A stretch of DNA of 64,000 nt from NCBI GenBank assembly GCA_030606285.1, contig JAUWGS010000004.1:73713-137712 (forward strand). The letters run 5' to 3'. This document shows, in pieces, positions 1 through 64,000 of the stretch. Under the pieces are notes generated by a model. That model saw nothing but the letters and a program-made list of their open reading frames with translations, searched no databases and was not told where the DNA came from. The translations under genes were made by a program, and so were the position numbers. How positions within the stretch are numbered: the stretch's first letter is position 1; the number at the start of each line of letters is the position of its first letter. The DNA is from Planctomycetales bacterium. GTDB taxonomy: Bacteria > 4484-113.

Positions 1-903
1 CATGTCGTAGCCGGAGAACAGGATGCTTATCTCCGAAAGGTCGTCTTTACCCGATTCCTCACCGATTATGGCGCCCAGATCCACCTCCCGCCGCACGTCA
101 AGCGTTTCGAGGAAGGATTCTTCGTCAGAAACGCTGTCCAGCAGCCCGCGAAACCGCTCTAGGGCGAAGAACTCCGGCTGCGTGAGCAGCTTGTACGCAT
201 CGCTGAAGACAACCCGGCTCTCGGCAGGTGCAATTTCGCCGAGGAACTTCTCAAGCTGCGCTTGGACGGACACGGGCACGACGGTGAAATCCTCCAGCGC
301 CTGCTGGATCTCTCCGGCGCGCAGCGATGTCAGGTTACGGCCGCGCAGGAGGTTCGTCAGCCTCTCGCTGAGGTGTCCCAGCATCAGCTTCCTGACCGGC
401 ACTTCAGTGTGAATAAGGCGGCTCTGCATGACTCCGAGGTCTGTCACCAGCACAATCATCAGCTGGCGGTAGTCGATCTCCATCAGGTTGAAGCTGCGGA
501 TGACGAACGGTGGTGCCTGCGGAACGGTGATGAACGCCATATACTCGGACTGGCTTGTCAGTTCATCCAGTGAGTGTGCCACCAGCTTCTCGATCTCGCT
601 GCTGAGCATCCGGAACGTCAAGGCCAGAGCGCGCACTTCTTCTATGTCCACTGTCACTTTCGACAGCAGCGTGTTCACATATAATCGGTAGGCGCGCGAT
701 GTGGGTACCCGTCCCGACGACGAGTGCGGCTGCAACAGAAAGCCGAGCTCCTCCAGGTCCTTGAGCTCGTTGCGGATCGTGGCACTGCTCATTCTTATGT
801 AGCGCGTAAGAGCCGACGAGCTGACCGGCTGGGCGGTGCGGATGTACTCCTCAGTCAGCCGGAGGAGCAGTTTTTGCTTGCGCTTAGTAAGTGGTATCTT
901 CAT
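1..903 (-). CDS. hrcA: Heat-inducible transcription repressor HrcA (3' end cut by window edge)
   Basis: HrcA represses chaperone operons by binding CIRCE operators. Translating the reverse strand from the ATG at 903 gives about 301 residues of an expected ~340, so the C-terminus lies outside the window. The N-terminus shows the family's winged helix (MKIPLTKRKQKLLLRLTEEY, then SSATIRNELKDLEELGFL and the SSGRVPTSRAYRLYV segment), followed by the GAF-like dimerisation region. It is divergent from groES-groEL, and a CIRCE palindrome lies in the shared intergenic region, so the repressor and its operator are adjacent. A weak TAGAAT-like -10 box on the reverse strand (931-936) may drive it. Family identification is secure from these motifs and the context. 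Confidence 0.93.
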   Translation of the reverse strand, partial: MKIPLTKRKQKLLLRLTEEYIRTAQPVSSSALTRYIRMSSATIRNELKDLEELGFLLQPHSSSGRVPTSRAYRLYVNTLLSKVTVDIEEVRALALTFRMLSSEIEKLVAHSLDELTSQSEYMAFITVPQAPPFVIRSFNLMEIDYRQLMIVLVTDLGVMQSRLIHTEVPVRKLMLGHLSERLTNLLRGRNLTSLRAGEIQQALEDFTVVPVSVQAQLEKFLGEIAPAESRVVFSDAYKLLTQPEFFALERFRGLLDSVSDEESFLETLDVRREVDLGAIIGEESGKDDLSEISILFSGYDM

Positions 904-1022
904 AGTTACAGCGCGCCTACTGGCCACCAGATTCTACCGCGAAACCGCCAAATGTTATCTTTTCCAGCGCAATCGGAGTCTGCCCGACACGCAGCAAATC
1001 CAAAATCCTGACGGCCAGGGCC

Positions 1023-1050
1023 TTGACAAAGCAAGTCTACGCTATAGAAT
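1023..1050 (+). promoter_or_regulatory. Housekeeping-sigma promoter of groES-groEL
   Basis: TTGACA at 1023-1028 and TAGAAT at 1045-1050 are separated by 16 bp. The CIRCE operator begins on the last base of the -10 box, so bound HrcA would cover the transcription start. Confidence 0.8.
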
Positions 1051-1076
1051 TAGCAGTCGTCAAGTGCGACTGCTAA
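1050..1076. promoter_or_regulatory. CIRCE operator (HrcA binding site)
   Basis: Perfect inverted repeat TTAGCAGTC (1050-1058), 9-nt spacer, GACTGCTAA (1068-1076). It has the canonical 9-9-9 CIRCE layout but with CAG/CTG where the consensus has CAC/GTG. An isolated extra half-site, TAGCAGTC, lies at 1097-1104. It sits between hrcA and groES, as expected for HrcA control. Confidence 0.9.
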
Positions 1077-1168
1077 CAGTTGACCAAGATAATTGCTAGC
1101 AGTCGCAGGTAATGATTGCAGCCACGCGCGGCGCGTGGTTGAAACCTGAATCAAAGGAGGAAGTTCAA

Positions 1169-1471
1169 ATGGCTAAGAAGTTCGATTACACACCTGCGCC
1201 TGGACGGGTCATTGTCAAGCCGCTGGAGGATGAAGAGAAAACGACGGCGGGCGGCATTGTCATTCCCGACAGCGCCAAGGAGCGTCCAAGCCTCGGTCAG
1301 GTCATAGCTGCCGGAAAGGGACGCCTGCTCGACAGCGGCCAGCGGGCCGAAGTCTTCGTTAAGCCGGGAATGAAGGTTCTCTACGGCAAGTTCTCGGGAA
1401 GCGAATTCAAGTACGGTGGCGTGGATTACTTGATTCTGCGCGAAGACGACATCATGGCTTGGCAGAGCTAA
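1169..1471 (+). CDS. groES: Co-chaperonin GroES (Hsp10)
   Basis: GroES caps the GroEL cavity during cytosolic protein folding. The protein is 100 aa, close to the family norm, starts MAKKFDYTPAPGRVIVKPLE, has a mobile-loop region (EEKTTAGGIVIPDSAKERPS) and ends with the typical YLILREDDIMA. The ATG at 1169 is preceded by AGGAGG (1155-1160) with good spacing, which rules out the upstream in-frame ATG at 1112. It is followed 33 nt later by groEL in one operon controlled by the CIRCE-overlapped promoter. Confidence 0.97.
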   Translation: MAKKFDYTPAPGRVIVKPLEDEEKTTAGGIVIPDSAKERPSLGQVIAAGKGRLLDSGQRAEVFVKPGMKVLYGKFSGSEFKYGGVDYLILREDDIMAWQS

Positions 1472-3148
<1,677 letters not shown>

Positions 3149-3170
3149 ACCCGCCTACCGATTGAGTTCC

Positions 3171-3201
3171 AAGTGGGGACACCGCCAAGGTGTCCCCACT
3201 T
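3171..3201 (+). terminator. Intrinsic terminator-like hairpin after groEL
   Basis: A 13-bp perfect stem (AAGTGGGGACACC at 3171-3183 with its complement at 3189-3201) and a 5-nt loop lie 22 nt after the groEL stop. The following T-tract is short, so termination may be partly bidirectional. Confidence 0.7.
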
Positions 3202-3229
3202 TGGCATAAGCGCGGGATTGGAGTAGACT
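3201..3229 (+). promoter_or_regulatory. Putative promoter of the MFS transporter gene
   Basis: TTGGCA (3201-3206), 17-bp spacer and TAGACT (3224-3229), just downstream of the groEL terminator. The predicted start near 3236 leaves the GTG at 3262 as the first in-frame start on the transcript. Confidence 0.45.
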
Positions 3230-3261
3230 GTTGCCCGAATTCCGCGGGACCAAATACTGCC

Positions 3262-4626
3262 GTGCAGGATTCCGACAAACAAGCATCCAACCCTACTGCA
3301 CGCGCAGCACTGGAGCCCGGCTACTGGCAATGGGTCCCACAGGCCTTCGCCGCGCTCCGGCATCGCAACTACCGGCTCTACTGGCTCGGCCAGATTGTCA
3401 GCCTAGTTGGCACATGGATGCAACGAACCGCGCAGGGCTGGCTCGTCACCGACCTGGTGCTGGAGATCGTCGCTGAGTCTCAGATCGCCTCGGTCACCAA
3501 TTGGTATGTCGCGCTGGTCTCGGCGATGGGCACGCTGCCGGTGCTTATCATCGGTCCGTTTTCGGGCGTGCTCGCGGATTACTTCGACAAGCGCCGGGTG
3601 CTGATCGTCACGCAGAGCCTGATGGCGGTGCAAGCCTTCGCACTCGCTATCTTCGCCTACACCGGCCTCATCAGCATTGGCTGGCTGATGGCTTTCGCCC
3701 TGATGCTTGGAGTGATCTGGGCATTCGACATTCCCGCCCGCCAGGGCATGGCGATAGAGCTCGTCGGCCGCAAGGACCTGCCAAATGCAATCGCGCTGAG
3801 CTCGGGCGTGTTCAACACCGCGCGGATCATCGGGCCGGCTGTCACCGGAGTGATACTCGCATTGCACTTCAGCGTCGCTGATGCGTTTCTGGTCAACGCG
3901 ATTTCGTTCGCTGCCGTTATCGGCGCGCTGCTGCTGATGCGCGGAGACTTTTCCGCCCGTGCCGGCAGGGACGGCGGAAGCGAGCCGTACTTGCAGCGGT
4001 TGTCCGCCGGAATCTCGTTTCTCCTGCGCACTCGCGGAATCCGGCGCATCGTGTTCATGGTAGGCGTGCTGGGATTGCTGGCCGCGCCATTCATGCCGCT
4101 TCTGCCTGCTATCGCACGATACCGGTTGGGCGCCGGGCCGGCGCAGTTCGGATTCCTCGCCACCTGCATCGGCATCGGCGCGGTCACGGCTGCGATTACG
4201 CTGGCATCCATCAGCGCGCGCGGCCTGCAGCATCTTACTCTGCGCATCGGCTACGCCTTGTTCATTGGCAGCATCATTGCGCTTACGCAGATTACTTCGC
4301 TCACCGCCGCATATTTCATACTGGCTATTTGCGGTTTCGGAATGAACTGGACGTTCGCCAACTCCAATACGATTGTCCAGCTTGCGGTGCCGGACGAACT
4401 GCGTGGCCGCGTGATGGGCACATATTCGGTCGTCTTCATCGGCATGTTCCCGCTGGGGACGCTGATGATGGGCTGGGCGGCGAAGAACTACGGGGTGGAC
4501 AAGGCGCTGCTCACCGGCGCGATTATCGCAGCGATTGTAGCGATTGCGCTCTTCGTGCGCTATCCAAAGGGGAATGGGACTCCAAAGCTATCAGGCGAAG
4601 CGCAGGGACTAGAGCAGGAAAGCTGA
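3262..4626 (+). CDS. Major facilitator superfamily exporter (MFS_3/EntS-like)
   Basis: Twelve-helix inner-membrane transporter. The start of the domain (LRHRNYRLYWLGQIVSLVGT, then WMQRTAQGWLV) and the loop motif ARQGMAIELVGRKDLPNAIA resemble MFS_3-type drug or siderophore exporters; the substrate cannot be read from the sequence. The open frame extends back to a GTG at 3190, but that codon lies inside the groEL terminator stem. The GTG at 3262 fits the predicted promoter, although no clear ribosome-binding site is visible, so the exact start is uncertain. The last 18 nt overlap, tail to tail, the gene on the other strand. Confidence 0.85.
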   Translation: MQDSDKQASNPTARAALEPGYWQWVPQAFAALRHRNYRLYWLGQIVSLVGTWMQRTAQGWLVTDLVLEIVAESQIASVTNWYVALVSAMGTLPVLIIGPFSGVLADYFDKRRVLIVTQSLMAVQAFALAIFAYTGLISIGWLMAFALMLGVIWAFDIPARQGMAIELVGRKDLPNAIALSSGVFNTARIIGPAVTGVILALHFSVADAFLVNAISFAAVIGALLLMRGDFSARAGRDGGSEPYLQRLSAGISFLLRTRGIRRIVFMVGVLGLLAAPFMPLLPAIARYRLGAGPAQFGFLATCIGIGAVTAAITLASISARGLQHLTLRIGYALFIGSIIALTQITSLTAAYFILAICGFGMNWTFANSNTIVQLAVPDELRGRVMGTYSVVFIGMFPLGTLMMGWAAKNYGVDKALLTGAIIAAIVAIALFVRYPKGNGTPKLSGEAQGLEQES

Positions 4627-5142
4627 ATTCAAGAGAAGTAAGCCGCAGAAGGCTAGGAGTATAACAAGGTAGACAATCCCTAATAAGCTCCTTCTGGTCT
4701 CATCAACAACGAAGGCAACGAAGCTCGGCCACTGCCAGTCCTCCCACGCTTTTCTTCTCCAGGAACGTCCTTGCGGGAGACGCAAGGCGAGCGCAAAGGA
4801 CACAGCTAATAAAACTATAACGCAAGCGCCAATGAACATGCGGTAGTTGAAGGGCTTTGCGGCTGGGGAGAACGGCAAGCCGGCCATCTGCGAATGTAGG
4901 AAATGGTTCCCGATCGATTCTGATACCGCAAAGGTAATAGCTGCTACGGTTATCATCGCCAGAGCGAGATACAGCGTGAAGACCAGCTGTGATACTGTCG
5001 TCAGACGTCTGGGACCGACGGCTAGTGAGAGTATAGAGATCATCATGCAAGAAAAGGAGAATTGCCGAACGAAATGCTCCTGTTCCTCGTTCAGCTCCGG
5101 CGGCGGAGATTTTCTTCTTTGAAGCTTCACTGTCGTGTTCAT
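4609..5142 (-). CDS. Small membrane protein, paralogue of the 6312-6818 gene
   Basis: 177 aa with three or four hydrophobic segments (about residues 29-73, 100-120 and 153-177). I recognise no family. It clearly resembles the protein at 6312-6818: both have a PPELxxEQxxF motif near the N-terminus, a P.xxVxFTLY-like start of the first helix, a WxxWQWxS motif, a DE-R motif and a final LG helix at the C-terminus. The two paralogues bracket the nucleotidyltransferase/HEPN pair. A CATAAT -10-like box lies only a few nt upstream of its ATG, suggesting a leaderless or very short leader. Confidence 0.7.
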   Translation of the reverse strand: MNTTVKLQRRKSPPPELNEEQEHFVRQFSFSCMMISILSLAVGPRRLTTVSQLVFTLYLALAMITVAAITFAVSESIGNHFLHSQMAGLPFSPAAKPFNYRMFIGACVIVLLAVSFALALRLPQGRSWRRKAWEDWQWPSFVAFVVDETRRSLLGIVYLVILLAFCGLLLLNSAFLL

Positions 5143-5222
5143 CCTTATTATGGTCGGAACACTGCGGCAGCTTCTCTGCCTATTGTGGATTATACCTGCA
5201 GCAGGTTCGGGAAGTCCAGCAG

Positions 5223-5271
5223 TTGAACATTGTGCTCAAAAAGGATACAATTGTTCTCGATATGAGAACAA
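5223..5271 (+). promoter_or_regulatory. Promoter and palindromic operator of the MNT/HEPN pair
   Basis: TTGAAC (5223-5228), 17-bp spacer, TACAAT (5246-5251). Immediately downstream is a perfect 8-5-8 palindrome: TTGTTCTC at 5251-5258 and GAGAACAA at 5264-5271. The palindrome spans the predicted transcription start and contains the ATG at 5262. The adjacent gene carries an N-terminal winged helix, so autoregulation is the obvious inference. Confidence 0.65.
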
Positions 5272-5879
5272 CTCTTCCTAACACGGGCGGAGGCTTTCTC
5301 AAGGCGTTGTTTGGCTCGAAATTGCGAGTGCGGCTGCTAACGCACCTATTCCGGCATTCACAGGAGGCCTTCTATGTGAGAGAGCTTGAACGGGCTATCT
5401 CAGTACCTGTGAGTGCGCTCGCACGCGAACTCAAGCGGCTGGAGGGGGCGGGGCTGCTGACATCCGAGAGCATCGGACGCCACAGATTCTACAGGCTCAG
5501 AGCAGACGCGCCCGGGATTGCGGAATTGCGGCAGCTTTTCACTCTCGTGGATGATGCGCTGCAGCAACTTGCGAATGCGCTGTCCGGGATTCCAGGAATA
5601 GAATTAGCGCTGGTTTTTGGCTCGTACGCCAGTGGTGCGCCACGAGCTTACAGTGACATTGACGCTTTAATTATTGGCAGCGTGTCGGAGCGTGATATCG
5701 CGCCTGTCGTCGCAAAAGTCGAGCGGCACCTGGGGAGGGAAGTGAACTACCATCTCTTGACCCGAGAGGAAGCACGAGCGGAACTGGAACAAGGCAACGG
5801 TTTTCTTTCCGCTGTACTTGAAGGTCCGGTGGTTTTATTGAGGGGCGGCAAGAATGACGAACTACTCAGAGCTTCTTGA
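5262..5879 (+). CDS. Winged-helix / minimal nucleotidyltransferase (MNT) fusion, antitoxin-like
   Basis: 205 aa. The N-terminal ~80 residues form a winged helix (LFGSKLRVRLLTHLF, then VPVSALARELKRLEGAGLL); the C-terminal half is a Pol-beta-like MNT domain with the GSYASGAPRAYSDID motif (GS-x-D-x-D metal-binding pattern). Such domains pair with HEPN RNases in MNT/HEPN toxin-antitoxin systems, where the nucleotidyltransferase neutralises the toxin by nucleotidylation. The frame opens at a TTG at 5223, but that lies inside the predicted -35 box. The ATG at 5262 is close to the predicted start of transcription and begins with MRTTLPNTGGG. It overlaps the HEPN gene by 26 nt. Confidence 0.85.
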   Translation: MRTTLPNTGGGFLKALFGSKLRVRLLTHLFRHSQEAFYVRELERAISVPVSALARELKRLEGAGLLTSESIGRHRFYRLRADAPGIAELRQLFTLVDDALQQLANALSGIPGIELALVFGSYASGAPRAYSDIDALIIGSVSERDIAPVVAKVERHLGREVNYHLLTREEARAELEQGNGFLSAVLEGPVVLLRGGKNDELLRAS

Positions 5880-6306
5880 AAGCGGTATCATCGCTAAGGT
5901 GCGGCGTGATGCACGTCAAGCCGCACATCTGCTATCCGCAAGTGAGGACGATCTCGCTGCTGCGACTGAGCTGGTGTCGGTCAGTCCCAAATGGTCGCTT
6001 AACGCATCCTACAACGCGATGCACGTTGCCGGTCGAGCGCTGATGATTGCTGAGGGCTACCGGCCCGCATCGAAGGCGCACCACATGGCCGTAGTGCAAT
6101 TCCTACGCCTTGCCTTCGAGACGCCCGATGCTGCCTACAGTAGCGTGCTTGAAGCGTTCGACAGGTTGCGGCGGCGACGGAATCGGAGCACTTACGGTGT
6201 AGACCCTGAGGTCTTTCGAACCGAAGCTCTCTCCGCTATCGAAACAGCCAGGGAACTTTTATCTCTTATTGCTGGAATGCTGGGAGAATCTCAGGACGAG
6301 AGCTAA
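5854..6306 (+). CDS. HEPN-domain protein, putative RNase toxin of an MNT/HEPN module
   Basis: 150 aa, all-helical. The pattern SLNASYNAMHVAGRALMIAEGY and the later FDRLRRRRNRSTYG resemble HEPN proteins; the second has the arginine-rich active-site layout, but with a tyrosine where many toxins have histidine. Its reading frame begins 26 nt before the upstream nucleotidyltransferase gene ends, so translation is probably coupled. Together they look like a type VII-like toxin-antitoxin pair. Toxicity and RNase activity are inferred from the family and have not been shown. Confidence 0.8.
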   Translation: MTNYSELLESGIIAKVRRDARQAAHLLSASEDDLAAATELVSVSPKWSLNASYNAMHVAGRALMIAEGYRPASKAHHMAVVQFLRLAFETPDAAYSSVLEAFDRLRRRRNRSTYGVDPEVFRTEALSAIETARELLSLIAGMLGESQDES

Positions 6307-6311
6307 TCACA

Positions 6312-6818
6312 TTACGCCACCAGGCTGGCGATGCCGATCGAGATGAACAGCACGCCGACTATCAGCCGGAGGAATCCCAAAACCTGCAGCCGGTCTTCTT
6401 CATCGCGGAACACTTCGTAGCTTTCCCACTGCCAGCGCTTCCACCGTTCGCTGCGCGCGGTGCGCCCCGTCAGCATCCAGTGCACAACCAGGAAAATAAA
6501 CAGCAGCGTGAACGTGACGTAGAGCAGCAGCTCCTCGGGCGGCTTAGTAAGCCCTCGGGGAGCTTCGGTAGCGTACTCCCGAAATCCCCACACGACGAAG
6601 CTCCAGAAGAACAGCGCGAGCGCCGCGAGCGTGTAGAGCGTGACCTGCACGAAGTAGACCGCCTTTGGCGGGATGAGCTTCATCTTTGTCGCGCGCGGCT
6701 GCGGGAAATTCCACATTGACCATGCGCTGATGAACTTGCCCTGTTCCTGGCTTAGCTCCGGAGGCTCGCCCGTGCGCTCGGGAAAATCTCCAGCGGGTTT
6801 TTTCTGCGGGTCGGACAC
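6312..6818 (-). CDS. Small membrane protein, paralogue of the 4609-5142 gene
   Basis: 168 aa with a soluble N-terminus and three hydrophobic segments (about 49-76, 96-115 and 147-168). It shares the EPPELSQEQ, WKRWQWES and RDEEDRLQVLGF motifs with its paralogue on the far side of the MNT/HEPN pair. The start is GTG at 6818. A TAGAAT -10 box (6827-6832, reverse strand) lies 8 nt upstream and no ribosome-binding site is visible, so the message is probably leaderless. Function unknown. Confidence 0.7.
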   Translation of the reverse strand: MSDPQKKPAGDFPERTGEPPELSQEQGKFISAWSMWNFPQPRATKMKLIPPKAVYFVQVTLYTLAALALFFWSFVVWGFREYATEAPRGLTKPPEELLLYVTFTLLFIFLVVHWMLTGRTARSERWKRWQWESYEVFRDEEDRLQVLGFLRLIVGVLFISIGIASLVA

Positions 6819-6956
6819 CGATGGCTATTCTACGCGCTCCCCGCGCACAATGCTACTGTTGCCCAGACAGAGAACATCAGCGCAGAAGGGAACTCATTGG
6901 CAGAAGTGCAAGCAGTATAACGACAGCTGCTATCAGGTAATCGCGGTTCAGCCGTA

Positions 6957-8027
6957 TCAGTGGCCGTGCTCGTCCTTCTTCCTTATCGGTTCCCATTCAA
7001 TAATCCCGCTTCTGTGTGACCAGCGCCAGACCAGCCAGAGGATGAGCCAGACGATGAGGAGAACGGGGATCCAGAAGATTGCGTTGACGATGATGTAGAT
7101 GAGCCCGTGCAGGAACCCGCGCACACTGTACTTGAGGTTCATCCATGCTTGCGAGAAGACCTGGCCGAAGTCCCAGGTGAAGCTGACGATAGCCGGTGGC
7201 GGTGGAGCTTCGGTGACGAGCGAGATATCTATCGTCGCCATCGCGCTGCGGTCTTCGAGGTACTTCATCCGGCCGACTACCTGGTTGATCTGGGACTGCT
7301 TGTTGGAGAGCTCGCGCTCGACTTCCAGAAGCTCGGACAGTTTCCCCCGGCCCGCAAGCATCTCTTTTAGCCGCGCCTCGGAAATGCGCAGCGCTTCCAG
7401 CCGTGCCTTGAGATCGAAGTACTCCTCGGTCACCTCGTCACCGGTCAGGCGCGACGAAATCACCTCGCCCAGCTTCTTCACTTCCTCGGCGAACTGGATG
7501 ACTTTCACCGCCGGTACGCGCGCCGTGATGCTCACGCTCTGCGAGGTTTCGTAGTTGTATTCCTGCATATTGCTCATGTAGCCCTGATACTGCTCGATGA
7601 GTTTGAGGACGTTATCGGCGGCTTCTTTGAGTTTGGAGACTTTCACTTCAAGATCGCCGTTGTAGACAATCATCGGCTTGCGGCCGGTCGCCGAAAGCTC
7701 CTGCGCCTGCGCCGGTTGCCCCCAGACACCGCTTGTCTGTGCTGCGCCAAAAGCGTTTGGCGAAGGCGGTTCACCCATTTCCACCGGGGCCTCAGCGTAG
7801 TCCATATCGTACGACTCTTCGTAGCTCATGCTCTTCTTGTCCGCGCCCGCCATGAGGACCATCGAGCGTCGCGGACTCACCATCTTAAAGCTGGGCATGG
7901 ATATGGCTAGGAGAATCACTGCCGCTACTGCTACGACCAGCCAGAAGACAACCCGCCGCGTGGTAACGGCGGTTCTTCGTCTGACCTCTTGCGGTGTAAG
8001 TCCATGTTCGCCCTTGTGTTCGTTCAT
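6957..8027 (-). CDS. DUF4349-like membrane-anchored protein
   Basis: 356 aa. A hydrophobic segment at about 26-46 precedes a low-complexity linker. Then comes a conserved region beginning PMIVYNGDLEVKVSKLKEAA with SVSITARVPAVKV, RLTGDEVTEEYFDLKARL and a coiled coil through about residue 265, then a C-terminal helix pair near 310-345. This order (N-terminal anchor, DUF4349 core, C-terminal transmembrane segment) is typical of DUF4349 proteins, whose biochemical role is not established. A GGGGAG ribosome-binding site precedes the ATG, and a TATAGT box lies at 8062-8067 on the reverse strand. Confidence 0.8.
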   Translation of the reverse strand: MNEHKGEHGLTPQEVRRRTAVTTRRVVFWLVVAVAAVILLAISMPSFKMVSPRRSMVLMAGADKKSMSYEESYDMDYAEAPVEMGEPPSPNAFGAAQTSGVWGQPAQAQELSATGRKPMIVYNGDLEVKVSKLKEAADNVLKLIEQYQGYMSNMQEYNYETSQSVSITARVPAVKVIQFAEEVKKLGEVISSRLTGDEVTEEYFDLKARLEALRISEARLKEMLAGRGKLSELLEVERELSNKQSQINQVVGRMKYLEDRSAMATIDISLVTEAPPPPAIVSFTWDFGQVFSQAWMNLKYSVRGFLHGLIYIIVNAIFWIPVLLIVWLILWLVWRWSHRSGIIEWEPIRKKDEHGH

Positions 8028-8082
8028 TCCGCTCCCCTTTCGCAGTCTGAATACTCGTTAGACTATACCAGAACCAGCGTGT

Positions 8083-9429
8083 TCATTCAGCGCCCGGCGC
8101 CATCGGCGCGAACCAGCCCCCGAATGCGCCTATATCCGAAGGTGTAGCATCGGCATTGAGATAGCCCTCGAAACCCGCGCCGATGCACGGCGACGCCGCT
8201 TGCAGCCGGTATCCGCCGCCAATACGCTCAAACAAAGTGTCGGGAACGTTCGCAAAGCGCGTGTTCTCCGGTGTCGCATCCTCCGGCAGGTTCAGCTTGC
8301 CCGTGATAAAGAGCGGGTCTTCGCTGATGTTGCCGAACGTGCCTGTCGGATCGGCCACTTCCAGGTAGTTACCCTCCTCGTTTCCCCAGATGCAGTTGTT
8401 CAGCAGCCGGAAATTCCCCGCCCGGCAGTTCATCCATACGCCCACGCGCGGCGCAACCCATTGCTTGCGCCAGCCGTTCCCGAACGAGATGTTGTTGACG
8501 AGCTTCATCTGCGCGTCGGGTGACCAGCCCGCGAAACCGACGTTGCCCATCCGCACGACGGTGTTGTTCACCGCGTCCATGCGCGATTCGCCGGTGGCGA
8601 TGATGCCCCAGCCGAGGCAGTCGGTGACGATGCAGTTTTCAACGCTCACCATGCTCTCGCCGAAGCTGCCGATGCCCTTCCAGTATCCGGTGATGATATT
8701 GCGGTAAAGCTGCGCCGTAGCGTCCCACGTGACGCCGATTCCCGCGCCCCGTCCGCCGTAGATGAAGTTATCGTGCATAACGGCGTTTGCGCCGCGGTAG
8801 AGCGCGATGCCGTCCCAGGTGTTGTTGACGATGGCGTTGTGGTGGATGTGCGCAAAGCCGCCGTCGCGCACGAACACGCCGCCGACGCCGACGATGTTCT
8901 CCTCGATGTAATGCGTGTTGTCGCGGAGCTGGCAGTGGTCAATCTCCGCGAAGCTCCTCCGCACGACCACCGCCGCATCGCAGGCGTCGCCGCTCTCGTC
9001 GCGAATCCCGCCGGTGATAGTCAGGTTGCTAATGCGCACTCGCGGGCAGTCCACGATGTAAACACCGTAGCCTGCGTTCGTCACCAGCGTTGTTTCGCCG
9101 GGGCTTGCGCCGACTATCTCCAACGATTTGCCTTCAACGACGAAACCCGCGCGGAACGGCACATCGGTCGCCGGCTCCAGCGCATTCCCCGCGATGGGTT
9201 CTGTGAAGTCTCGTGGTCGGGCTTCATAGCGCCCCGGTAGAACGACAACCGTGGCGCCGTCTGGGGCTGCGCTGATGGCGGCCTGCAAATTCCTGAACGG
9301 GTCGTCGCTTACGCCTGATCCAGCAGCGCCGTCCCCGATATTGTCCACGAAAACGTGCTCTGCGTGCGCTGGCATCGCCAGCGCCAGAGCTAAGAAGAGA
9401 CCCACGAGTGCTGCATAGGCTTTTCGCAT
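8083..9429 (-). CDS. Secreted right-handed parallel beta-helix protein
   Basis: 448 aa with a clear signal peptide (hydrophobic core then AMPAHA cleavage site). The mature protein starts HVFVDNIGDGAAGSG and SDDPFRNLQAAISAAPDGATV, the usual opening of DUF1565/pectate lyase-like folds. It continues as Asn-rich coils (IHHNAIVNNTWDGIALY, then MHDNFIYGGRGAGIGV) typical of right-handed beta-helices. These domains often bind or cleave polysaccharide, but no catalytic residues can be assigned. Expression probably starts from the reverse-strand half of the divergent promoter at 9454-9483, with a GGGGGAAGG ribosome-binding site. Confidence 0.85.
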   Translation of the reverse strand: MRKAYAALVGLFLALALAMPAHAEHVFVDNIGDGAAGSGVSDDPFRNLQAAISAAPDGATVVVLPGRYEARPRDFTEPIAGNALEPATDVPFRAGFVVEGKSLEIVGASPGETTLVTNAGYGVYIVDCPRVRISNLTITGGIRDESGDACDAAVVVRRSFAEIDHCQLRDNTHYIEENIVGVGGVFVRDGGFAHIHHNAIVNNTWDGIALYRGANAVMHDNFIYGGRGAGIGVTWDATAQLYRNIITGYWKGIGSFGESMVSVENCIVTDCLGWGIIATGESRMDAVNNTVVRMGNVGFAGWSPDAQMKLVNNISFGNGWRKQWVAPRVGVWMNCRAGNFRLLNNCIWGNEEGNYLEVADPTGTFGNISEDPLFITGKLNLPEDATPENTRFANVPDTLFERIGGGYRLQAASPCIGAGFEGYLNADATPSDIGAFGGWFAPMAPGAE

Positions 9430-9453
9430 ACCTTCCCCCTCAAAGATGCGGTC

Positions 9454-9483
9454 ATTATACCGCTGCGAGACCCGTGCTATAAT
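9454..9483. promoter_or_regulatory. Fully overlapping divergent promoters
   Basis: Forward: TTATAC (9455-9460), 17 bp, TATAAT (9478-9483), serving the dehydrogenase gene at 9519. Reverse: TTATAG (9482-9477), 17 bp, TATAAT (9459-9454), serving the beta-helix gene. Each -10 box is the other promoter's -35 region, so the two should compete for polymerase. Confidence 0.6.
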
Positions 9484-9518
9484 CGGGCGAAGGCTATACT
9501 ACAGGTAAGGAGGGGTAT

Positions 9519-10442
9519 ATGTCGGCCTCTGGTATTTCAAAGATTGGCGTGCTCGGTATTGGCACGATGGGCTCGGGTATCGCCCAGGTTTCCGCGCAGT
9601 CCGGCTTCGAGACCATCGTCTCAGATGTCAGCGATGAGGTTCTCGAAAAGGGAATGGCGCGCATTCACAAGAGCCTGGACAAGCTCGTCGCGTCCTACGA
9701 AAAGACTGAGGGCAAGCGCGGCATCACGAAGGAGCATCGTGACAGCGCCGCGGGCTTGCTGAAGTCGAGCGCCAAGATGGACGATTTGCTCGACCGAGAC
9801 ATCATCATCGAAGCGGTGTTCGAGGACTACGACGTCAAAGCGAAGCTCATCAAGGAGCTGGACGGCAAGGGCTTTGACGCGCTGTTTGCATCCAACACAA
9901 GCTCTATCTCCATCACCCGCCTGGCGAACAACTACCATGATCCCACGCGCTTTATGGGCATGCACTTCATGAACCCGGTGCCCATTCAGAAGGGCGTGGA
10001 GATTATCCGCGGGTTGCTCACCGGCGACGAGATGTACAACACGATAGTCGCGCTCTGCGCCGATATGGGCAAGACGCCCATCCCGGCGGAGGACAAGGCG
10101 GGCTTCGGCATCAACCGGATGTTCATCCCGTTCGTGAACGAAGCCACGCGCGTTGTCGAAGAGGGCATAATGAGCGTCGAGGACGCCGACAAGACGACGC
10201 TGTGCCTGGGCCACCGGATGGGCCCCATCTCCACGATGGACTTTGTGGGATTGGACATCATCGTGGATGTCTGCGACGTGCTGGAGGCGGAGTTCGGCTC
10301 GCCGTACAAGGCGACCGCGCTGCTAAAGCGCCTCGTGGAAGCGGGCTATCTCGGGATGAAGACCGGCAAGGGCTTCTACATCTACGAGAAGGGCAAAGAC
10401 CCGGTGGTCAATCCCGCCGTCGCACGCTACCGGATTAAGTAG
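9519..10442 (+). CDS. hbd: 3-hydroxyacyl-CoA (3-hydroxybutyryl-CoA) dehydrogenase
   Basis: NAD-dependent oxidation/reduction of 3-hydroxyacyl-CoA in short-chain fatty acid metabolism. 307 aa, slightly longer than the usual ~285. The N-terminal Rossmann motif GIGTMGSGIA is at about 13-22. The catalytic region ASNTSSISIT and the HFMNPVP motif follow, then the C-terminal helical domain with GFGINRM and GYLGMKTGKGFY. The AAGGAGGGG ribosome-binding site supports the ATG at 9519. No thiolase or crotonase is adjacent, so the pathway direction cannot be inferred. The symbol hbd is a family-level assignment; paaH or fadB-like names are possible. Confidence 0.9.
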   Translation: MSASGISKIGVLGIGTMGSGIAQVSAQSGFETIVSDVSDEVLEKGMARIHKSLDKLVASYEKTEGKRGITKEHRDSAAGLLKSSAKMDDLLDRDIIIEAVFEDYDVKAKLIKELDGKGFDALFASNTSSISITRLANNYHDPTRFMGMHFMNPVPIQKGVEIIRGLLTGDEMYNTIVALCADMGKTPIPAEDKAGFGINRMFIPFVNEATRVVEEGIMSVEDADKTTLCLGHRMGPISTMDFVGLDIIVDVCDVLEAEFGSPYKATALLKRLVEAGYLGMKTGKGFYIYEKGKDPVVNPAVARYRIK

Positions 10443-10457
10443 CGGGACAGGTCCCGC
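10442..10457. terminator. GC-rich hairpin between convergent hbd and pgi
   Basis: GCGGGAC (10442-10448) pairs with GTCCCGC (10451-10457) at the hbd stop codon. A second stem, GAGCCGC (10471-10477) with GCGGCTC (10508-10514), reaches the end of pgi. Probably a bidirectional stop region; there is no long T-tract. Confidence 0.45.
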
Positions 10458-10512
10458 GCGTTTCTGAACCGAGCCGCAGGTTGCTGCGCGAGCCTACTGC
10501 GCGTTGCGCGGC

Positions 10513-11826
10513 TCAGTCTCGTGGTTTCCGCAGCATCTCTCGTGTGAGCTTTTTGCTCTCGTCGACCGCCGGCTGGTCGAAGGGGTTCACATCGAGCATC
10601 ACACCGAGAAGCCCGACGACGACTTCGTGGAAGATCACAAACTCGCCCGCCGCTTGCGGTGTCAGGCGCGGGAACGTGATGGTGTAGTTGGGACGCCCCT
10701 GCTTCGTTAGTGAATCCCGCGTTCCCGCGAGTTCAGCAAGCACGATGTCGTTGACGCGCTTACCGCTCAGGTAGCCAAAGCTCTCCAGGCCTTTCTGCGG
10801 TTCGCCGAGCGTGCCCGCTGATGCCGATGGTTCTGTAACCTGGACCAGCGCCGTTACCTTATCCGCCGGGCCTTCTAGCAACAGTTGAAGCAGGCTGTGC
10901 TGGTCTCTGGGCCCGAGGGCGGCGATGGGCGTCAATCCCCTGGGCGCATTCTCGCTGGAAAGCGAATGCCGTTTGCCCAGTGATTCCGCGAAAAGCTGCT
11001 GCCACCAGCGCCCCAGGTCGCACATCCGTTCGCAGTAAGGCATAAAGACCATCTGCGATACGCCGCAACGAGTGGCGAGAGCGTAAAGGTTCAATGCCAG
11101 CAGAAGCGCGGGATTCTCGTAGTACTCTGACTGCAGAAAGGCATCTCGCACGCTGAGCGCCCCTTCAACGACAGCTTCAACGTCGACTCCAAGAAACGCA
11201 AGAGGGAAGAAGCCTACAGGACTGAGCACCGAGAACCGTCCGCCTACGTCTTCCGGCACAGGCAGGATAGGGCAGGCTGAATGACCGGCGAACCGGCCCA
11301 GCGGACTGTCAGGCTCACCGGTGGTCACGACTATTTCAGCGCCTTCCAGCTTTGAAAGGAGCGCTGTGAAGTTAGCTACGGTTTCCAGCGTTGTGCCCGA
11401 CTTGCTCTCCGGGTTGAGCACGACCGAGCGTCCACCGAGCCGCGATGCTACCTGTGCCAGGCGCTCTTCATCAAGGTTGTCCAGCACTATCAGGCGCTTG
11501 CCGTTGGCGCTTATGAACTCTCCCGGCGCTGTGCACTCAGCGAACAGCCCGGCGAGTGCCTGGGTGCCCAGAGCGCTGCCGCCCATCCCGATGGTTACAA
11601 GCGTGTCGGCATCCGCGACTTGCGCCAGAACTTCCAGCACAGACGGCAATTCGCTGCGCCTGGCAGCGAGATCAAGCCAGCCGAGTGGCCATCCGTAAGG
11701 ATTCTCCAGCAGGGCTTTTAAGGCATTTTGCGCATCAGGCAGCAAAATATCACGGATTTCAACCGTTACACCATTGGTTCCGACGGCATCAGCGCTCAGG
11801 TTCGTGAAGTCGAGTGCGAGTTCCAT
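10513..11826 (-). CDS. pgi: Glucose-6-phosphate isomerase
   Basis: Interconverts glucose-6-phosphate and fructose-6-phosphate in glycolysis and gluconeogenesis. 437 aa, near the short bacterial form. Two SIS-type sugar isomerase regions are visible: GMGGSALGTQAL at about 80-91 and the signature NPESKSGTTLETVANF near 140-155. DVGGRFSVLSPVGFFPLAFLG follows (about 195-215). A GAGGAGAG ribosome-binding site precedes the ATG at 11826. It is convergent with hbd. A reverse-strand TATAAT box at 11893-11898 could be its promoter. Confidence 0.93.
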   Translation of the reverse strand: MELALDFTNLSADAVGTNGVTVEIRDILLPDAQNALKALLENPYGWPLGWLDLAARRSELPSVLEVLAQVADADTLVTIGMGGSALGTQALAGLFAECTAPGEFISANGKRLIVLDNLDEERLAQVASRLGGRSVVLNPESKSGTTLETVANFTALLSKLEGAEIVVTTGEPDSPLGRFAGHSACPILPVPEDVGGRFSVLSPVGFFPLAFLGVDVEAVVEGALSVRDAFLQSEYYENPALLLALNLYALATRCGVSQMVFMPYCERMCDLGRWWQQLFAESLGKRHSLSSENAPRGLTPIAALGPRDQHSLLQLLLEGPADKVTALVQVTEPSASAGTLGEPQKGLESFGYLSGKRVNDIVLAELAGTRDSLTKQGRPNYTITFPRLTPQAAGEFVIFHEVVVGLLGVMLDVNPFDQPAVDESKKLTREMLRKPRD

Positions 11827-11988
11827 TAACTCTCCTCAGTTGTCCATAGTTGGTGTAAGCGAAATGCGCCGTTGAAGAACAGCATTTCAGCCATTATACC
11901 ATTGCAGCAGGCGCGCCGATTGGCCGAATCCTCGGCTGCAAGCAGGCTTGGAAGCATCCAGAAGATAATACTCGGCAAATTATCTCAG

Positions 11989-11997
11989 TGGTATAAT
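11989..11997 (+). promoter_or_regulatory. Extended -10 promoter of frr
   Basis: TGG followed by TATAAT (11992-11997) forms an extended -10 element (TGnTATAAT). No good -35 box is visible. It lies 35 nt before the frr start. Confidence 0.55.
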
Positions 11998-12032
11998 CGG
12001 AGAAGTATCACGTTCATCGCGAGGAGGGGATC

Positions 12033-12596
12033 ATGGAGAAGGGACAGGAGATACTGGATGATGCGAAGGAGAGGATGGGAGTCACCGTGCGGAGGTTCAT
12101 CGAGGAGCTGTCGCACATCCGTGCCGGACGGGCTTCTGTGGGATTGGTGGACCATGTTATGATCGAAGCCTACGAAGACAGGATGCCGTTGCGCAACCTC
12201 GCCAACATCACAACGCCGGATGCGACGACAGTCCTGGTTGTCCCGTACGACAAGGGAACCGTTAAGAATATCGAGAAGGCCCTTAGCAGCCAGGAACTGG
12301 GCCTGAACCCATCGAGCGATGGCAATGTGGTGCGCATAAACATCCCCGCGCTCACCGAAGACCGGCGGCGGGATGTTCTCAAGGTCGTCCAGAAGGTCGC
12401 CGAAGGTGGGCGTGTCGCCTTGCGCAACATCCGTCGCGATGCGAACGACTCGCTTAAGAAACTGGAGAAGGACAAGGACCTGGGAAAGGACGAGTACCAC
12501 CATTTCGTGGACGAAGTCGGAAAAGTGCTGGACGAGAAGGTCGGTGAGCTGGAGGTACTGCTCAACAGCAAAGAAAAGGAGATTATGGAGGATTGA
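12033..12596 (+). CDS. frr: Ribosome recycling factor
   Basis: Splits post-termination ribosomes together with EF-G. 187 aa, the usual length. It shows the conserved triple-helix bundle sequence with IRAGRASVGLVDHV (about 29-42), the core NPSSDGNVVRINIPALTEDRRRD and the C-terminal NIRRDANDSLKKLEKDKDLGKDE. The ribosome-binding site GAGGAGG precedes ATG 12033. In many bacteria frr follows pyrH; here pyrH is ~34 kb away (46421-47140), so that linkage has been lost. Confidence 0.97.
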   Translation: MEKGQEILDDAKERMGVTVRRFIEELSHIRAGRASVGLVDHVMIEAYEDRMPLRNLANITTPDATTVLVVPYDKGTVKNIEKALSSQELGLNPSSDGNVVRINIPALTEDRRRDVLKVVQKVAEGGRVALRNIRRDANDSLKKLEKDKDLGKDEYHHFVDEVGKVLDEKVGELEVLLNSKEKEIMED

Positions 12597-12604
12597 GGTT
12601 GTTG

Positions 12605-12622
12605 CAGCGCAATCAAGCGCTG
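12605..12622. terminator. Hairpin between convergent frr and the nfo-like gene
   Basis: CAGCGC (12605-12610), AATCAA loop, GCGCTG (12617-12622). It lies just after frr and overlaps the last codons of the opposing gene, so it may act on both. Confidence 0.5.
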
Positions 12623-13476
12623 CTGTAGGCTTCTTTCAGCAGGCGTGTATCGTCAATCAGCGTTTCACGCGGCGCTTCGCATATCAGCGTGCCGCAGACA
12701 CCACGCTTTTTTAACAGGCGCATAAGTGCTGAGTATTCTATGTCGCTCTCAGCCAGTGGCAGGTGACGGCGCTCACCCTTGGGGCCATATTCTATCCCCG
12801 AAAGGTGCATGTGCATCCGGCGCATCACCTGTTTCTCCTTCGGGATGCCGCCTTCAATTGCGTCAAGGAGCTCTTCCCATTCGGCCACTGTGTTGTAGGC
12901 GCCATCTGTTCTGGCGTGCAGGTGGGAGAAATCGATGCACGGCAGGACGGTCTCGAACTCGCGCGACAGGCGAATCAGCTCATCAGGGTCGCCGAACTGG
13001 GTGGGCTTGCCCGTTAGCTCCGGGCGCACCCATACAGCCACCTTGGCTTTAGCGAGAGCGCTCTCCAGCTCCTCAAACGCCTTTGCCACGAGTGTGTAGA
13101 CTTCGTCCGCCGGTCTTCCCTGGTAGAATGCAGCGTGGAACACCACTGAATGTCCTCCCGCAGCCTGAAGTACTTTCGCGGCTTTCACGATGCGGCTTAC
13201 GCTGGCGTGTACCTTGGGTCGCTCAAGGCTGGCCAGATTGACGTAGTACTGCGCGTGGGCACTGAGATGAACGCCCTTCTCAGCAGCTAATTGGCTGACC
13301 CTTGCCGCACTGTCCAGGTCCAGGTGCACCTGTTGCACAAACTCAAGTTCCAGGGCGGACAGCCCTGCTTTCTCGAGCTGCGCCAGGCCTTCGGCGTAGT
13401 TGATTCTCTCGTCTCCCTCGTGGGGCAGACCGGCGGTCCCTATGTGGAGCGCGTCAAATGTCCCTGGCAGATTCAT
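12613..13476 (-). CDS. Endonuclease IV-like TIM-barrel protein (AP endonuclease family 2)
   Basis: 287 aa, the size of Nfo. Segments correspond to successive metal-binding strands: LSAHAQYYVNLAS, VVFHAAFYQG, the ELTGK loop, LPCIDFSHLHAR, MHMHLSGIEYGPKGERRHL and ICEAP. Endonuclease IV cuts at abasic DNA sites using three Zn ions, and the His/Glu/Asp ligands appear at the expected points. The fold is shared with xylose isomerase-like sugar epimerases, but the KGERRHLPL loop favours the DNA-repair family. Only 16 nt separate it from the PpiC gene, which lies downstream on the same strand in coordinate terms but is transcribed first. Confidence 0.82.
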   Translation of the reverse strand: MNLPGTFDALHIGTAGLPHEGDERINYAEGLAQLEKAGLSALELEFVQQVHLDLDSAARVSQLAAEKGVHLSAHAQYYVNLASLERPKVHASVSRIVKAAKVLQAAGGHSVVFHAAFYQGRPADEVYTLVAKAFEELESALAKAKVAVWVRPELTGKPTQFGDPDELIRLSREFETVLPCIDFSHLHARTDGAYNTVAEWEELLDAIEGGIPKEKQVMRRMHMHLSGIEYGPKGERRHLPLAESDIEYSALMRLLKKRGVCGTLICEAPRETLIDDTRLLKEAYSSA

Positions 13477-13492
13477 CGCCCAGCGCCGGCAG

Positions 13493-15331
13493 CTAGTCGC
13501 CTTTCACCCAACCGCCCTGTTGCTCTCCGCGCCTGCGCTGTTCTTCTAAAATCGCCAGCTGGAATTCGTCGGCCTTTTCGTCATCACCATTTAAGCGATA
13601 TGCGCCGGTCAGTATCTTCAGCAAGTCGATGTCACCGGGAGCGTACTTCTCGGCTTGGGCCAGCTTCTCCCGCGCCCGGTCGGGCTTCACCCACTCGGCG
13701 TAGTTCTTGCCGGCAAGCGCGTAGTAGAAACCATCGAACTTGTAAAGCTCCAGGCACCGTTTCAGTTCGCTCTCCATTTCCACGCGCGCCGCTTCAACGT
13801 CAATGGGGAACATTTCGCGCGCCTTGCTGCTGTCCAGCCAGTCGTCATAGACGGCTGCAAGCGAGTAATGATAGTTGGCGATGGCGTCGTTGAGTTTTAT
13901 CGCCTGCTTCACCAGACCGGCGGCAAGAGGGTAGAGCTCGTCCAGCTCCGGGTACTCCGGCGGTTTGGTGCGATCGATCTCTTTATCGTACTCAAGGTTG
14001 AACTCGGCGAATCGCGGCCTTAGCTCCACCGGCGGGTCGCCGTAAGCCCGCTGGTACCGCAACAGCTTGACCCGCTGGAAATCGTATGCTTTTTCAGCCA
14101 AGCCGCTCAGGTCGGCGCCGGCTTCGAGCAGGCTGTCCCGTGCGATCTGCTCCATCGTCGTGTCCTGCAATTCAGGGAAGCACAGCGGTTCCGTATTGGC
14201 CGCGCGCCACGCCAGTATCATCGGGTCGTAGATCCTGCGGTCGGCTGCAAAGGTCATCCAGTAGACGCGCCCGTAGGTCTCACGGTCGGCGATAGTCTGG
14301 AGCGTGATGTGCTGGATCTTGACCTCCTCATACAGCGTTTTGAGTTCCTCGTGGGTTGGCTCGTAGGTCTCCCCCCGCTGCTGCCGGATTCTCTCAGTGA
14401 GGCCGGGCTTGGCGGCCTCCCAGTCAGGCCCTTCAGCGGCTTTCTTGTCGATGAGCTTCACAATCTGGTATCCAAACTCGGTTTCGATGGGATCGGAGAC
14501 ATCCCCGACACTCATGTCGTAGACGACAGCATCGAACGCAGCGTCGAAAAAGCCGCGCGGGATCATCTGCTCGAGGAGTCCGCCTTTGTCCCGGGAGCCC
14601 GTATCGTCGGAGTATTTCTCCGCCAGATCGCCAAAATCCTCTCCGCCTTCCAGAGCAGCCTGGACTTTCATGATGCGGTCCTGCGCGTCAGCTTCTTTCT
14701 TCGCTTTCTCCAGGTCCGAGATGTGGTCAATTGCCTTCTTATTCAGCAGTTCCCGGCGTATCTCCTGTTTCAGCATCGGGAGCGTTATCCCCAGGGTCTG
14801 CACGTATTCGTTGAGAGCCTTCTCACGCTCAGTGCTGCTCTTGAATCGCCGGCCGAGTTCTCCCAGCACGGAACCACTCGGCTCGTCGGTGGTTTGACTG
14901 GGGTAGGCCAGCTCCAGCCTGCGGTTTATCTCCTCGCGCACCTCTCCTTCGGATACGCCCAGGTTCTGTTCCCGGGCATACTTGATCAGTGTGTACTCGG
15001 TGAAGAGGTCATCTACAGTGTCCGATAGCAGCTTCAATTGCTGGAACGGGTCGCGGGAGATAACCGTGGAGTCGCGCATCTGCTGGCGCAGTAACTGCAG
15101 CCGCTTATCGAAGGTCAGAATGTCGATCTCTTCCCCATCGATGCTCGCTACGGCCGTAACTCCGGGGACGAGAGTGCGGTAGTCACCGCGCGAGGCTGTA
15201 CTGATGGGCCGTCGCATCGAGGTGCCGAAGAAGCCCACTCCGAGGCCTGCGAATACTGAAACGACAAAGATGATTGCGAAGCTGAGGAATAATACCCTCA
15301 TCCTTGTCCGGATACGTTCCATCAAGCGCAT
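13493..15331 (-). CDS. SurA/PpiC-type peptidyl-prolyl isomerase, membrane-anchored
   Basis: 612 aa. A hydrophobic anchor at about 14-36 is followed by a SurA-like N-terminal helical domain (residues ~50-200, with EYTLIKYAREQNLGVSEGEV). A parvulin domain (~205-310) carries the family pattern GGEDFGDLAEKYSDDTGSRD, then GGLLEQMIPRGFFDAAF and ETEFGYQIVKL. The C-terminal ~250 residues look TPR-like (LYPLAAGLVKQAIKLNDA, then LDLLKILTGAYRL-type helices). Such proteins fold exported substrates outside the membrane. The ATG at 15331 is preceded by AGGTGA. It is divergent from rpmF; a TAAAAT box lies at 15385-15390 on the reverse strand. Confidence 0.85.
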   Translation of the reverse strand: MRLMERIRTRMRVLFLSFAIIFVVSVFAGLGVGFFGTSMRRPISTASRGDYRTLVPGVTAVASIDGEEIDILTFDKRLQLLRQQMRDSTVISRDPFQQLKLLSDTVDDLFTEYTLIKYAREQNLGVSEGEVREEINRRLELAYPSQTTDEPSGSVLGELGRRFKSSTEREKALNEYVQTLGITLPMLKQEIRRELLNKKAIDHISDLEKAKKEADAQDRIMKVQAALEGGEDFGDLAEKYSDDTGSRDKGGLLEQMIPRGFFDAAFDAVVYDMSVGDVSDPIETEFGYQIVKLIDKKAAEGPDWEAAKPGLTERIRQQRGETYEPTHEELKTLYEEVKIQHITLQTIADRETYGRVYWMTFAADRRIYDPMILAWRAANTEPLCFPELQDTTMEQIARDSLLEAGADLSGLAEKAYDFQRVKLLRYQRAYGDPPVELRPRFAEFNLEYDKEIDRTKPPEYPELDELYPLAAGLVKQAIKLNDAIANYHYSLAAVYDDWLDSSKAREMFPIDVEAARVEMESELKRCLELYKFDGFYYALAGKNYAEWVKPDRAREKLAQAEKYAPGDIDLLKILTGAYRLNGDDEKADEFQLAILEEQRRRGEQQGGWVKGD

Positions 15332-15420
15332 TGCGATTCACCTGTAAGAGAAGTTGTGCCGGTTTCATTCAAGTGCAACCAGAAATTTTAGCACAGTTAG
15401 GGATTGCGCAGGCGGCCGTA

Positions 15421-15449
15421 TTGACTTGCCGCTGGGAACTCCATAGAAT
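15421..15449 (+). promoter_or_regulatory. Promoter of rpmF-acpP
   Basis: TTGACT (15421-15426), 17-bp spacer, TAGAAT (15444-15449), 24 nt before the rpmF start codon. Confidence 0.65.
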
Positions 15450-15473
15450 AGTTACTTCGCACTTGGAGCTTAT

Positions 15474-15686
15474 ATGCCTCAACCTAAATACAAAACCAGA
15501 CGCAGTCACACGCGAAGCAGGAAGGCTGCAACTTTCTACGCCCGCGCGGAGCGGGTCTCGCTTGGGCGGTGTCCGCGCTGTCACGCGCTCAAGCCATCCC
15601 ACTACGCCTGTCCTTCCTGTGGATACTACGCCGGCGAACAGGTTTACGTCGTGAAGGCCGAGTCCAAGGCGGAAGAAGAATCGTAG
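15474..15686 (+). CDS. rpmF: Large-subunit ribosomal protein bL32
   Basis: 70 aa. It has the conserved N-terminus MPQPKYKTRRSHTRSRKA and a zinc-ribbon CPRCHALKPSHYACPSCGYY, so this is the zinc-binding (C+) form of L32. A GGAG element precedes the ATG. In many bacteria rpmF opens a fatty-acid synthesis cluster (plsX, fabH, fabD); here only acpP follows, 22 nt downstream. Confidence 0.95.
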   Translation: MPQPKYKTRRSHTRSRKAATFYARAERVSLGRCPRCHALKPSHYACPSCGYYAGEQVYVVKAESKAEEES

Positions 15687-15708
15687 AACACTTCGTGGGG
15701 GTTTATTG

Positions 15709-15948
15709 ATGGATTCGTCCCTTGCTGAACAACTGAAAGATATCATCGCCAACAAACTGAGCATCGATGCCTCAACGGTAACGATGGAGTCGAGATTCGT
15801 TGAGGACCTCAACGCCGATTCACTCGATCTAGCAGATCTGGTAATGAGCATCGAGGACACATTCGCGGTTACTTTCGAGGATGCCGATACTGAGCAGTTC
15901 CGCACGGTCGGTGACGTAATTAAAGTCATTGAGCAGAAGAAGGGGTAG
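15709..15948 (+). CDS. acpP: Acyl carrier protein
   Basis: Carries acyl intermediates on a phosphopantetheine arm. 79 aa from ATG 15709 (a TTG one codon earlier is the alternative). The attachment motif NADSLDLADLVMSIED includes the modified serine in DSL, about residue 38. The acidic helices and the C-terminal TVGDVIKVIEQKKG are typical. It forms an operon with rpmF. Other fatty-acid synthesis genes are not adjacent. Confidence 0.95.
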   Translation: MDSSLAEQLKDIIANKLSIDASTVTMESRFVEDLNADSLDLADLVMSIEDTFAVTFEDADTEQFRTVGDVIKVIEQKKG

Positions 15949-16036
15949 TTACCTCCTTCGGGCGCAAGGGGGCCAAGTGGGGGCAACGGGAGAACGGGAA
16001 AGGCGGATCGCTGGTGATTTCCCTCGTCGTCTCACG

Positions 16037-17149
16037 ATGAGTTTTGCTGTTCGCGCGTTCGCCTGGACTTGCAGCGCTCTTTTCCTGGCGTTGTTCGCTG
16101 CGATTCACGCGAACGCGGCTGCGGCTTCGTTCAGGCTTGAGAAGTCGGTGGAATTCGGCGGCGGCGCAATAGTGGACTTCGCGCCGGCGGACGAAGACAC
16201 TATCGTTTTGCTCGGTGCAATGCCGGACGGCTTCAGTATCTTCAGTGTGGACTTTGTCACCGGTGCGGTCACGAAACTCGTGTCCCAGACCTACCTCTCG
16301 CGGCTGGCAGGTGAGGATGCCGATGCGACAAGTTTCACGCTGCACCTGGATCCCGCCACCGGCCTGCTGATACTCCTGTCGCGGTCTCAGGGGCAGGCTC
16401 CTATCGCGCTAAATATAGCCAGCGCGCCGTACCTGACACGCTACAGGTTAGGCATACCTGAGGGCTTCGTTGTGAACGGCGTTGTCTTTCACCGGGGGCG
16501 CGCGTATTTCTACTCTCATCTGGTAAGCGGCGGTGGGGGTGTGACGCCCCTGTTGGTCTTCGATCCGGAGGAACAGGAACTCGCAGAACTCAGGCCTGCG
16601 CGAAAGTTCGCCATTGTGCGAGGGGTACTTCCCACATCGGACGATGAACGGGTGCTCACCTATGGGTTCTTCGTTCCGGAGGCTATGCTCTCAACGTATG
16701 AGCTTGCCTGGCTCGATCTGGATACCGGCGAAGTCTCCCTTCTGCCCGGGAGCGACCGGACGGTGATGGCGGCGGCGATAGGAAACAGGCTGGCTCTTGT
16801 CAGGCAGGCGGAGACCCACGTCGCGATGGGTGATGGGCCCTCACCCGTCTGTCGCCTGGAGCTTCTGGGTCTGGGGGATACTTATGAGACGGTCGGTCAT
16901 TCCATCCCGCTCTACAGCCAACCCGAATGGATCGGGCTTACTCCTGGCGGCGAATGGGTGCTCGTCTCGGCAACACCTGACGGTGTCAGGTGCGATCTAT
17001 GGCTCATCAGCACATCGACCCGCAGCAAGGAGCTTGTGCGCAAGGGAATCCTTGCGGTTCGGATGTCGCCGTCGGGCAAGGGCTTCTTTGTCCTGCCCGC
17101 TGACAAGAATGCCGTCGAGCAATACGCCTTCGCTGACGTAACGCTCTGA
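16037..17149 (+). CDS. Secreted protein of unknown function, possible beta-propeller
   Basis: 370 aa from the ATG at 16037, chosen because it begins a good signal peptide (FAVRAFAWTCSALFLALFAA, then HANAAAA). The frame itself opens earlier, overlapping acpP. The mature part has repeated strand-rich stretches with DFAPADEDTIVLLGAM-, LDPATGLLILLSRSQ- and LTPGGEWVLVSATPDG-type motifs, reminiscent of WD40/TolB-like propellers. No family could be assigned with confidence. It could be cotranscribed with rpmF-acpP; no separate promoter is evident. Confidence 0.7.
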   Translation: MSFAVRAFAWTCSALFLALFAAIHANAAAASFRLEKSVEFGGGAIVDFAPADEDTIVLLGAMPDGFSIFSVDFVTGAVTKLVSQTYLSRLAGEDADATSFTLHLDPATGLLILLSRSQGQAPIALNIASAPYLTRYRLGIPEGFVVNGVVFHRGRAYFYSHLVSGGGGVTPLLVFDPEEQELAELRPARKFAIVRGVLPTSDDERVLTYGFFVPEAMLSTYELAWLDLDTGEVSLLPGSDRTVMAAAIGNRLALVRQAETHVAMGDGPSPVCRLELLGLGDTYETVGHSIPLYSQPEWIGLTPGGEWVLVSATPDGVRCDLWLISTSTRSKELVRKGILAVRMSPSGKGFFVLPADKNAVEQYAFADVTL

Positions 17150-17205
17150 TCGCAGCCGGATATCCTTGGTGTGGACACTCCCATTATACGCTACCGGCTG
17201 GCGGG

Positions 17206-18714
17206 CTATTCTTTGGCAGCCTCTTCCTCTGTTTTTTGCTTTTCCGTCGGTTCTTCAAATGCAGTATCGCTGTCAGGCTGAACCGGGCTGACGATCGGGG
17301 TGAATGGAAGATAGATGGCGAAAGCTGAGCCAAGCTCGTCGCTTTTCTCCAGTCGCAAGAAGCCCTGATGTCGCTCCACAATGAGAGAGGCGACTGGTAA
17401 GCCCATGCCTTTGTGCATTCCCTTTGTAGTGAAGTATGGGTCAAACACGCGCCCGCGCTCGTCAGTGTGGATGCCCCGCCCGCTGTCCACGACAACGATT
17501 CGGGCAAAGTCATTTTCACCCATCATATGGTGCGCTGGAAGGCTGTCGTCATCCAGGCGCACGTTTTCCGTTTCGATTACAACAGTCCCTCCTGGCAAGC
17601 TGGCCTCAGCCGCGTTCATCGCCAGATTGGTCACTGCGACTTCCATCTCGTCCGGATCCACCTCAACCGGATGCAGGTCTTCGGCGACAGCCATCCTCAG
17701 GCGGATGCCGGCGGGAAGAGTCTCGTTGAGAGTTTTTTCGACTCTCTTCATCAGTTCAGGGAGCAGGGCAACCGAGCGACGGTCCGCGCTGCTGGTGGCA
17801 CCTGTGAGATCTTCGATGAGTTTCGTGCCGCGCTCCACGAGATCGGACACCTTGCTCATGTATTCGGATATTTCATCTGAGGTGAGGTCACCGTCTTTCA
17901 GGAGCTGGGCGACACCGCCTATTCCCCCGAGAACGTTGTTGATCTCGTGCGTGATATGCGTTACCAGGGCAAAGACTGAACGTGACCTGCGCTCCTGCAC
18001 CGTAGCGTCAAGCATACGGCTTTCCTGCGTGATGTCGCGGATGTGGTAGAGGACTTCGGTCATTCTGCCGTCGGCGGCACGCAGCGGAATGGCGTTCAAT
18101 TGATACACGATCCCGCCTGTGCCCTTATCGGGAAGCCTGAGTGACTTCGTGACCGACTCGGCGAGCGCGGACAGTTCCTGCACGGGGCATCGTGCCACCA
18201 GGCTGCGCAGTGCTGTCGGCAGCTCCGCCACCGGGAGGTCATGCAACAGGCGCTCATGGTGGGCTTCCGGTAAGAATGCGACTCTCAGTGCGTGGTTGGC
18301 GAAAGTCATCACGCCTTGCGGCGTCAGTGCGAAGACCGGGTCGGGTACGGTGTCGAGGAATCGAACCATTCGGTCACGAGCGTCCGCCAGCGACCGGGTA
18401 GCGCGCTTCTCGTTTTCGATGCTTTCCTGCAGGCTTACTGATGTCCTTTCGGCATCCAGGGCGTAGAAGAGCAGGACGAAGAGCGCGGCACCGAGTAGCA
18501 TGAAACTGCTCTCGAAGACGTCCATTCTTCTTAGAAAGCCCGAGTTCTCCAGGAGATTGGAGAGCCCGATGAACATGTAGACGATTGACAGCGCAAGAAC
18601 CAGGGCGGTTCGCGTGTTCCTCACGATGCCGCCGCGGTATACCAGGAGCACGAAGACCGCTACGACAGTAGATACCGCAGCGATGCCGTCTGCAGGAATA
18701 GCATAGGTAGTCAT
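17206..18714 (-). CDS. Membrane sensor histidine kinase with PAS domain
   Basis: 502 aa. About three N-terminal membrane helices (residues ~10-110) lead to a coiled linker and a PAS domain (~125-235, starting RFLDTVPDPVFALTPQGVMT). The H-box THITHEINNVLGG (His ~256) follows, then the catalytic ATPase with N-box TNLAMNAAEA, DSGRGIHTDE, and the YFTTKGMHKGMGLPV lid. The C-terminus is Glu/Lys-rich. No response regulator is adjacent. Its start overlaps the stop of the 92-aa membrane protein gene (ATGA), so the two are cotranscribed. Confidence 0.9.
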   Translation of the reverse strand: MTTYAIPADGIAAVSTVVAVFVLLVYRGGIVRNTRTALVLALSIVYMFIGLSNLLENSGFLRRMDVFESSFMLLGAALFVLLFYALDAERTSVSLQESIENEKRATRSLADARDRMVRFLDTVPDPVFALTPQGVMTFANHALRVAFLPEAHHERLLHDLPVAELPTALRSLVARCPVQELSALAESVTKSLRLPDKGTGGIVYQLNAIPLRAADGRMTEVLYHIRDITQESRMLDATVQERRSRSVFALVTHITHEINNVLGGIGGVAQLLKDGDLTSDEISEYMSKVSDLVERGTKLIEDLTGATSSADRRSVALLPELMKRVEKTLNETLPAGIRLRMAVAEDLHPVEVDPDEMEVAVTNLAMNAAEASLPGGTVVIETENVRLDDDSLPAHHMMGENDFARIVVVDSGRGIHTDERGRVFDPYFTTKGMHKGMGLPVASLIVERHQGFLRLEKSDELGSAFAIYLPFTPIVSPVQPDSDTAFEEPTEKQKTEEEAAKE

Positions 18715-18989
18715 CGCCGCTTCTCCTCGCCGAATCCCTGGAGACTCAGCGCCTGCCAGGCCAAGGAGAGACCCGCGAAGGCCAGCGCCCAGTGCTTGAC
18801 GACTTCAAACAGGCCTTCCCACAAATGAGGTTTCAGGTTCGCGGCTATGAGCGCCGCGCAGACGAACACGAATGCGGAGATCGCGGGAAGATAATCGCGG
18901 TTGCGAGCGGCGAATCCCTTCTTGCGCCCCAGGAACAGGGCACACAGGATCACCACAACCAGAGCGATAAACTCGTTTACCAGTGGCAC
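18711..18989 (-). CDS. Small membrane protein preceding the histidine kinase
   Basis: 92 aa with three hydrophobic segments (about 5-20, 34-52 and 62-84), ending in a basic GFGEEKRR tail. I do not recognise it. The 4-nt overlap with the histidine kinase start suggests a membrane accessory or co-sensor. It begins 39 nt after thiC ends, so thiC, this gene and the kinase may form one transcript. Confidence 0.65.
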   Translation of the reverse strand: MPLVNEFIALVVVILCALFLGRKKGFAARNRDYLPAISAFVFVCAALIAANLKPHLWEGLFEVVKHWALAFAGLSLAWQALSLQGFGEEKRR

Positions 18990-19028
18990 TACCCGAACTC
19001 CCGATAAAACTGCGGCAGCTGCCCGGCG

Positions 19029-20366
19029 CTAAAGCGATTCATCTCCGCTACGGGTGAGGTCGACCGGTTTGCCGGCCTTCCGTCTGCGCATCGAGCAAAG
19101 CTCGCCGCACATCGTGCAACCCTCGTAATCCAGGGGCACATTGTCTCGTTCACGGTACTCCCGCGCACGGACTGGATCGATTGCCAGGCGGATCTGATCA
19201 TCCCATCTAAAGTCTCTGCGCGCCTGCGAAATTGTATCGTCCCATTCCCTTGCTCCCGGCACGCCCTTGGCAAGATCTGCGGCATGCGCTGCGATGCGGA
19301 AAGCAATCACGCCTTCATGCACGTCGTTCGCGTTTGGCAGCGCCAGATGCTCTGAAGGCGTCACGTAGCACAGCAAGTCAGCTCCCGCGGCGGCTGCGAG
19401 CGCTCCGCCGATGGCGCCAGTGATGTGGTCGTAACCCGGTGCCACATCGGTCACGAGTGGCCCCAACACGTAGAAGGGGGCGTTCTCGCAGACACGCTTC
19501 TGCAGGCGAACGTTCATCTCAATCTGGTCCAGCGGGATGTGGCCCGGGCCTTCGATCATCACCTGGACGCCGTGTTTCCAGGCCTTGAGAGTCAGGTCAC
19601 CCAGGACAAATAGCTCTGAGAATTGCGTGTCGTCGCTGGCGTCAGCGATACACCCGGGGCGCAAGCCGTCGCCGAGACTGAATGTTCCCGTGTACTTCCT
19701 CAGAATCACGCAGAGCCGCTCGAAGTCCTCGAAGTAAGGATTCTCACAGTCGTTGTGCTGCATCCAGTGGGCTATAAGAGCGCCACCGCGCGAGACGATA
19801 CCAGCCAGTCGCTTGTTTTGATCAGCGACCTCCAGCGCCTTGCGCGTGACGCCAGCATGCAAAGTGAAGTAGTCCACGCCCTGTTCTGCCTGCTCTTCGA
19901 CCACCTCAAAGAAAAGCTCGCGAGGCGCATCGAGAAAGCCGTTCGGCAATCCCATTTCCTCGGCGCGGCAGGCGACTTCGTAGATGGGCACTGTGCCGAT
20001 AGGAACCGGGCTGGCGTCGAGGATCTCCTGTCGAATCCGCTTCAGGTCGCCACCGGTTGAGAGGTCCATCGCTGTGTCGGCGCCCGCGCGGACAGCTACA
20101 TCGAGCTTGTGGACTTCTTCCTCCCAATCAGAGGCGAGCTTCGAGTTCCCGAGATTGGCGTTTACCTTAGTGGTCACGCCTGCGCCTATCGCTGTTGGCC
20201 GGGCACGTGAATGGTTGACGTTTCGCGGGATAATCAGGAGTCCATGCTCAAGCGAGTCCTGCAGAAGCTCCACCGAAACGCGTTCGCGTACTGCGAGCTC
20301 GGACATCTCCTGGTCAGATATGGAGTGCTCTATTTGATATCGTTTTCCGTTGCCGGATAAGCTCAT
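19029..20366 (-). CDS. thiC: Phosphomethylpyrimidine synthase ThiC
   Basis: Radical-SAM enzyme that rearranges aminoimidazole ribotide to HMP phosphate in thiamine synthesis. 445 aa, the short form lacking the long N-terminal extension. Motifs include NANLGNSK, GADTAMDLSTGGD, SRGGALIAHWM, SLGDGLRPGC and EGPGHIP. The C-terminal cluster reads CTMCGELC, that is C-x2-C-x3-C, one residue shorter than the C-x2-C-x4-C usually quoted for ThiC. No TPP riboswitch elements were found upstream. A TATAAT box at 20382-20387 (reverse strand) gives a short leader with GGTGGTGA before the ATG. Confidence 0.95.
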   Translation of the reverse strand: MSLSGNGKRYQIEHSISDQEMSELAVRERVSVELLQDSLEHGLLIIPRNVNHSRARPTAIGAGVTTKVNANLGNSKLASDWEEEVHKLDVAVRAGADTAMDLSTGGDLKRIRQEILDASPVPIGTVPIYEVACRAEEMGLPNGFLDAPRELFFEVVEEQAEQGVDYFTLHAGVTRKALEVADQNKRLAGIVSRGGALIAHWMQHNDCENPYFEDFERLCVILRKYTGTFSLGDGLRPGCIADASDDTQFSELFVLGDLTLKAWKHGVQVMIEGPGHIPLDQIEMNVRLQKRVCENAPFYVLGPLVTDVAPGYDHITGAIGGALAAAAGADLLCYVTPSEHLALPNANDVHEGVIAFRIAAHAADLAKGVPGAREWDDTISQARRDFRWDDQIRLAIDPVRAREYRERDNVPLDYEGCTMCGELCSMRRRKAGKPVDLTRSGDESL

Positions 20367-20488
20367 TTCACCACCAGCGTCATTATAACACTCGGAATCT
20401 CCATACTCTCTCTATTACCACGTTTTGCGCTGCTAATAGCGCAGATTGGAAGCGGGCAACTGGAGAGCCTGCCTGTAGTGTGCACTAC

Positions 20489-20612
20489 TGTCCGACTTCG
20501 CCAAGGCTATGTCGGACATTCGCCTTCGCAGAGATGTTTCGCATCAATTGTAGCTATACAGATGATACTGGAAGGGCGAATTCGATTCGCCGAAGCCTTG
20601 GCGAAGGCGAAT
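20489..20612. repeat. Inverted pair of short GC-rich repeats between thiC and tRNA-Leu
   Basis: CTTCGCCAAGGCT occurs at 20496-20508 and inverted at 20594-20606; ATTCGCCTTCG occurs at 20518-20528 and inverted at 20602-20612. The left copy also sits in a TGTCCGAC/GTCGGACA hairpin (20489-20496 with 20511-20518). The right copy touches the 3' end of tRNA-Leu and could act as its terminator. Otherwise this ~240-nt stretch holds no gene. Confidence 0.55.
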
Positions 20613-20694
20613 GCCGAAGGGGGGATTCGAACCCCCACGGGGTTGCCCCCGGCAGATTTTGAGTCTGCTGCGTCTGCCATTCCGCCACTTCGGC
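20612..20694 (-). tRNA. tRNA-Leu (anticodon CAA)
   Basis: Reverse strand. Acceptor GCCGAAG pairs with CTTCGGC. Anticodon stem GCAGA/TCTGC holds the loop CTCAAAA, giving CAA. A long variable arm (GCCGGGGGCAACCCCGT) is typical of class II leucine tRNAs. T-arm GGGGGTTCGAATCCCCC; discriminator A. CCA is not encoded. About 83 nt. Confidence 0.95.
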
Positions 20695-20704
20695 GCGCAA
20701 GAGC

Positions 20705-20733
20705 ATTATATGGTCGGGCATACCTCGTGTAAA
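20705..20733 (-). promoter_or_regulatory. Promoter of tRNA-Leu
   Basis: Reverse strand TTTACA (20733-20728), 17-bp spacer, TATAAT (20710-20705). The start would fall a few nt before the mature tRNA 5' end at 20694. Confidence 0.7.
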
Positions 20734-20779
20734 GCTGGAATGGCCCAGGCGCAGAGACTTTGCGGACCGTTCTGCTAAA

Positions 20780-21598
20780 ATGGGTTTGATGGCGGCGCTA
20801 AAGTACGTCGTGCTTTTTGTTTTCGGACTGGTGTTCGGCAGCTTTTTCAACGTTTTGATCTACCGTCTGCCTCGCGACCTGTCCATCATCTTCCCTCGCA
20901 GCTATTGCCCTCACTGCAAGAAGCCCATCCGCTGGTACGACAACATCCCCCTTCTGTCCTACGTCATTCTGAAAGCGAAGTGCAGATTCTGTGGCGTTCC
21001 TATCAGCATACGCTATCCACTGGTGGAGCTTGCCGCAGGGCTTATATTCGCTGGCGTGCCGTTGCTGGGAAGTCTGTGGGGATACACCTACGTGCCCGCT
21101 GGGCAGGTCACGCCGATTCACGACGCTTTTGCAATTGCGGCGGTGAGTATCTTCTTTCTAGTTCTGGTGATTGACTTCGAGCACCAGATAATCCCGGACC
21201 AGCTCAGCATCGCCCTCTTCGCTGTAGGCTGGCTGAGTGTCTTGGTATTGCGTCCCGGTTTCAGCCCGGGATGGGCCAGCAGCCTAATCGGTATGTTCGT
21301 TCTTTCAGCTTTCTTTTTCGTTTTCGCCCTGGCCATAGGCGGTTTCGGAATGGGTGACGTCAAGCTCGCCATCGGCATGGGCGCGCTGTTTGGCTGGCAG
21401 CAGCTGCTGGTGGCAGCGATGCTCTCGTTCCTTATAGGGGGTGCGGCAGCCGTGTTCTTTGCCGGATACCTGCTGCTACGCCGTAGGCTGAAAGCGCGGA
21501 TCCCGATTCCGTTTGGCCCTTATCTGGCAGTCGCTTCTGTGGTCTCGGTTTTCTTCGCCGGACGGCTCATGCAGTGGTATCTGGCATTCTTCAAGTAG
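20780..21598 (+). CDS. pilD: Prepilin peptidase / N-methyltransferase (A24 family)
   Basis: Processes type IV prepilins or type II secretion pseudopilins at the inner membrane. 272 aa, full length. The cytoplasmic zinc-binding loop has CPHC and CRFC pairs (about residues 42-45 and 68-71). The two catalytic aspartates lie in VIDFEHQIIPDQ and FGMGDVKLAIG. About eight hydrophobic segments are present. A second ATG at 20789 has a TAAAAT -10-like box ending 7 nt upstream, so it may be the true leaderless start. No pilin genes are in the window. Confidence 0.92.
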   Translation: MGLMAALKYVVLFVFGLVFGSFFNVLIYRLPRDLSIIFPRSYCPHCKKPIRWYDNIPLLSYVILKAKCRFCGVPISIRYPLVELAAGLIFAGVPLLGSLWGYTYVPAGQVTPIHDAFAIAAVSIFFLVLVIDFEHQIIPDQLSIALFAVGWLSVLVLRPGFSPGWASSLIGMFVLSAFFFVFALAIGGFGMGDVKLAIGMGALFGWQQLLVAAMLSFLIGGAAAVFFAGYLLLRRRLKARIPIPFGPYLAVASVVSVFFAGRLMQWYLAFFK

Positions 21599-21790
21599 CG
21601 CGCGCGGTTACTGATCGCTCTCGCCGCGCTTCGCCCATGATTCTCCGTGTGCCTCCGCGCGTGCGAGTACAAGATATGAGCGTGCGTAGCAAAGCTCCAT
21701 ATAAGGTATAATATTCTGGGCTGGCGTTGGTTTGCGCCGGCGTGGGGTGGTCAGATCTATTCGCGCAAGTTGCGCGAGGAGACGGACATT

Positions 21791-23908
21791 ATGAGAGGGA
21801 TTTTCCCAAGGGTTATTGCGAGCCTGTTTATTATCACGGCTATCATACTGCTCAACGGCTGCGGGGGAGGAAAGCAGCTCACAGCTCCGGGTATGCAACG
21901 CGTTGTACTCCCGGAGATAGATTTTAGTGTGACGCTTCCTCCAGGTGCGGACATTGACCCGGCTGACGTGTCCTTCGAGAGGTTGACTCTTGAGGAAGCG
22001 CTGTCCGGCGGCCGTGCCCCCAGTGATTTACCCGACGACTTCCGCGCGGTAGAAGCATTCGTGATACGTCCGGAAGACGCGGTATTTGACCTTCCAGCGC
22101 GCATCCGTCTCGTTCCGGAAGAGGAGTTGCCCGAAGGGACACGCCTATTCCTGTTCCGGGTAGGCGCTTCGCGGCGCTGTATTCCCATTGATGACGGATA
22201 CATCCGAGAGGACGGGAGCGTTTCCTTTGATACTTACGTTTTCGGATTCTTCATCGTTGCTGAGAACACACTAATCGCGCGGCCGTCCGACGCGTTTTTG
22301 TGTTACGGCTTCGCTGACGTGGGGGACGGGCCGATACCGCTTACCGTGGACTTCCAGGTGTTTTCGTTCGGAGGTGTTGAGCCGATCGAGTACATCTGGG
22401 ATTTCGATGACGGCAGTGGTTCGGTTATCGGTTCTGACGTGACGCACACCTTTTACGAGATAGGAGAATACGAGGTGTCCGTACGCGGAGAAGACGCGAT
22501 GGGAGCGATATCGCCAGGCTTCTCCACCATCATAGAGGCAACCAGCGAGTATGTGCCCCTTGATTCTGTCAGCGTGTACGTCTTCCCCACAGAGGCGTCT
22601 GCTCCGCTGGAACGGCACTTCATTCCGATGCTGGAGGGCGGTGTGCCGCCTTTGACCTGGGAATGGGAATTCTCGGATGGATACACCACGGACGAGCGCG
22701 ACCCCATTTACGAGTTCCCCCAGGCGGGGATCTACTCCGGTTCTGTGACGGTGACTGACGCCGTCCTGGATCAGGTTTCGAGTGACTTCGTGGCTGACCT
22801 GCGCCACGTCCATCTTAGCGCGGATCCCAACTTTGGCTACGCGCCGATGAGCGTGACGTTTGAGGTATCAGCGGAAGGTCTAAGCCCAGAGGCGACCATC
22901 GTTCTGGACTACGGTGACGGCGAAAGCGTAAGTGTGGACCTGGCTGGGGAGCCTTTGTTCGTGCACCACTACGATTCGGCAGGTACGTACCCGGCGCGGG
23001 TTGAAGCGTTTGAGATGTTCGAGGGCTCTCCGCGCTACGTGTACTCGCTGGTGATGAATATCGTTATCGTTGATGGACCGATTCCCATCATCTATTCCAT
23101 ATTCCAGCCCCAAGCGGAGCTGGGCGAGACTGTTACGGTCTACGGAGTTGATTTCGGTTTCGTTCAGGCCGAGGGCGAGACTGTCACCTTCGCGCCGGGA
23201 GTTCAGGCCGAGGTCCTCGAATGGAACGATACGTACATAGACGTAGTCGTGCCGGATGATGCGGTGGACGGGGACGTGTTCGTTACACGGGTCGATCAGG
23301 GGACATCGTACGAGAGTAACCGGATGTTCTTCAACGTGATCGAGCCGGGGCAGGAGAAGCAGCCTCCGATGATAATCCTGCTCTCCCCGAACCTGGGGCC
23401 GGTCGGAACGGTTGTCACAATCCTGGGACTGAACTTCGGTCCGACGCAGCTTGTTGGAGATAGAGTGTCGATCGGATACCAGCATCTGACAATCCACTCA
23501 TGGCAGGACGACACCATCGAGGCCGAGATTCCGCAGTTCGCGGAATCGGGCGATATAGTTGTGATGCACGATGGGATGACGAGCAACGGGTGGCACTTCG
23601 ATGTGGGCAACTTCCTGATTGACGACCCGCCGGAGATAACCAGCGTTGAACCGGCGACGGCAGCACGCGGTAACATGGTTTTTATTGAAGGCTGCAACTT
23701 CGGCTCATACGTGCCAGGTTCTGTGATATTCCTGGGTGCAGTTCCTATGGGAGTAATAAGCTGGGCGGAAAGCCAGATACTGGCGATTGTGCCGGAAAAG
23801 GGAAACGACGGCGACATTCGCGTGTTTCACCACGGGGCACTGAGCAACGGTGTGCCGTTCGTCGTGTGCCCGAATATGCCCGACCTCTATGGCCTGGAGC
23901 AGTTATAG
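21791..23908 (+). CDS. Large lipoprotein with PKD and IPT/TIG repeats
   Basis: 705 aa from the ATG at 21791. Its signal peptide ends in LNGCGGG (lipobox), so it should be membrane-anchored on the outside. After a ~140-residue N-terminal region come three PKD-type Ig folds (IWDFDDGSG, then WEFSDGYTTDE, then VLDYGDGES, each ending in a YxxxG-Y-x-V strand). Three IPT/TIG folds follow, marked by GETVTVYGVDFG, GTVVTILGLNFG and GNMVFIEGCNFG. These modules usually mediate surface adhesion or display; no enzymatic domain is visible. A TATAAT box sits at 21707-21712. It is followed by a related lipoprotein gene. Confidence 0.85.
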   Translation: MRGIFPRVIASLFIITAIILLNGCGGGKQLTAPGMQRVVLPEIDFSVTLPPGADIDPADVSFERLTLEEALSGGRAPSDLPDDFRAVEAFVIRPEDAVFDLPARIRLVPEEELPEGTRLFLFRVGASRRCIPIDDGYIREDGSVSFDTYVFGFFIVAENTLIARPSDAFLCYGFADVGDGPIPLTVDFQVFSFGGVEPIEYIWDFDDGSGSVIGSDVTHTFYEIGEYEVSVRGEDAMGAISPGFSTIIEATSEYVPLDSVSVYVFPTEASAPLERHFIPMLEGGVPPLTWEWEFSDGYTTDERDPIYEFPQAGIYSGSVTVTDAVLDQVSSDFVADLRHVHLSADPNFGYAPMSVTFEVSAEGLSPEATIVLDYGDGESVSVDLAGEPLFVHHYDSAGTYPARVEAFEMFEGSPRYVYSLVMNIVIVDGPIPIIYSIFQPQAELGETVTVYGVDFGFVQAEGETVTFAPGVQAEVLEWNDTYIDVVVPDDAVDGDVFVTRVDQGTSYESNRMFFNVIEPGQEKQPPMIILLSPNLGPVGTVVTILGLNFGPTQLVGDRVSIGYQHLTIHSWQDDTIEAEIPQFAESGDIVVMHDGMTSNGWHFDVGNFLIDDPPEITSVEPATAARGNMVFIEGCNFGSYVPGSVIFLGAVPMGVISWAESQILAIVPEKGNDGDIRVFHHGALSNGVPFVVCPNMPDLYGLEQL

Positions 23909-23910
23909 TG

Positions 23911-23993
23911 AAACCTGCGCGAAAGCTGCGCCATGTGTGGTGCTGCCTGCAAAGGATAGTGCGGCAGCACTGGCTGCTGAAGGGCGCAGGTTT
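23911..23993 (+). terminator. Nested hairpin between the two large lipoprotein genes
   Basis: Outer stem AAACCTGCGC (23911-23920) with GCGCAGGTTT (23984-23993), then a TTTT run. The inner stem is GTGCTGCC (23940-23947) with GGCAGCAC (23963-23970). Together they form a long cruciform just after the stop codon at 23908, probably a terminator or processing structure. Confidence 0.6.
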
Positions 23994-24047
23994 TCCCTTC
24001 AGCTTTGTGATATATGTTGAAACGGTTTCTGTAAGGGGATGTGTATT

Positions 24048-27000
24048 ATGGCAACCTGCAAGACCTTGTTGAGATGCGGAGTCCTACTGGCCCTGGCATC
24101 GCTCATCGGATTGCTACTCTCGTGTAGTGGCAAGAGGTCCGATGCGCCCGGCATCGTTACGCCTGAGAACACCATCGGTACGGAAGTGCCTGTGGCACCT
24201 GCTGACGGGCCTGATCTTGTAATGCTGAAGGATGCATCGGGTGCGCCGACGGGAGTGAAGGTCTATTGGTGGCGGGTGAACGAAGACGACGTCAGCGGCT
24301 ACTATCTGTATCGCGATACCGAGCCGATCACTGAGCCTGATCCGTCGCTTCGCGTTAACGAAGGCGCTCTCATTCCCCAACCGGACGAAGGTGTGCCCGC
24401 CGTTCTCTTCGACGACCTGTTTGAAGCGCAGGTGGGAATGACCTATTACTATCGTGTCTCGGCGGCGGACTTAGGTTGGGATGAGAGTCCGCTTTCTACA
24501 GAAAGGAGCATAACCATATCGTCCTTCATCATTGAGGGCTTCTCTCCTCTCAGTGGACCGGTGGGAACTTGGGTATTTATAACAGGTGAGTACTTCGGCG
24601 AATACAATGAGGAAACGGATGCAGTGTACTTCACCGGCGTAAAGAACGATAAAGGTCCCAGCGCGCTCTATGCGGCCAACATCCAGGCGGATATAATCTC
24701 ATGGGAGAGTTCGAGGATCGAAGCACGTGTTCGACTCGGAACCACTGTGGGCCCTATTACGGTCGTGTCCAATAACGCGCCGCAGCAGACTGCCAGAGAT
24801 TTCGAGTGCACTTCGCCCTACATTCTCTCAGTCTCTCCGGATCCAGCCATGGCGGGTGGCGAGATAGACTTCTTTGGCGCGAACTTTGGCCCGCCTGACG
24901 GAATGAACAGGCTAATGATAGACGACATTCCGTATGGTGGCCGGTTCAGCTTCTGGTCGGATGATCATGTGGTGGCGATATTGCCTGTTGACACACCGGA
25001 AGGCTTGGTCAAGCTTGAGCTTCTCATCGACAGCGAGTTTACCAATCCCTATTACTGCGATATCCTCCCGAGCAATGCGCCGTTCATCCAGAAGGTAATG
25101 CCAGGATACGGCGTGCCAGGCATCCCTGATGAAGGCTCAAATGTGGAGATTGTTGGCTGGAACTTCGGTGACATTCCGAACAATGTGATTGTGTGGTTCA
25201 ACGGCGTTGAGGTCTTTGGTGCGGATCTGACGTACCTTTCCGACACAGTCATTAATCTGACGGTCCCGGTTGGTGCTTCACGCATCGGTGAGGTGCATGT
25301 TATAGTTGACGACGGAATAACAGCCCTGGAGAGCAACTACTACCTGTACCATACGTTACCTAGTACATTGACGCAATTCGACGAAGGTATTGTTGCCGGT
25401 TGGGCGGTGGGCGAATACTCCGATGTGGCTCTGGGACCAGACGGTGAAGGTTTTGTTGTTTTTACGCAATCCAACGAGACCGGCGGGCCATCGTCTCTGT
25501 ACTTAGCTTACGATGACGGTGGTGGGTTGGTGATAGAAGAGCTTGTCTCTACGTACAAGGAATACCGCTACCCGCGCGTGGCTATGGATACAGGTGGCGT
25601 GGTTCACTTTGCCTATCAGGTCTACGGATGGGATGGTGAGGTGCGCTACGGAACATGGGATAACGGAAGCGTAACCGACGAGCTTGTTTACAGCGAAGGT
25701 TCTACGGACAATCCCGGCGCGTATCTGGATATGATAGTGCTGGATGACGGCTTGGGAGGGATTGATCGGATTCTCGTCTGGAGCAACGAGCTTGACGAAG
25801 TGATGTGCGGTCATATGCTCGACGGGGCTAGCAGCTGGACGATGGATATCGTTTACACTGCGGACACGGCGTACAACGAAGCGGCAGGTTACTACTGTTC
25901 CCTCGATTTGGTTGAAGCGCCCATCTTTGCGCCGCCACCACTGCGCGCTCCCAGCGCGATCGCCGGCAGCTATGCCGTCGGTGTCTCGTTTGGCCTATAC
26001 AGCGAGGATGGTGGAGCGCATTGGGAGGTTCGCGTCGCCGGTAGCGATGACCTGGATACTTGGTTTGCAGACACTGTCGGCTCGTCGATCGAGCCCGTAA
26101 CTGAGACAGTGATGCGTTGGAATCAGTCGTCGGTGGATCCCTTTATTCTGTGGTCCACCGGCAGCGCGGTGAACTGGTCATACTACGGCGAAGGATGGAC
26201 CACCGAAGAGGTGACCAGCGGGGATGGCCCTTACGGTGCCGCGCTCGGGCTCTATGTGGATATAAGCGGCGACGAGATTGCTTTCGGTCACAATGGTGGC
26301 GATGAGTTCTTCAGCGCCTATTTCGACTATGAAACCTGGGCTTGGACTGTCGAGACGACATCCACCGGTGATGGCCGCGTGGCTGAGCATGTCGGGCGCG
26401 GTGGAGCAGCCGCGTTTATCTCCAGTGACGAAGCAGCGCTCTCGGTCTACGACCCCGATATGCGGGACGTTGCGCTGGTGAATCTTGAGGGCATCAGCAG
26501 CGGAGTGACCGGCACGTGGCACGACATAGCGGACGGTTTTGCCACTCCCGGCTACGACCTGTCCAACCGTGCTCTCGTGGTCGACTCAAACGGTTACCCC
26601 CACATCGTCTTTGGTGACGTCGACCCGGTGACCGGTGAACGGACGCTATGGATGGCCCGTCCCCTTGACACCGGAGGTGGGGCTTCGCCGCCTTCACCAT
26701 TCGGCGGATGGGAATACGACCTCATTGACTCCGCGGTGAGTGGAACCCTGGGGCATGCGACGATGGCCGTTGACGCCTATGATGATTTCCACATCGCATA
26801 CCTCAAGGGTAGCGATGTCATGTATGTGAACGGTGGGTTTGGCGAGTTTGGCACACCCCAGTCCGTATTCGCTGGCGGTGCAATAACAACTGCACCCAGG
26901 ATTGCGCTGGGCTTATATTCCGCTTTGGACATAAACATCGTGGCACCGGAAGCAGGCAGCCCGTGGCGGCTCTGGCTCATTGAGTCCGAAAACGGTATGG

Positions 27001-27638
27001 CTTCGCACAGCCAGTCTCTTGCGATGTCGTGCGACTCCGCTATCACGCAGTACGACTTGGCAGTGCGGCATGACGGCGATGTTGTGGTGGTGGCATACCT
27101 TGACAGCCCGGACAACGAACTCACGATCTGGGAGGAGAGAAGTGGCCTCCAACACGGCTACGCCAGCACTACCGGCATGAACGCAGGAGTCACGCTGACG
27201 CTGGACGAGGATATGCACTGTTGTGTGACTCTGGCCGATCTTGAGAGCACGGGTGCAGGCTACATGCTGCACTGGCATGGCCCTTCGAATGACTACATCC
27301 TGGAGCAGTTCGCCCTTGATGCTGACGCTTCGCTGACGATGTCGCAGTGGCGAGGCGAATACGAGCCGTTCATAAGCTACCTCAACGAGGACTTCTACAT
27401 GGGTGAGGAATGGTTAACGACCTGTAATGCTTATGTAGACAGCGAGAACGGGGAAGCATACGTATACGAATTCTACGACGAGCAGAGAGTGCCGGTTCTA
27501 CATTCGGTTGACCCGTATATCTACCAGGAAGGATCAGGTATGGAAGTCGTCAAGTATCGCGTGGGAGTGTTCGCGTACCACGCGGATACGGAGAACTACC
27601 GCAATGTATTCGTCGTTGTAGGCCCTGAATGGGAGTAG
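24048..27638 (+). CDS. Very large surface lipoprotein with fibronectin-like and IPT/TIG domains
   Basis: 1196 aa from ATG 24048, preferred over ATG 24039 because AAGGGG (24033-24038) then has proper spacing. The signal peptide ends LLLSCSG (lipobox). Near the N-terminus is a fibronectin III-like segment (VKVYWWRVNEDDVSGYYLYRD, residues ~65-145). Three or four IPT/TIG folds follow (GTWVFITGEYFGEYNE, GGEIDFFGANFGPP, NVEIVGWNFGDI). The remaining ~750 residues carry many acidic, aromatic-rich repeats (VAMDTGGVVHFAYQVYGW-like and DLAVRHDGDVVVVAYLD-like) suggesting sialidase- or propeller-like blades. Function unknown; probably a surface protein related to its upstream neighbour. Confidence 0.8.
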   Translation: MATCKTLLRCGVLLALASLIGLLLSCSGKRSDAPGIVTPENTIGTEVPVAPADGPDLVMLKDASGAPTGVKVYWWRVNEDDVSGYYLYRDTEPITEPDPSLRVNEGALIPQPDEGVPAVLFDDLFEAQVGMTYYYRVSAADLGWDESPLSTERSITISSFIIEGFSPLSGPVGTWVFITGEYFGEYNEETDAVYFTGVKNDKGPSALYAANIQADIISWESSRIEARVRLGTTVGPITVVSNNAPQQTARDFECTSPYILSVSPDPAMAGGEIDFFGANFGPPDGMNRLMIDDIPYGGRFSFWSDDHVVAILPVDTPEGLVKLELLIDSEFTNPYYCDILPSNAPFIQKVMPGYGVPGIPDEGSNVEIVGWNFGDIPNNVIVWFNGVEVFGADLTYLSDTVINLTVPVGASRIGEVHVIVDDGITALESNYYLYHTLPSTLTQFDEGIVAGWAVGEYSDVALGPDGEGFVVFTQSNETGGPSSLYLAYDDGGGLVIEELVSTYKEYRYPRVAMDTGGVVHFAYQVYGWDGEVRYGTWDNGSVTDELVYSEGSTDNPGAYLDMIVLDDGLGGIDRILVWSNELDEVMCGHMLDGASSWTMDIVYTADTAYNEAAGYYCSLDLVEAPIFAPPPLRAPSAIAGSYAVGVSFGLYSEDGGAHWEVRVAGSDDLDTWFADTVGSSIEPVTETVMRWNQSSVDPFILWSTGSAVNWSYYGEGWTTEEVTSGDGPYGAALGLYVDISGDEIAFGHNGGDEFFSAYFDYETWAWTVETTSTGDGRVAEHVGRGGAAAFISSDEAALSVYDPDMRDVALVNLEGISSGVTGTWHDIADGFATPGYDLSNRALVVDSNGYPHIVFGDVDPVTGERTLWMARPLDTGGGASPPSPFGGWEYDLIDSAVSGTLGHATMAVDAYDDFHIAYLKGSDVMYVNGGFGEFGTPQSVFAGGAITTAPRIALGLYSALDINIVAPEAGSPWRLWLIESENGMASHSQSLAMSCDSAITQYDLAVRHDGDVVVVAYLDSPDNELTIWEERSGLQHGYASTTGMNAGVTLTLDEDMHCCVTLADLESTGAGYMLHWHGPSNDYILEQFALDADASLTMSQWRGEYEPFISYLNEDFYMGEEWLTTCNAYVDSENGEAYVYEFYDEQRVPVLHSVDPYIYQEGSGMEVVKYRVGVFAYHADTENYRNVFVVVGPEWE

Positions 27639-27726
27639 TTTACACTATCCTGTTCGCTGTTTGCGGTTTGGGTAAGGGATGTACCCAGGGCGGGCTTGAG
27701 CCGTTCCACCGTGTTCAGGAGTGACA

Positions 27727-28290
27727 ATGAGTATTGACCATGGACGCAGACGTTTCGCTTTGAAGCTCCTGGAGGCAGTGCTGGTGCTGGTGCTGTGTGT
27801 CGCTGCAATATTGGCAGCTGTCGCGCTTGCCAACGAGGGTACGAAGCCGGCCAAGAAAGAGATGACTCTTTTCAAGCCCGGTGCAGACGTGACCTTCGAG
27901 TTCTTTTTCGTTGTGCCACCGGGCTTTCATCTTGGCGAAGAGCCGCTGGCGGCGGTGAGCTTCGATAAGAAGAAGATAGAGAAGCTGCCCCTGACAATCA
28001 AGCTTCTGGAATACTTCTGGACGCGCGAGCAGCTGGCAGCCGAGGCGGCTGAGAGTGGCCACGATCAAACGACGGTAGCCGCAAAGGTGCCGGTGAAGCT
28101 CGACACCAAGTGCGCCACGGGTGAGCTGGCCATACCGGCCTCGGTGGACGTGTTCTACTGCAACGAGGAGGAGGGTTGGTGCACCTCGTCGCACTACGAC
28201 ACCATGCTGAAGATCAACGTGTCCGACGACAAGAAAGCGCTGAAGAAAGGTGCGCTCAAAGTGACGGTCGTCGTGACTCCAGAAGTCTGA
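27727..28290 (+). CDS. Exported protein resembling the DsbD N-terminal (alpha) domain
   Basis: 187 aa from ATG 27727 (AGGAGTGA upstream); a GTG two codons earlier is the alternative. It has an N-terminal signal or anchor (LLEAVLVLVLCVAAILAAVA). The mature domain has a beta-rich pattern with VPPGFHLGEEPLA and ends with VDVFYCNEEEGWCTSSHYD. The two cysteines separated by seven residues recall the redox pair of DsbD-alpha-like domains that pass electrons outside the membrane. The resemblance is by motif only. It lies just upstream of the promoter of the four-gene membrane operon. Confidence 0.6.
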   Translation: MSIDHGRRRFALKLLEAVLVLVLCVAAILAAVALANEGTKPAKKEMTLFKPGADVTFEFFFVVPPGFHLGEEPLAAVSFDKKKIEKLPLTIKLLEYFWTREQLAAEAAESGHDQTTVAAKVPVKLDTKCATGELAIPASVDVFYCNEEEGWCTSSHYDTMLKINVSDDKKALKKGALKVTVVVTPEV

Positions 28291-28311
28291 GAGAGTGCTC
28301 GGGCGGTTTCA

Positions 28312-28340
28312 TTGACGCGCCTCTGCGCGCGGCGTATAAT
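28312..28340 (+). promoter_or_regulatory. Strong promoter of the four-gene membrane operon
   Basis: TTGACG (28312-28317), exactly 17 bp, TATAAT (28335-28340). The predicted start near 28347 leaves a short leader with GGGGAGG before the TTG at 28367. Confidence 0.75.
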
Positions 28341-28366
28341 CACCGAACTTCATGCGGGGAGGAATC

Positions 28367-29815
28367 TTGTTCGGAGAAAACCTCAGGAGTCAGCTGTGGG
28401 TGGCGCTGTTCGTTGCTGCGCTGATACTGACTCCCACGGTTTCTGCTGCGCAGACTGACGAAGCTGCAATCTCCTCGCCAGACAGAGAGCCTCCTCCGAT
28501 AACACCGCGCGTCCTGCTGGAATTCGAGCCCCCAACGGAGATTGAGGCGAGAGACCTCCCCAACGATGACGGCACGTCCATCCTGATCACGTGGCGGCGC
28601 TCGCCAAGCATGCCGGAGGACGTGCGCTACACGGTGTACTTCTCGGAGGGCGCTGCCGGTCCCTACAAGCCGCTACCGTTTGACTTCAGGCCCGTCGGTC
28701 TGGATGAGAGTATCATGGCCGACAACCTTCAGTACTTCCAGTACCGGCGGTCGCACAGGGATTACCAGTTCACAGTCATCGACTTCACTGCGTTTGACGC
28801 TGCGGCCTCGGGAGCTCACAAGCGTGAACTCAAGGAATACGAGAAGCGGTTGGAGGAAGGTATCGCGCCCGGCCCGGAGCCCGTACTATACGTGTACGAC
28901 TGGGATCAGTTCCATTTCAAGCTGGGCGTTACTTCCAATAGCGCCGTGCGGCTGTTTGACCCCGTGCTGCACGCTGAGCCGGTCACGCAATGGTTCGACT
29001 GGTCGAAGTTCAACAACATGTTTATGGCCGCGGCATTCCTGGTGGTGATTCTATTCTTCATTGAGACGGCGCGGCGGCGCAAGTTCTACATTCGCCGTAT
29101 AGCGGGGCTGGACGCGGTGGACGAGGCCATCGGCCGGGCGACTGAGATGGGTCGCCCAATCTTCTATCTATGCGGTCTCGACCCTATGACGACGGTTTCC
29201 ACGATTGCCGCTACGAACCTGCTGGGCCACGTTGCGAAGCATGTCGCCAACTACGAAAGCCAGATCAAAGTGCCTTGCTTCGACCCCATCGTGATGAGCG
29301 TTTGCCAGGAAACGGTGCGCGAGGCTTACTATGAAGCAGGGCGTCCCGACGCCTACAACTCCGACAATGTCTTTTTCATAACTAACGACCAGTTCAGTTA
29401 CGTGGCCGCGGTCAACGGGATGATGGTGCGCGAGCGCCCAGCGGCCAACTTCTACTTCGGCTTCTATTATGCTGAAAGCCTCTTGCTGGGCGAAGTGGGA
29501 CAGTCCACCGGCGCGATTCAAATTGCCGGTACCGACTCCACGGTGCAGATTCCCTTCTTCATCACTTCTTGTGACTATGTGCTGATTGGCGAGGAGCTTT
29601 ACGCCGCCAGTGCCTACATCTCGCGCGAGCCCAAGCTTCTCGGCAGCGTCAAGGCCAGCGATATGGCCAAAGCCGTCATTATCGTTGCCCTGCTGCTGGG
29701 TCTCGTATTTTCTGTGGTACTCCTGATCGCCGCGTTGGGTGACGGCGCCAGCGCTCTCGGCTGGCTGGGTGAGAAGATGGAGCACTTCATGCATCTGTTC
29801 AACGAGCATACGTAG
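28367..29815 (+). CDS. Membrane protein with fibronectin III-like ectodomain, first gene of a four-gene operon
   Basis: 482 aa from TTG 28367, which has GGAGG 4 nt upstream; ATG 28352 lies only ~5 nt past the predicted transcription start. Signal or anchor near residues 7-27. A FN3-like segment follows (SILITWRRSPSMPEDVRYTV, then YFSEGAAGPYKPL). After a membrane helix near 215-235 comes a conserved ~200-residue domain (GLDAVDEAIGRATEMGRPIF, FYLCGLDPMTTVSTIAATNL, GAIQIAGTDSTVQIPFFI). A second helix lies near the C-terminus. I do not know the function. The domain after the helix looks cytoplasmic and possibly ligand- or nucleotide-binding. The next gene starts 2 nt after the stop. Confidence 0.75.
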   Translation: MFGENLRSQLWVALFVAALILTPTVSAAQTDEAAISSPDREPPPITPRVLLEFEPPTEIEARDLPNDDGTSILITWRRSPSMPEDVRYTVYFSEGAAGPYKPLPFDFRPVGLDESIMADNLQYFQYRRSHRDYQFTVIDFTAFDAAASGAHKRELKEYEKRLEEGIAPGPEPVLYVYDWDQFHFKLGVTSNSAVRLFDPVLHAEPVTQWFDWSKFNNMFMAAAFLVVILFFIETARRRKFYIRRIAGLDAVDEAIGRATEMGRPIFYLCGLDPMTTVSTIAATNLLGHVAKHVANYESQIKVPCFDPIVMSVCQETVREAYYEAGRPDAYNSDNVFFITNDQFSYVAAVNGMMVRERPAANFYFGFYYAESLLLGEVGQSTGAIQIAGTDSTVQIPFFITSCDYVLIGEELYAASAYISREPKLLGSVKASDMAKAVIIVALLLGLVFSVVLLIAALGDGASALGWLGEKMEHFMHLFNEHT

Positions 29816-29817
29816 AT

Positions 29818-30531
29818 ATGATATTTCTGCGAAGACAATTGCCGGTTGCGATCGCATTTGTGCTGGGGATGTTCACGCTGATCATCTTCTACATTCCCGC
29901 CGCTCCGATGCAGGGAATTGGCGACCGGCTAAAGATATTTGTCATGATAATCGGCGCTTTCGCGATGCTGCTCGGCATCAACTCGATCCTGGGCCAGCAC
30001 ATCACGAAGATACGCAAGCGGCGTTCGGGCTACGGCTATTCATGGGTGCTCATCCTCGGTTTCGTGGCGATGATGATTGCATGGATTCCCTGGTGGTCAG
30101 CGCCACCGGAGGGCTTGGCGGTGTACTACCCATGGGGCGGCCTGGAGAACCCCCAGGGCGTCTTCTACTGGATGTTCTTCTGGATATTGGTGCCGATGCA
30201 GGCCACGATGTTCTCCATCCTCGCCTTCTTCATTGCGAGCGCCGCCTATCGCAGCTTCCGTGCCAAGACCCTAGAAGCAACTGTCCTGCTGATTGCCGCG
30301 GTTATAGTGATGCTGGGGCGTGTCCCGCTGGGAACATCTATGACCTCGTGGCTGTCTGACGTTGGCTTCTGGAGTAATCTGCGTCTGGAGACGATGACGA
30401 GCTGGCTGCTTAATGTCCCTAATGCTGCCGGATTTCGCGGTATCGTGCTGGGCGTTGCACTGGGCATTATCGCCACGAGCGTGCGCATCATCTTCGGCGT
30501 CGAGAAAACCTACTTGGGAGGTGGCGACTAG
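29818..30531 (+). CDS. Polytopic membrane protein, second gene of the operon
   Basis: 237 aa with about six hydrophobic segments and almost no soluble part. It starts MIFLRRQLPVAIAFVLGMFT. A conserved-looking loop has IRKRRSGYGYSWVL and an aromatic VYYPWGGLENPQGVFYWMFF stretch. No transporter or enzyme family is recognised. Its stop codon overlaps the next gene's GTG start by one base (TAGTG), so translation of the second and third genes is coupled. Confidence 0.75.
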   Translation: MIFLRRQLPVAIAFVLGMFTLIIFYIPAAPMQGIGDRLKIFVMIIGAFAMLLGINSILGQHITKIRKRRSGYGYSWVLILGFVAMMIAWIPWWSAPPEGLAVYYPWGGLENPQGVFYWMFFWILVPMQATMFSILAFFIASAAYRSFRAKTLEATVLLIAAVIVMLGRVPLGTSMTSWLSDVGFWSNLRLETMTSWLLNVPNAAGFRGIVLGVALGIIATSVRIIFGVEKTYLGGGD

Positions 30532-31367
30532 TGGTTCGCACCTGGGAACGCTACCTTCTCTACGCATTGATTGTGCTGGCGGTGTTCCTGCCGCTCATCT
30601 TCCCCTTTGACGTCTGGCCGAATCTCCCGACCCGGGAAGTCCTGGGCGTCTTCAACACTATCGATGCCTTGCAGCCGGGCGACACAATCGTGGTTGCAGT
30701 GGACTTCGATCCATCGAGCGAGCCCGAACTCTATCCGATGCTTCTGGCCGTTCTCCGCCACGCCTTCAGCAAGGATCTTCATGTCATCGGGATTAATCTC
30801 TTCGGTCCCGCTGGCACGGGATTGGGCGTGAAGGCGCTGAGTGATGTTGGTGAAGAGATGGGCAAGGTTGACAGCGAGGACTATGTTATGTTGGGTTTCA
30901 AGCCCAATCTTCCGGCGGTAATCTCCCAGCTCAACAGTGATATCAGGGAGATGTACCGGAGCGATGCGAACGGCAGATCCACAGCCGACATGGCCATCCT
31001 GCAGCGGACGCCTAAGTTCCAGGGCAACATCAAGTACATGGTTGATCTCGCAGCAGGCGAGACGGTTCGGCCATGGGTGGCCTTTGGGTCGGCGCCGGGG
31101 GGATATCCCATGGGTGCGGGCTGCACCGCGGTATCCTTCGCCGACTATTTCGCCTTCTACCAGTCAGGCCAGATTAATGGTCTGATGGGTGGACTGAAAG
31201 CTGCTGCAGAATACGAAGAACTCATAGGAGAGAAAGGCGCTGCCTCGGCCGGTATGAACAGCCAGTCAATAGTGCACGTGCTTCTCGTGCTCTTCATCAT
31301 CGTTGGCAATATCATCTTCTTCAAGACACTGCTGCAGAAACGGGCCGAAGCGGGAGGCAATGCCTGA
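30531..31367 (+). CDS. Membrane protein with an extracytoplasmic domain, third gene of the operon
   Basis: 278 aa, GTG start with TTGGGAGG upstream. A helix at residues ~6-25 is followed by a ~200-residue soluble alpha/beta domain (TIDALQPGDTIVVAVDFDPS, AFSKDLHVIGINLFGPAGTG, YVMLGFKPNLPAVISQLNSD) and a final helix near 245-268. The domain has glycine-rich turns after predicted strands, as in Rossmann-like or periplasmic binding folds, but no known motif. Its last base overlaps the start of the fourth gene (TGATG). Confidence 0.75.
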   Translation: MVRTWERYLLYALIVLAVFLPLIFPFDVWPNLPTREVLGVFNTIDALQPGDTIVVAVDFDPSSEPELYPMLLAVLRHAFSKDLHVIGINLFGPAGTGLGVKALSDVGEEMGKVDSEDYVMLGFKPNLPAVISQLNSDIREMYRSDANGRSTADMAILQRTPKFQGNIKYMVDLAAGETVRPWVAFGSAPGGYPMGAGCTAVSFADYFAFYQSGQINGLMGGLKAAAEYEELIGEKGAASAGMNSQSIVHVLLVLFIIVGNIIFFKTLLQKRAEAGGNA

Positions 31368-32140
31368 TGGCTACCTTCATCGGCACCTGGATCGCAGCAG
31401 GCCTGACCCTGATGATTCTTTCGTTCCTGTACAAGGACAATCCTTTCTTCCGCTTTGCCGAACACTTATATGTGGGTGTCTCGAACGCGTACGTCGTGTG
31501 GATCGTGTGGGCAACGATTGTCCTGCCCGATTTCATTGGAAGGGTGTTTGTGAACCTCGAGGGCGTGGAGACGTGGAGGCCAGACTTCTGGTTCCTCATC
31601 CCCGGCATACTGGGCCTGATAATACTCACCCGGATGATTCCGGCCATCGAGTGGATGAGCCGGTGGGCGCTGGCGTTCATTGTGGGGTGGGGCGCAGGTT
31701 TCATCATCGGGCCGACGCTTAATAGCTACTTACTGGCTCAACTCTATGCCAGCTTCCCCTGGGTCAATATGCAGCCGTATCTGGGCGCGCCGGCGGCTGA
31801 GTATATCCCCGCGCTCATCAATGCGATCATCCTCTTCATCTGCGTGGTCACGGTGCTCGTGTACTTCTTCTTCAGCTTCGAGCATAAGGGTGTCATCGGT
31901 GGCGCTGCGAAGATTGGCATCTGGGTACTCATGGTCGCTTTCGGCGCCAGCTTTGGCTCAACGGTGATGGCGCGTATCTCGCTATTCATCGGCCGTGCGC
32001 GCTTCCTGGTGCAGGACGCCGAACCTGCAGGCCACGCCTTCAGCGTCCTTCTCACAATCGGCATCCTCATCGTTATCATCGCCGCCATCGTGGCCCGCCG
32101 CCGTCAGCCCCCCGCCGAAGAAGGCGAATCCGCTGAGTAA
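31367..32140 (+). CDS. Polytopic membrane protein, fourth gene of the operon
   Basis: 257 aa with six or seven hydrophobic segments. It starts MATFIGTWIAAGLTLMILSF, with the segment FAEHLYVGVSNAYVVWIVWA next, and ends in a short Arg/Pro/Glu-rich tail. Its ATG shares a base with the stop of the third gene. Together the operon encodes two multi-helix proteins and two proteins with large soluble domains, consistent with one membrane complex. Function unknown. Confidence 0.75.
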   Translation: MATFIGTWIAAGLTLMILSFLYKDNPFFRFAEHLYVGVSNAYVVWIVWATIVLPDFIGRVFVNLEGVETWRPDFWFLIPGILGLIILTRMIPAIEWMSRWALAFIVGWGAGFIIGPTLNSYLLAQLYASFPWVNMQPYLGAPAAEYIPALINAIILFICVVTVLVYFFFSFEHKGVIGGAAKIGIWVLMVAFGASFGSTVMARISLFIGRARFLVQDAEPAGHAFSVLLTIGILIVIIAAIVARRRQPPAEEGESAE

Positions 32141-32163
32141 CCTGTTCGCGCGACATTGCTGAT

Positions 32164-32192
32164 TTGCCATACTAATACCGACAGGCTACAAT
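32164..32192 (+). promoter_or_regulatory. Promoter of truB
   Basis: TTGCCA (32164-32169), 17-bp spacer, TACAAT (32187-32192). The ATG at 32207 lies only about 8 nt past the predicted transcription start. Confidence 0.55.
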
Positions 32193-32206
32193 CCACTGCC
32201 CTCACC

Positions 32207-33214
32207 ATGGCCAGCAACAATCCAGGCGGGAAGCTGAGCGGCTTTATCAACATCAACAAGCCGGTCGGCCTGACGTCGTTTCAGGTCATCACCCAGCTCC
32301 GGCGCATCCTGGGCATCCGCAAGATGGGGCATTCCGGTGTGCTGGACAAGCCCGCAACGGGCGTTCTCCCCATCGGTGTGAACCGTGCAACCAAGCTGTT
32401 CAGCCACTTTGCGGACTTCCGCAAGGTGTATCTCACAACTCTGCTATTCGGCTTCTCGACCACGACGGATGACATAGTCGGCGAGATTATCTCCACCGGC
32501 AAGACCGGCAGCGTGACCGAGAGAGACGTGCAACTAGCGCTCAAGCAGTTCATTGGCGAGATCTCCCAGCGCCCGCCGAGATTCTCCACGACGAAGGTGG
32601 ACGGCAAGGAGTTTTACCGGATAGCCCTGGCAGGCAAGGAAGTCCCGTACAAGCTTAAGCGCGTCACCGTCGAGGATATCAAGTTCGTCTCGTATTCGGA
32701 CGGCCCATCGGCAGATGAACTCCTCGGCTCCCGGCCAGAGCTTTCCGCAGAGCCAACGAGCCTTCCGCCGCTAAAGCTGTTCACGGTGCGCATCTCGTGC
32801 CGCGGCGGCTTCTACGTGCGCAGCCTGGCAAGGGACCTTGGTGAGCTTCTAGAGACGCAGGGCTGCGTTTTTTCGCTGGTACGTGAGCAGGTGGGACCGT
32901 TCCGCGTGGAGGACGCGCACACGCTCGAAGAGATGGAGGATCTGGCAGCGGAGGGCAAGGAGCAGGACGCCCTGCAGCCAATGGGCGTCATTGCCGAGCC
33001 CGAACGCACGGTCGCGCTTGACGCGCCCAGCATCGCCCAGCTTGCGCGCGGGATGCCAGTCGTTGTGAAGGCGCATTTCCTCGAAGCTGAAGTCCGCAAG
33101 CGCGGGGCAAGGCTGTTCGTGACTGGACCCGACGGTGAACTCGCGGCCATCGTGGAAGTTGCGCAGCCTATAGGCGACAACCTGCCGCTTCATCCGCGAA
33201 GGCTGTTGCTGTGA
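32207..33214 (+). CDS. truB: tRNA pseudouridine-55 synthase TruB
   Basis: Makes pseudouridine 55 in the tRNA T-loop. 335 aa from ATG 32207, which fits the promoter better than the TTG at 32156. Motifs: NINKPVGLTSFQVI, then KMGHSGVLDKPATGVLPIGV with the catalytic Asp (the usual form is GHxGTLDPxATG), TTTDDIVGEI, and QRPPRFSTTKVDGKEFY. CRGGFYVRSLARDLGE and a C-terminal PUA-like segment complete it. The catalytic loop is somewhat divergent (LDK for LDP). In many genomes truB is next to rbfA or ribF; here it is alone. Confidence 0.88.
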   Translation: MASNNPGGKLSGFININKPVGLTSFQVITQLRRILGIRKMGHSGVLDKPATGVLPIGVNRATKLFSHFADFRKVYLTTLLFGFSTTTDDIVGEIISTGKTGSVTERDVQLALKQFIGEISQRPPRFSTTKVDGKEFYRIALAGKEVPYKLKRVTVEDIKFVSYSDGPSADELLGSRPELSAEPTSLPPLKLFTVRISCRGGFYVRSLARDLGELLETQGCVFSLVREQVGPFRVEDAHTLEEMEDLAAEGKEQDALQPMGVIAEPERTVALDAPSIAQLARGMPVVVKAHFLEAEVRKRGARLFVTGPDGELAAIVEVAQPIGDNLPLHPRRLLL

Positions 33215-33229
33215 AGCCCGTCCGGGTCG

Positions 33230-33880
33230 TCAGAACGCCAGCCCGCCGTCTTCCTTGAGCAGCATTACCCGCTCGCCGCCCACGAACTTCGCGTGGAAGT
33301 ACTCGGCCATCACCTTGGTGAACTTCGAAAGCGGCATCGCATCAGTGCGGACGCTGGAGTTTAGCTTCAGGCGCTTGTCGGCGACGCCCCATCCCAGTAG
33401 CCCGTGGGTGAGGTCATCCTTTTCGTTTCCCAGAGCTTGGAGGAATTCATCGAAGGCATCAGCGGTCAGGAACTCATTCTTATCCTCATCGGCAAAAACG
33501 AGTTCCACCAGCATTGAGTGCAGCACGCTATTGAGCTTCGGTTCGCCCTCGTCCAGAAGCCTGAGCTTGTGGAACAACTCTCGCGGTTGTGAAAACGCTG
33601 CGATACTTTTCAGGACTGCTACCGGATCCCGCTGCTCGGTTAATGCGAAGTCCAGAAGCTCCATCCGGCTAGTGTAGCCCAAAGGCAGAGATGGGCACGC
33701 AACGAACTTGGGTTTCTTGGAGAAGCCCTTTGTGTGTACAAGTGGTAATTCGGCGGCGCGCAACGCCCGCTCGACCAGTTTAACCGTATCGATGTGACCG
33801 ACGAAGCGTAGCACCTCGTCCTTGAGGTACCACAGCCTGTAGCGGTGTTCCTTCTCACTGTTTTGCGTGGGTGACGGCAT
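33230..33880 (-). CDS. DUF2344 (radical SAM-associated) protein
   Basis: 216 aa. The opening HRYRLWYLKDEVLRFVGHID, then LVERALRAAELPLVHTKGFS and PKFVACPSLPLGYTS, is the DUF2344/TIGR03936 signature. It normally occurs as a partner of, or fusion to, a radical SAM protein, which is not nearby here. Its ATG immediately follows the pyrB stop (TAG then ATG), so it is translationally coupled to pyrB. Function unknown. Confidence 0.85.
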   Translation of the reverse strand: MPSPTQNSEKEHRYRLWYLKDEVLRFVGHIDTVKLVERALRAAELPLVHTKGFSKKPKFVACPSLPLGYTSRMELLDFALTEQRDPVAVLKSIAAFSQPRELFHKLRLLDEGEPKLNSVLHSMLVELVFADEDKNEFLTADAFDEFLQALGNEKDDLTHGLLGWGVADKRLKLNSSVRTDAMPLSKFTKVMAEYFHAKFVGGERVMLLKEDGGLAF

Positions 33881-34822
33881 CTACTTCTGCTGCATGAGCA
33901 AGTCGATCAGCGCCATCCTTACGAACACGCCGCCCGCAACCTGCTCCACGATGATTGTGCGTTTGTCCTCCATGACGTCGTCGGTCAACTCCGAACCGCG
34001 CACGACCGGGCCGGGGTGCATAATGACCGCGTCCGCTCGCAGCTTCTCCAGGCGCTCCATGTTGAGCTGGTATCCTGCGATGAAGTCCTTCGGCCTGATG
34101 AGCACAAGGCCGCCGTGGCGTTCAAGCTGCGTCCGCAGCATCATAATCACGTCGAGCTCGCCCAGAACGTTGTCCAGGTTGTGCTGTGTCTCTGCTTGCA
34201 GGTTTTCAGCGTCTGAAGTACCTGCCTTCTGCATAAAACCATCGGGCAATAACTCTTTGGGGGCAACCAGAAGGGGGGTGATGCCGAAGCGGTTCAGCAG
34301 GCGCACATTACTTCGGGCAACGCGCGAGTGCAGAACGTCGCCGCATATCGCGATGCGAAGGTCATCTCTGAGCAGGTCGCGCTTCCACAGGGCGTATGCG
34401 TCCAGCAGGGCCTGTGTAGGGTGAGCAGACCTGCCGCTTCCGCCGTTGATAACAGGTGCCGGGAAGTGCTCAGCGAACTCAGCGACCGCGCCGTCGTCGG
34501 GATGCCGCATAACTGCCAGGTCAAAGCCTAGTGCTCCGCAGGTATGTGCGGTGTCCTCGACCGACTCTCCTTTGACCACAGACGAGCTTTCAGCGGTCGC
34601 GACGCATGCTTCCATCCCGAATGTCTTTGCGGCGACCTCAAACGACAGACGCGTGCGCGTTGAAGGCTCGTAGAAGAGCAGCAGGCATTGCCTTCCTTCA
34701 AGCTTCGTGCGCAGTGACCGGCGCTCCTGAACGGTTATTCTCTCGAAGTTCTGGGCGCGCTGGAAGATGCTCTGCAGCTCGTCGTCTGTGAGATCAGCGA
34801 CCGTGATTATGTCGCGTTTCAT
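33881..34822 (-). CDS. pyrB: Aspartate carbamoyltransferase catalytic subunit
   Basis: Second step of pyrimidine synthesis: carbamoyl phosphate plus aspartate to carbamoyl aspartate. 313 aa from ATG 34822, chosen for the GGAAGGAGT just upstream. Motifs: the carbamoyl-phosphate loop FYEPSTRTRLSFE (~50-62), SSSVVKGESVEDT, HPTQALLDAYALW, and MHPGPVVRGSEL near the C-terminus. It lies between dgt (20 nt upstream) and DUF2344 in an operon. No pyrI regulatory subunit or pyrR is adjacent. Confidence 0.95.
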   Translation of the reverse strand: MKRDIITVADLTDDELQSIFQRAQNFERITVQERRSLRTKLEGRQCLLLFYEPSTRTRLSFEVAAKTFGMEACVATAESSSVVKGESVEDTAHTCGALGFDLAVMRHPDDGAVAEFAEHFPAPVINGGSGRSAHPTQALLDAYALWKRDLLRDDLRIAICGDVLHSRVARSNVRLLNRFGITPLLVAPKELLPDGFMQKAGTSDAENLQAETQHNLDNVLGELDVIMMLRTQLERHGGLVLIRPKDFIAGYQLNMERLEKLRADAVIMHPGPVVRGSELTDDVMEDKRTIIVEQVAGGVFVRMALIDLLMQQK

Positions 34823-34842
34823 ACTCCTTCCTCTTGGCGCAT

Positions 34843-36018
34843 TCAAACGGGATGGCCCACTTCAAACAGGCGGACGCATTCCGCAGTCGCGTATCGGTCG
34901 GTCATCCCCGCTACGTAATCAGCCAGGAGACGCTTGCGGCCTACATCGTCCAGTTCTGGCCGGTGGAAGTCTACGGCGACTTCTGGCGGGAGTATCTCCG
35001 GATGCAGGAAGTACTCCTCAAAGAGCATCCGCACAATCATTTTACCCTTATTAGTCATTCTTACGATGCGCCAGTCGCGGTAGAACCGCTCCATCAGGAA
35101 CTCTCCCAGCGCGCTGAGATGTTGCGCCAGCTCACTGGAGAATCCCACCAGATTGCCCTTATAGTCCCTGACCTGCGCCAGCGATTCAATCCCTGCTTCC
35201 TTTAAGCATTGCTGCGACTCCTTCCGCACATCCGCGACGAGCAGGTCAATAAGCCGCCTGGCCAGTTGCGCCAGCAGTACGCGCTGGTCGCTCATGCTTT
35301 CCAGAGGAGCGAAAACTTCATCCCACAGCTTCAGGTCAGCATCGCTGAAGTCCTTCGTTGCGAGAATGCCGGATATCAGGGCGTCCTCTATGTCATGGGC
35401 CCTGAACGCCGTGATGTCTGCGGCGCTGACAACCTGCGCCTCCAGGGGCGGCATGAGACTTGGCATGAACTCATAGCTGCCGACCTGGTCGTATTCGGTT
35501 TCGTGCTTCTCGATTCCCTCCAGTGTGTCCAGCGTAAGGTTCAGCCCGGGGAAGTCGGGGTAGCGCCGCTCCAGCTGGCGCACAATATGGAGCGAGTGCA
35601 CGTTGTGGTTGAAGCTTGGCACAAGACGCCTAAGCTCCTCCTCGCCCGAATGTCCGAAAGGCGTGTGGCCCAGGTCGTGCGCCAGCGCGATGGCGCTCGT
35701 CAGGTCTTCGTTGAGTCCCAGCGACCGCGCTATGCTCGTGGCAATCTGGGAGACCTCGAGCGTGTGCGTCAGGCGATTGCGGATGACGTCTTCGTACTCG
35801 CCGCCTTCGCCGTACACGAATACCTGGGTCTTGAATTCGAGCTTGCGGAAGCCCTGCGAATGGGTGATGCGGTGCCAGTCGCGCTGGAAGGGGGTGCGCG
35901 CCGCGGCATCAGGCTCTGGATGCTCGCGTCCGGAGCAGTTTATGGAATGGACGGCGTAAGGAGCCAGCATCGCAGCTTCCCGCTCCATTAGCTCCTTTGT
36001 ATCCAGCAGATAGCCCAT
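34843..36018 (-). CDS. dgt: dGTP triphosphohydrolase-like HD-domain protein
   Basis: Hydrolyses dGTP (or other dNTPs) to the nucleoside and triphosphate. 391 aa, within the short bacterial subfamily. The opening RTPFQRDWHRITHSQGFRKL and EFKTQVFVYGEGGEYEDVIRN are typical. The HD site is RLTHTLEVSQIA with AHDLGHTPFGHSGE (about residues 85-125). It begins the dgt-pyrB-DUF2344 operon, which suggests nucleotide-pool control. A TATAAT box at 36031-36036 (reverse strand) lies 12 nt from the ATG, giving a very short leader. Confidence 0.9.
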   Translation of the reverse strand: MGYLLDTKELMEREAAMLAPYAVHSINCSGREHPEPDAAARTPFQRDWHRITHSQGFRKLEFKTQVFVYGEGGEYEDVIRNRLTHTLEVSQIATSIARSLGLNEDLTSAIALAHDLGHTPFGHSGEEELRRLVPSFNHNVHSLHIVRQLERRYPDFPGLNLTLDTLEGIEKHETEYDQVGSYEFMPSLMPPLEAQVVSAADITAFRAHDIEDALISGILATKDFSDADLKLWDEVFAPLESMSDQRVLLAQLARRLIDLLVADVRKESQQCLKEAGIESLAQVRDYKGNLVGFSSELAQHLSALGEFLMERFYRDWRIVRMTNKGKMIVRMLFEEYFLHPEILPPEVAVDFHRPELDDVGRKRLLADYVAGMTDRYATAECVRLFEVGHPV

Positions 36019-36119
36019 GCCCGATAAGCGATTATAGCAGGGAGCGACGCTCGTTTAATATATAAGTAGCTCACGTGTTGCACCGGTAAACGGAACACTT
36101 CAATGTAGTATGCGGCTCA

Positions 36120-36140
36120 TTCTCTGCATATAGCAGAGAA
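36120..36140. promoter_or_regulatory. 8-5-8 palindrome upstream of the HigBA promoter
   Basis: TTCTCTGC (36120-36127), ATATA, GCAGAGAA (36133-36140), ending 4 nt before the -35 box. It has the same 8-5-8 geometry as the MNT/HEPN palindrome but a different sequence. Probably an operator. Confidence 0.55.
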
Positions 36141-36144
36141 GCCC

Positions 36145-36173
36145 TTGTATCAGTCCCACCAGTATGTTATAAT
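36145..36173 (+). promoter_or_regulatory. Promoter of the HigB/HigA-ImmA genes
   Basis: TTGTAT (36145-36150), 17-bp spacer, TATAAT (36168-36173), in an AT-rich stretch about 47 nt before the toxin start. Confidence 0.65.
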
Positions 36174-36176
36174 ACG

Positions 36177-36218
36177 TATGGTTTTATTGACTGAATATAT
36201 CAATCAAACGATACCATA
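36177..36218. promoter_or_regulatory. Compound inverted repeat between promoter and higB
   Basis: TATGGT (36177-36182) with ACCATA (36213-36218), and nested ATTGA (36186-36190) with TCAAT (36200-36204). It is placed over the transcription start and leader. A likely HigA operator. Confidence 0.5.
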
Positions 36219-36219
36219 G

Positions 36220-36558
36220 GTGAATGTCCTATTTAAGAATAAAAAGCTCCGCAAGTCCTGTAACTCGCTTAAAACAGCGCAGCGGAGGTGGGGCACGGAG
36301 TGCGGGAAGCTGGTTATGCAGCGACTAGACGACATCAATGCAGCAGACTCTTTAGCAATACTGCTGAAACTGCCTTACGCGCACCCTCACCCCTTATACG
36401 GGGATAGAAAAGGACAGTATTCTATTGATGTCAAACAGCCATATAGGTTACTCTTCAGAATTACCGATGATCCTATCCCGCGAAAAGAGGATGGGGGAGT
36501 AGATATCGATAAGGTAACATCTGTAATGATACTTGAGGTGGCAGATACACATGGATAA
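36220..36558 (+). CDS. higB: HigB-like mRNA-interferase toxin
   Basis: 112 aa, RelE/HigB fold. The opening NVLFKNKKLRKSCNSLKTAQ, then KLVMQRLDDINAADSLAILL and GQYSIDVKQPYRLLFRI, match host-inhibition (HigB) toxins, which cleave mRNA at the ribosome. GTG start. The antitoxin gene begins inside its last codons (8-nt overlap). The toxin precedes the antitoxin, as in the higBA arrangement. Base composition is visibly AT-richer than the flanking genes, suggesting transfer. Confidence 0.82.
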   Translation: MNVLFKNKKLRKSCNSLKTAQRRWGTECGKLVMQRLDDINAADSLAILLKLPYAHPHPLYGDRKGQYSIDVKQPYRLLFRITDDPIPRKEDGGVDIDKVTSVMILEVADTHG

Positions 36559-37648
36559 GCAGATTTCAAACGAGTACAGCCCTGACTATGTATCGCCTCC
36601 AGGCGATACTTTGCAGGATGTTATTGATGCTCTAGGAATGTCCCAAGCCGAACTAGCGCGTCGAATGGGCACTTCGCCTGAAGTCATCAATAGAATCATC
36701 AAGGCGGAGAATCCGATTACTGAAAATACTGCGATGAGCCTGCAGCGGACAGTAGGTGTACCAGGTTCCTTTTGGCTGAACCGTCAATCCCGCTATGACA
36801 TGTACCTTGCACAAGAAGTTGAAACGGTTCGATTAAAGGAGAACCTTAAATGGTTGAAGCGGTTTCCAGTCAATGAAATGGTGACACGCGGATGGCTGAA
36901 ACGTCGATCCTCTAAAGTCGATCAAATGAAAGAGCTTCTTGAGTTCTTCGGCGTAGCTTCCCCAGATGTTTGGAGGATCTACTATGGTCAACTGGAAGCA
37001 GCTTTCCGGAAGCCGAAGCCTCGCAAATGGTCATTGGAAGCTCTTGTAGCATGGTTACGCAAAGGGGAATTGGAAGCGCAAAGAATAGTATGCCAGAAGT
37101 ACAACCAGCAGGCTTTCCGAACGAGAGTTTATGACCTAAGACGCTTGACAGTTAAGCCCTTAAAGAACGTGTACCAAGAGATTGTGTCTGGCTGCGCGCT
37201 TTGCGGGGTCGTGGTGGTAATCGTAGAGGAGCTACCGAAGGCAGGCGTTTCTGGTGCAACTAGGTGGTTAGCACCGAAAAAGGCTCTAGTGCAACTAAGC
37301 ACCCGCTATAAAACCGAGGACCAGTTCTGGTTCACCTTCTTTCACGAGGCGGCTCATGTTTTGGAGAAGGGTGCCAAGCGAAGCATCATACTGGACGGAG
37401 ATGACTGTGGAAAGAAGAACGGGGACAGTGCCGCTAACGAGTTTGCGGCAAATCTCCTTATACCTAAGAAACACCTCACCCGGTTTCTGCGTAATGTAAC
37501 GCCTCCGTATATCAGCGAGAGAGCGGTCCGCAAGTTCGCACGAGAGCTGGCAATCCATCCTGGTATTGTAGTGGGCAGGCTTCAAAGGATGAAAGCGATT
37601 CCCTACACGCATTTTAAAAAGCTTCGGCGTAACGTGGAGCTTAACTAA
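36551..37648 (+). CDS. higA: HigA-like antitoxin fused to an ImmA/IrrE metallopeptidase domain
   Basis: 365 aa, ATG 36551 with GAGGTGG (36535-36541) upstream. Residues ~10-80 are an XRE-type helix-turn-helix (MSQAELARRMGTSPEVINRI) followed by SFWLNRQSRYD as in HigA. The C-terminal half carries an IrrE/ImmA zinc site FFHEAAHVLE (HExxH) plus ANEFAANLLIP, which supplies the third ligand. In such proteins the peptidase is thought to regulate the protein or a partner by cleavage. Much longer than HigA alone (~95 aa). Forms an operon with higB. Confidence 0.85.
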   Translation: MDKQISNEYSPDYVSPPGDTLQDVIDALGMSQAELARRMGTSPEVINRIIKAENPITENTAMSLQRTVGVPGSFWLNRQSRYDMYLAQEVETVRLKENLKWLKRFPVNEMVTRGWLKRRSSKVDQMKELLEFFGVASPDVWRIYYGQLEAAFRKPKPRKWSLEALVAWLRKGELEAQRIVCQKYNQQAFRTRVYDLRRLTVKPLKNVYQEIVSGCALCGVVVVIVEELPKAGVSGATRWLAPKKALVQLSTRYKTEDQFWFTFFHEAAHVLEKGAKRSIILDGDDCGKKNGDSAANEFAANLLIPKKHLTRFLRNVTPPYISERAVRKFARELAIHPGIVVGRLQRMKAIPYTHFKKLRRNVELN

Positions 37649-37677
37649 TAACACTCCGAGGTGCTGCTCACGTTCGT

Positions 37678-39237
37678 CTACCCCCAGTGCTTAATCGCGT
37701 CCAGGTACTCTTTCAAGTGCGCTTTGAATCGCGTGGAGTTCTCCGGGTTGTGGCACCGGGCGCAGAACTCGTATGTGGCCTTAGCTGTCGGCTGCAAGTC
37801 CTCAGGCTCACCCTCCTGCTGTTTGAAGCCGTGGATGGGCGTGCGCTCCTGGTGGCAGGAGATGCACTGCAGCGGATACATCAGGTCGTTGATGTAGTCG
37901 TAAACCACATGGCACGACAGGCAATCCACGTTATACTGCTGTCCTGCATCCTTGAGTGTTTGCCACGAATTCGGATGCGCGCTCTGGACAAAGACCTCGT
38001 ACTGGTGCGCGTGGCAGTCCTTGCAGTCCTCTGGCGGGATGATATTCGCCGCCTTGAACTCGAAGCTCTGTTCCTGGAAGACTGTTTCGAACTTCGAGTG
38101 CAGGTCTTTCTTTATCATGTCGTATACGGTCATGTCGGGGTAGTACGTTGACAGGATGGGCATATTGACGCCTTCAAACTTCGCCAGCCTGCGCTCATTG
38201 CCGGGCTCGCCATCGATGTTGACCAGGCCCAGGTACTTCCCGTAGAAGAACGTGTTGAACCAGATGCCGCCGTTGGCGAGAAGCTGGGCAACGTTTTTCT
38301 CTTCTTCAATATGCTTGTTGCCCGTCAGCACGATGAGGATTTCCGGATGCTCCTGCACGAATACCTCGATATCGTGTCCGTACCCTTCCGCCACCAGCAC
38401 CCAGAACTCCGGCTCCGAATGCGCAGCTCGCTTCACGCGTTCAAACGCCACCTTCGGCTCGATAATCACATAGTCTGGATGCCGCTCGAAGTCTTTAGTC
38501 ATTTGCGTAAATTGCAGGAAAACCACGCCTGCTCTCTTCCCATTAACCAGCGCAATCAAACCCGGTGGCGCGATTGGCTGAGCACCCGCATCCTCCGGCG
38601 GCTCCGACATAGGAAGCGGCTCCACGACGTACGGAGGATAGTCGTAGAGCGTCTCTAATCCCGTCAGCGGGTTTTCAATCTCTCGCGCCAGCACGTTTGC
38701 CGAAAACAGCGGAACTTCAGCCTCGTGGAACAGCCCGACTAGCTCGTCCGGCGCATAAGCCATGTCGGTCATACCGACATTCACGCCGTTGTAACAAGCC
38801 TCCCGCATCGCGCGGAGCATCGTCTGGAACTTGAGCTTCTGGAATGACCCCGCGCCGTCGCTAACGCTGCCAGCGTCGAACACGAGACTGCCACCTCCGG
38901 CCTGGAATATCTTGATGAGCGCGACACGTGGGGCGATGCCGCCGAGCTGGAGCGGGCTGCAACCGCAGGTTTCGAGCCTGTTATGCGAGTCGTAGGATAG
39001 GAGAATTGAGAAGTCGCCCTTACGGTAGAAGTCAACCGCACTTTCGGGTTCCCTGACCTCCGGATTCTCCAAAAGCTCGGTGAAACTCAGCGGGCGCATC
39101 TCCTGCGGGGCTTCGAAGGGCTCCCGCCGGGCGAAAGGCTCGTTAGCGGCGTACCAGAGGAAAACTGCCGCCGCCGCCGCGACGACCACAATCCCCCAGG
39201 CAACAATGCGCGGATGTGCTCCACTTCGTGGTGCCAA
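37678..39237 (-). CDS. Membrane-anchored metallophosphatase-like / tetraheme cytochrome c protein
   Basis: 519 aa. An N-terminal signal/anchor (VAWGIVVVAAAAAVFLWYAA) is followed by a ~330-residue domain resembling 5'-nucleotidase/metallophosphoesterase proteins (SILLSYDSHNRLETCGCSPLQ, SLVFDAGSVSD, GVNVGMTDMAYAPDEL). Its classical metal ligands look incomplete. The C-terminal ~120 residues carry four c-type heme motifs: CKDCH (405-409), CLSCH (439-443), CISCH (458-462) and CARCH (492-496), with surrounding histidines as ligands, as in cytochrome c554-like domains. It should transfer electrons outside the membrane; substrate unknown. The ridA gene is just upstream on the same strand. Confidence 0.85.
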   Translation of the reverse strand: MAPRSGAHPRIVAWGIVVVAAAAAVFLWYAANEPFARREPFEAPQEMRPLSFTELLENPEVREPESAVDFYRKGDFSILLSYDSHNRLETCGCSPLQLGGIAPRVALIKIFQAGGGSLVFDAGSVSDGAGSFQKLKFQTMLRAMREACYNGVNVGMTDMAYAPDELVGLFHEAEVPLFSANVLAREIENPLTGLETLYDYPPYVVEPLPMSEPPEDAGAQPIAPPGLIALVNGKRAGVVFLQFTQMTKDFERHPDYVIIEPKVAFERVKRAAHSEPEFWVLVAEGYGHDIEVFVQEHPEILIVLTGNKHIEEEKNVAQLLANGGIWFNTFFYGKYLGLVNIDGEPGNERRLAKFEGVNMPILSTYYPDMTVYDMIKKDLHSKFETVFQEQSFEFKAANIIPPEDCKDCHAHQYEVFVQSAHPNSWQTLKDAGQQYNVDCLSCHVVYDYINDLMYPLQCISCHQERTPIHGFKQQEGEPEDLQPTAKATYEFCARCHNPENSTRFKAHLKEYLDAIKHWG

Positions 39238-39240
39238 CAG

Positions 39241-39708
39241 CTATTCCACCTCAAACACGAAGTCAATAATGACCGGTGCATTCAGCGGCAGCGCCGCCGC
39301 GCCGACTGCATTTCGCGTATGCTTCCCAGCCTCGCCAAAGACACCTACGAGGAAGTCACTCGCGCCATTCAGCACCTTGGGTTGGTCGGTAAAGCCGAGC
39401 GCAGACGCGATGAAGCCGTTGAGCCTCAGCACTCCACTGACGCCCTCAAAGCCGTCTGTTGCGACATTCAGCCACGCCAGCGCGTTAATGGCGCAGAGCT
39501 TCGCGCACTCCTGAGCGTCTTCCACGCTGACCTCCGAGTCAACCAGGCCGGTGCAGCGTAACTTGCCTTCGGACATCGGCACCATGCCCGACACCCATAT
39601 GGTATTGCCCGAACGCTTCCACGGCACATATGAGCCCACAGGCGGGGTAGGGATGGGAAGCTCAATGCTAAGTTCCGTGAGCTTCGTCTTGATCCGTTCA
39701 ACGAGCAT
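39241..39708 (-). CDS. RidA/YjgF-family protein
   Basis: 155 aa, chosen start ATG 39708 (MLVERIKTKLTEL). RidA proteins deaminate reactive enamines/imines. The fold's marks are present: GSYVPWKRSGNTIWVSGMVP, EDAQECAKLCAINALAWLN and the C-terminal NAPVIIDFVFEVE. It is longer at the N-terminus than canonical RidA, like the YjgH-type branch, so the exact substrate is uncertain. A reverse-strand TATAAT box (39715-39720) ends 6 nt before the ATG with no ribosome-binding site, suggesting a leaderless mRNA. The stop is 3 nt before the cytochrome gene start. Confidence 0.87.
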   Translation of the reverse strand: MLVERIKTKLTELSIELPIPTPPVGSYVPWKRSGNTIWVSGMVPMSEGKLRCTGLVDSEVSVEDAQECAKLCAINALAWLNVATDGFEGVSGVLRLNGFIASALGFTDQPKVLNGASDFLVGVFGEAGKHTRNAVGAAALPLNAPVIIDFVFEVE

Positions 39709-39765
39709 GCCCTGATTATAACAGCGCAGGAAGCGAGGGAGCATGATGGGATGCAGTTGCGCCTG

Positions 39766-40575
39766 TTACGAAAGGTCAATGCTGCCGCTAGTCTGGTCCT
39801 TACCGCCTTCCTTCTCACGCTGCATCAGCTCTTCGACATGTTGCAGATGGTGCTTGTAGCTGTATATACGACGCTCGTCGTTTTGCTCCTTGGCAATCTG
39901 GAGCTGATCTTCGCAATACATCTTCGCAACCTTGAGCTTACCCTCGTATATGAGTTCTTCCAGCTGGCGGTCGGGCAGGGGGGTTTCGGTGAGCTTCCCC
40001 ATCAGCGCGAGCTGGTCGGCTACTTTCGCGCGGCGGGGGCTGACGCCGCGTTGCACTGACTGTCCGATAACCGAAAGGCGCGTTCGCACCCGTGCGCGCG
40101 TCCGTTCATAAGCTTCGCGAATCTTCTTCTCCCGGTGCCGGGCCAGCTCCTTTTCGCGGGAACGCATGATGTGTTCCGGGTAGTCCGTAACGGCAGGCTC
40201 CGTTTCCGGCAAGCCCTCGCCGAGAAGGAATGCTTTCATTCGCTGTATCATCTCGTCTAAAGCTTCCTGGCGTTTGTATGCCAGGTACAGTTCGTACTCA
40301 ATCGCAGGATGCCGGTCAAACAGCTTCTCTCGCTGTTCGATCATGTCATAAGTCGTTAAGCTGCTCTGCCGGTACAGCAGGTAGAAGACCCAGCCAGCCA
40401 CCGGTAGCACCGCCGCCAGCAGCCCGAACCAGACTCCCAGATTGAAGCGCCTTTCCGCATCGCGGTAAGTCCAGTAGATGAGGTACAGGTAGACCGCCAG
40501 TGTCAGACCCGCCCAGATGCGCGCCCAGGGCACGAACGGGTTGTTGATCCAGAAATGGAGGTCAAGATACCTCAT
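39766..40575 (-). CDS. Membrane protein with coiled-coil tail, unknown
   Basis: 269 aa from ATG 40575. Two membrane helices (about 16-36 and 49-67, separated by YWTYRDAERRFNLG) are followed by a long charged helical region rich in Arg/Glu (residues 75-269), including HIMRSREKELARHREKKIRE and KMYCEDQLQIAKEQNDERR. No family recognised. The TATAAT box at 40583-40588 (reverse strand) ends 7 nt before the ATG, a leaderless layout. It diverges from purF. Confidence 0.65.
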   Translation of the reverse strand: MRYLDLHFWINNPFVPWARIWAGLTLAVYLYLIYWTYRDAERRFNLGVWFGLLAAVLPVAGWVFYLLYRQSSLTTYDMIEQREKLFDRHPAIEYELYLAYKRQEALDEMIQRMKAFLLGEGLPETEPAVTDYPEHIMRSREKELARHREKKIREAYERTRARVRTRLSVIGQSVQRGVSPRRAKVADQLALMGKLTETPLPDRQLEELIYEGKLKVAKMYCEDQLQIAKEQNDERRIYSYKHHLQHVEELMQREKEGGKDQTSGSIDLS

Positions 40576-40582
40576 CAATACG

Positions 40583-40618
40583 ATTATACCTTGTGTAGCG
40601 CTGCCGAGCGTGTATAAT
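40583..40618. promoter_or_regulatory. Divergent promoters of purF and the coiled-coil membrane protein
   Basis: Reverse-strand TATAAT at 40588-40583. Forward TTGTGT (40591-40596), 16 bp, TATAAT (40613-40618). Both initiate within about 14 nt of their start codons. Confidence 0.55.
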
Positions 40619-40631
40619 CAGATTGCGAGCG

Positions 40632-42050
40632 ATGGGCTTTGAAGCCAGGGACAAATGCGCGGTATTCGGCGTCTTCGCGCCCGGAAGAGATGTATCCCGC
40701 ATCACCTACTACTCCCTCTTCGCGCTGCAACATCGCGGGCAGGAAAGTAGCGGCATAGCGGTCTCCACCGAGCGGCACGTCATGGTCTATAAGGATATGG
40801 GCCTGGTGCAACAGGTCTTCAACGAGGACCTCCTAACTATGATACGCGGCGACGCCGCTATCGGTCACAACCGGTACAGCACGATGGGGCGGAGCGCCAA
40901 GGTCAACGCGCAGCCGCTCATCTTCCAGGATACGGACGACCCGGCACGCTCGTTCGCGATCACGCACAACGGTAACTTGGTAAACACCTGGGAGCTTGTG
41001 AGGGACCTGGCTGGCATGGGAGTCTCCCAGGAGACCACTTCGGACACCGAGGCTTTTGGCCTGCTCATCAGGCGCTATTTTTCCGATATGTCCTTCGATG
41101 CAGCCCTGCGGGAAGCTCTGAAGCGGGTTCGAGGCGCGTACTCCTTGGTGATACTAACATCTAATGGCCTTTACGCGATTCGAGACCCGGATGGAATTCG
41201 GCCGCTTGCACTGGGCTCTTTTGAGGGCGGCTATGTGGTTGCGTCGGAAAGCGCAGCATTCCCGCTTGTCGGAGGGAAGTTTGTGCGGGACATTGAGCCG
41301 GGGGAGGTCCTGCGGATAGACCGTTCTGGCTTGCACTCCGAGCGCTTCGCTGAAGGTCACATACACACTTGTTTGTTTGAGTTCTTCTACTTCTGTCGTC
41401 CTGACTCCCTTCTGCGTGGGAAGGAGACCTATTCGATGCGCGTGGAGATGGGGCGTCAGCTGGTGCGAGAAGGCAACATTGACGCCGATATCGTCATTCC
41501 GGTTCCCGACTCGGGTATGCCAGCTGGCATCGGGTACGCCGACGAAAGCGGATTGCCCTATCACGAGGCGCTGGTCAAGAACCGCTATGTCGGGCGCACT
41601 TTCATCGAGCCGCTTCAAGCTCAACGTAAACTCGGCGTCTGGATGAAGCTCAATCCGCTGCGCGAAGTGATCGAGGGCAAGCGAGTGGTACTGGTGGATG
41701 ATAGCGTCGTCCGGGGCAATACCAGCCTTCAGATGGTGAAAATGCTGCGAAAGGTGGGCGCGCGCGAAGTGCATATGCGCCTTTCGTCACCGCCGATTAA
41801 GTTCCCCTGCCACTACGGCATTGATTTCGGCACCTATGAGGAGCTGATTGCGGCAGGACGTAGCATAGAGGAGATCAGCGAGGTGATTGGGGCGGACACG
41901 CTGCAGTACCTCTCGCTGGAAGGAGTGATCAAGGCGACGGGTTTCCCCTTCGATGAATTCTGCCTGGCGTGCTTCAACAACGAGCGCCCAATTCCGATTT
42001 CCGAGCAGATGAAAGTTGGCAAGTTCATCCTCGAAGAAGAACAAGGTTAG
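40632..42050 (+). CDS. purF: Amidophosphoribosyltransferase
   Basis: First committed step of purine synthesis: PRPP plus glutamine to phosphoribosylamine. 472 aa from ATG 40632. After a short leader (GFEARDK) comes the catalytic cysteine in CAVFGVFAPG. The Ntn glutaminase domain has ALQHRGQESSGIAV, GHNRYSTMG and FAITHNGNLVN. The phosphoribosyltransferase domain has VLVDDSVVRGNTS. Cysteines in CLFEFFYFCRPDS and EFCLACFN could bind an Fe-S cluster, as in the Bacillus-type enzyme. The start lies only ~13 nt after the -10 box. Confidence 0.95.
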   Translation: MGFEARDKCAVFGVFAPGRDVSRITYYSLFALQHRGQESSGIAVSTERHVMVYKDMGLVQQVFNEDLLTMIRGDAAIGHNRYSTMGRSAKVNAQPLIFQDTDDPARSFAITHNGNLVNTWELVRDLAGMGVSQETTSDTEAFGLLIRRYFSDMSFDAALREALKRVRGAYSLVILTSNGLYAIRDPDGIRPLALGSFEGGYVVASESAAFPLVGGKFVRDIEPGEVLRIDRSGLHSERFAEGHIHTCLFEFFYFCRPDSLLRGKETYSMRVEMGRQLVREGNIDADIVIPVPDSGMPAGIGYADESGLPYHEALVKNRYVGRTFIEPLQAQRKLGVWMKLNPLREVIEGKRVVLVDDSVVRGNTSLQMVKMLRKVGAREVHMRLSSPPIKFPCHYGIDFGTYEELIAAGRSIEEISEVIGADTLQYLSLEGVIKATGFPFDEFCLACFNNERPIPISEQMKVGKFILEEEQG

Positions 42051-42105
42051 CGAGGCAAGCCGATAGCCTGAACGATCCCCATGCAGCATTGTCGCATCGG
42101 CAGCA

Positions 42106-42178
42106 TGGGCGCTACGGGATTCGAACCTGTGACCTCATGCGTGTGAAGCATGCGCTCTATCCACTGAGCTAAGCGCCC
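42106..42178 (-). tRNA. tRNA-Val (anticodon CAC)
   Basis: Reverse strand. Acceptor GGGCGCT/AGCGCCC; anticodon stem CATGC/GCATG with loop TTCACAC, giving CAC. The T-stem has one mismatch (ACAGG/CCCGT). Discriminator A; CCA not encoded. 73 nt. A TATAAT box at 42187-42192 lies just upstream. Confidence 0.93.
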
Positions 42179-42226
42179 ACGCCATAATTATATCATCGGC
42201 AGCGCGTAACCCGCTGGGTTTTTCAA

Positions 42227-42254
42227 TTGAGGGAAGTGGTTCGCATAGTATAAT
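42227..42254 (+). promoter_or_regulatory. Putative promoter of the molbindin gene
   Basis: TTGAGG (42227-42232), 16 bp, TATAAT (42249-42254), 57 nt before the start codon. Confidence 0.45.
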
Positions 42255-42310
42255 CCTTCATATTCAGCCTGGAGGGCTTAACCTTTATTTTCTGAAGGGG
42301 GATTAATATT

Positions 42311-42523
42311 ATGAAGTATGGAGCAAGGAATCAGTTGGTGGGTGAGGTGAAGGAGATCATGAGAGGCACAGTAATGTGCCACATCAAGCTTGCACTTCCA
42401 TCCGGCGAGCCTGTGAGTTCTGTAATGACGCTGGAATCACTGAATGAGCTGGGCATCAAGGAAGGTGATTCAGTGAAAGTAGTTGTGAAAGCTGTGAACG
42501 TCCTGCTGGTGAAGGAAGGCTAG
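42311..42523 (+). CDS. mop: Molybdate/tungstate-binding TOBE protein (molbindin)
   Basis: 70 aa, a single TOBE/Mop domain: starts MKYGARNQLVGEVKEIMRGT, then MCHIKLALPSGEPVSSVMTL and KEGDSVKVVVKAVNVLLVK. Such stand-alone molbindins oligomerise to store molybdate or tungstate in the cytoplasm. GAAGGGGG precedes the ATG. No molybdate transporter or molybdenum enzyme gene is adjacent. Confidence 0.88.
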   Translation: MKYGARNQLVGEVKEIMRGTVMCHIKLALPSGEPVSSVMTLESLNELGIKEGDSVKVVVKAVNVLLVKEG

Positions 42524-42602
42524 AGCGAGGCTTTATGTATCACGCTTAGGGAGTCGCGAGAGGAGGCTTACAGGGCAACCACGCTCGCTGTCGCGCGTTG
42601 GG

Positions 42603-45600
42603 CTACCGTTTTCCGCCCTTTGGCTCACGCTTCGAGATTTTGCGGCTGGCTGCCTGAACCGCGGGCCGGCCTTCGAACTCGCGCAACTGGACGGACGCCT
42701 CGACCCAGACTATGCTGCCATCCTTGCGCAGGTGTCGCAGCTCGTACACTGACGGCACCTCAATCCCCGCAAGCCGCTTTCGATAGCGTTCCCGCACCAT
42801 CTCGCGGTCGGGCGGTGCGATGGTGGCTTCCAGCGGCTTGCCGAGCAGCTCATCGGGGTCTTCATATCCGAGCAGGCGGCAGTAAGCGGGATTAACGTAC
42901 ACATGCACGAAGCCCTGGATTACCGAGATGGGCACCTGCGTCTGTTCCACCAGCGATCGGTAACGCTCCTCGCTTTCACGCAAAGCCCTTTCGGCGCGCT
43001 TACGCTCGGTGATGTCCTTTAGGGTTCCCATACTGGCAACGGCGCCACGGTAGGGGACGAGTCCCACCTGCATATTGACGACTACTCTGGTTGTGCCATC
43101 CTTGTGCAAGACTTTGAACTCGTATTCGCGGGGTACGTCTTCTCCTGTCTGTCTTCTCCGGTAGCGGTCGGCTACCATTTCAAGGTCTTCAGGTGCGACG
43201 AGATTCTGGAACTTGGTGCCAGTAAGTTCCTCTGCGGTGAAACCAGCCATCCGGGCAAAAGCTTCGTTTACGAAGACAAGCTTCTCATCCTGAATGATGA
43301 ACACGCCATCCTGGATGCTATCCACAAGAGCACGGTATTTCTCCTCGGATTCGAGGAGCGCATTCTCGGCTTGTTTGCGCTCGGTGACGTCGGTATCCGC
43401 GCCCCGGTAGCCGATAAGGTTACCTTTGTCATCGAGCAGCGGTACGCCGCTTGTCAGAAGCCATACTTCGTGCCCGTCCTTATGCATGTTCGCGTTCGCA
43501 AACTCACGGAAGGCCTGTTTCTTGCGGAAGACTTCGAAAGCTGTCTTCTTCAGCTCATCATGTCTGTCGGGGAGGAACAGATCGTAGAAATGCTTCCTTC
43601 CAACGAGTTCCTCCGGCTTGTAGCCCAGTACCTTCTCCACAACCGGACTTGCGTAAGTGTAGAGACCGTCCGCGTCCACTTCCCAGATCCACTCCTGGGC
43701 GTTCTCGGCAACCTGCTGGAAGCGTTGTTCTGAATCCCGCAGTTTTTCCTCGGCCAGTTTGCGCTCGGTAATATCGCGCTCGATGGTCGTGAAGCCGATG
43801 ACCTTGTCATCCGCCAGTACAGGCGAAAACGTGACCATCACGTCAAGTATTCTGCCATTCTTGGTTTCTCGTCGTGTTTCAACATGCGTCACCGGCTCGG
43901 GACCTGCTTCTGCACGCAGGAACTGCCCGACGTCTTCTTTCGTCCTGCCGGGAAGAATCTCGCTTATGTTCTTCCCGATGACTTCACTGGCGGAATACCC
44001 GTACATGCGTTCCGCAGCTTGGTTCCAGCCGGTGACAGTGCCATCTAAGTCTTGGAAAGTTACGGCGTCGTTTGAACAAACGACTGCAGTGGCCATGCGG
44101 CGCAGCTCTTCTTCTGCCCGCTTCCTTTCGGTAATGTCCACTCCATAGCCAAACACGAACTCGAAGTCCCCCTTCTCGTCGAAAACCGGCCCGCCACGCC
44201 ATTCGACGAGGAGTTCGCGCCCGTCCTTCGCGCGTATGCGGTGTTCTTGGGGCGCCGGTGAGGTTCTCGCACGGATTGCCTTGAAACCATCTTTAGCCGA
44301 ATCACGGTCCTTCTTGAACATGAGTTTGCTCAAGTAGTCCTTTCCGATGACCTCCTCAGAATCGTAACCGAGGGCGCTGAGCATCGCGTCGTTTATCAGC
44401 GCGATCTTGCCCTCGCCATCGATGGCGATGAAGAACGCGGGGCTTGCCTGTATTAGCTTCGTACTGAAGTCCCTTTCCTTCTGCAAGCGATCTTGCGCCT
44501 TCCTGTGCTGGGACATGTCTCTGCCGAATCCGGCCACGTATGCAACTTCTCCCGCGGCGTCTTTCACCGGCCACATGCGGGTTTCAACCATCATCGTTCG
44601 GTTGCGAAGAACCAGTGTATCGTCGAAGCTGAGCGGATTGCTCGTCTCGACCACCCTCCGGTGCATCTCGTCATACAGCTGCGCGTTTTCCAGAGGGAGT
44701 TTCCCGACCTCTGCCAGGGTCTTGCCGATTATCTCGCTTCGCTCAATCCCGATAGCTTTGAGTAGCGCTTCATTGATATGGACGCAACGCCCTTCACGGT
44801 CGCGCAAGAACACTATGTCGTCCGTGGCGTCAATGGTTGTGCGGTAAAGCTCTTCAGCAGCTCTTAGAGCATCCTCGGCGCGCTTGCGTTCGGTGATTTC
44901 CACGGCGAACTCGACCGCACCTACGATGTTGCCCTCATCATCTCTCACCGGATAGCCGCGTACAGCCCAAACCCTTCTGTCTGGAGTGCTTATCTCAATC
45001 CTCCCGCTCGTTCCTTCGTCAAGCGCAGCCTTGACTGGGCAGTTGTCGCAAGGCTCGCTGCGACCATGCCAGAGCTCATAACAGTGCTTTCCGGTCAGCT
45101 CGCCGGGCGTGAGACTAAGAGAGTCAGCTGCAGCCTTGTTGGCCCACCGGATTTTGAAGCTGGCATCGTGAAAGACAACGTGTTCTAAGATGCTGTCTAG
45201 GATTAGGTGCTTCTCCTTCTCGCTTGACCTTAGGGCTTCTTCGGCTTGCCTCTGTTCGGTCATGTCGAATGTGACTATCTGCTGCGCCGGGCGGTCCTGA
45301 TAGATAATTGGACTTACGTATATCTCTGCCGGGAACTCTTCGCCATTGGTTCGCTGCAGAATCGCGAAGTAGTGGTCAGGCGCGTCAGGATCGCCCTTCT
45401 TGCGGGCTTCCAGGTATGATGCAAGGCGTTCTCGCTCCCGTTCAACTACTCTAGACAGCAGGTTATCTTGCTCGACCTCAGCCAGGCTCTGATAACCGGT
45501 CATTTCCAGGCCCGCCGGATTGGAGAAGACCACTTTGTTGTCCTGCACGATGGTGACAGCCTGAGGGAGCGTTTCCACGAGAGTCCGGTACTTCTGCTCG

Positions 45601-46304
45601 CTTTCGAGCAGTGCATCCTCAGCCTGTTTGCGCTCGGTGATGTCTTCGAGGATAGTGATGTCGTCATCAGATCCCGGGATTACCCCAGTGTTGATTTTCA
45701 CGGTTCGCTTCTCGCCGTCTTTCCGGACGAGGACAGCTTCGTAGCTTTCAGATGCGCTGCCATCTCTTCGCGCCCTGTGATACTCAAGAACTTGCAGCGC
45801 AACTTCATCCGAATGGAAATCTGTGATTGCCATTTCCCCAAGCAGTTCGCTCTCGGAGTATCCTGTGAGGTCAGCGAGTTTCTTGTTGGCCAGGATAAGG
45901 CATCCGTCTTCGGAGACTTTGGCCATGGGTAATGCCGAATACTCAAAGAGGTTGCGATACCTTTCCTCGCTTTCAGTAAGCGCGACATCGGCCCGTCTGA
46001 GATCCGCTTTTCTCAGGCGCCAGCTTAGCTCGGCGACGACCGTCCCCGTCAGCACTAGCATAATGGCTCTCACGCCTTCTTCGAGAATGCCTGCTACGCC
46101 AATGCCGGTCAAGTGCGAGATCAGCAGCGCGACTGCCAATACAACTGCGATAGTGATGCCGCGACGGCTCCACCACAGAGCGCTAAGGACGACGGGGATG
46201 TAGAAAAGGTGGCTGTAGAGAATCTCTACTTCTAGCACGAAATGGAAGTAGGTCGCGAGCGCGATGCACATCACCACCATGAACGCTGTGATTATGATTC
46301 TCAC
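42603..46304 (-). CDS. Membrane protein with nine tandem PAS domains and no output domain
   Basis: 1233 aa. About three or four N-terminal helices (HLFYIPVVLSALWWSRRGIT, then VVLAVALLISHLTGIGVAGI) are followed by nine PAS/PAC units of ~125 residues. Each is introduced by ESE-YR- or RD-like helices (SEERYRNLF, SEQKYRTLV, AAEELYRTT, SEQRFQQVA, SEEKYRALV, SEERYRSLV) and closed by D(I/V/M)TERK-type linkers. The third has cysteines in EPCDNCPVKAA. The chain ends soon after the ninth PAS (RKISKREPKGGKR). No histidine kinase, GGDEF, EAL or other output domain is visible and no kinase gene lies downstream. It follows pyrH with a structured 116-nt gap. Confidence 0.88.
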   Translation of the reverse strand: MRIIITAFMVVMCIALATYFHFVLEVEILYSHLFYIPVVLSALWWSRRGITIAVVLAVALLISHLTGIGVAGILEEGVRAIMLVLTGTVVAELSWRLRKADLRRADVALTESEERYRNLFEYSALPMAKVSEDGCLILANKKLADLTGYSESELLGEMAITDFHSDEVALQVLEYHRARRDGSASESYEAVLVRKDGEKRTVKINTGVIPGSDDDITILEDITERKQAEDALLESEQKYRTLVETLPQAVTIVQDNKVVFSNPAGLEMTGYQSLAEVEQDNLLSRVVERERERLASYLEARKKGDPDAPDHYFAILQRTNGEEFPAEIYVSPIIYQDRPAQQIVTFDMTEQRQAEEALRSSEKEKHLILDSILEHVVFHDASFKIRWANKAAADSLSLTPGELTGKHCYELWHGRSEPCDNCPVKAALDEGTSGRIEISTPDRRVWAVRGYPVRDDEGNIVGAVEFAVEITERKRAEDALRAAEELYRTTIDATDDIVFLRDREGRCVHINEALLKAIGIERSEIIGKTLAEVGKLPLENAQLYDEMHRRVVETSNPLSFDDTLVLRNRTMMVETRMWPVKDAAGEVAYVAGFGRDMSQHRKAQDRLQKERDFSTKLIQASPAFFIAIDGEGKIALINDAMLSALGYDSEEVIGKDYLSKLMFKKDRDSAKDGFKAIRARTSPAPQEHRIRAKDGRELLVEWRGGPVFDEKGDFEFVFGYGVDITERKRAEEELRRMATAVVCSNDAVTFQDLDGTVTGWNQAAERMYGYSASEVIGKNISEILPGRTKEDVGQFLRAEAGPEPVTHVETRRETKNGRILDVMVTFSPVLADDKVIGFTTIERDITERKLAEEKLRDSEQRFQQVAENAQEWIWEVDADGLYTYASPVVEKVLGYKPEELVGRKHFYDLFLPDRHDELKKTAFEVFRKKQAFREFANANMHKDGHEVWLLTSGVPLLDDKGNLIGYRGADTDVTERKQAENALLESEEKYRALVDSIQDGVFIIQDEKLVFVNEAFARMAGFTAEELTGTKFQNLVAPEDLEMVADRYRRRQTGEDVPREYEFKVLHKDGTTRVVVNMQVGLVPYRGAVASMGTLKDITERKRAERALRESEERYRSLVEQTQVPISVIQGFVHVYVNPAYCRLLGYEDPDELLGKPLEATIAPPDREMVRERYRKRLAGIEVPSVYELRHLRKDGSIVWVEASVQLREFEGRPAVQAASRKISKREPKGGKR

Positions 46305-46319
46305 TTTGTTCTTGGCCTC

Positions 46320-46397
46320 CTCCAGCTTTAGTTGGAGTCCGGTCCTTCAGCGACCGGTGTGTTTCAATATCGAGCTTTCGCCTTATTTAGTTAAGGC
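46320..46397 (-). promoter_or_regulatory. Structured leader between pyrH and the PAS protein
   Basis: Three successive hairpins: CTCCA (46320-46324) with TGGAG (46333-46337); CCGGTC (46339-46344) with GACCGG (46352-46357); GCCTTA (46380-46385) with TAAGGC (46392-46397). The last may terminate pyrH. The other two lie in the PAS gene's 5' region. No known riboswitch consensus was matched. Confidence 0.4.
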
Positions 46398-46420
46398 ACA
46401 CTCGATAGACTGGCGGGCGA

Positions 46421-47140
46421 TCAACGCTCGCCGGAGGCATTGACCAGCGTGCCGACCTTCTCGCCACGTGTGGCTGCGGGAAGCATTCCCGGCTTTAGAA
46501 TGTTGAACACGACGACCGGCAGGTTGTTGTCCCGGCAGAGGGTGAAGGCGGTCGAGTCGAGAATCTGCAGATTTTTTGCGATGGCCTCGTTGAAGCTGAC
46601 GGCGTCGTAGAGCCTCGCGTCAGGATGCTCCTCTGGGTCATTGTCGTAAACTCCATCCACGCGTGTGCCCTTGAACACGACTTGGGCGCCGATTTCCAGT
46701 GCCCGTTGCACCGCAGCGGTGTCGGTTGAGAAGTAGGGGCGACCCATCCCCCCGACGAGCAGAACAATGCGTCCCTTTTCGAGATGGCGGATGGCGCGGC
46801 GCCTGATGTAGGGCTCCGCAACCTCGTCCATTCTCACGGAGGTGACGAGTCGCGTCTCCCCGCCCAGGGATTCGAGGACATCCTGCAGCGCGAGCCCGTT
46901 GATCACGGTTGCGAGCATCCCGATGTGGTCGCCCGTTGCGCGCCCGTAGCCGTCGTTAGTGAGCGAAGCTCCACGAAACAGGTTGCCCCCGCCGATGAGG
47001 ACGGCGACGTGCGCCCCGAGCTGTTGCGCTTCGAGTATCTCGCGCCCGAAAATTGTCAGTGTTGCCCGATGGAAGCCCGTTTCCTCAGGGCCGTGCAGTA
47101 CTTCGCCGGATAGTTTCAGCAAAATTCGCTGGTAAGCCAC
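46421..47140 (-). CDS. pyrH: UMP kinase
   Basis: Phosphorylates UMP to UDP. 239 aa from GTG 47140 (VAYQRILLKLSGEVLHG); longer frames exist upstream, but family members begin about here. Amino-acid kinase motifs: LLKLSGE, VLIGGGNLFRG, DHIGMLATVINGLAL, GGMGRPYFSTDTAAVQRALE and the KGTRVDGVYDNDPE loop. A TAGAAT -10 box (47148-47153, reverse strand) ends 7 nt before the GTG, another leaderless layout. frr, its usual neighbour, is elsewhere (12 kb). Confidence 0.95.
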   Translation of the reverse strand: MAYQRILLKLSGEVLHGPEETGFHRATLTIFGREILEAQQLGAHVAVLIGGGNLFRGASLTNDGYGRATGDHIGMLATVINGLALQDVLESLGGETRLVTSVRMDEVAEPYIRRRAIRHLEKGRIVLLVGGMGRPYFSTDTAAVQRALEIGAQVVFKGTRVDGVYDNDPEEHPDARLYDAVSFNEAIAKNLQILDSTAFTLCRDNNLPVVVFNILKPGMLPAATRGEKVGTLVNASGER

Positions 47141-47218
47141 GAGGCAGATTCTACCAGATAGCATTATTTGGGATACAATATTAGGCTGGCTGTGTCCCTG
47201 CGACGTCGCCAATGAACC

Positions 47219-47247
47219 TTGACAGTGCCGACCTGGCAGCCTATAGT
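47219..47247 (+). promoter_or_regulatory. Promoter of the tRNA-Lys/tRNA-Glu pair
   Basis: TTGACA (47219-47224), 17 bp, TATAGT (47242-47247), about 50 nt before tRNA-Lys. Confidence 0.75.
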
Positions 47248-47297
47248 CTCGCGGCGGATTTCACCTGTGGTAGGCTTTGCCGGTGGCGTTACGATAT

Positions 47298-47369
47298 GAG
47301 CCATTAGCTCAGTGGTAGAGCATCGGACTTTTAATCCGAGTGTCGCAGGTTCGAATCCTGCATGGCTCG
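47298..47369 (+). tRNA. tRNA-Lys (anticodon TTT)
   Basis: Acceptor GAGCCAT/ATGGCTC; anticodon stem TCGGA/TCCGA with loop CTTTTAA; T-arm GCAGGTTCGAATCCTGC; discriminator G. CCA not encoded. Followed 5 nt later by tRNA-Glu. Confidence 0.95.
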
Positions 47370-47374
47370 CTTTC

Positions 47375-47447
47375 GGCCCCATCGTCTAGTGGACTAGGAC
47401 ATCACTCTTTCAAGGTGAAAACGCGGGTTCAATTCCCGCTGGGGCTA
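47375..47447 (+). tRNA. tRNA-Glu (anticodon TTC)
   Basis: Acceptor GGCCCCA pairs with TGGGGCT (the first pair is G-U). The anticodon loop CTTTCAA gives TTC. T-arm GCGGGTTCAATTCCCGC; discriminator A. CCA not encoded. The last 22 nt (47426-47447) recur exactly at 48112-48133. Confidence 0.93.
47426..47447 (+). repeat. 22-bp direct repeat, left copy (3' end of tRNA-Glu, attL-like)
   Basis: Covers the T-loop, the 3' T-stem and the acceptor end of tRNA-Glu. The identical 22 bp recur at 48112-48133 in the same orientation; flanking bases differ on both sides. Confidence 0.85.
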
Positions 47448-47561
47448 AGTTTCTTTCAGTCTTCGCAATTGGAGAGGTTCACAGAAGGTGTACCGCGAGA
47501 CAGAAGATATCCCGGAGATTCTAGTTGCGGTCTATGTGAAATGCACCTCTAGGTTGTGCAC

Positions 47562-47786
47562 TTACAGGAGGTCTATCAGCTCCTCTCTGGTTATGCCCGC
47601 CTGCTTGAGGATTTCCGTCAGCGTTCCCTGCGGCAAATCCCTCTTGTGGTATGGGACGACAGTTCTGCGCTTCGTCTCAGGATGGTAATAGACGTGATGG
47701 CTTCCTCGAACTCGATCCAGCACGAATCCCCGCTTCTTCAGAATCCCGATGACCTTATCGGCAGTAAGTGAAGGCAGCTTAGGCAT
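47562..47786 (-). CDS. hicA: HicA-type mRNA interferase toxin
   Basis: 74 aa, a dsRBD-like fold typical of HicA. The catalytic histidine lies in GSHHVYYHPETKRR, followed by TVVPYHKRDLPQGTLTEILKQ (split by the usual KR loop) and AGITREELIDLL. HicA cleaves mRNA. It starts inside the last codons of hicB (8-nt overlap), so expression is coupled with the antitoxin. Lies within the tRNA-flanked element. Confidence 0.93.
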   Translation of the reverse strand: MPKLPSLTADKVIGILKKRGFVLDRVRGSHHVYYHPETKRRTVVPYHKRDLPQGTLTEILKQAGITREELIDLL

Positions 47787-48012
47787 GGGTTTCTACGCTG
47801 AGTGAATACTCCAGAGTGTCTTCGTCTGTCGGTATGTCCTCGCTGTGTTTACGGAGACTCTCGATATATGCCGTGATAGCTTCCCGCGCCATCTCGATGG
47901 CTTCCTCCACAGTGTCGCCAAAGGTTACGCAACCTGGCAGAGTCGGAACAGTTACCGTATAACCGCCCTCCGGCTCCTTCTTCAGAAGAATTTTGTATCG
48001 GACTGACTTCAT
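47779..48012 (-). CDS. hicB: HicB-type antitoxin
   Basis: 77 aa with the partial RNase H-like fold: YKILLKKEPEGGYTVTVPTL, then PGCVTFGDTVEEAIEMAREA and ITAYIESLRKH. It lacks a long C-terminal DNA-binding domain, so promoter control by this protein is uncertain. AAGGTGA precedes the ATG; a TACAAT -10 box is at 48032-48037 (reverse strand). The antitoxin gene is first, unlike the classical hicAB order. Confidence 0.92.
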   Translation of the reverse strand: MKSVRYKILLKKEPEGGYTVTVPTLPGCVTFGDTVEEAIEMAREAITAYIESLRKHSEDIPTDEDTLEYSLSVETHA

Positions 48013-48111
48013 AGAATCACCTTGCAGAAGTATTGTAACAGAAAGCCGCTACTGGACGCGGGTGCTTAGAGACCGAGAGACGACAGAGGGCACACGCCAG
48101 GCGAAGATATT

Positions 48112-48133
48112 GGTTCAATTCCCGCTGGGGCTA
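48112..48133 (+). repeat. 22-bp direct repeat, right copy (orphan tRNA-Glu 3' end, attR-like)
   Basis: Identical to 47426-47447 but without any tRNA body in front of it, so it is not a functional tRNA gene. Confidence 0.85.
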
Positions 48134-48164
48134 TTCTTTGCTCGCCCGTGCCCGCGTGCAAGTC

Positions 48165-48193
48165 TTGCGCTCGCACGCCCGCGCGGCTACAAT
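48165..48193 (+). promoter_or_regulatory. Putative promoter of the M3 peptidase gene
   Basis: TTGCGC (48165-48170), 17 bp, TACAAT (48188-48193), about 100 nt before the start codon and just outside the hicBA element. Confidence 0.4.
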
Positions 48194-48292
48194 GTGGCAT
48201 GCCGCGCCCCGAGCATTTAGCGCCGGGGCAGCGCTGTGGAAGGCGCACCGCGAAATCACATGTGCAATGGGTAACGTGCCCGAGGAGTTCAA

Positions 48293-50104
48293 ATGGCTGA
48301 AGGAAAACAGGGCGTAACGTGGGATCTAACGAGCTTCTTCCCCGAGTTCAACGGGGAAGAGATGCTCAACTTCAAGAAGCAGCTCGAAGCCGACATCGTT
48401 CAGCTCCAGGAGATGGCTGGCGGGCTGGCGCCGCTCAAATCAACGAATGCGAAGCAGTGGGAGGAGGTTATTCTTATAGCGGAGGACTTCTACGTCCGGC
48501 TGGGGCACATCCACTCCTATGTGCACTGCTTGAAAACCGCGCACACTGACCAGGAAGAATACTCGCAGGAAGAAGCGAAGCTGATGAAGCTCATCGCCGA
48601 ATACGAGAAGTTCGTCGTGGACGTGATGCACGGGTTCAAGCACGCCACCGATAAGGTTTTCGAAACCTTCACCCGCCGCCGGAAGCTCAAGCCCATCGCG
48701 CACTCTCTCCGCAAGACGCGCGAAAAAGCCATGCACACGATGACGCGCGAAGAAGAGAAGCTCGCCGCAGACTTGAACGTGGACGGGCTTCGCGCCTGGG
48801 GACGGCTTTATGACAAGGTCTCGGGCAAACTCGAATTCGAAATGGACTATCCCGACGGGCGCAAGGGGATGAAGCCAATATCCCAGTGGCGCTCGCTGAT
48901 GTCCGACGCCGACCGCAAAGTCGGCAAAGCTGCCTTTGAGGGCGGCAACAGAGCTTGGCAAAGCATCGAGGATACCTGCGCTGCTGCACTCAACGCCATA
49001 TCGGGCACGCGGCTTACGCTCAACAAACATCGCGGCTACGACCATTACCTGGAGATCGCGCTCTTCCAGTCACAGATTACGCGTCCGACGCTGGACGCAA
49101 TGTACCAGGCTATCCACGAAAACATTGAAATCGGCCGCGAGATCTTCCGCGCGAAGGCGAAGTTCATGGACCGTGACGGCATCTACTGGTTTGCGCGTGA
49201 AGCCCCGCTGCCCCTCGAATCCGCCGAGCGCTTTAATTGGAAACAGGGCGTGGACATGGTGAACCGCGCATTCTCGACCGTGTACCCGAAGATCGGGAGG
49301 TACTACCGCTCGTTCCTGAATAAGCGCTGGCTGGAATCGGAAGTTCGTCCGCACAAGCTTCCCGGCGCGTACTGCACCGGCTCAGAGCTCACGCGCGAGC
49401 AGCGTGTGTATATGACCTTCAACGGCGCGCTCAGTGACGTGACTACGATGGCGCACGAAGTTGGGCACGCCTTCCACGGGCACGTGCTCAAGGATATGCG
49501 CCCGATGGCTCAGCAGTACCCGATGACGCTCGCCGAAACCGCGTCCATCTTCGGCGAGCATATCCTGGCGGAAGGCATCTACGAGGACGACCGCATCAGC
49601 GACGACCAGAAGCTATTAATGCTCGACGGCGACCTGGGCGGGGACGCGGTGCTGCTGCTGGACATCACGGTGCGCTTCGAGTTCGAGAAGGCGCTGCACG
49701 ACGAGCGCGCGAACGGCGAACTGAGCGTCGAGCGGCTCAAAGAGCTGATGCTGGAGAAGCAGCGCGAGGTGTTCGGCGACTGCATGATTGAAGAAAGCGC
49801 CGACCCGATGTTCTGGGCGAGCAAGCTGCACTTCTACATCACCGGCGTGACGTTCTACAACTTCCCGTATACTTTCGGGTTCCTGATTGCGCGCGCGCTC
49901 TACAGCCTGCTCAAGCAGGAAGGTCCGTCGTTCCTGCCGCGCTACGAGGAGTTCTTGAAGCTCTCGGGTTCCGACACGGTCGAAAACGTCGTGAAGCGCT
50001 CCATCGGCGGAGACACCACCGACCCCGCCTTCTGGACCAGGGCCATCCAGAGCCTGGAAGAGCCGCTGGCGAGATATAAGGAGCTACTCTCGAAGCAGAG
50101 GTAG
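48293..50104 (+). CDS. pepF: M3-family oligoendopeptidase (PepF-like)
   Basis: Cytosolic zinc peptidase degrading short peptides. 603 aa, the usual size for PepF. It opens VTWDLTSFFPEF. The zinc site MAHEVGHAFHGH is near residue 388, with the third ligand in MTLAETASIFGEHI about 25 residues on. The C-terminal NFPYTFGFLIARALY and FWTRAIQSLEE are conserved. AGGAG precedes ATG 48293. It converges on the three-gene operon, with only 5 nt between stop codons. Confidence 0.93.
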   Translation: MAEGKQGVTWDLTSFFPEFNGEEMLNFKKQLEADIVQLQEMAGGLAPLKSTNAKQWEEVILIAEDFYVRLGHIHSYVHCLKTAHTDQEEYSQEEAKLMKLIAEYEKFVVDVMHGFKHATDKVFETFTRRRKLKPIAHSLRKTREKAMHTMTREEEKLAADLNVDGLRAWGRLYDKVSGKLEFEMDYPDGRKGMKPISQWRSLMSDADRKVGKAAFEGGNRAWQSIEDTCAAALNAISGTRLTLNKHRGYDHYLEIALFQSQITRPTLDAMYQAIHENIEIGREIFRAKAKFMDRDGIYWFAREAPLPLESAERFNWKQGVDMVNRAFSTVYPKIGRYYRSFLNKRWLESEVRPHKLPGAYCTGSELTREQRVYMTFNGALSDVTTMAHEVGHAFHGHVLKDMRPMAQQYPMTLAETASIFGEHILAEGIYEDDRISDDQKLLMLDGDLGGDAVLLLDITVRFEFEKALHDERANGELSVERLKELMLEKQREVFGDCMIEESADPMFWASKLHFYITGVTFYNFPYTFGFLIARALYSLLKQEGPSFLPRYEEFLKLSGSDTVENVVKRSIGGDTTDPAFWTRAIQSLEEPLARYKELLSKQR

Positions 50105-50109
50105 GGCAG

Positions 50110-50598
50110 TCAGCTCGATTGGCTTTCGAAAAGCTCTATCACTCCAAGTATCTGAGCTTTTTTATCCGCCACAAGGCTGTAACCGTCCAATCCCGGGTCC
50201 TTCCGCAAGTAGCCTTTTCTCGCTAGTTCCTTTAGTAGATTTTGAACGCGTCTTTTGGGTTTCCCGCCAGACAACTTATGAACTATCACATCGAGCTTCA
50301 CTTGATTCCCTCCGTAATACTGTTTCTTGTGCATCTTGACGAGGAGATTCGCTTCGTCCGCATTAAGTCCATATTGATCCCGTAAGCGTTCAACTGCAGG
50401 CTGAGCTTCTGCCTCTTCCGGCATGTCTACCTCGATTCCCCTCTTCTTCAAAACGTCCACTACTGCTCCTAGAACTCCCTGCTCTACATCAGGCCAAACC
50501 GCCGAGAAGTCGTTTGTGAAGGCTGCACACTCCAGAAGCAGCTCGAAAGGATGCATTCTTAGTTTCCTAGCCGCCTCAATCAGGTCCGTACCGGGCAT
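50110..50598 (-). CDS. Winged-helix-like protein, third gene of the RadA-like operon
   Basis: 162 aa, unrecognised. An N-terminal helical part (IEAARKLRMHPFELLLECAA) is followed by a C-terminal region that reads like a winged helix (VKLDVIVHKLSGGKPKRRVQ, then NLLKELARKGYLRKDPGLDG). It overlaps the upstream coiled-coil gene by 23 nt, so it is surely cotranscribed. The putative DNA-binding fold suggests a regulator or a DNA-contacting subunit. Confidence 0.65.
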   Translation of the reverse strand: MPGTDLIEAARKLRMHPFELLLECAAFTNDFSAVWPDVEQGVLGAVVDVLKKRGIEVDMPEEAEAQPAVERLRDQYGLNADEANLLVKMHKKQYYGGNQVKLDVIVHKLSGGKPKRRVQNLLKELARKGYLRKDPGLDGYSLVADKKAQILGVIELFESQSS

Positions 50599-51637
50599 AC
50601 AGCGCCTCCTCTATCTCATGAGGTAATTGGCCGAAACGAAAACTCACTTCCTTACCTTCTACCTCACTATATGCGCCCTCCTTTTTTGATGGGTCTTCCT
50701 CCGTTTCTAAACCGAGGAATCGCTCTTCCGAAAAGAATTTTACGTTTGAGGGTTTTTCAAGCCACAAGAAAATATCGAATAACAGTCTTAAGTAATGTTG
50801 AACTCTCGGGCTCTGCTGGTCGTGCTGAAGCTGTTCCCAAACCTTCGTCGGCACAGGAACGAATAGAACATACCGTCCACTACTGGTATTGTGCCAGCTG
50901 TAAAGCTCAATTGGCTCCTCAGCATCCTCCTCACTCACATCTCGACTCAGAGCACCTGGAAACTGCTTCTCAATTCTCCTTTCGACCTCTTGCATTTGAG
51001 ATTTAAGAACTTGCGCTACTGACACCGCCTGAGGGTCGATTTCGCTAAGGAACCTCTTGCACTGCTCCCAATCCTTCTTAAGCTGCTGAACCTCAGCGTC
51101 TTCGCTTGAGGCCTTTTCGAATTTGCGTTTAGCTAGCAGAATTCGCTGACGGTCGCTAGCTCCACCGAGAATTGTGGTTTCTGTTGCGTCAAGATACGTG
51201 CCTAATGCTCCCCTACATTCTTCCTTATGCCTTTCTTCTATCGCTGATTTTTCCAGATCAAGCTGGTCCTTTTCTTTAGTACGTGAGCTAATCTCCCTCT
51301 GCAAATCATCATAGAGGCTCCTGCAGCTGCTAACTCCATCTTCACGCTCACTCAAAGATTCTCTAGTCTTTTCAAGGTGCGTTTCTAATTTCTGACGTTT
51401 CGCGGTAAGCTCACAAATCTCATCATTAACGCGGTCGATGTTCTCGGCGATTCTGTCAAGTTCGCTCCTAAACTGCTCCCCCTCCTGTAGGGCATACTTC
51501 AGTTCCTGGGCGCGCTGCCTGCGCTGCTCGATTAGTGCGCTAAGGTCTGTCTCGAACTTGGTCAAGCGCTTGCCGATTTCCCTTAGCACGTCTCTTGACT
51601 GCAAGGTTTCCTGTTTCAGTATCTCACTGAGATTCAT
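50576..51637 (-). CDS. Coiled-coil protein, second gene of the RadA-like operon
   Basis: 353 aa. Residues ~15-165 are an almost continuous charged coiled coil (EIGKRLTKFETDLSALIEQR, LDRIAENIDRVNDEICELTA, QKLETHLEKTRESLSEREDG). A short linker is followed by a C-terminal globular domain (about 215-353) with IELYSWHNTSSGRYVLFVPV and HYLRLLFDIFLWLEKPSNVK. The layout is reminiscent of SMC-like arms, but no ATPase motifs are present; the ATPase is the preceding gene, with which it overlaps by 4 nt (ATGA). Not matched to any known family. Confidence 0.7.
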   Translation of the reverse strand: MNLSEILKQETLQSRDVLREIGKRLTKFETDLSALIEQRRQRAQELKYALQEGEQFRSELDRIAENIDRVNDEICELTAKRQKLETHLEKTRESLSEREDGVSSCRSLYDDLQREISSRTKEKDQLDLEKSAIEERHKEECRGALGTYLDATETTILGGASDRQRILLAKRKFEKASSEDAEVQQLKKDWEQCKRFLSEIDPQAVSVAQVLKSQMQEVERRIEKQFPGALSRDVSEEDAEEPIELYSWHNTSSGRYVLFVPVPTKVWEQLQHDQQSPRVQHYLRLLFDIFLWLEKPSNVKFFSEERFLGLETEEDPSKKEGAYSEVEGKEVSFRFGQLPHEIEEALYARYGPD

Positions 51638-52932
51638 TTCGTCTTGTCCTCGGAATTAGACGGGATATTCTCGCGCTTTAGGTCAGTCCACGTCTTGTAT
51701 AATACTTCCTCCAAGGTATCACAGCCAACAAGACTACAGGTTTTTCCGATTTCAGGTCGGAGAATCCGTGCTGTTTCGCCGGCGCAGAACACCTTAAGCT
51801 CCTTTCCGAGTTTACCGTCTTTTATCGTTTCCCATAAGTCTTGGACTAAGTCATCACCGACTGGACGCACCGACCGCAGCAAGTCTAGTTCGCCTATATA
51901 GAGGAATGTCGAAGGGATTTCTCTCTGGAGATAGGAACTGAGCAAAGCCATAGCGAGCGCCAAGTCAATGACTCTCTTGTAGAACTTCCCCCCCGGCAGA
52001 TTACACTGGATACTGTAGGAAAGGTCAGCGACATCATCCATATCCGGAATTCCATTGATCGCATGCAAAAGACGCTGTATCTCATCCCTAGGCAAGTTGG
52101 GCGCTGTTATTCGTCCCCTTGTTCCGTACGTGGGTAATGTCACAACAGCTTGTGCTTCGGCTCTGAGAAAGTCCCGCCCGATGAAAGTACGGGCAACTCC
52201 GCCCTGGACTTCGGCAAAGCGGGAAATCCGTAGCATTGTCGTGTTAGGGTCCATCTCGAGCGCTATGGGACGAAAAACAGCGGGTCCATATCTGTTCTTG
52301 GGAACGAAAAGCGGTCGGTAGACAAACGCTTTCTTCATATACATCACGCAATCCACCTTGTGCTCGAGTGTCTTGGGCCCTGCTATTGCGCCCGATTTCG
52401 TGACATGCGTGACCAAGACTGGGGTGAGATTGTTGGCCTTGCAGTTATCGCAGAAGTCGTATATGTGACGATACTGCTTACTTGCCAAGGGCGACACACC
52501 TCTTCCCTGAAGCGAATCAATAACGATCAGCTTCACTCCGTGATATCTCCCACCTTTAGCCAGTACCTGACGAGACAAGTAATTTGGCAGTTCCTTCATG
52601 TCGTAAGTCCATTCTTCGGGGTTAACATTCTCGAATGCCCTTTTCACGTCAGAGGAGGGCCATTCTCGGCCCATCAATCTTGCACGATTCAACAAGTCGG
52701 CCGAGCTCTGCTCGGTCAGGATATATAGGGAAGGAATCCCTCGTCTGCCTAAGTCAAGCGCAATTTGGATTGCCAACGTGGACTTCCCTATACCCGGCTC
52801 ACCCGACAGCAAATATATGCCGCCCGCGACGAGCTTGCCAATCCTGTGCTTCAGCCAGGCTAAATCGTCAGAAAGCGGCACCTCGTTGTAGGCTACATCC
52901 TGAACGCCTAAGAGCCCCTTGCCCTTTCCCAT
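51634..52932 (-). CDS. RadA/Sms-like ATPase without the zinc finger, first gene of the operon
   Basis: 432 aa. It begins directly at the RecA-like core: Walker A GEPGIGKS (44-51), Walker B LIVIDS (135-140), THVTKSGAIAGPKTLEHKVD (175-194) and the RadA-specific KNRYG motif (212-216; KNRFG in typical RadA). The C-terminal Lon-like domain is retained (ALLSSYLQREIPSTFLYIGE, then VRPV). The four-cysteine zinc finger that opens canonical RadA is absent. RadA promotes branch migration; here linkage to a coiled-coil and a wHTH-like gene suggests a specialised paralogue. AT-richer than the flanks. Confidence 0.82.
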   Translation of the reverse strand: MGKGKGLLGVQDVAYNEVPLSDDLAWLKHRIGKLVAGGIYLLSGEPGIGKSTLAIQIALDLGRRGIPSLYILTEQSSADLLNRARLMGREWPSSDVKRAFENVNPEEWTYDMKELPNYLSRQVLAKGGRYHGVKLIVIDSLQGRGVSPLASKQYRHIYDFCDNCKANNLTPVLVTHVTKSGAIAGPKTLEHKVDCVMYMKKAFVYRPLFVPKNRYGPAVFRPIALEMDPNTTMLRISRFAEVQGGVARTFIGRDFLRAEAQAVVTLPTYGTRGRITAPNLPRDEIQRLLHAINGIPDMDDVADLSYSIQCNLPGGKFYKRVIDLALAMALLSSYLQREIPSTFLYIGELDLLRSVRPVGDDLVQDLWETIKDGKLGKELKVFCAGETARILRPEIGKTCSLVGCDTLEEVLYKTWTDLKRENIPSNSEDKTK

Positions 52933-52955
52933 GTAAAAACCTCCCAGCGGTCCTG

Positions 52956-52984
52956 AGTATACTCTTGTTGAGTGGTGCTGTCAA
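52956..52984 (-). promoter_or_regulatory. Consensus promoter of the RadA-like operon
   Basis: Reverse strand TTGACA (52984-52979), exactly 17 bp, TATACT (52961-52956). A GGGAGGT ribosome-binding site (52940-52946) precedes the ATG at 52932. Confidence 0.78.
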
Positions 52985-53070
52985 GCTTCCTAGAACGCGC
53001 TCATAGGCAAATAAAGCTGGTCAGCCAATAGGAATGGGATGAGGCCCCCAGCTCACTTAACAGCTTCCCC

Positions 53071-54042
53071 CTACTTAACCGCCATCATCTTCTCGACGGC
53101 GGAGAGGGCTTTCACGCGCACGCCTTCGGGGATTTCTATCTCCGGCGCGCGGTTTTCCATACAATCCAGCACGTACTCCAGTCGGTTCTTCTTCATCGTC
53201 GGGCAGACCACCACGTCGCTTGGCAGGTAGAACTCCTTGTCCGGATGCAGCTGCTGCAGCCGGTAGATGAGCCCCTTCTCTGTCCCGATGACGAACTTCG
53301 TGTACTTATCCTTTAGCTCCTCCACCATGCGCACGATGCCGCCCGTGGAGCCGATGCGGTCGGCGATGTCCAGCACGTCTCCCGTGCATTCGGGATGCAC
53401 CAGCACGCAAGCGTCCGGATACTGCTCCTTGAGCTCCATTATGTCCTCTACGCGGATGCGATGGTGTGTGGGACAGTAGCCGTGCGCTAAGTGGATTTTT
53501 TTCTCGCTATGCCGCTGGATGTACGCGCCCAGGCTGCGGTCCGGCACGAATATGACCTCGTCATCGGGCAGCGAAGCCACAATCTGCAGCGCGTTGGCGG
53601 AGGTGCAGCAGATGTCGGATACCGCCTTGACCTCCGCGAGCGTGTTCACGTAAGCAACGACCGGCGCGTCGGGGTACTGATCCTTGAGCTTCAGCACCTG
53701 CGGTACGCGCACCATCTCCGCCATAGGGCAGCGCGCTTCCAGCCGTGGCATGAGCACTTGTTTTTGCGGCGAGAGTATCTTGGCGGTCTCGCCCATAAAC
53801 GTTACGCCGAGGAAGACGATGACGTTCGCGGTCGTGTCCGCAGCCTTGCGGGCCAGCTCCAGGCTATCGCCCACGATGTCGCCGATATCCTGCAACGGGG
53901 GAACCATGTAATTGTGCGCGAGGATTACTGCGTTTAGCTCGTCCTTGAGATGCCGGATGCGTTTGACTGCCTTGTTGAGCGTCTCGCGCTCCGGCTGCGG
54001 GTCGGCGCTGAAGTCGACAGGGCGTCTGGTGTGTTCGGTCAT
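53071..54042 (-). CDS. nadA: Quinolinate synthase A
   Basis: 4Fe-4S enzyme condensing iminoaspartate and dihydroxyacetone phosphate to quinolinate for NAD synthesis. 323 aa. Motifs: ILAHNYMVPPLQDIGDIVGD, FLGVTFMGETAKILSP and the cluster cysteines in ARCPMAEM, HPECTGDV and VVCPTMKKN. YVNTLAEVKAVSDICCTSAN is also typical. A TATAAT box at 54054-54059 (reverse strand) lies 11 nt before the ATG, so it may be transcribed separately from the FAD oxidoreductase gene 26 nt upstream. No nadB or nadC lies next to it. Confidence 0.95.
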   Translation of the reverse strand: MTEHTRRPVDFSADPQPERETLNKAVKRIRHLKDELNAVILAHNYMVPPLQDIGDIVGDSLELARKAADTTANVIVFLGVTFMGETAKILSPQKQVLMPRLEARCPMAEMVRVPQVLKLKDQYPDAPVVAYVNTLAEVKAVSDICCTSANALQIVASLPDDEVIFVPDRSLGAYIQRHSEKKIHLAHGYCPTHHRIRVEDIMELKEQYPDACVLVHPECTGDVLDIADRIGSTGGIVRMVEELKDKYTKFVIGTEKGLIYRLQQLHPDKEFYLPSDVVVCPTMKKNRLEYVLDCMENRAPEIEIPEGVRVKALSAVEKMMAVK

Positions 54043-54068
54043 AGCTCTCGTGTATTATATCCGAGAAA

Positions 54069-55403
54069 TCAGCCGATGCTTTCAGCGGCGGCCTTCCCGG
54101 CGGCTTCCCCAAGCGCCATCGCAATGGGAGTTACCCGCGCGCTGGCAAACGCTACCGAGTCCGCACTAAGGCATCTGCCTGCTGCAAAGAGATTACGGAA
54201 CTGGCGAGACTCCAGCGCGCGCAAAGGAATCTGGTAGGGCGCCTTCAGGATTTCGAACTTTAGCCTTGATCCCCCCGGACTGTGGATGTCCACCGGGTAG
54301 TATGCAGTGGTTACCGCGTCAGGGAACTTGGCCGCTGTGACAACATCGTGTCCGCGCAACAGGTACTTGCCACGAATGCGGTAGGACTCGCGCACGCCGA
54401 CTTCCGCTGCGACCTGTGCAAGCTCAGCCCTTTTGAATCCTGGCAAGTTTCCGCGCAGCCATTTGGTCAGATCATGCACCTGGCGCAGCGCTTCAGCGCG
54501 CAACCTGACAGCGAGGCGCATTCTCCTGGTGCTCGGCAGTGCGTAGTATCCTTCTGGCGGCGAGACCCGCGTTGTGTTCACAATGACTTCGCCTTGGCGC
54601 GTCCCTCCAAACATCAGAACACGGTCGCGCGGGCAGGGAAATTCGCCGCTTTTCCTTGCTTCTTTAACCAGCGAAAGGAAGCCGGAAACGGCGAAGTACT
54701 TATTCATCCGCAAATGCCAGTTCCGAGACAGGTGGAAGTCACGTGGTCTCTCCTCGATATAGTCTGCAACCGCATCCGTCCGCACGCCAGCCATCGTAAA
54801 CAGGTGCGTCCACGCTTGAGGTCTTTGTGGGGTGATGACCCCGCCTCCAACCAGGCGCGGGATGATCGCGCAGCCGCTCGCGTCAATCACTGCTCCGATA
54901 CGTTCACGCTGGCCGACCCGCACTCGCAGGTGCCTTAGCGGTTCAAGGTTGTCAGCGGCAAAAGTCACCGATGTGATGGCGTTGCGGATGCGGCCGGCCC
55001 ACGACGCAGTGCGTCCCAGGTACACCTCGATTCCTTCCCGGACGAGCTTATCCACCAGGTAAGGCGCAAGCACTGCTGTGTTGACAGGTGTGAGTGTTGG
55101 CGCGAATCCTATCGGGTCGGGCACGTGGCCCAGCGTGCCGCCGAGAGCCTTCAGATCGTCGACGAACTCCTGTGCAATGCCCTTGATGATCTGGCGCGCA
55201 CGGCTGCCCGAATCTTGGGGCCGGGCGTGGAAGCCTTGCCAGGGCTGGACGAGTGACAGAGTGGTGCATCCGCCCAGTAGCCCGCTCCTTTCTGCAAGGA
55301 TGACATGCGCGCCCGCGCGCCGGGCTGCAAGAGCCGCTGCGCAACCCGCCATCCCTCCGCCGATTACCAGCACGTCGCAGTTTCTTTCCGTTTTGTGGCT
55401 CAT
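54069..55403 (-). CDS. FAD-dependent oxidoreductase (FAD_oxidored family)
   Basis: 444 aa. Dinucleotide-binding motif VIGGGMAGCAAALAARRAGA (about 12-31) with ERSGLLGGCTTLSLVQPWQG, a second nucleotide contact in IGAVIDASGCAIIPRLV, and the C-terminal FAAGRCLSADSVAFASARVT. This family (PF12831 type) is common in carbohydrate-related gene clusters; the substrate is unknown. The start overlaps the stop of the DUF4127 gene by 4 nt. The gene is not nadB-like despite being near nadA. Confidence 0.82.
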   Translation of the reverse strand: MSHKTERNCDVLVIGGGMAGCAAALAARRAGAHVILAERSGLLGGCTTLSLVQPWQGFHARPQDSGSRARQIIKGIAQEFVDDLKALGGTLGHVPDPIGFAPTLTPVNTAVLAPYLVDKLVREGIEVYLGRTASWAGRIRNAITSVTFAADNLEPLRHLRVRVGQRERIGAVIDASGCAIIPRLVGGGVITPQRPQAWTHLFTMAGVRTDAVADYIEERPRDFHLSRNWHLRMNKYFAVSGFLSLVKEARKSGEFPCPRDRVLMFGGTRQGEVIVNTTRVSPPEGYYALPSTRRMRLAVRLRAEALRQVHDLTKWLRGNLPGFKRAELAQVAAEVGVRESYRIRGKYLLRGHDVVTAAKFPDAVTTAYYPVDIHSPGGSRLKFEILKAPYQIPLRALESRQFRNLFAAGRCLSADSVAFASARVTPIAMALGEAAGKAAAESIG

Positions 55404-56869
55404 TCCAAAGTTGCCTCCACGTCAGCTTCAGCCTCAAACCAGCGTTGCCAGGGCAGGCGAAGCCGTATTTCACCTATTTCGAGTGTCTTGCCGCGCAAGG
55501 ACGCGCCGTTGAACTTCTTTTGGGCGCATCTCTCCACCATCGAGCATATGCTGTTTTCTGCCGCGGCTAGCTGGCGCGGGTCTGATGGCTCCAGTTCACC
55601 GTGCCGTGCGATTACCCAGGTGCGCAGGTAAGCGAAATACATCAAATCCTCAATATACCAGCCGACTATCAGCCGCGCAAGCGTGTCGCTCGCAGGTGCA
55701 GAATGAAGCAGTCGCCCCAGCAACAGCGCGTGTCCGAGGCGGTTGGATACGGTATTGCACTGCACTGTGGCCAGCGCCAGTTGTTCCGCACGCAGGAATT
55801 CCTCCAGCAACGCCGCATTCACGCCGTTTGTAACGGTTAAGTCCGCGATCACGCGCTGCTCGTCAAACTCCTTCAGCGGCGTAATGCTTCCTAGAAGCTG
55901 TGAAAATCCGGGAACGCTGATGTCCCCGGCAACAACAGCAGGATAAGGGTCTTCCGGCTTAGGCTTCCCGATAATCTCGACTGCGAACCCGTCCGGTTTC
56001 TCAGCCAGATCTGCGCCGGCAAGCCGCGCCAGAACGCGCAGGTTGTCCATCACAGTCTGACTTTCATACGGCGCCACTTCTCCCTGCAGGTCTCGCACAA
56101 TCACGTGAGTCGGTTCTTCGTCGCTTGCCTCCGCCAGCGCTCCTGCCAGCAACACCGCTCCCACCTCATCGGCGCCGTCAGCCACGGTTAGTTGTTCTTC
56201 GACGTGCCCTTCTAGCAGGTATTCGAGTTCCGTCTCCTGTACCCCGTCGCGCACGCAGTCCTCAAGCGCCAAATGAAGCTGGATCCCGAATTGGCTGCAC
56301 AGCCTCACGACTGTCTGAGCCTCCTCAAGCTGTCTTAATCGGTGCCGTGCGAGAGTTCTCGCTTCGTCGGTCGGCCAGTCATCGATGCTGCAATCATCTT
56401 CCTCGCAGGTCTTGTAGAATTCGGCGGCGTTTTTCCCGCTGCTGCGGACCTGAGCTGCCAGTTTTCGCGAAAGGATTTCCCAGTCTGCCATCCCTTCCAG
56501 ATCTTTCTGACGGAAGACGTTGCCCCACAGGCGCTTCAGGACGTAATAGGCGCGAATGCTGCGCGAGCGCTCCGTCAGTTTCCCCAGCAGCATCAGTGCA
56601 TTGTCTATCCTCTCGCGGTCGGTGCGAGTGTTGCGCGCTTGAATCAACCCACCGTGAAGCAGTGCGTCTAGCGAGAGAATTAGATGAGTGTCTTTATTGC
56701 AGTTGGAAGCAAGCCAGCGCGCCTGCAGCAGCAGCGATGGCGTGTGGTAGCGCGAACCCACGAGATCGCGCGGTGGAAGCAATACCTCTGCGTTCGCCAC
56801 TTCCGAGACGCGCAAGATCGCCGCGTAATTCAGCGGTCGGTCGTCCAGTGGCACACAGACGATTCTCAT
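55400..56869 (-). CDS. DUF4127 family protein
   Basis: 489 aa. It opens MRIVCVPLDDRPLNYAAILR, the DUF4127 hallmark, followed by LILSLDALLHGGLIQARNTR and the C-terminal half with VAGDISVPGFSQLLGSITPL and GWYIEDLMYFAYLRTWVIAR. The biochemical function of the family is not known. It is sandwiched between the TIM-barrel gene (17 nt upstream) and the FAD oxidoreductase gene (4-nt overlap), suggesting one pathway. Confidence 0.85.
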   Translation of the reverse strand: MRIVCVPLDDRPLNYAAILRVSEVANAEVLLPPRDLVGSRYHTPSLLLQARWLASNCNKDTHLILSLDALLHGGLIQARNTRTDRERIDNALMLLGKLTERSRSIRAYYVLKRLWGNVFRQKDLEGMADWEILSRKLAAQVRSSGKNAAEFYKTCEEDDCSIDDWPTDEARTLARHRLRQLEEAQTVVRLCSQFGIQLHLALEDCVRDGVQETELEYLLEGHVEEQLTVADGADEVGAVLLAGALAEASDEEPTHVIVRDLQGEVAPYESQTVMDNLRVLARLAGADLAEKPDGFAVEIIGKPKPEDPYPAVVAGDISVPGFSQLLGSITPLKEFDEQRVIADLTVTNGVNAALLEEFLRAEQLALATVQCNTVSNRLGHALLLGRLLHSAPASDTLARLIVGWYIEDLMYFAYLRTWVIARHGELEPSDPRQLAAAENSICSMVERCAQKKFNGASLRGKTLEIGEIRLRLPWQRWFEAEADVEATLE

Positions 56870-56886
56870 ATCGTACGGTTCTCCGG

Positions 56887-57567
56887 TTATCTGCCTTGGA
56901 GCTTGTCGATGGCAGCGCGGAACTGCCGTGTGACCTTCTCGATACCACCTTCGGTCGGGCCGGTGACTACAACGCCGATCATAATGCCTCCGATACCTGC
57001 GGCGGCGAGTGCAGGCAGGTCACTTGAGAGAATAGCCTTTTGGGTCGGGATGAGTACTGGTCGTTCACTTGCCTGAACCAGCGACCGGTAGTTTGCCACG
57101 TCCGCCAAGGTCAACGGCTCGCCGTAATCCTCCAGCGGGACTATCGCAGCTTCGAGCATCGCGACGACCGGCTTTTCCTGAATGGTCGTGCCAGTGAGTG
57201 CTGCGATTTTTCCTGGAGGATGCATCCGGTCAATCGCAGGGATCAGCTCTGTGCGCAATCCGAGCTGCAAATACGACGCCGGCAGATGATGCGCATAGAT
57301 ATCAATGAACGCCAGCCCCGCGTCAATCAGTTCGTTGAGTTCCGTGAGTGTCGGCAGCACCTGCTGTCCCGGCATCAATCCCACCTGGGTTTCTGTTTCA
57401 TCGATGAGCTTCAGAACGCGTTCCTTCTCCTGGGCGAATGCGCCGAAACTCGCGCCGCTCGCCCGGTGGACTGCGTTCATGTGCACCTTCACGGCGTCCG
57501 TCCCGCCGGTAACGGCGGAGCGCGCAAGTGAAAGCTCGTTATCCGGCAGTGAGACGATTAGCTTCAT
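56887..57567 (-). CDS. TIM-barrel-like protein of unknown function
   Basis: 226 aa. Alternating strands and helices read like a small (beta/alpha)8 barrel: KLIVSLPDNELSLARSAVTG, GGTDAVKVHMNAVHRASGAS, LAFIDIYAHHLPASYLQLGL, and the C-terminal phosphate-binding-like AAAGIGGIMIGVVVTGPTEG. It resembles sugar-phosphate epimerase or aldolase barrels, but I cannot name a substrate. Its start overlaps the end of mtnA by 4 nt, and DUF4127 follows. Confidence 0.7.
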   Translation of the reverse strand: MKLIVSLPDNELSLARSAVTGGTDAVKVHMNAVHRASGASFGAFAQEKERVLKLIDETETQVGLMPGQQVLPTLTELNELIDAGLAFIDIYAHHLPASYLQLGLRTELIPAIDRMHPPGKIAALTGTTIQEKPVVAMLEAAIVPLEDYGEPLTLADVANYRSLVQASERPVLIPTQKAILSSDLPALAAAGIGGIMIGVVVTGPTEGGIEKVTRQFRAAIDKLQGR

Positions 57568-58580
57568 TCGTTCCCCCTGCCACCGGGCTCAACGCCCTCT
57601 TCGCTCACGTAGTAGGAGACCAACTCGCGCGGCGTGACGTCAAACGCCGGGTTCCACACGATGTACTCCTTGGGCAGGACGAAGCAGCGCCCGAGTTTGC
57701 GCACCTCGTCGCCGTTGCGCTCTTCAATCGTAATATCAGCGCCGGTGGGGCATTCCTCATCGAAGGTGCTTCGTGGCGCTGCGACGATGAACTGCACGCC
57801 GTGCCGGGCACAGAGCACCGCCATCTGGTACGTGCCGATCTTGTTGGCAAAGTCGCCGTTGGCGGCAATCCTGTCCGCGCCGACAATGGCTGCGGCGATG
57901 CTCTCGCGGTTCAGCAGCGCCCCCACCGAGGTGTCCGGGATGAGCTTATATGGCACGCGCTTCTTGTGTAGCTCCCAGGCGGTCAGCCGGCCCTGCATGC
58001 GCGGGCGCGTTTCGGTGGCAAAAACCCGCTTGACACGCTTCTGACGATAGGCCTCGAAGATGACTCCCAGCGCCGTGCCCTCGCCGCCGGTCGCTAGAGC
58101 GCCGGTGTTACAGATGGTCAGCACGTTGCTGCTCTTAGGTATGAGCGTTGCGCCGTTCCTGGCCATTGCGCGATCTGCCTCCACCTGCTCGCTGTGGATG
58201 GCCTTGGCCTCGGCCAGGAGTGCGCGGGCGTGCTCCTGCGGGCTCCGGAGGATATTCTCGTCGAATACCGATTGCATCCGTTTCAGTGCCCAGAACAGGT
58301 TTACCGCGGTAGGCCGTGTGGCAGCCAGGTTCGCCAGCGTCCGCCGCACCTGCTGTTCGAAAACTGCGAACTGCTCGTTCTGGCTGTTGAGCGCCGCCTG
58401 GGCGACGCCGTAAGCCGCGACAATGCCAATGAGCGGGGCGCCCCGCACTTTCATATCGCGGATGGCGTGCACGTAATCCTCGGGCCTGACCAGTTCCAAC
58501 AACTGCTCGCGCAGCGGCAGCTTCGTCTGGTCGAGTGCAGTGAGGTGGTCCTTCTCCCAGCTGATGACGGGGGCACTCAT
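57564..58580 (-). CDS. mtnA: S-methyl-5-thioribose-1-phosphate isomerase (or related aldose-1-phosphate isomerase)
   Basis: 338 aa from ATG 58580; an ATG at 58592 lies only 1 nt past a TAGAAT -10 box (58594-58599) and is unlikely. Motifs: KVRGAPLIGIVAAYGVA, TICNTGALATGGEGTALGVI, ETRPRMQGRLTAWEL, GADRIAANGDFANKIGTYQM and WNPAFDVTPREL. In methionine salvage it isomerises methylthioribose-1-phosphate. Here no other salvage gene is present and it heads an operon with a TIM barrel, DUF4127 and an FAD oxidoreductase, so a related sugar-1-phosphate isomerase role is possible. Confidence 0.88.
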   Translation of the reverse strand: MSAPVISWEKDHLTALDQTKLPLREQLLELVRPEDYVHAIRDMKVRGAPLIGIVAAYGVAQAALNSQNEQFAVFEQQVRRTLANLAATRPTAVNLFWALKRMQSVFDENILRSPQEHARALLAEAKAIHSEQVEADRAMARNGATLIPKSSNVLTICNTGALATGGEGTALGVIFEAYRQKRVKRVFATETRPRMQGRLTAWELHKKRVPYKLIPDTSVGALLNRESIAAAIVGADRIAANGDFANKIGTYQMAVLCARHGVQFIVAAPRSTFDEECPTGADITIEERNGDEVRKLGRCFVLPKEYIVWNPAFDVTPRELVSYYVSEEGVEPGGRGNE

Positions 58581-58626
58581 CGCGACTTGCATAATTCTAG
58601 CACAGGATAGGGGTAGGGGGGGTAGC

Positions 58627-59331
58627 TCAGGCGTCCGCGCGGTTGACAGCGTACAGGGCTATCGACCGGAGAATCCGCATCCCGTCTGCGCTCCCAAGAA
58701 GCTCTTCGCAGGCGCGTTCAGGGTGGGGCATCATTCCCAGCACGTTGCCCCCTTCGTTCAGTATGCCCGCGATGTTCTCGATGCTGCCGTTGGGGTTGGC
58801 CTCAGGCGTGACCTGCCCCTTCTCGTCGCAGTAGCGGAAGACCACGCGGTTCTCCTCGTTGAGCCGGGCGATGTTCTCCGGGCGGTCGAAGTAATTGCCT
58901 TCCGTATGGGCGATGGGGACGCGCAGTACGTCGCCTGGACTGAGTTCTCCGGTGAAGGGCGTCTGGTTGTTTTCCACCCGGATGTTTACCCACTTGCAGC
59001 GGAACTCAACACAGTCGTTGCGCGTGAGCGCGCCGGGAAGAAGTCCCGCTTCGGTAAGTATCTGGAAGCCGTTGCAGATGCCCAGCACTAGGCCTCCCGC
59101 ATCGGCGAATTCCTTGACCGCTGACATAATGGGTGAGAAACGAGCGATAGCGCCGCAGCGAAGGTAGTCGCCGTATGAAAACCCGCCCGGGAGCACCACC
59201 AGGTCCAGCTTTGGCAGCTCATTCTCGTTGTAGAGCACACGGCTGGCATCCGCGCCCAGTACGTCTCCCAGCGCGTAAAGGGCGTCATCGTCGCAGTTTG
59301 AGCCGAGGAATGTGATTATGCCGGCTTTCAT
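58627..59331 (-). CDS. purQ: Phosphoribosylformylglycinamidine synthase subunit PurQ
   Basis: Glutaminase subunit supplying ammonia to PurL in purine synthesis. 234 aa. Starts KAGIITFLGSNCDDDALYAL; PGGFSYGDYLRCGAIARFSP; nucleophile cysteine in LGICNGFQILTEAGLLPG; triad His/Glu in MMPHPERACEELLGSADG. purL and purS are not in the window. A TATAAT box at 59340-59345 (reverse strand) ends 8 nt before the ATG with no ribosome-binding site, so the message is probably leaderless. Confidence 0.95.
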   Translation of the reverse strand: MKAGIITFLGSNCDDDALYALGDVLGADASRVLYNENELPKLDLVVLPGGFSYGDYLRCGAIARFSPIMSAVKEFADAGGLVLGICNGFQILTEAGLLPGALTRNDCVEFRCKWVNIRVENNQTPFTGELSPGDVLRVPIAHTEGNYFDRPENIARLNEENRVVFRYCDEKGQVTPEANPNGSIENIAGILNEGGNVLGMMPHPERACEELLGSADGMRILRSIALYAVNRADA

Positions 59332-59371
59332 CGGCCGCCATTATAGCGCACGCTGCTGGGAGCGGCAGAGC

Positions 59372-60001
59372 CTATCTGCCGCCAAAGAACAACGCGCCGA
59401 TCGCCGCCACAGCGATTGCACCAAGTAGCCACCACTCGGTGCTTTCCAGGAACATCCCGTTCTTCGCGCCCAGAATTGCCAGCGCAACGCCCAGTAAAAC
59501 TCCCCCGGTGATGAGAAGCGGGCGGTTGATCTCCCGCACCGTGTAAACATCCGCCTGCCGGACTTTTCTGCCTTCGGGAAACGGGTCTTCTTCTTCTGGC
59601 AAGAAGTACTTCGGCGTGTGTTTCTCGTAGCCGACCTTCTCCTGCGCAATGGCTTGCTTGATGAACAGCTCTTTGACCTGCTCCGGCTCAAGCTCCTTCA
59701 GCGTTTCAGCGTCCATCTCCGCCAGGAGTTCGGGGTGCATTATCTCGGCCCACGATTTGAAATCCAGATCGAAACTCTTCGTGCGCTCGAACGCCTTGGT
59801 GCGCTCATCTCCCGGTTCAGGCGTGAGGTTGGCCCGTGCAGTCTCGAACTTCCGCACCCATCCCATCAGAGTATCAACGGGGATACCCAGCGACTTTGCG
59901 ACATCATCCGGTGTTTCGCCGCGGCTGACGCGCAGCACGGCGTGACGCTTGGCTCGCGGGCTGATATTTGACGGCCCGGTAGTGTGGCTGTCGCAGCTCA
60001 T
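59372..60001 (-). CDS. HTH protein with C-terminal membrane helices
   Basis: 209 aa. An N-terminal helix-turn-helix of the IS630/Sigma-70 region 4-like type (HAVLRVSRGETPDDVAKSLG, then IPVDTLMGWVRKFE) is followed by an acidic linker with PELLAEMDAETLKELEPEQV. Two hydrophobic helices lie near 160-180 and 188-206. This may be a membrane-tethered regulator or a domesticated transposase HTH. No family match is known to me; low certainty on function. Confidence 0.65.
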   Translation of the reverse strand: MSCDSHTTGPSNISPRAKRHAVLRVSRGETPDDVAKSLGIPVDTLMGWVRKFETARANLTPEPGDERTKAFERTKSFDLDFKSWAEIMHPELLAEMDAETLKELEPEQVKELFIKQAIAQEKVGYEKHTPKYFLPEEEDPFPEGRKVRQADVYTVREINRPLLITGGVLLGVALAILGAKNGMFLESTEWWLLGAIAVAAIGALFFGGR

Positions 60002-60054
60002 ATGCTTAACTACTTCCCATTTTCGTGCTGAACCAGCGTTAAAGCCCAGTGCTG

Positions 60055-61869
60055 CTAGCCGGGTGGCGGTGGGACGATGAAGAGTTCCTCGACCGTGACC
60101 GTAAACTCGGCAGTGACACTCCCGTATTCGTTGGTCACAGTCACCTCACCATCGAATTCGCCAAGTTCGTTAGGTATGAAAAACGGCGGCGCAGGCCACG
60201 TGGAGGTCTGGTCGCCAACCATCGGCTGGTCGTCTCTGCCATTGGCGCCGTCGGTGTGAAACACCCACTCATAGGTCATAGGAGCGTCCCCGTCGGTATC
60301 CGCGAAGAAAGTAGCCCACAAGTTGCCCATATTACCGGTAGTCCACAGGACCTGGAAAATCCTAGGCTCTTTCCCCACATAGAAGTCGAACCATTTCGTG
60401 GTTGCGCCATAGTCATTCGTTACCACCAGCTTGCCGAGCTGGGCGCCACTATTTGTAAGAAACACCATCGGGCTCTCGTTGGTGGTGGTATTCGGATCTG
60501 CCCAGTAGTTCATCGTCCAGTAGTACGAGAATGGCCCCGTGCCCAGCACTTCCGCATTCAGCTGAACATCCTGCTCGTAAATACCTCGATCTGGCATGAC
60601 CTGTACGATTTGCGGTATAAAACCAGTTACAACCTGGAAGTCAAAGCGGAACTCACCGTATTCATTGGTTACCCTCAGGTAGCAGTTATGAGTGCCGTCA
60701 TCATCGAACTCCACCAGGGGGCTTACGTTGGCGCTCTTGTGCGGGAACGCGTTGGCTCCGAAGTCCCAGTCGTAGGTGATAGGTTCAGGGCCAGTCACCT
60801 GGGCGCTGAAGGGAGTGCGCTCGCCGCAAGTTGCTGTAAGCGGCTGAACGGAACTTATCGCTGGCGGAACGCCGATCACGACAGAGAAATTCTCCCTGCG
60901 CTCGTCGAAGCGGTTGCTTACAGTCAGGTGCCCATTGAAATAGCCCTGCTGCACCAGTTCAACTTCGGGCTCGGCTTCATCGGAGCGGTTCGGGCTCACA
61001 CCGTTGGTCAGTATCCAGTCATACGTGAACGGTTCTTCGCCTTCTACGACTGCGCTGGCGATGTAGGTGTCACCCACCTTGCCTGAGGGAGTGTCAACCG
61101 AGATGATACGGGGCTGCCGGTATTCCAGCACGTTCGACATCTCGCCCGTGGCGCCTTCGGTATCGTACGCCAGCACGCCGAAGTCCGCCCAGTTCTCCGA
61201 CTCAACAGCGAAAGCGAACAGCAGAACGCCGCCCATTAGCGCTTCCGCCTCGGAGCGCTCGACGGGGCCGAGTCCCTCCCAATCAGCAAAGCCGGGCCCG
61301 CCTGAAATGACAACAAAGCCGGCGAGCTCGGTGCCGTAGTAAAGCGCGATGCCTGTAACATCGGCTATGTCCACAACACCGTTGCCGCTGAAGTCCAGCA
61401 GCGAAAGCCACGCGTTTTCTTCGCCGATAACCTCGCTGTAATTCTCCGCAATCGGCGTAAGGTCATCCACGTTCACGACTCCGTCAACGTTGTAGTCGCC
61501 CTGAAGCTGGTACGACCAGGCCAGCCAACCCGCTTCTTCCTCGTCGCGGAAGAAGTCCAGGTCGGTTACCGCCTTGCCTTCGCCTATCGGTGGCGTGCTT
61601 ACGATTTTCTCCGGCAGCAGCGCGGCAAGCGCTGCTTTTATCTCGTTCCATAGCACAATGTCCACGCCTTCGGGCGGCTCCAGGTTTTCAAGCTTTGCCA
61701 GCTCCTGTTCCCGTGACCGCTCATTGCTGTCGGAAGGTGGTGTAACGGGCGAGACCTGCCCGGCGTCGTCGGACGGCGCCAGGCGCGGCCCTGTACGGCC
61801 ACCACCGCCCCCGCATGCTGCTAACGCGAAAATCGTGACCATCAATATCAGAATGGATAATATGCGCAT
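60055..61869 (-). CDS. Lipoprotein with dockerin-like repeats and PKD-type domains
   Basis: 604 aa from ATG 61869 (GGAGG upstream). Its signal peptide ends FALAACGGGG (lipobox). Residues ~105-170 have two Ca-binding dockerin-like loops, YNVDGVVNVDDLTPIAENY and DFSGNGVVDIADVTGIALYY. After an acidic segment come four Ig/PKD-like repeats, each opening with a P-x-I-x-x-V strand and a YDW, YYW or YEW core (FTYDWILTNG, ITYDWDFGAN, FSYYWTMNYW, MTYEWVFHTD). Related in style to the lipoproteins at 21.8-27.6 kb. Likely a surface protein; no catalytic domain seen. Confidence 0.82.
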   Translation of the reverse strand: MRILSILILMVTIFALAACGGGGGRTGPRLAPSDDAGQVSPVTPPSDSNERSREQELAKLENLEPPEGVDIVLWNEIKAALAALLPEKIVSTPPIGEGKAVTDLDFFRDEEEAGWLAWSYQLQGDYNVDGVVNVDDLTPIAENYSEVIGEENAWLSLLDFSGNGVVDIADVTGIALYYGTELAGFVVISGGPGFADWEGLGPVERSEAEALMGGVLLFAFAVESENWADFGVLAYDTEGATGEMSNVLEYRQPRIISVDTPSGKVGDTYIASAVVEGEEPFTYDWILTNGVSPNRSDEAEPEVELVQQGYFNGHLTVSNRFDERRENFSVVIGVPPAISSVQPLTATCGERTPFSAQVTGPEPITYDWDFGANAFPHKSANVSPLVEFDDDGTHNCYLRVTNEYGEFRFDFQVVTGFIPQIVQVMPDRGIYEQDVQLNAEVLGTGPFSYYWTMNYWADPNTTTNESPMVFLTNSGAQLGKLVVTNDYGATTKWFDFYVGKEPRIFQVLWTTGNMGNLWATFFADTDGDAPMTYEWVFHTDGANGRDDQPMVGDQTSTWPAPPFFIPNELGEFDGEVTVTNEYGSVTAEFTVTVEELFIVPPPPG

Positions 61870-62022
61870 GATTCCCTCCACGAGATTCACCGCGTCCCCC
61901 GGTGCGGTGCTGTTTTCTGTGCTCGGAAGCACGAGCGGGCGGCCAACCCCGCAATTAATATCTTACCGCGCAGTTCGCGGCATTACAACTAAAGCGCCTA
62001 AAGATAGCGCGATCCCTGCCCT

Positions 62023-62496
62023 CTACTCCTCGATGCCTTTGTAGACCGCTATGGTCTCCAGCAGCGCTTCCATCGCCTGTGCGCCCTTATTGCCCGCTTT
62101 CGTGCCGGCGCGTTCCAGCGCGGTTTCCAGTGTGGGTGTGGTCAGCACGCCGAATCCCACCGCTGTTCCGTGCTCCATCGCCAGCTTGGCGCAGCCCTTC
62201 GTGACCTCGCTTGCGAGCAGCTTGTAGTGGTCCGTGTGCCCCTCGATGAGGCAGCCCAGCGCCAACACGCCGTCATAGCCGCCCTTCTTGATTAGCCGCG
62301 CGATAGTGCCGGTGATTTCGAAGCTGCCGGGCACCCAGAAAACGTCCACCTCGCACTCCTCGACGCTGAGGCGCTTGAGCTTGTCCAGCGCGCCCGCGAG
62401 AAGCTCCTTGGTTATGAGATCGTTGAACCGGCTGGCGACGATGCCGAGCTTCAGCCCGCCGGCGATGATTTGCGCATTGTGTTCCGTAACCGCCAC
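62023..62496 (-). CDS. ribH: 6,7-dimethyl-8-ribityllumazine synthase
   Basis: Penultimate step of riboflavin synthesis. 157 aa, full length. Motifs: LKLGIVASRFNDLITKELLA, VPGSFEITGTIARLIKKGGY, ALGCLIEGHTDHYKLLASEV, and GFGVLTTPTLETALERAGTK. GGAGGA precedes the ATG at 62496. No other rib gene is adjacent. A reverse-strand TATAAT-like box (CATTATAGC region near 62570) lies ~70 nt upstream. Confidence 0.95.
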   Translation of the reverse strand: MAVTEHNAQIIAGGLKLGIVASRFNDLITKELLAGALDKLKRLSVEECEVDVFWVPGSFEITGTIARLIKKGGYDGVLALGCLIEGHTDHYKLLASEVTKGCAKLAMEHGTAVGFGVLTTPTLETALERAGTKAGNKGAQAMEALLETIAVYKGIEE

Positions 62497-62590
62497 AGCA
62501 TTCCTCCTCCGCAGATTCCACCCGAAAGGGCTATGAGCCGCACGCCCACGCCTGTGAGCCTTGCGCTCATTATAGCAGGAGCGGGGATTA

Positions 62591-62926
62591 TCAGAAGCCC
62601 AGTACTTGCTTTAGTTCTCTCTCCAGGCTGCGAAGGTCGTCTTGGGACAGCCGGCCCAGTTTCCTTTCGACGAAAGATAAACTCACCGTCCTCAGCACAG
62701 ACGTAGCTCGCGAAGGATAGTTAAGGCCTGCTGCTTCCCAATCCTTTAGTATCCAGTCTCCGGTGAAGTGTACGTCTATCCTGGACGTAATCATGCCGAG
62801 AACAACCCTCCGGCGGTTCTCGTTATAGTGATCGGTGCTGATGACATATGCTGGGCGGCGCTTGCTGCCAGTCCCATCTGAGTATTCGTACTCGGTGAGA
62901 ACGATGTCTCCGCGCCTATAACTCAT
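62591..62926 (-). CDS. MazF/PemK-like toxin
   Basis: 111 aa from ATG 62926. The MazF beta-barrel opening SYRRGDIVLTEYEYSDGTGS is followed by KRRPAYVISTDHYNENRRRV and SVLRTVSLSFVERKLGRLSQ, with the ...DLRSLERELKQVLG helix at the end. MazF toxins are sequence-specific RNases. The ATG lies inside the last codons of the upstream HTH gene (11-nt overlap), the usual antitoxin-first arrangement, although the partner is an HTH protein instead of a MazE swapped-hairpin protein. Confidence 0.83.
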   Translation of the reverse strand: MSYRRGDIVLTEYEYSDGTGSKRRPAYVISTDHYNENRRRVVLGMITSRIDVHFTGDWILKDWEAAGLNYPSRATSVLRTVSLSFVERKLGRLSQDDLRSLERELKQVLGF

Positions 62927-63290
62927 CGTAGGATTCGTCCAGAGGGTTTTCCCAGAGCTCAGCAAGGATTGGGTCGGATCTCCCGTTCAGGCGCGAGGGC
63001 GCCAGGTCGCGGTCTGCCAGCAACGCCACATAGTGCAGTGCGTCCTTGAGCCGTGGATTAAAGTTGCCCCGCAGCCAGCGCTCGTAGGTTGAATGGCTTA
63101 TTCCTAGCGTTGTGACCGCAAACACCTCGCGGGATACGCTGAGTTCCTTGCGCCAAGCTTCCAGCTCTCTGAGCAGGCCGTCCAGCAGTGGAAGCATTGG
63201 TACGCGGGAGTGCAAGGTACCTGCGGCCTTTGTGGACCGTGTCTCGACGCTCTCGGAACTTCCGCCGGTTTGCTTATTCGCTTCGTCCAT
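62916..63290 (-). CDS. HTH-domain antitoxin-like partner of the MazF toxin
   Basis: 124 aa from ATG 63290; the frame is open further but the upstream part covers promoter and palindrome DNA. Residues ~35-75 read like an XRE/Cro helix-turn-helix (LEAWRKELSVSREVFAVTTL, then GISHSTYERWLRGNFNPRLK). The acidic C-terminal tail DPILAELWENPLDESYDEL is typical of toxin-binding antitoxin ends. A TATAAT box (63298-63303, reverse strand) lies 7 nt before the ATG, which suggests leaderless translation. A 24-bp palindrome lies just upstream. Confidence 0.7.
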   Translation of the reverse strand: MDEANKQTGGSSESVETRSTKAAGTLHSRVPMLPLLDGLLRELEAWRKELSVSREVFAVTTLGISHSTYERWLRGNFNPRLKDALHYVALLADRDLAPSRLNGRSDPILAELWENPLDESYDEL

Positions 63291-63297
63291 CACGAGT

Positions 63298-63334
63298 ATT
63301 ATACCACGAATGCTTAAGCATCGATGCTTAAGCA
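63298..63334 (-). promoter_or_regulatory. -10 box and 24-bp perfect palindrome controlling the MazF module
   Basis: Reverse-strand TATAAT (63303-63298). Next to it, TGCTTAAGCA occurs twice (63311-63320 and 63325-63334) around a central TCGA, making a 24-bp perfect palindrome in which each half is itself palindromic. It occupies the spacer and -35 region, as expected for an operator bound by the HTH protein. Confidence 0.65.
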
Positions 63335-63383
63335 CGAATACTATAGCATGGATGATGTGTTTCTCGGGTAGGCTGGGCTGACT

Positions 63384-63675
63384 AGCCCGGCTCTTTAGCC
63401 TTGCTGGCAACTGATAGCTGTTACATGGCCGCTGATTGCCAGCCCGGCTCTTTGTCATTTGTAGGGCGGGGACCTGTGCCCCGCCGTCTTTTCCTCGCAT
63501 GAATCGCGGCGGCCATAAATGGCCGCCCTACAGGTTCAATCCCTAATCCCTCGGCCTTAAAGCCTGGCTACCGGCCCCTGGCTACTGGCTACTTTCCCCA
63601 TTCTGGCACCTGATAGCTGACCGCTGGCCGCTGATTGCCAGCCCGGCTCTTCCTCCTGCTGGCAACTGGTAGCTG
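63384..63675. repeat. Degenerate short repeats in intergenic DNA
   Basis: A 26-bp sequence beginning GGCCGCTGATTGCCAGCC occurs exactly at 63427-63452 and 63626-63651. The linked GGCAACTGATAGCTG occurs at 63406-63420, with one-base variants at 63605-63619 and 63661-63675; AGCCCGGCTCTT also recurs near 63384. No coding potential was seen between 63291 and the window end. Confidence 0.7.
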
Positions 63676-63822
63676 GAGGTTGGCCACTGTCCCGTCCGGC
63701 GCGTAGTCCTCAGCCTGCCACATCTCGGATACCAGTGCTTGCAGCGCCGTCGTCTGGCTGTTTTGGAGGGGCAGTTCACGAACTGCCCGTTCCTCCTATA
63801 GGGCGGGGACCTGCGCCCCGCC
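63462..63822. repeat. REP-like palindromes near the window end
   Basis: TAGGGCGGGGACCTG, ending GCCCCGCC, forms a GGCGGGG/CCCCGCC hairpin at 63462-63485 and, with one change, at 63799-63822. A second type is GGCGGCC/GGCCGCC (63508-63514 with 63521-63527). A third is GGGCAGTTC/GAACTGCCC (63769-63777 with 63780-63788). These look like dispersed REP-type elements. The flanking ~700 nt hold no gene. Confidence 0.65.
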
Positions 63823-64000
63823 TTCTTCTCTCCAAATCCCCCCGCGACATCTTGTCCAATACGCCCATCGTTCAGCACCCCCTTTCGCCAATCGGCCGCG
63901 GGATCATAGCGATCGGGTGGGGATTTCGCAAGCTGACCATCTTCGCTCAGTGATCGTTGACATTAGCTCTTATCCGATCAAAGATCGCGGTGAATGGTCT

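Follow-up and report, generated by a model that had tools for sequence, protein, structure and literature searches.

The domain DUF6754 (Pfam PF20539) bears a name that carries no function, and our literature search found no paper naming either DUF6754 or PF20539. In ECF transporters, one common energising unit serves several membrane modules, and some ASKHA proteins, BcrA/D among them, act as activators of dehydratase-type enzymes. The gene set analysed here, designated A–H, is common to no known system among those tested, and resembles described systems only in parts. Protein A is a clear DUF6754 member, and B, C, D and F, the fixed companions of that domain, matched no Pfam family. Protein E is like GlmL/MutL (PF13941, TIGR01319, NF040745) in its ASKHA core of ~470 residues, but differs in having ~100 more C-terminal residues, a score below cut-off, and F together with A–D rather than GlmE as partners. 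F resembles the RnfC_N and NqrA_N domains of Rnf and Na+-NQR in a barrel-sandwich stretch, whereas it ends in a KOW-like segment and A–F are without a matched Rnf/Nqr membrane subunit or iron-sulphur domain; since only that stretch of F matches, and B and D are like nothing in these complexes, membership in Rnf or Na+-NQR is not supported. The likeness to ECF transporters, one E–F unit for several modules, is an analogy; the gene set has neither an ABC ATPase nor sequence relatedness to those transporters. An anti-phage defence system was also considered and rejected, the sole PADLOC match among A–D, E and F being that of D to ZorA (0.057).

The arrangement found elsewhere is H-G-E-F-A-B-C-D, whereas the locus in our window (the whole 64-kb stretch of DNA that was analysed) has A-B-C-D only, with the following features:

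28312..28340, + strand: promoter TTGACG-17-TATAAT, with TTGACG beginning at 28312, a 17-nt spacer and TATAAT ending at 28340; 11/12 consensus; hexamers kept in relative L006
28356..28362, + strand: Shine-Dalgarno-like GGGGAGG of gene A, from sequence reading and comparison with L006
28367..29815, + strand: gene A; signal/TM segment followed by an FN3 ectodomain, then a predicted cytosolic DUF6754 between two TM segments; PF20539 E-value 3.2e-113
28985..29719, + strand: DUF6754 domain in A, residues 212-456 numbered from ATG 28352
29818..30531, + strand: gene B; polytopic protein with 6 hydrophobic segments and without a Pfam match
30531..31367, + strand: gene C; soluble domain of ~200 residues, predicted to lie outside, with a TM on either side; without a Pfam match
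31367..32140, + strand: gene D; polytopic protein with 7 hydrophobic segments and without a Pfam match

The promoter described in the initial annotation ahead of the four genes bears scrutiny: its pattern has no other exact match in the 64 kb, and allowing one mismatch gave 5 matches against 0.25 expected, with 0 shuffles reaching 5. When contigs were scanned with the A protein of the window, a single relative emerged, L006, whose A protein is 82% identical and whose promoter has identical hexamers and a different spacer. Gene A likely starts at TTG 28367, behind the GGGGAGG, and the ATG at 28352 of an earlier reading is probably not the start, because L006 has ACG in that place and retains GGGAGG and a TTG. 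The three junctions read exactly as claimed: the A stop TAG (29813-29815) lies 2 nt before the B ATG at 29818, the B stop TAG (30529-30531) overlaps the C start GTG (30531-30533) in a TAGTG, and the C stop TGA (31365-31367) overlaps the D start ATG (31367-31369) in a TGATG. The protein directly upstream, by comparison, lost its label as a DsbD-alpha-like secreted protein, as this 189-aa sequence had no Pfam match at E-values up to 1, and no DsbD N-terminal domain appeared among its PDB matches to an E-value of 10.

We then consider the proteins themselves. Protein A scored 377.5 bits against DUF6754 (gathering cut-off 27), and its TM-like segments lie near residues 15, 222 and 441; PF20539 likewise recognises all 41 of the aligned A proteins. 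The proposed FN3-like ectodomain was borne out, with the A-family profile matching titin FN3 domains at 4.8e-21 and Pfam fn3 matching 5 of the 41 family members (best 3e-11), and the description of two polytopic proteins and two with large soluble domains likewise agrees with the six and seven hydrophobic stretches of B and D and with the TM-flanked domains of A and C (TM-like segments of C near residues 8 and 246). Counts of K+R under the positive-inside rule assign the soluble domain of C to the outside and DUF6754 to the inside, the latter by a motif rule under which 16 of 71 operons were placeable. In DUF6754 a Cys-Asp pair that hardly varies precedes [YF]xLIGEE: of the 82 A genes, 81 encode the cysteine and 79 the full pair. 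Numerous other polar residues of the domain are invariant. Mean pairwise identity within A is 0.23 in the ectodomain and 0.61 in DUF6754, and the L105 A proteins (266 and 276 aa) are without the ectodomain.

Profile and structure comparisons gave few further leads. DUF6754 had no match among solved structures and C had a chance-level match only, and models of A and C from two-sequence alignments (window and L006) were unusable, at mean pLDDT 35.5 and 42.3. Searches with B, C and D yielded no substrate, cofactor or transporter homology. A common origin of B and D was rejected (hhalign probability 1.0), as was one of A and C: the glycine-rich segment noted as recurring in both is not supported as homologous, given a profile probability of 2.0 for the whole proteins and of 0.5 for the soluble domains, the latter a comparison without control scores. 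No relatives were found in viral contigs searched with alignments of A, B, C, D and F, and A was not found in plasmids.

Across genomes, the view that the locus is a membrane operon of unknown function, conserved and tightly coupled, was supported. B-C-D directly follows A in 71 of 82 copies and 56 of 59 genomes (44 GTDB families); a looser rule allowing intervening genes gives A-B-C-D in 57 genomes and E-F-A-B-C-D in 22. Both points singled out beforehand came out in its favour: the four-gene order is conserved, and searches with A–D brought up no homologue among characterised transporters or secretion complexes. Of the 385 bacterial genomes sampled, 106, about a quarter, carry DUF6754; 52 of these 106 have at least two A copies, and the window's own genome has a second full ABCD copy. 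D is found in 105 of 106 genomes with A versus 5 of 279 others. Distances among A, B, C and D proteins also correlate (Mantel r 0.61-0.72, 71 operons, 0 of 1000 permutations), a pattern that shared descent without contact also yields. The further idea that the coupling implies a single membrane complex stood in part: it is favoured, indirectly, by gene order, by junctions that overlap, by co-occurrence and by the correlated divergence of the proteins, but the four genes are only half of the system. A–D are the membrane half of a larger gene set to which E, F and often the small proteins H and G belong.

F occurs in 100 of 106 genomes with DUF6754 versus 1 of 279 without (that one weak, 3e-4), and long E in 96 of 106 versus 2 of 279, leaving 6 A genomes without F and 10 without long E. 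The strict order E-F-A-B-C-D is found in 20 of 59 genomes (15 families). In the window's own genome, another contig (C29) carries the cluster H-G-E-x-F, x being a membrane protein of 278 aa; ABCD thus lies apart from E-F here, as it does in the majority of the 59 genomes. Stand-alone F is present once per genome in nearly all, and E-F fusions of 945-1034 aa occur at seven loci in seven genomes. E is a GlmL/MutL-type ASKHA protein with ~100 extra C-terminal residues, in which DCGSTTTK, DIGGATTD and GSGG, which we take to be ASKHA ATP-binding signatures, are invariant in 23 of 23 sequences; it had no match among solved structures. F, a barrel-sandwich-like stretch with a KOW-like C-terminal segment, matched solved structures weakly, with RnfC_N recognised in 19 of 28 members (best 9.4e-6) and NQRA_N in 7 of 28.

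The reading we prefer, to which we give about an even chance of being right, is that of an envelope machine: a single cytosolic E-F unit would act on ABCD modules by way of their conserved DUF6754, the ectodomain being the part that varies. A–D would form one membrane complex with B and D as its core, A exposing FN3 outside and DUF6754 inside and C its soluble domain outside, a sidedness predicted from the positive-inside rule. The E-F pair would dock on this complex, most plausibly at the conserved DUF6754 face, and may power it by hydrolysing ATP. One E-F unit would usually serve one to six or more ABCD modules with differing outward parts; because the modules would differ outwardly around one E-F, the choice of what is handled would fall to ABCD, and E-F would contribute energy or assembly. 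Most likely, the machine would use ATP to transport, insert or assemble an envelope component.

It is rather unlikely, if deserving of serious attention, that A–D are instead a membrane-bound enzyme, with the Cys-Asp and Glu-Glu of DUF6754 catalytic and E an activase or repair chaperone. The near-universal cysteine, the many invariant polar residues and the place of E in the GlmL family fit such an enzyme, but A–D contain no cofactor motif or enzyme family match, and in the gene neighbourhoods no enzyme gene, and indeed no family beyond A–H, turns up in more than 5 genomes. That E is simply the glutamate-mutase accessory GlmL, beside A–D by chance, is scarcely credible. Two E proteins do match PF13941 (MutL) at 430.2 and 417.8 bits (E-value 1.1e-128), and the best NCBIfam model is GlmL, but scores were 242.6 and 225 bits against the GlmL equivalog (cut-off 475) and 192.7 and 160.6 bits against the GlmL-family model (cut-off 204.05). 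GlmE, called as PF06368 above 300 bits, was detected in 7 of the 385 genomes. Just one genome with it, G127, is among the 98 with long E, and there GlmE lies on a different contig from long E and adjoins a short GlmL-like match; in the five genomes with GlmE above 700 bits, its neighbour is the short GlmL form in 5 of 5. Those parts of PMC5167688 that mention glutamate mutase and a mismatch-repair MutL have no bearing on the A–H system.

A sensor or signalling complex, in which variable A and C ectodomains would sense the outside and DUF6754 would relay to E-F, is improbable: a variable outside, a conserved inside and several copies per genome agree with it, but no regulator family recurs nearby (families judged by eye), and two polytopic partners would be unusual in a receptor. 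We regard it as very improbable that ABCD is self-sufficient and E-F an independent system of similar species distribution. The separate location of E-F in most genomes, including the window's own, and the position of the E-F fusion loci away from ABCD would suit such independence; against it stand the near-confinement of F to genomes with A and the placement of E-F immediately ahead of A-B-C-D in 20 of 59 genomes.

Returning to the envelope machine, we tentatively entertain the stronger proposal, possible rather than probable, that it is undescribed and widespread, driven by ATP through an ASKHA engine, E-F, in place of ABC or AAA+ proteins, and fitted with interchangeable ABCD modules. The presence of E, a long GlmL relative, should not be taken as evidence of glutamate fermentation. 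Eight genes, A–H, are here brought together as one testable unit, and because DUF6754 is present in 106 of 385 genomes and the gene order is kept across 44 GTDB families, our results suggest that the DUF6754 block serves a basic envelope function.

The initial annotation had placed a promoter upstream of the four membrane genes, A-D, and this assignment held:

28312-28340, + strand: promoter TTGACG-17-TATAAT, the sole exact match to this pattern within 64 kb
28367-29815 (likely), + strand: gene A, its start taken from comparison with L006, a relative whose A protein is 82% identical
29818-30531, + strand: gene B
30531-31367, + strand: gene C
31367-32140, + strand: gene D

Both promoter hexamers are identical in L006, with a diverged spacer between them. 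Because L006 reads ACG at the window's ATG 28352, gene A probably starts at TTG 28367, which is preceded by GGGGAGG. The A-B, B-C and C-D junctions likewise agree in sequence with their earlier description. Starting 15 nt past D, a reading frame at 32156-33214, presumably a TruB-like tRNA pseudouridine synthase judging from its sequence, follows D in the window and L006 only, with a promoter-like site (10/12; 32164-32192) near its start. Upstream lie two large secreted TIG-domain proteins, one of 1199 aa (24039-27638) that is beside the operon in L006 only, among relatives, and one that also carries PKD domains (21770-23908). A secreted 189-aa protein (27721-28290) has a conserved YC...GWC segment and 63% identity to its L006 counterpart; a search for a family match returned none, and it is not kept next to A in other genomes.

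A matches DUF6754 (PF20539; E 3.2e-113) C-terminal to its ectodomain, and the family profile of the ectodomain matches titin FN3 domains (4.8e-21), bearing out the FN3-like ectodomain initially proposed for one membrane protein. B, C and D matched no family in Pfam or NCBIfam at curated cut-offs, and aligned relatives of B (27), C (37) and D (21) yielded no consistent family match. No relatedness was detectable between B and D or between A and C, and homology behind the glycine-rich segments suggested to recur in the first and third proteins was not supported. Charge around the TM segments would place the domain of C outside and both termini of this protein inside, its ends carrying a mean of 3.0 and 3.8 K+R per 12 residues versus 1.4 and 1.3 on the domain side (70/71 operons). 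For A, K+R of 4.4 past the second TM segment versus 1.5 ahead of it suggests that DUF6754 lies inside, with 16 of 71 operons placeable.

In a sample of 385 genomes spanning the domain, PF20539 is present in 106, against 0/14 named control genomes; within the window's own phylum it is present in 9/10 genomes. Neighbourhoods were compared in 59 genomes, comprising L006 and 58 drawn among the matches listed, hence better-scoring, and covering 45 families plus L006. The proposed gene order proved to be conserved: B, C and D directly follow A in 71 of 82 A genes, and the A-B-C-D block occurs in 56/59 genomes and 44 families (L006 counted as one family), G129, G144 and G157 being without an unbroken block. 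Median gaps are 11 nt (A-B), -1 (B-C) and -1 (C-D). On contig C27 the window's genome has another complete block; tandem blocks exist, with three consecutive in L055 and L057. In G129 (L104:1663-7708), a single A, B and D are grouped with four C genes, a pattern resembling expansion of only the outward-facing subunit. In both ABCD blocks of L105, A lacks the ectodomain and is nearly all DUF6754 (266 and 276 aa).

Two genes, E and F, recur directly upstream of A, in strict E-F-A-B-C-D order in 20 genomes from 15 families. E, a long GlmL/MutL-type ASKHA protein (about 600-620 aa), matches PF13941 (E 1.1e-128); F (about 376 aa) has an RnfC_N-like barrel sandwich in 19/28 members and a KOW-like end in 4/28. 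Ahead of E lie two small genes: G, which has no Pfam match, in 22 of 25 E-bearing loci, and H in 17 of 25. H has two hydrophobic segments, and one member weakly matches a bacterial PH domain (0.0065). G and H also occur in L089 and L107, G there directly ahead of A. The order H-G-E-F-A-B-C-D, intervening genes permitted, is found in 14 genomes from 11 families. Contig C29 of the window's genome carries H, G, E, a membrane protein and F in sequence; the intervening protein is polytopic and of 278 aa (L097:11644-12480), and a polytopic protein of 202 aa occupies the E-F interval of L091.

Over these 385 genomes (106 with A, 279 without), F was found in 100 A genomes versus 1 other (at E 3e-4), D in 105 versus 5, and long E in 96 versus 2; weaker or truncated E matches alone occur in 14 more (5 A genomes and 9 others). 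Fisher values take no account of shared ancestry, and these counts outweigh P values. The A genomes without F are G009, G038, G066, G085, G225 and G263. Seven loci in seven genomes (L117-L123) encode E-F fusions as single frames of 945-1034 aa, with the E match in the first part and the F match in the second; these are diverged and located away from ABCD. The fusions suggest that E and F act together. In L119 and L120 (two genomes, one family), the fusion adjoins genes that we take, from reading their sequence, to resemble KDO (lipopolysaccharide) synthesis genes.

A role for E as a glutamate-mutase helper was rejected: the mutase subunit GlmE occurs in only 1 of 98 long-E genomes, on a different contig from long E. 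E also differs from the accessory protein GlmL in scoring below the GlmL equivalog cut-off. GlmE (PF06368) passes the cut-off in 8/385 genomes, in one of them barely (26.7), and exceeds 300 bits in 7; a short GlmL-like match adjoins GlmE in all 5 genomes where it exceeds 700 bits.

At least two A copies are present in 52/106 genomes, the top copy class being at least six; full-length stand-alone F, with fragments and fusions excluded, is single copy among the matches listed, except in G320. Mean identity between operons is 23% for the A ectodomain and 61% for DUF6754, and 32% and 65% in 17 same-genome pairs, of which the L105 pair has almost no ectodomain for comparison. A, B, C and D show correlated divergence (r 0.61-0.72, 71 operons, 0/1000 permutations), as would be expected of parts staying together, and shared descent would give the same sign.

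We read A-F as a putative envelope machine. E would bind ATP; its three signature segments, which we take to denote ATP binding, are invariant (23/23). F would form a bridge between E and the membrane complex. As the cytosolic part with the highest conservation, DUF6754 is most likely the docking face; B and D would form the membrane core, with A and C outward-facing and variable. The strongest rival is a membrane enzyme served by an ASKHA activase, favoured by a cysteine kept in 81/82 A genes. The envelope machine that we prefer would combine one shared engine (E-F) with several ABCD modules, and we infer that its work may be transport, insertion or assembly.

Follow-up and report, generated by a model that had tools for sequence, protein, structure and literature searches.

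A RadA-like motor without a zinc finger in a planctomycete operon: a candidate module with variable partners, from a family found mostly among defence genes

What is a RadA-like ATPase doing in an operon with a coiled-coil protein and a small wHTH-like protein? The DNA analysed here (the window, 64,000 nucleotides) is part of a 2.3-Mb assembly that is 91% complete. An earlier note on it had picked out three genes overlapping by 4 and 23 nt, and had proposed that they form a system of undescribed composition, possibly acting in DNA transactions or in defence. The open reading frames do have this layout, on the minus strand at 50110-52932, and their products are here called P1, P2 and P3. The features of the locus are listed below; L063 is a second genome that carries the same three genes.

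52956-52984, minus strand: predicted sigma-70-like promoter, TTGACA-17-TATACT, 11 of 12 consensus matches
52940-52945, minus strand: ribosome-binding site GGGAGG, 7 nt ahead of the P1 start codon ATG, from sequence
51634-52932, minus strand: P1, RadA-like ATPase, 432 aa, zinc finger absent (TIGR00416, E=1.3e-30)
52777-52803, minus strand: Walker A motif GEPGIGKST of P1 (aa 44-52), from sequence
52285-52299, minus strand: KNRYG motif of P1 (aa 212-216), holding the piston lysine and arginine finger of RadA (roles from PMC11612176); K and R invariant in 13 of 13 family members
51853-52203, minus strand: Lon-like domain of P1 (about aa 244-360), by alignment to S. pneumoniae RadA (5lkm/8rxc) and canonical RadA
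51634-51637, minus strand: P1/P2 overlap ATGA, translational coupling; the corresponding overlap in L063 is GTGA
50576-51637, minus strand: P2, 353 aa; coiled coil at about aa 3-158, a short helical region, then a C-terminal alpha/beta region; homologue at L063:11251-12342
50576-50598, minus strand: P2/P3 overlap, 23 nt; 20 nt in L063
50110-50598, minus strand: P3, 162 aa, wHTH-like C-terminal half; homologue at L063:12323-12805

The trio is flanked by a convergent oligopeptidase F gene (pepF), which ends 6 nt away, and by nadA. No significant RNA structure was found 3' of P3. The promoter, previously called near-perfect, is a good match to consensus, but it is the best of three such sites in the region, where shuffles lead one to expect 2.1, and alone it is weak evidence.

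The GC content of the trio is 0.48-0.51, compared with about 0.55-0.60 in its surroundings, and its GC3 is 0.50-0.58, compared with a mean of 0.71 (sd 0.068) for the 47 other long open reading frames of the window. The operon is thus AT-richer than its neighbours, which the earlier note had taken as a sign of transfer. Horizontal transfer is supported by this composition, by the absence of the operon from the six nearest genomes, and by a patchy spread over phyla. Another low-GC3 gene of the window (0.527), encoding an XRE plus ImmA/IrrE-type protein at 36533-37648 on the plus strand, was possibly also acquired.

P1 had been described as keeping the RecA core, the KNRYG motif and the Lon-like domain of RadA and lacking its N-terminal zinc finger, and the alignments bear this out. 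P1 starts past the region where canonical homologues carry a C4 zinc finger; the finger is absent from all 13 listed members of the P1 family (defined below), and present in the canonical proteins examined. Against the RadA/Sms model TIGR00416, P1 scores 106.6 bits, far under the cut-off of 403, and the other family members score 110-136 bits.

Active-site residues were numbered on S. pneumoniae RadA, and their roles taken from a published study (PMC11612176). During recombination RadA moves along DNA as a hexameric ring, in which E124 is catalytic, E125 coordinates Mg, K251 is the piston, R253 is the arginine finger, R191 contacts the complementary strand, and T215, K216 and G222 of RL1 form the main DNA-contact loop (PMC11612176). 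The Walker A residues K101 and S/T102 are kept in all 13 family members, as are E124, D170, H213, T215/K216/G222, H228, K251, R253 and R400. E125 is replaced by Gln in all 13, R191 is replaced by Tyr in 12 (P1 included) and by Phe in the other, and R301, K320 and N329 are not kept. The signature of the family is a Gln after the catalytic Glu, the sequence RPLFVPKNR(F/Y)GP, and the lack of a finger. The conservation of the catalytic and DNA-loop residues makes it most likely that P1 hydrolyses ATP and translocates on DNA, and that its DNA contacts are altered.

Single-protein pattern scans of the viral and genome collections gave nothing, and an alignment including canonical RadA was needed to reveal the family. 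The alignment scan identified a relative, 41% identical to P1, on viral contig L051. With this pair as query, at least eight further relatives were found in named genomes (L063-L070), with tblastn values from 1e-144 to 1e-67, the next match being at 1e-33. Whole-genome searches added three members, one among 343 genomes in the phylum of L063 and two among 218 in the phylum of L065; the 209, 217 and 177 genomes searched in three other phyla held no member beyond the seeds. Members scored 577-634 bits with the family profile, compared with at most 150 for other RadA proteins in the planctomycete search. In a midpoint-rooted tree with 19 canonical RadA sequences, the 13 listed family proteins form one clade with support of 100/100. 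On the basis of its score, its signature residues and this separate clade, we reject the idea that P1 is the sole ordinary RadA of its organism, which the earlier note had allowed for.

The hosts include Planctomycetes, Acidobacteria, Deltaproteobacteria/Myxococcota, Aminicenantes, Omnitrophota, Acidimicrobiaceae and one ANME-1 archaeon, together with one phage contig. Since they span several bacterial phyla and an archaeon, the P1 family most likely spreads horizontally. A phage-encoded gene was also considered and rejected, because L051 is the sole carrier of the family among 2.9 million viral contigs. All the P1 matches examined in plasmid and phage records were canonical RadA with the finger.

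The family is rare, and apparently undescribed. PADLOC has no model for the trio or for the P1 family; family members gave only weak matches to mad8 and PDC-S73, mainly over the P-loop, and P3 gave none. No description of the family or of the trio was found in the open literature, as distinct from subscription papers and preprints. The view that no system of this composition has been described thus holds provisionally, and the trio does not fall into a characterised PADLOC system.

Among the listed loci, the whole trio occurs in one other genome, Planctomycetes ADurb.Bin069 (L063), with the same order and overlaps. Its P1 is about 52% identical to that of the window, its P2 homologue is 25% identical over the full length (phmmer 1.4e-10) and its P3 homologue is 26% identical (phmmer 2.5e-3), so that both companions are conserved next to the ATPase. 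The two trio P1 proteins are sisters in the tree (100/100), and the trio is therefore one branch of the P1 family. As there are only two trio genomes, the P2 and P3 families are each represented by a single pair of distantly related proteins.

Residues 1-160 of P2 have a hydrophobic period of 3.5 residues and contain no proline or tryptophan, a periodicity that fits the long coiled coil (about 150 residues) predicted earlier. The C-terminal region, predicted to be novel, has no relative in Pfam, NCBIfam, PHROGs or PDB. For P3, the matches are indeed to wHTH models (HTH_36, E=0.015), but all are sub-threshold, and it is probably a wHTH protein. AlphaFold models built from two-sequence alignments have a mean pLDDT of 58 for P2 and 48 for P3, the latter being unusable as a structure; a Foldseek search with the low-confidence P2 model returned nothing below 0.001. 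Neither P2 nor P3 shows a recognisable nuclease motif or any other effector motif. Matches to P2 in 385 genomes were discarded as coiled-coil noise, the best of them (L027) being an unrelated coiled-coil protein.

Other family members have another partner. In five loci (L065, L066, L188, L197 and L198) an HNH-like protein of 152-165 aa is encoded 3-27 nt downstream of the motor gene, with matches to HNH_5 (1e-4), HNH (1.6e-3) and the HNH region of IscB (9e-8). In the L188 protein, the motif His is replaced by Glu. The proposal of ATPase, coiled coil and wHTH protein as a fixed system is too narrow, because other branches of the family have other partners. The constant part is the RadA-like motor, and the partners vary.

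The P1 family lies mostly among defence genes. AbiEi/AbiEii is directly upstream of the trio in L063. L051 has a type IIG restriction-methylase, an ImmA-type regulator, a DUF4411 protein and the RadA-like motor in a row (L051:941-7248); phage replication genes are present on the same contig. A type IIG restriction-methylase is next to the motor in L064 as well; there (L064:5758-8958) the IIG gene is broken into several frames and the motor gene is intact. Type I HsdR is found near the motor in L066, L067 and L068, the last also having HsdS and a REase-ARP nuclease, and L069 has Hachiman HamA and HamB (1610 bits) with an EcoRI-type methylase. L198 has an LmuB-like ATPase (1e-40), an OLD-like nuclease and a DNA methylase, as well as a weak Hjc-like protein beside the motor. 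A NucS-like nuclease is nearby in L197, and a SNF2 helicase with NOV_C in L188. In L065 the only such neighbour is a Mre11/Rad50-like pair, and in L070 (ANME-1) no defence neighbour is visible.

In the window no defence gene adjoins the trio. The only one near is a HicA/HicB pair at 47562-48012 (minus strand) and 47298-47447 (plus strand), which is one gene (a peptidase) away and adjoins tRNA-Lys and tRNA-Glu genes. A PemK/MazF-like toxin gene (2.6e-12) is present at 62591-62965 on the minus strand.

As a control, the same query proteins were applied to 72 ordinary RadA-type loci of similar length. With the query's own locus left out, shared neighbours were found in 7 of 12 family loci compared with 1 of the 72 (p=1.3e-6), and without the HNH partner in 4 of 12 compared with 1 of 72 (p=0.001), values that are indicative, as the queries were taken from the family loci, some of which are of recent common descent and not independent. 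Defence islands gather unrelated genes, and proximity is not the same as function. The earlier suggestion of defence is favoured by the neighbours for the P1 family as a whole. For the trio itself, where AbiE adjoins the copy in L063 and only HicAB lies near that of the window, defence is a conjecture.

We hypothesise, with confidence that is evenly balanced, that P1 serves as motor in a module which has spread horizontally and which acts on invading DNA, its role in defence being read only from gene neighbourhoods. P1 would form a hexameric ring round DNA and translocate by ATP hydrolysis, as RadA does, and the loss of the finger would uncouple it from host recombination. P3 could serve to recognise DNA or to load the motor; P2, with its coiled coil and new C-terminal region, could connect the motor with the recogniser. 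In five other members the HNH protein would take the partner position, giving motor-plus-nuclease pairs; the trio might block or remodel foreign DNA, or recruit a separate nuclease. More tentatively, the family may represent an undescribed anti-MGE class, with a finger-less RadA-type ring motor and exchangeable partners (an HNH branch and a coiled-coil/wHTH branch), distributed across bacteria and archaea. The most economical reading is that a motor of RadA type was recruited into conflict with mobile DNA.

Several other explanations need to be weighed against this. P1 might have replaced a lost canonical RadA in its lineage, with P2 and P3 as new regulators of ordinary repair. A search for canonical radA elsewhere in the window's genome, as the earlier note had proposed, found none at 91% completeness, which would fit such a replacement. 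But the six closest genomes compared, which range from the same genus to the same order, have neither canonical radA nor P1, and the absence of radA in the order is therefore independent of the trio operon, so P1 is not simply the organism's RadA. The whole order (G000-G006, completeness 77-94%) seems to be without canonical RadA/Sms, and two genomes of the same class (G007 and G009) carry it; to our knowledge, RadA/Sms is nearly universal outside such exceptions. Canonical RadA scoring above the cut-off accompanies the family member in six of 11 other host genomes, which, with the substituted DNA-contact residues, also speaks against replacement and makes it highly improbable. Alternatively, P1 might work alone, with P2 and P3 not as subunits of a complex but as unrelated passengers or as a pair of regulators transcribed along with it. 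Near most listed family members there is no homologue of P2 or P3, and identity of the two proteins between the trio genomes is low (25-26%). This remains improbable to our minds, since the gene order, the 4-nt coupling of P1 and P2 and the overlap of about 20 nt between P2 and P3 have been kept even though P1 identity is only about 52%.

In the main rival reading, mobile DNA carries the module as an accessory for recombination or repair, a branch-migration motor with P3 as loader and P2 as tether, which helps to integrate or repair incoming DNA and which is found in islands because islands are integrated elements. The known work of RadA is indeed branch migration in recombination (PMC11612176), and the phage replication genes on the L051 contig, the Mre11/Rad50-like genes in L065 and the weakly Hjc-like protein next to the L198 motor all point the same way. 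However, the finger and R191 are lost in every listed member, the neighbours are mainly restriction and abortive-infection genes and not integrases or recombinases, and the family is almost absent from viral contigs. We consider this explanation unlikely, and continue to prefer the capture of a RadA-type motor for conflict with mobile DNA.

If that is true, the branch-migration motor of RadA has been taken over for this purpose, like the MCM-type motor in BrxL. Because the P1 family is small, has clear limits and is easily recognised, it lends itself to a direct test of the idea, most simply with the motor-HNH pairs. The trio in addition offers two protein families, P2 and P3, without known relatives.

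It remains to compare the module with known systems. P1 shares with RadA/Sms the RecA-type core, the catalytic residues, the KNR(F/Y)G motif, the Lon-like domain and the main DNA-contact loop. It differs in having no C4 zinc finger, in the changes E125 to Gln and R191 to Tyr/Phe, in not keeping R301, K320 and N329, in its sub-cut-off score and separate clade, and in its operon partners and defence surroundings. A phage family of 420 positions with no assigned function, phrog_26214, matches P1 158-414 (E=1.1e-21), and may be a phage-borne RadA-like family.

Lamassu and Wadjet also combine a long coiled coil and an ATPase in one operon, and an LmuB-like gene lies beside the L198 motor, but P1 is not an SMC ATPase. 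P2 matches SMC models through its coiled coil only and has no Walker A motif. As P2 lacks an ATPase head, the comparison with SMC-like complexes drawn earlier is weak, and an SMC complex was rejected. Septu (PtuA/PtuB) and other ATPase-HNH pairs resemble the HNH variants of the family in placing an ATPase next to an HNH protein, although the PtuB match is only about 1e-4; unlike Septu, P1 is RadA-class with no PtuA match, and the window trio has no HNH gene. BrxL of BREX is an ATP-driven ring on dsDNA with a Lon/RadA-like domain that acts in phage defence (PMC12707154). It has an MCM-like N-terminus and an AAA+ core, whereas P1 has a RecA core; P1-P3 match no BREX model, and the immediate neighbours of the trio encode PepF and NadA. 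By analogy, BrxL would nevertheless be the nearest functional model for P1.
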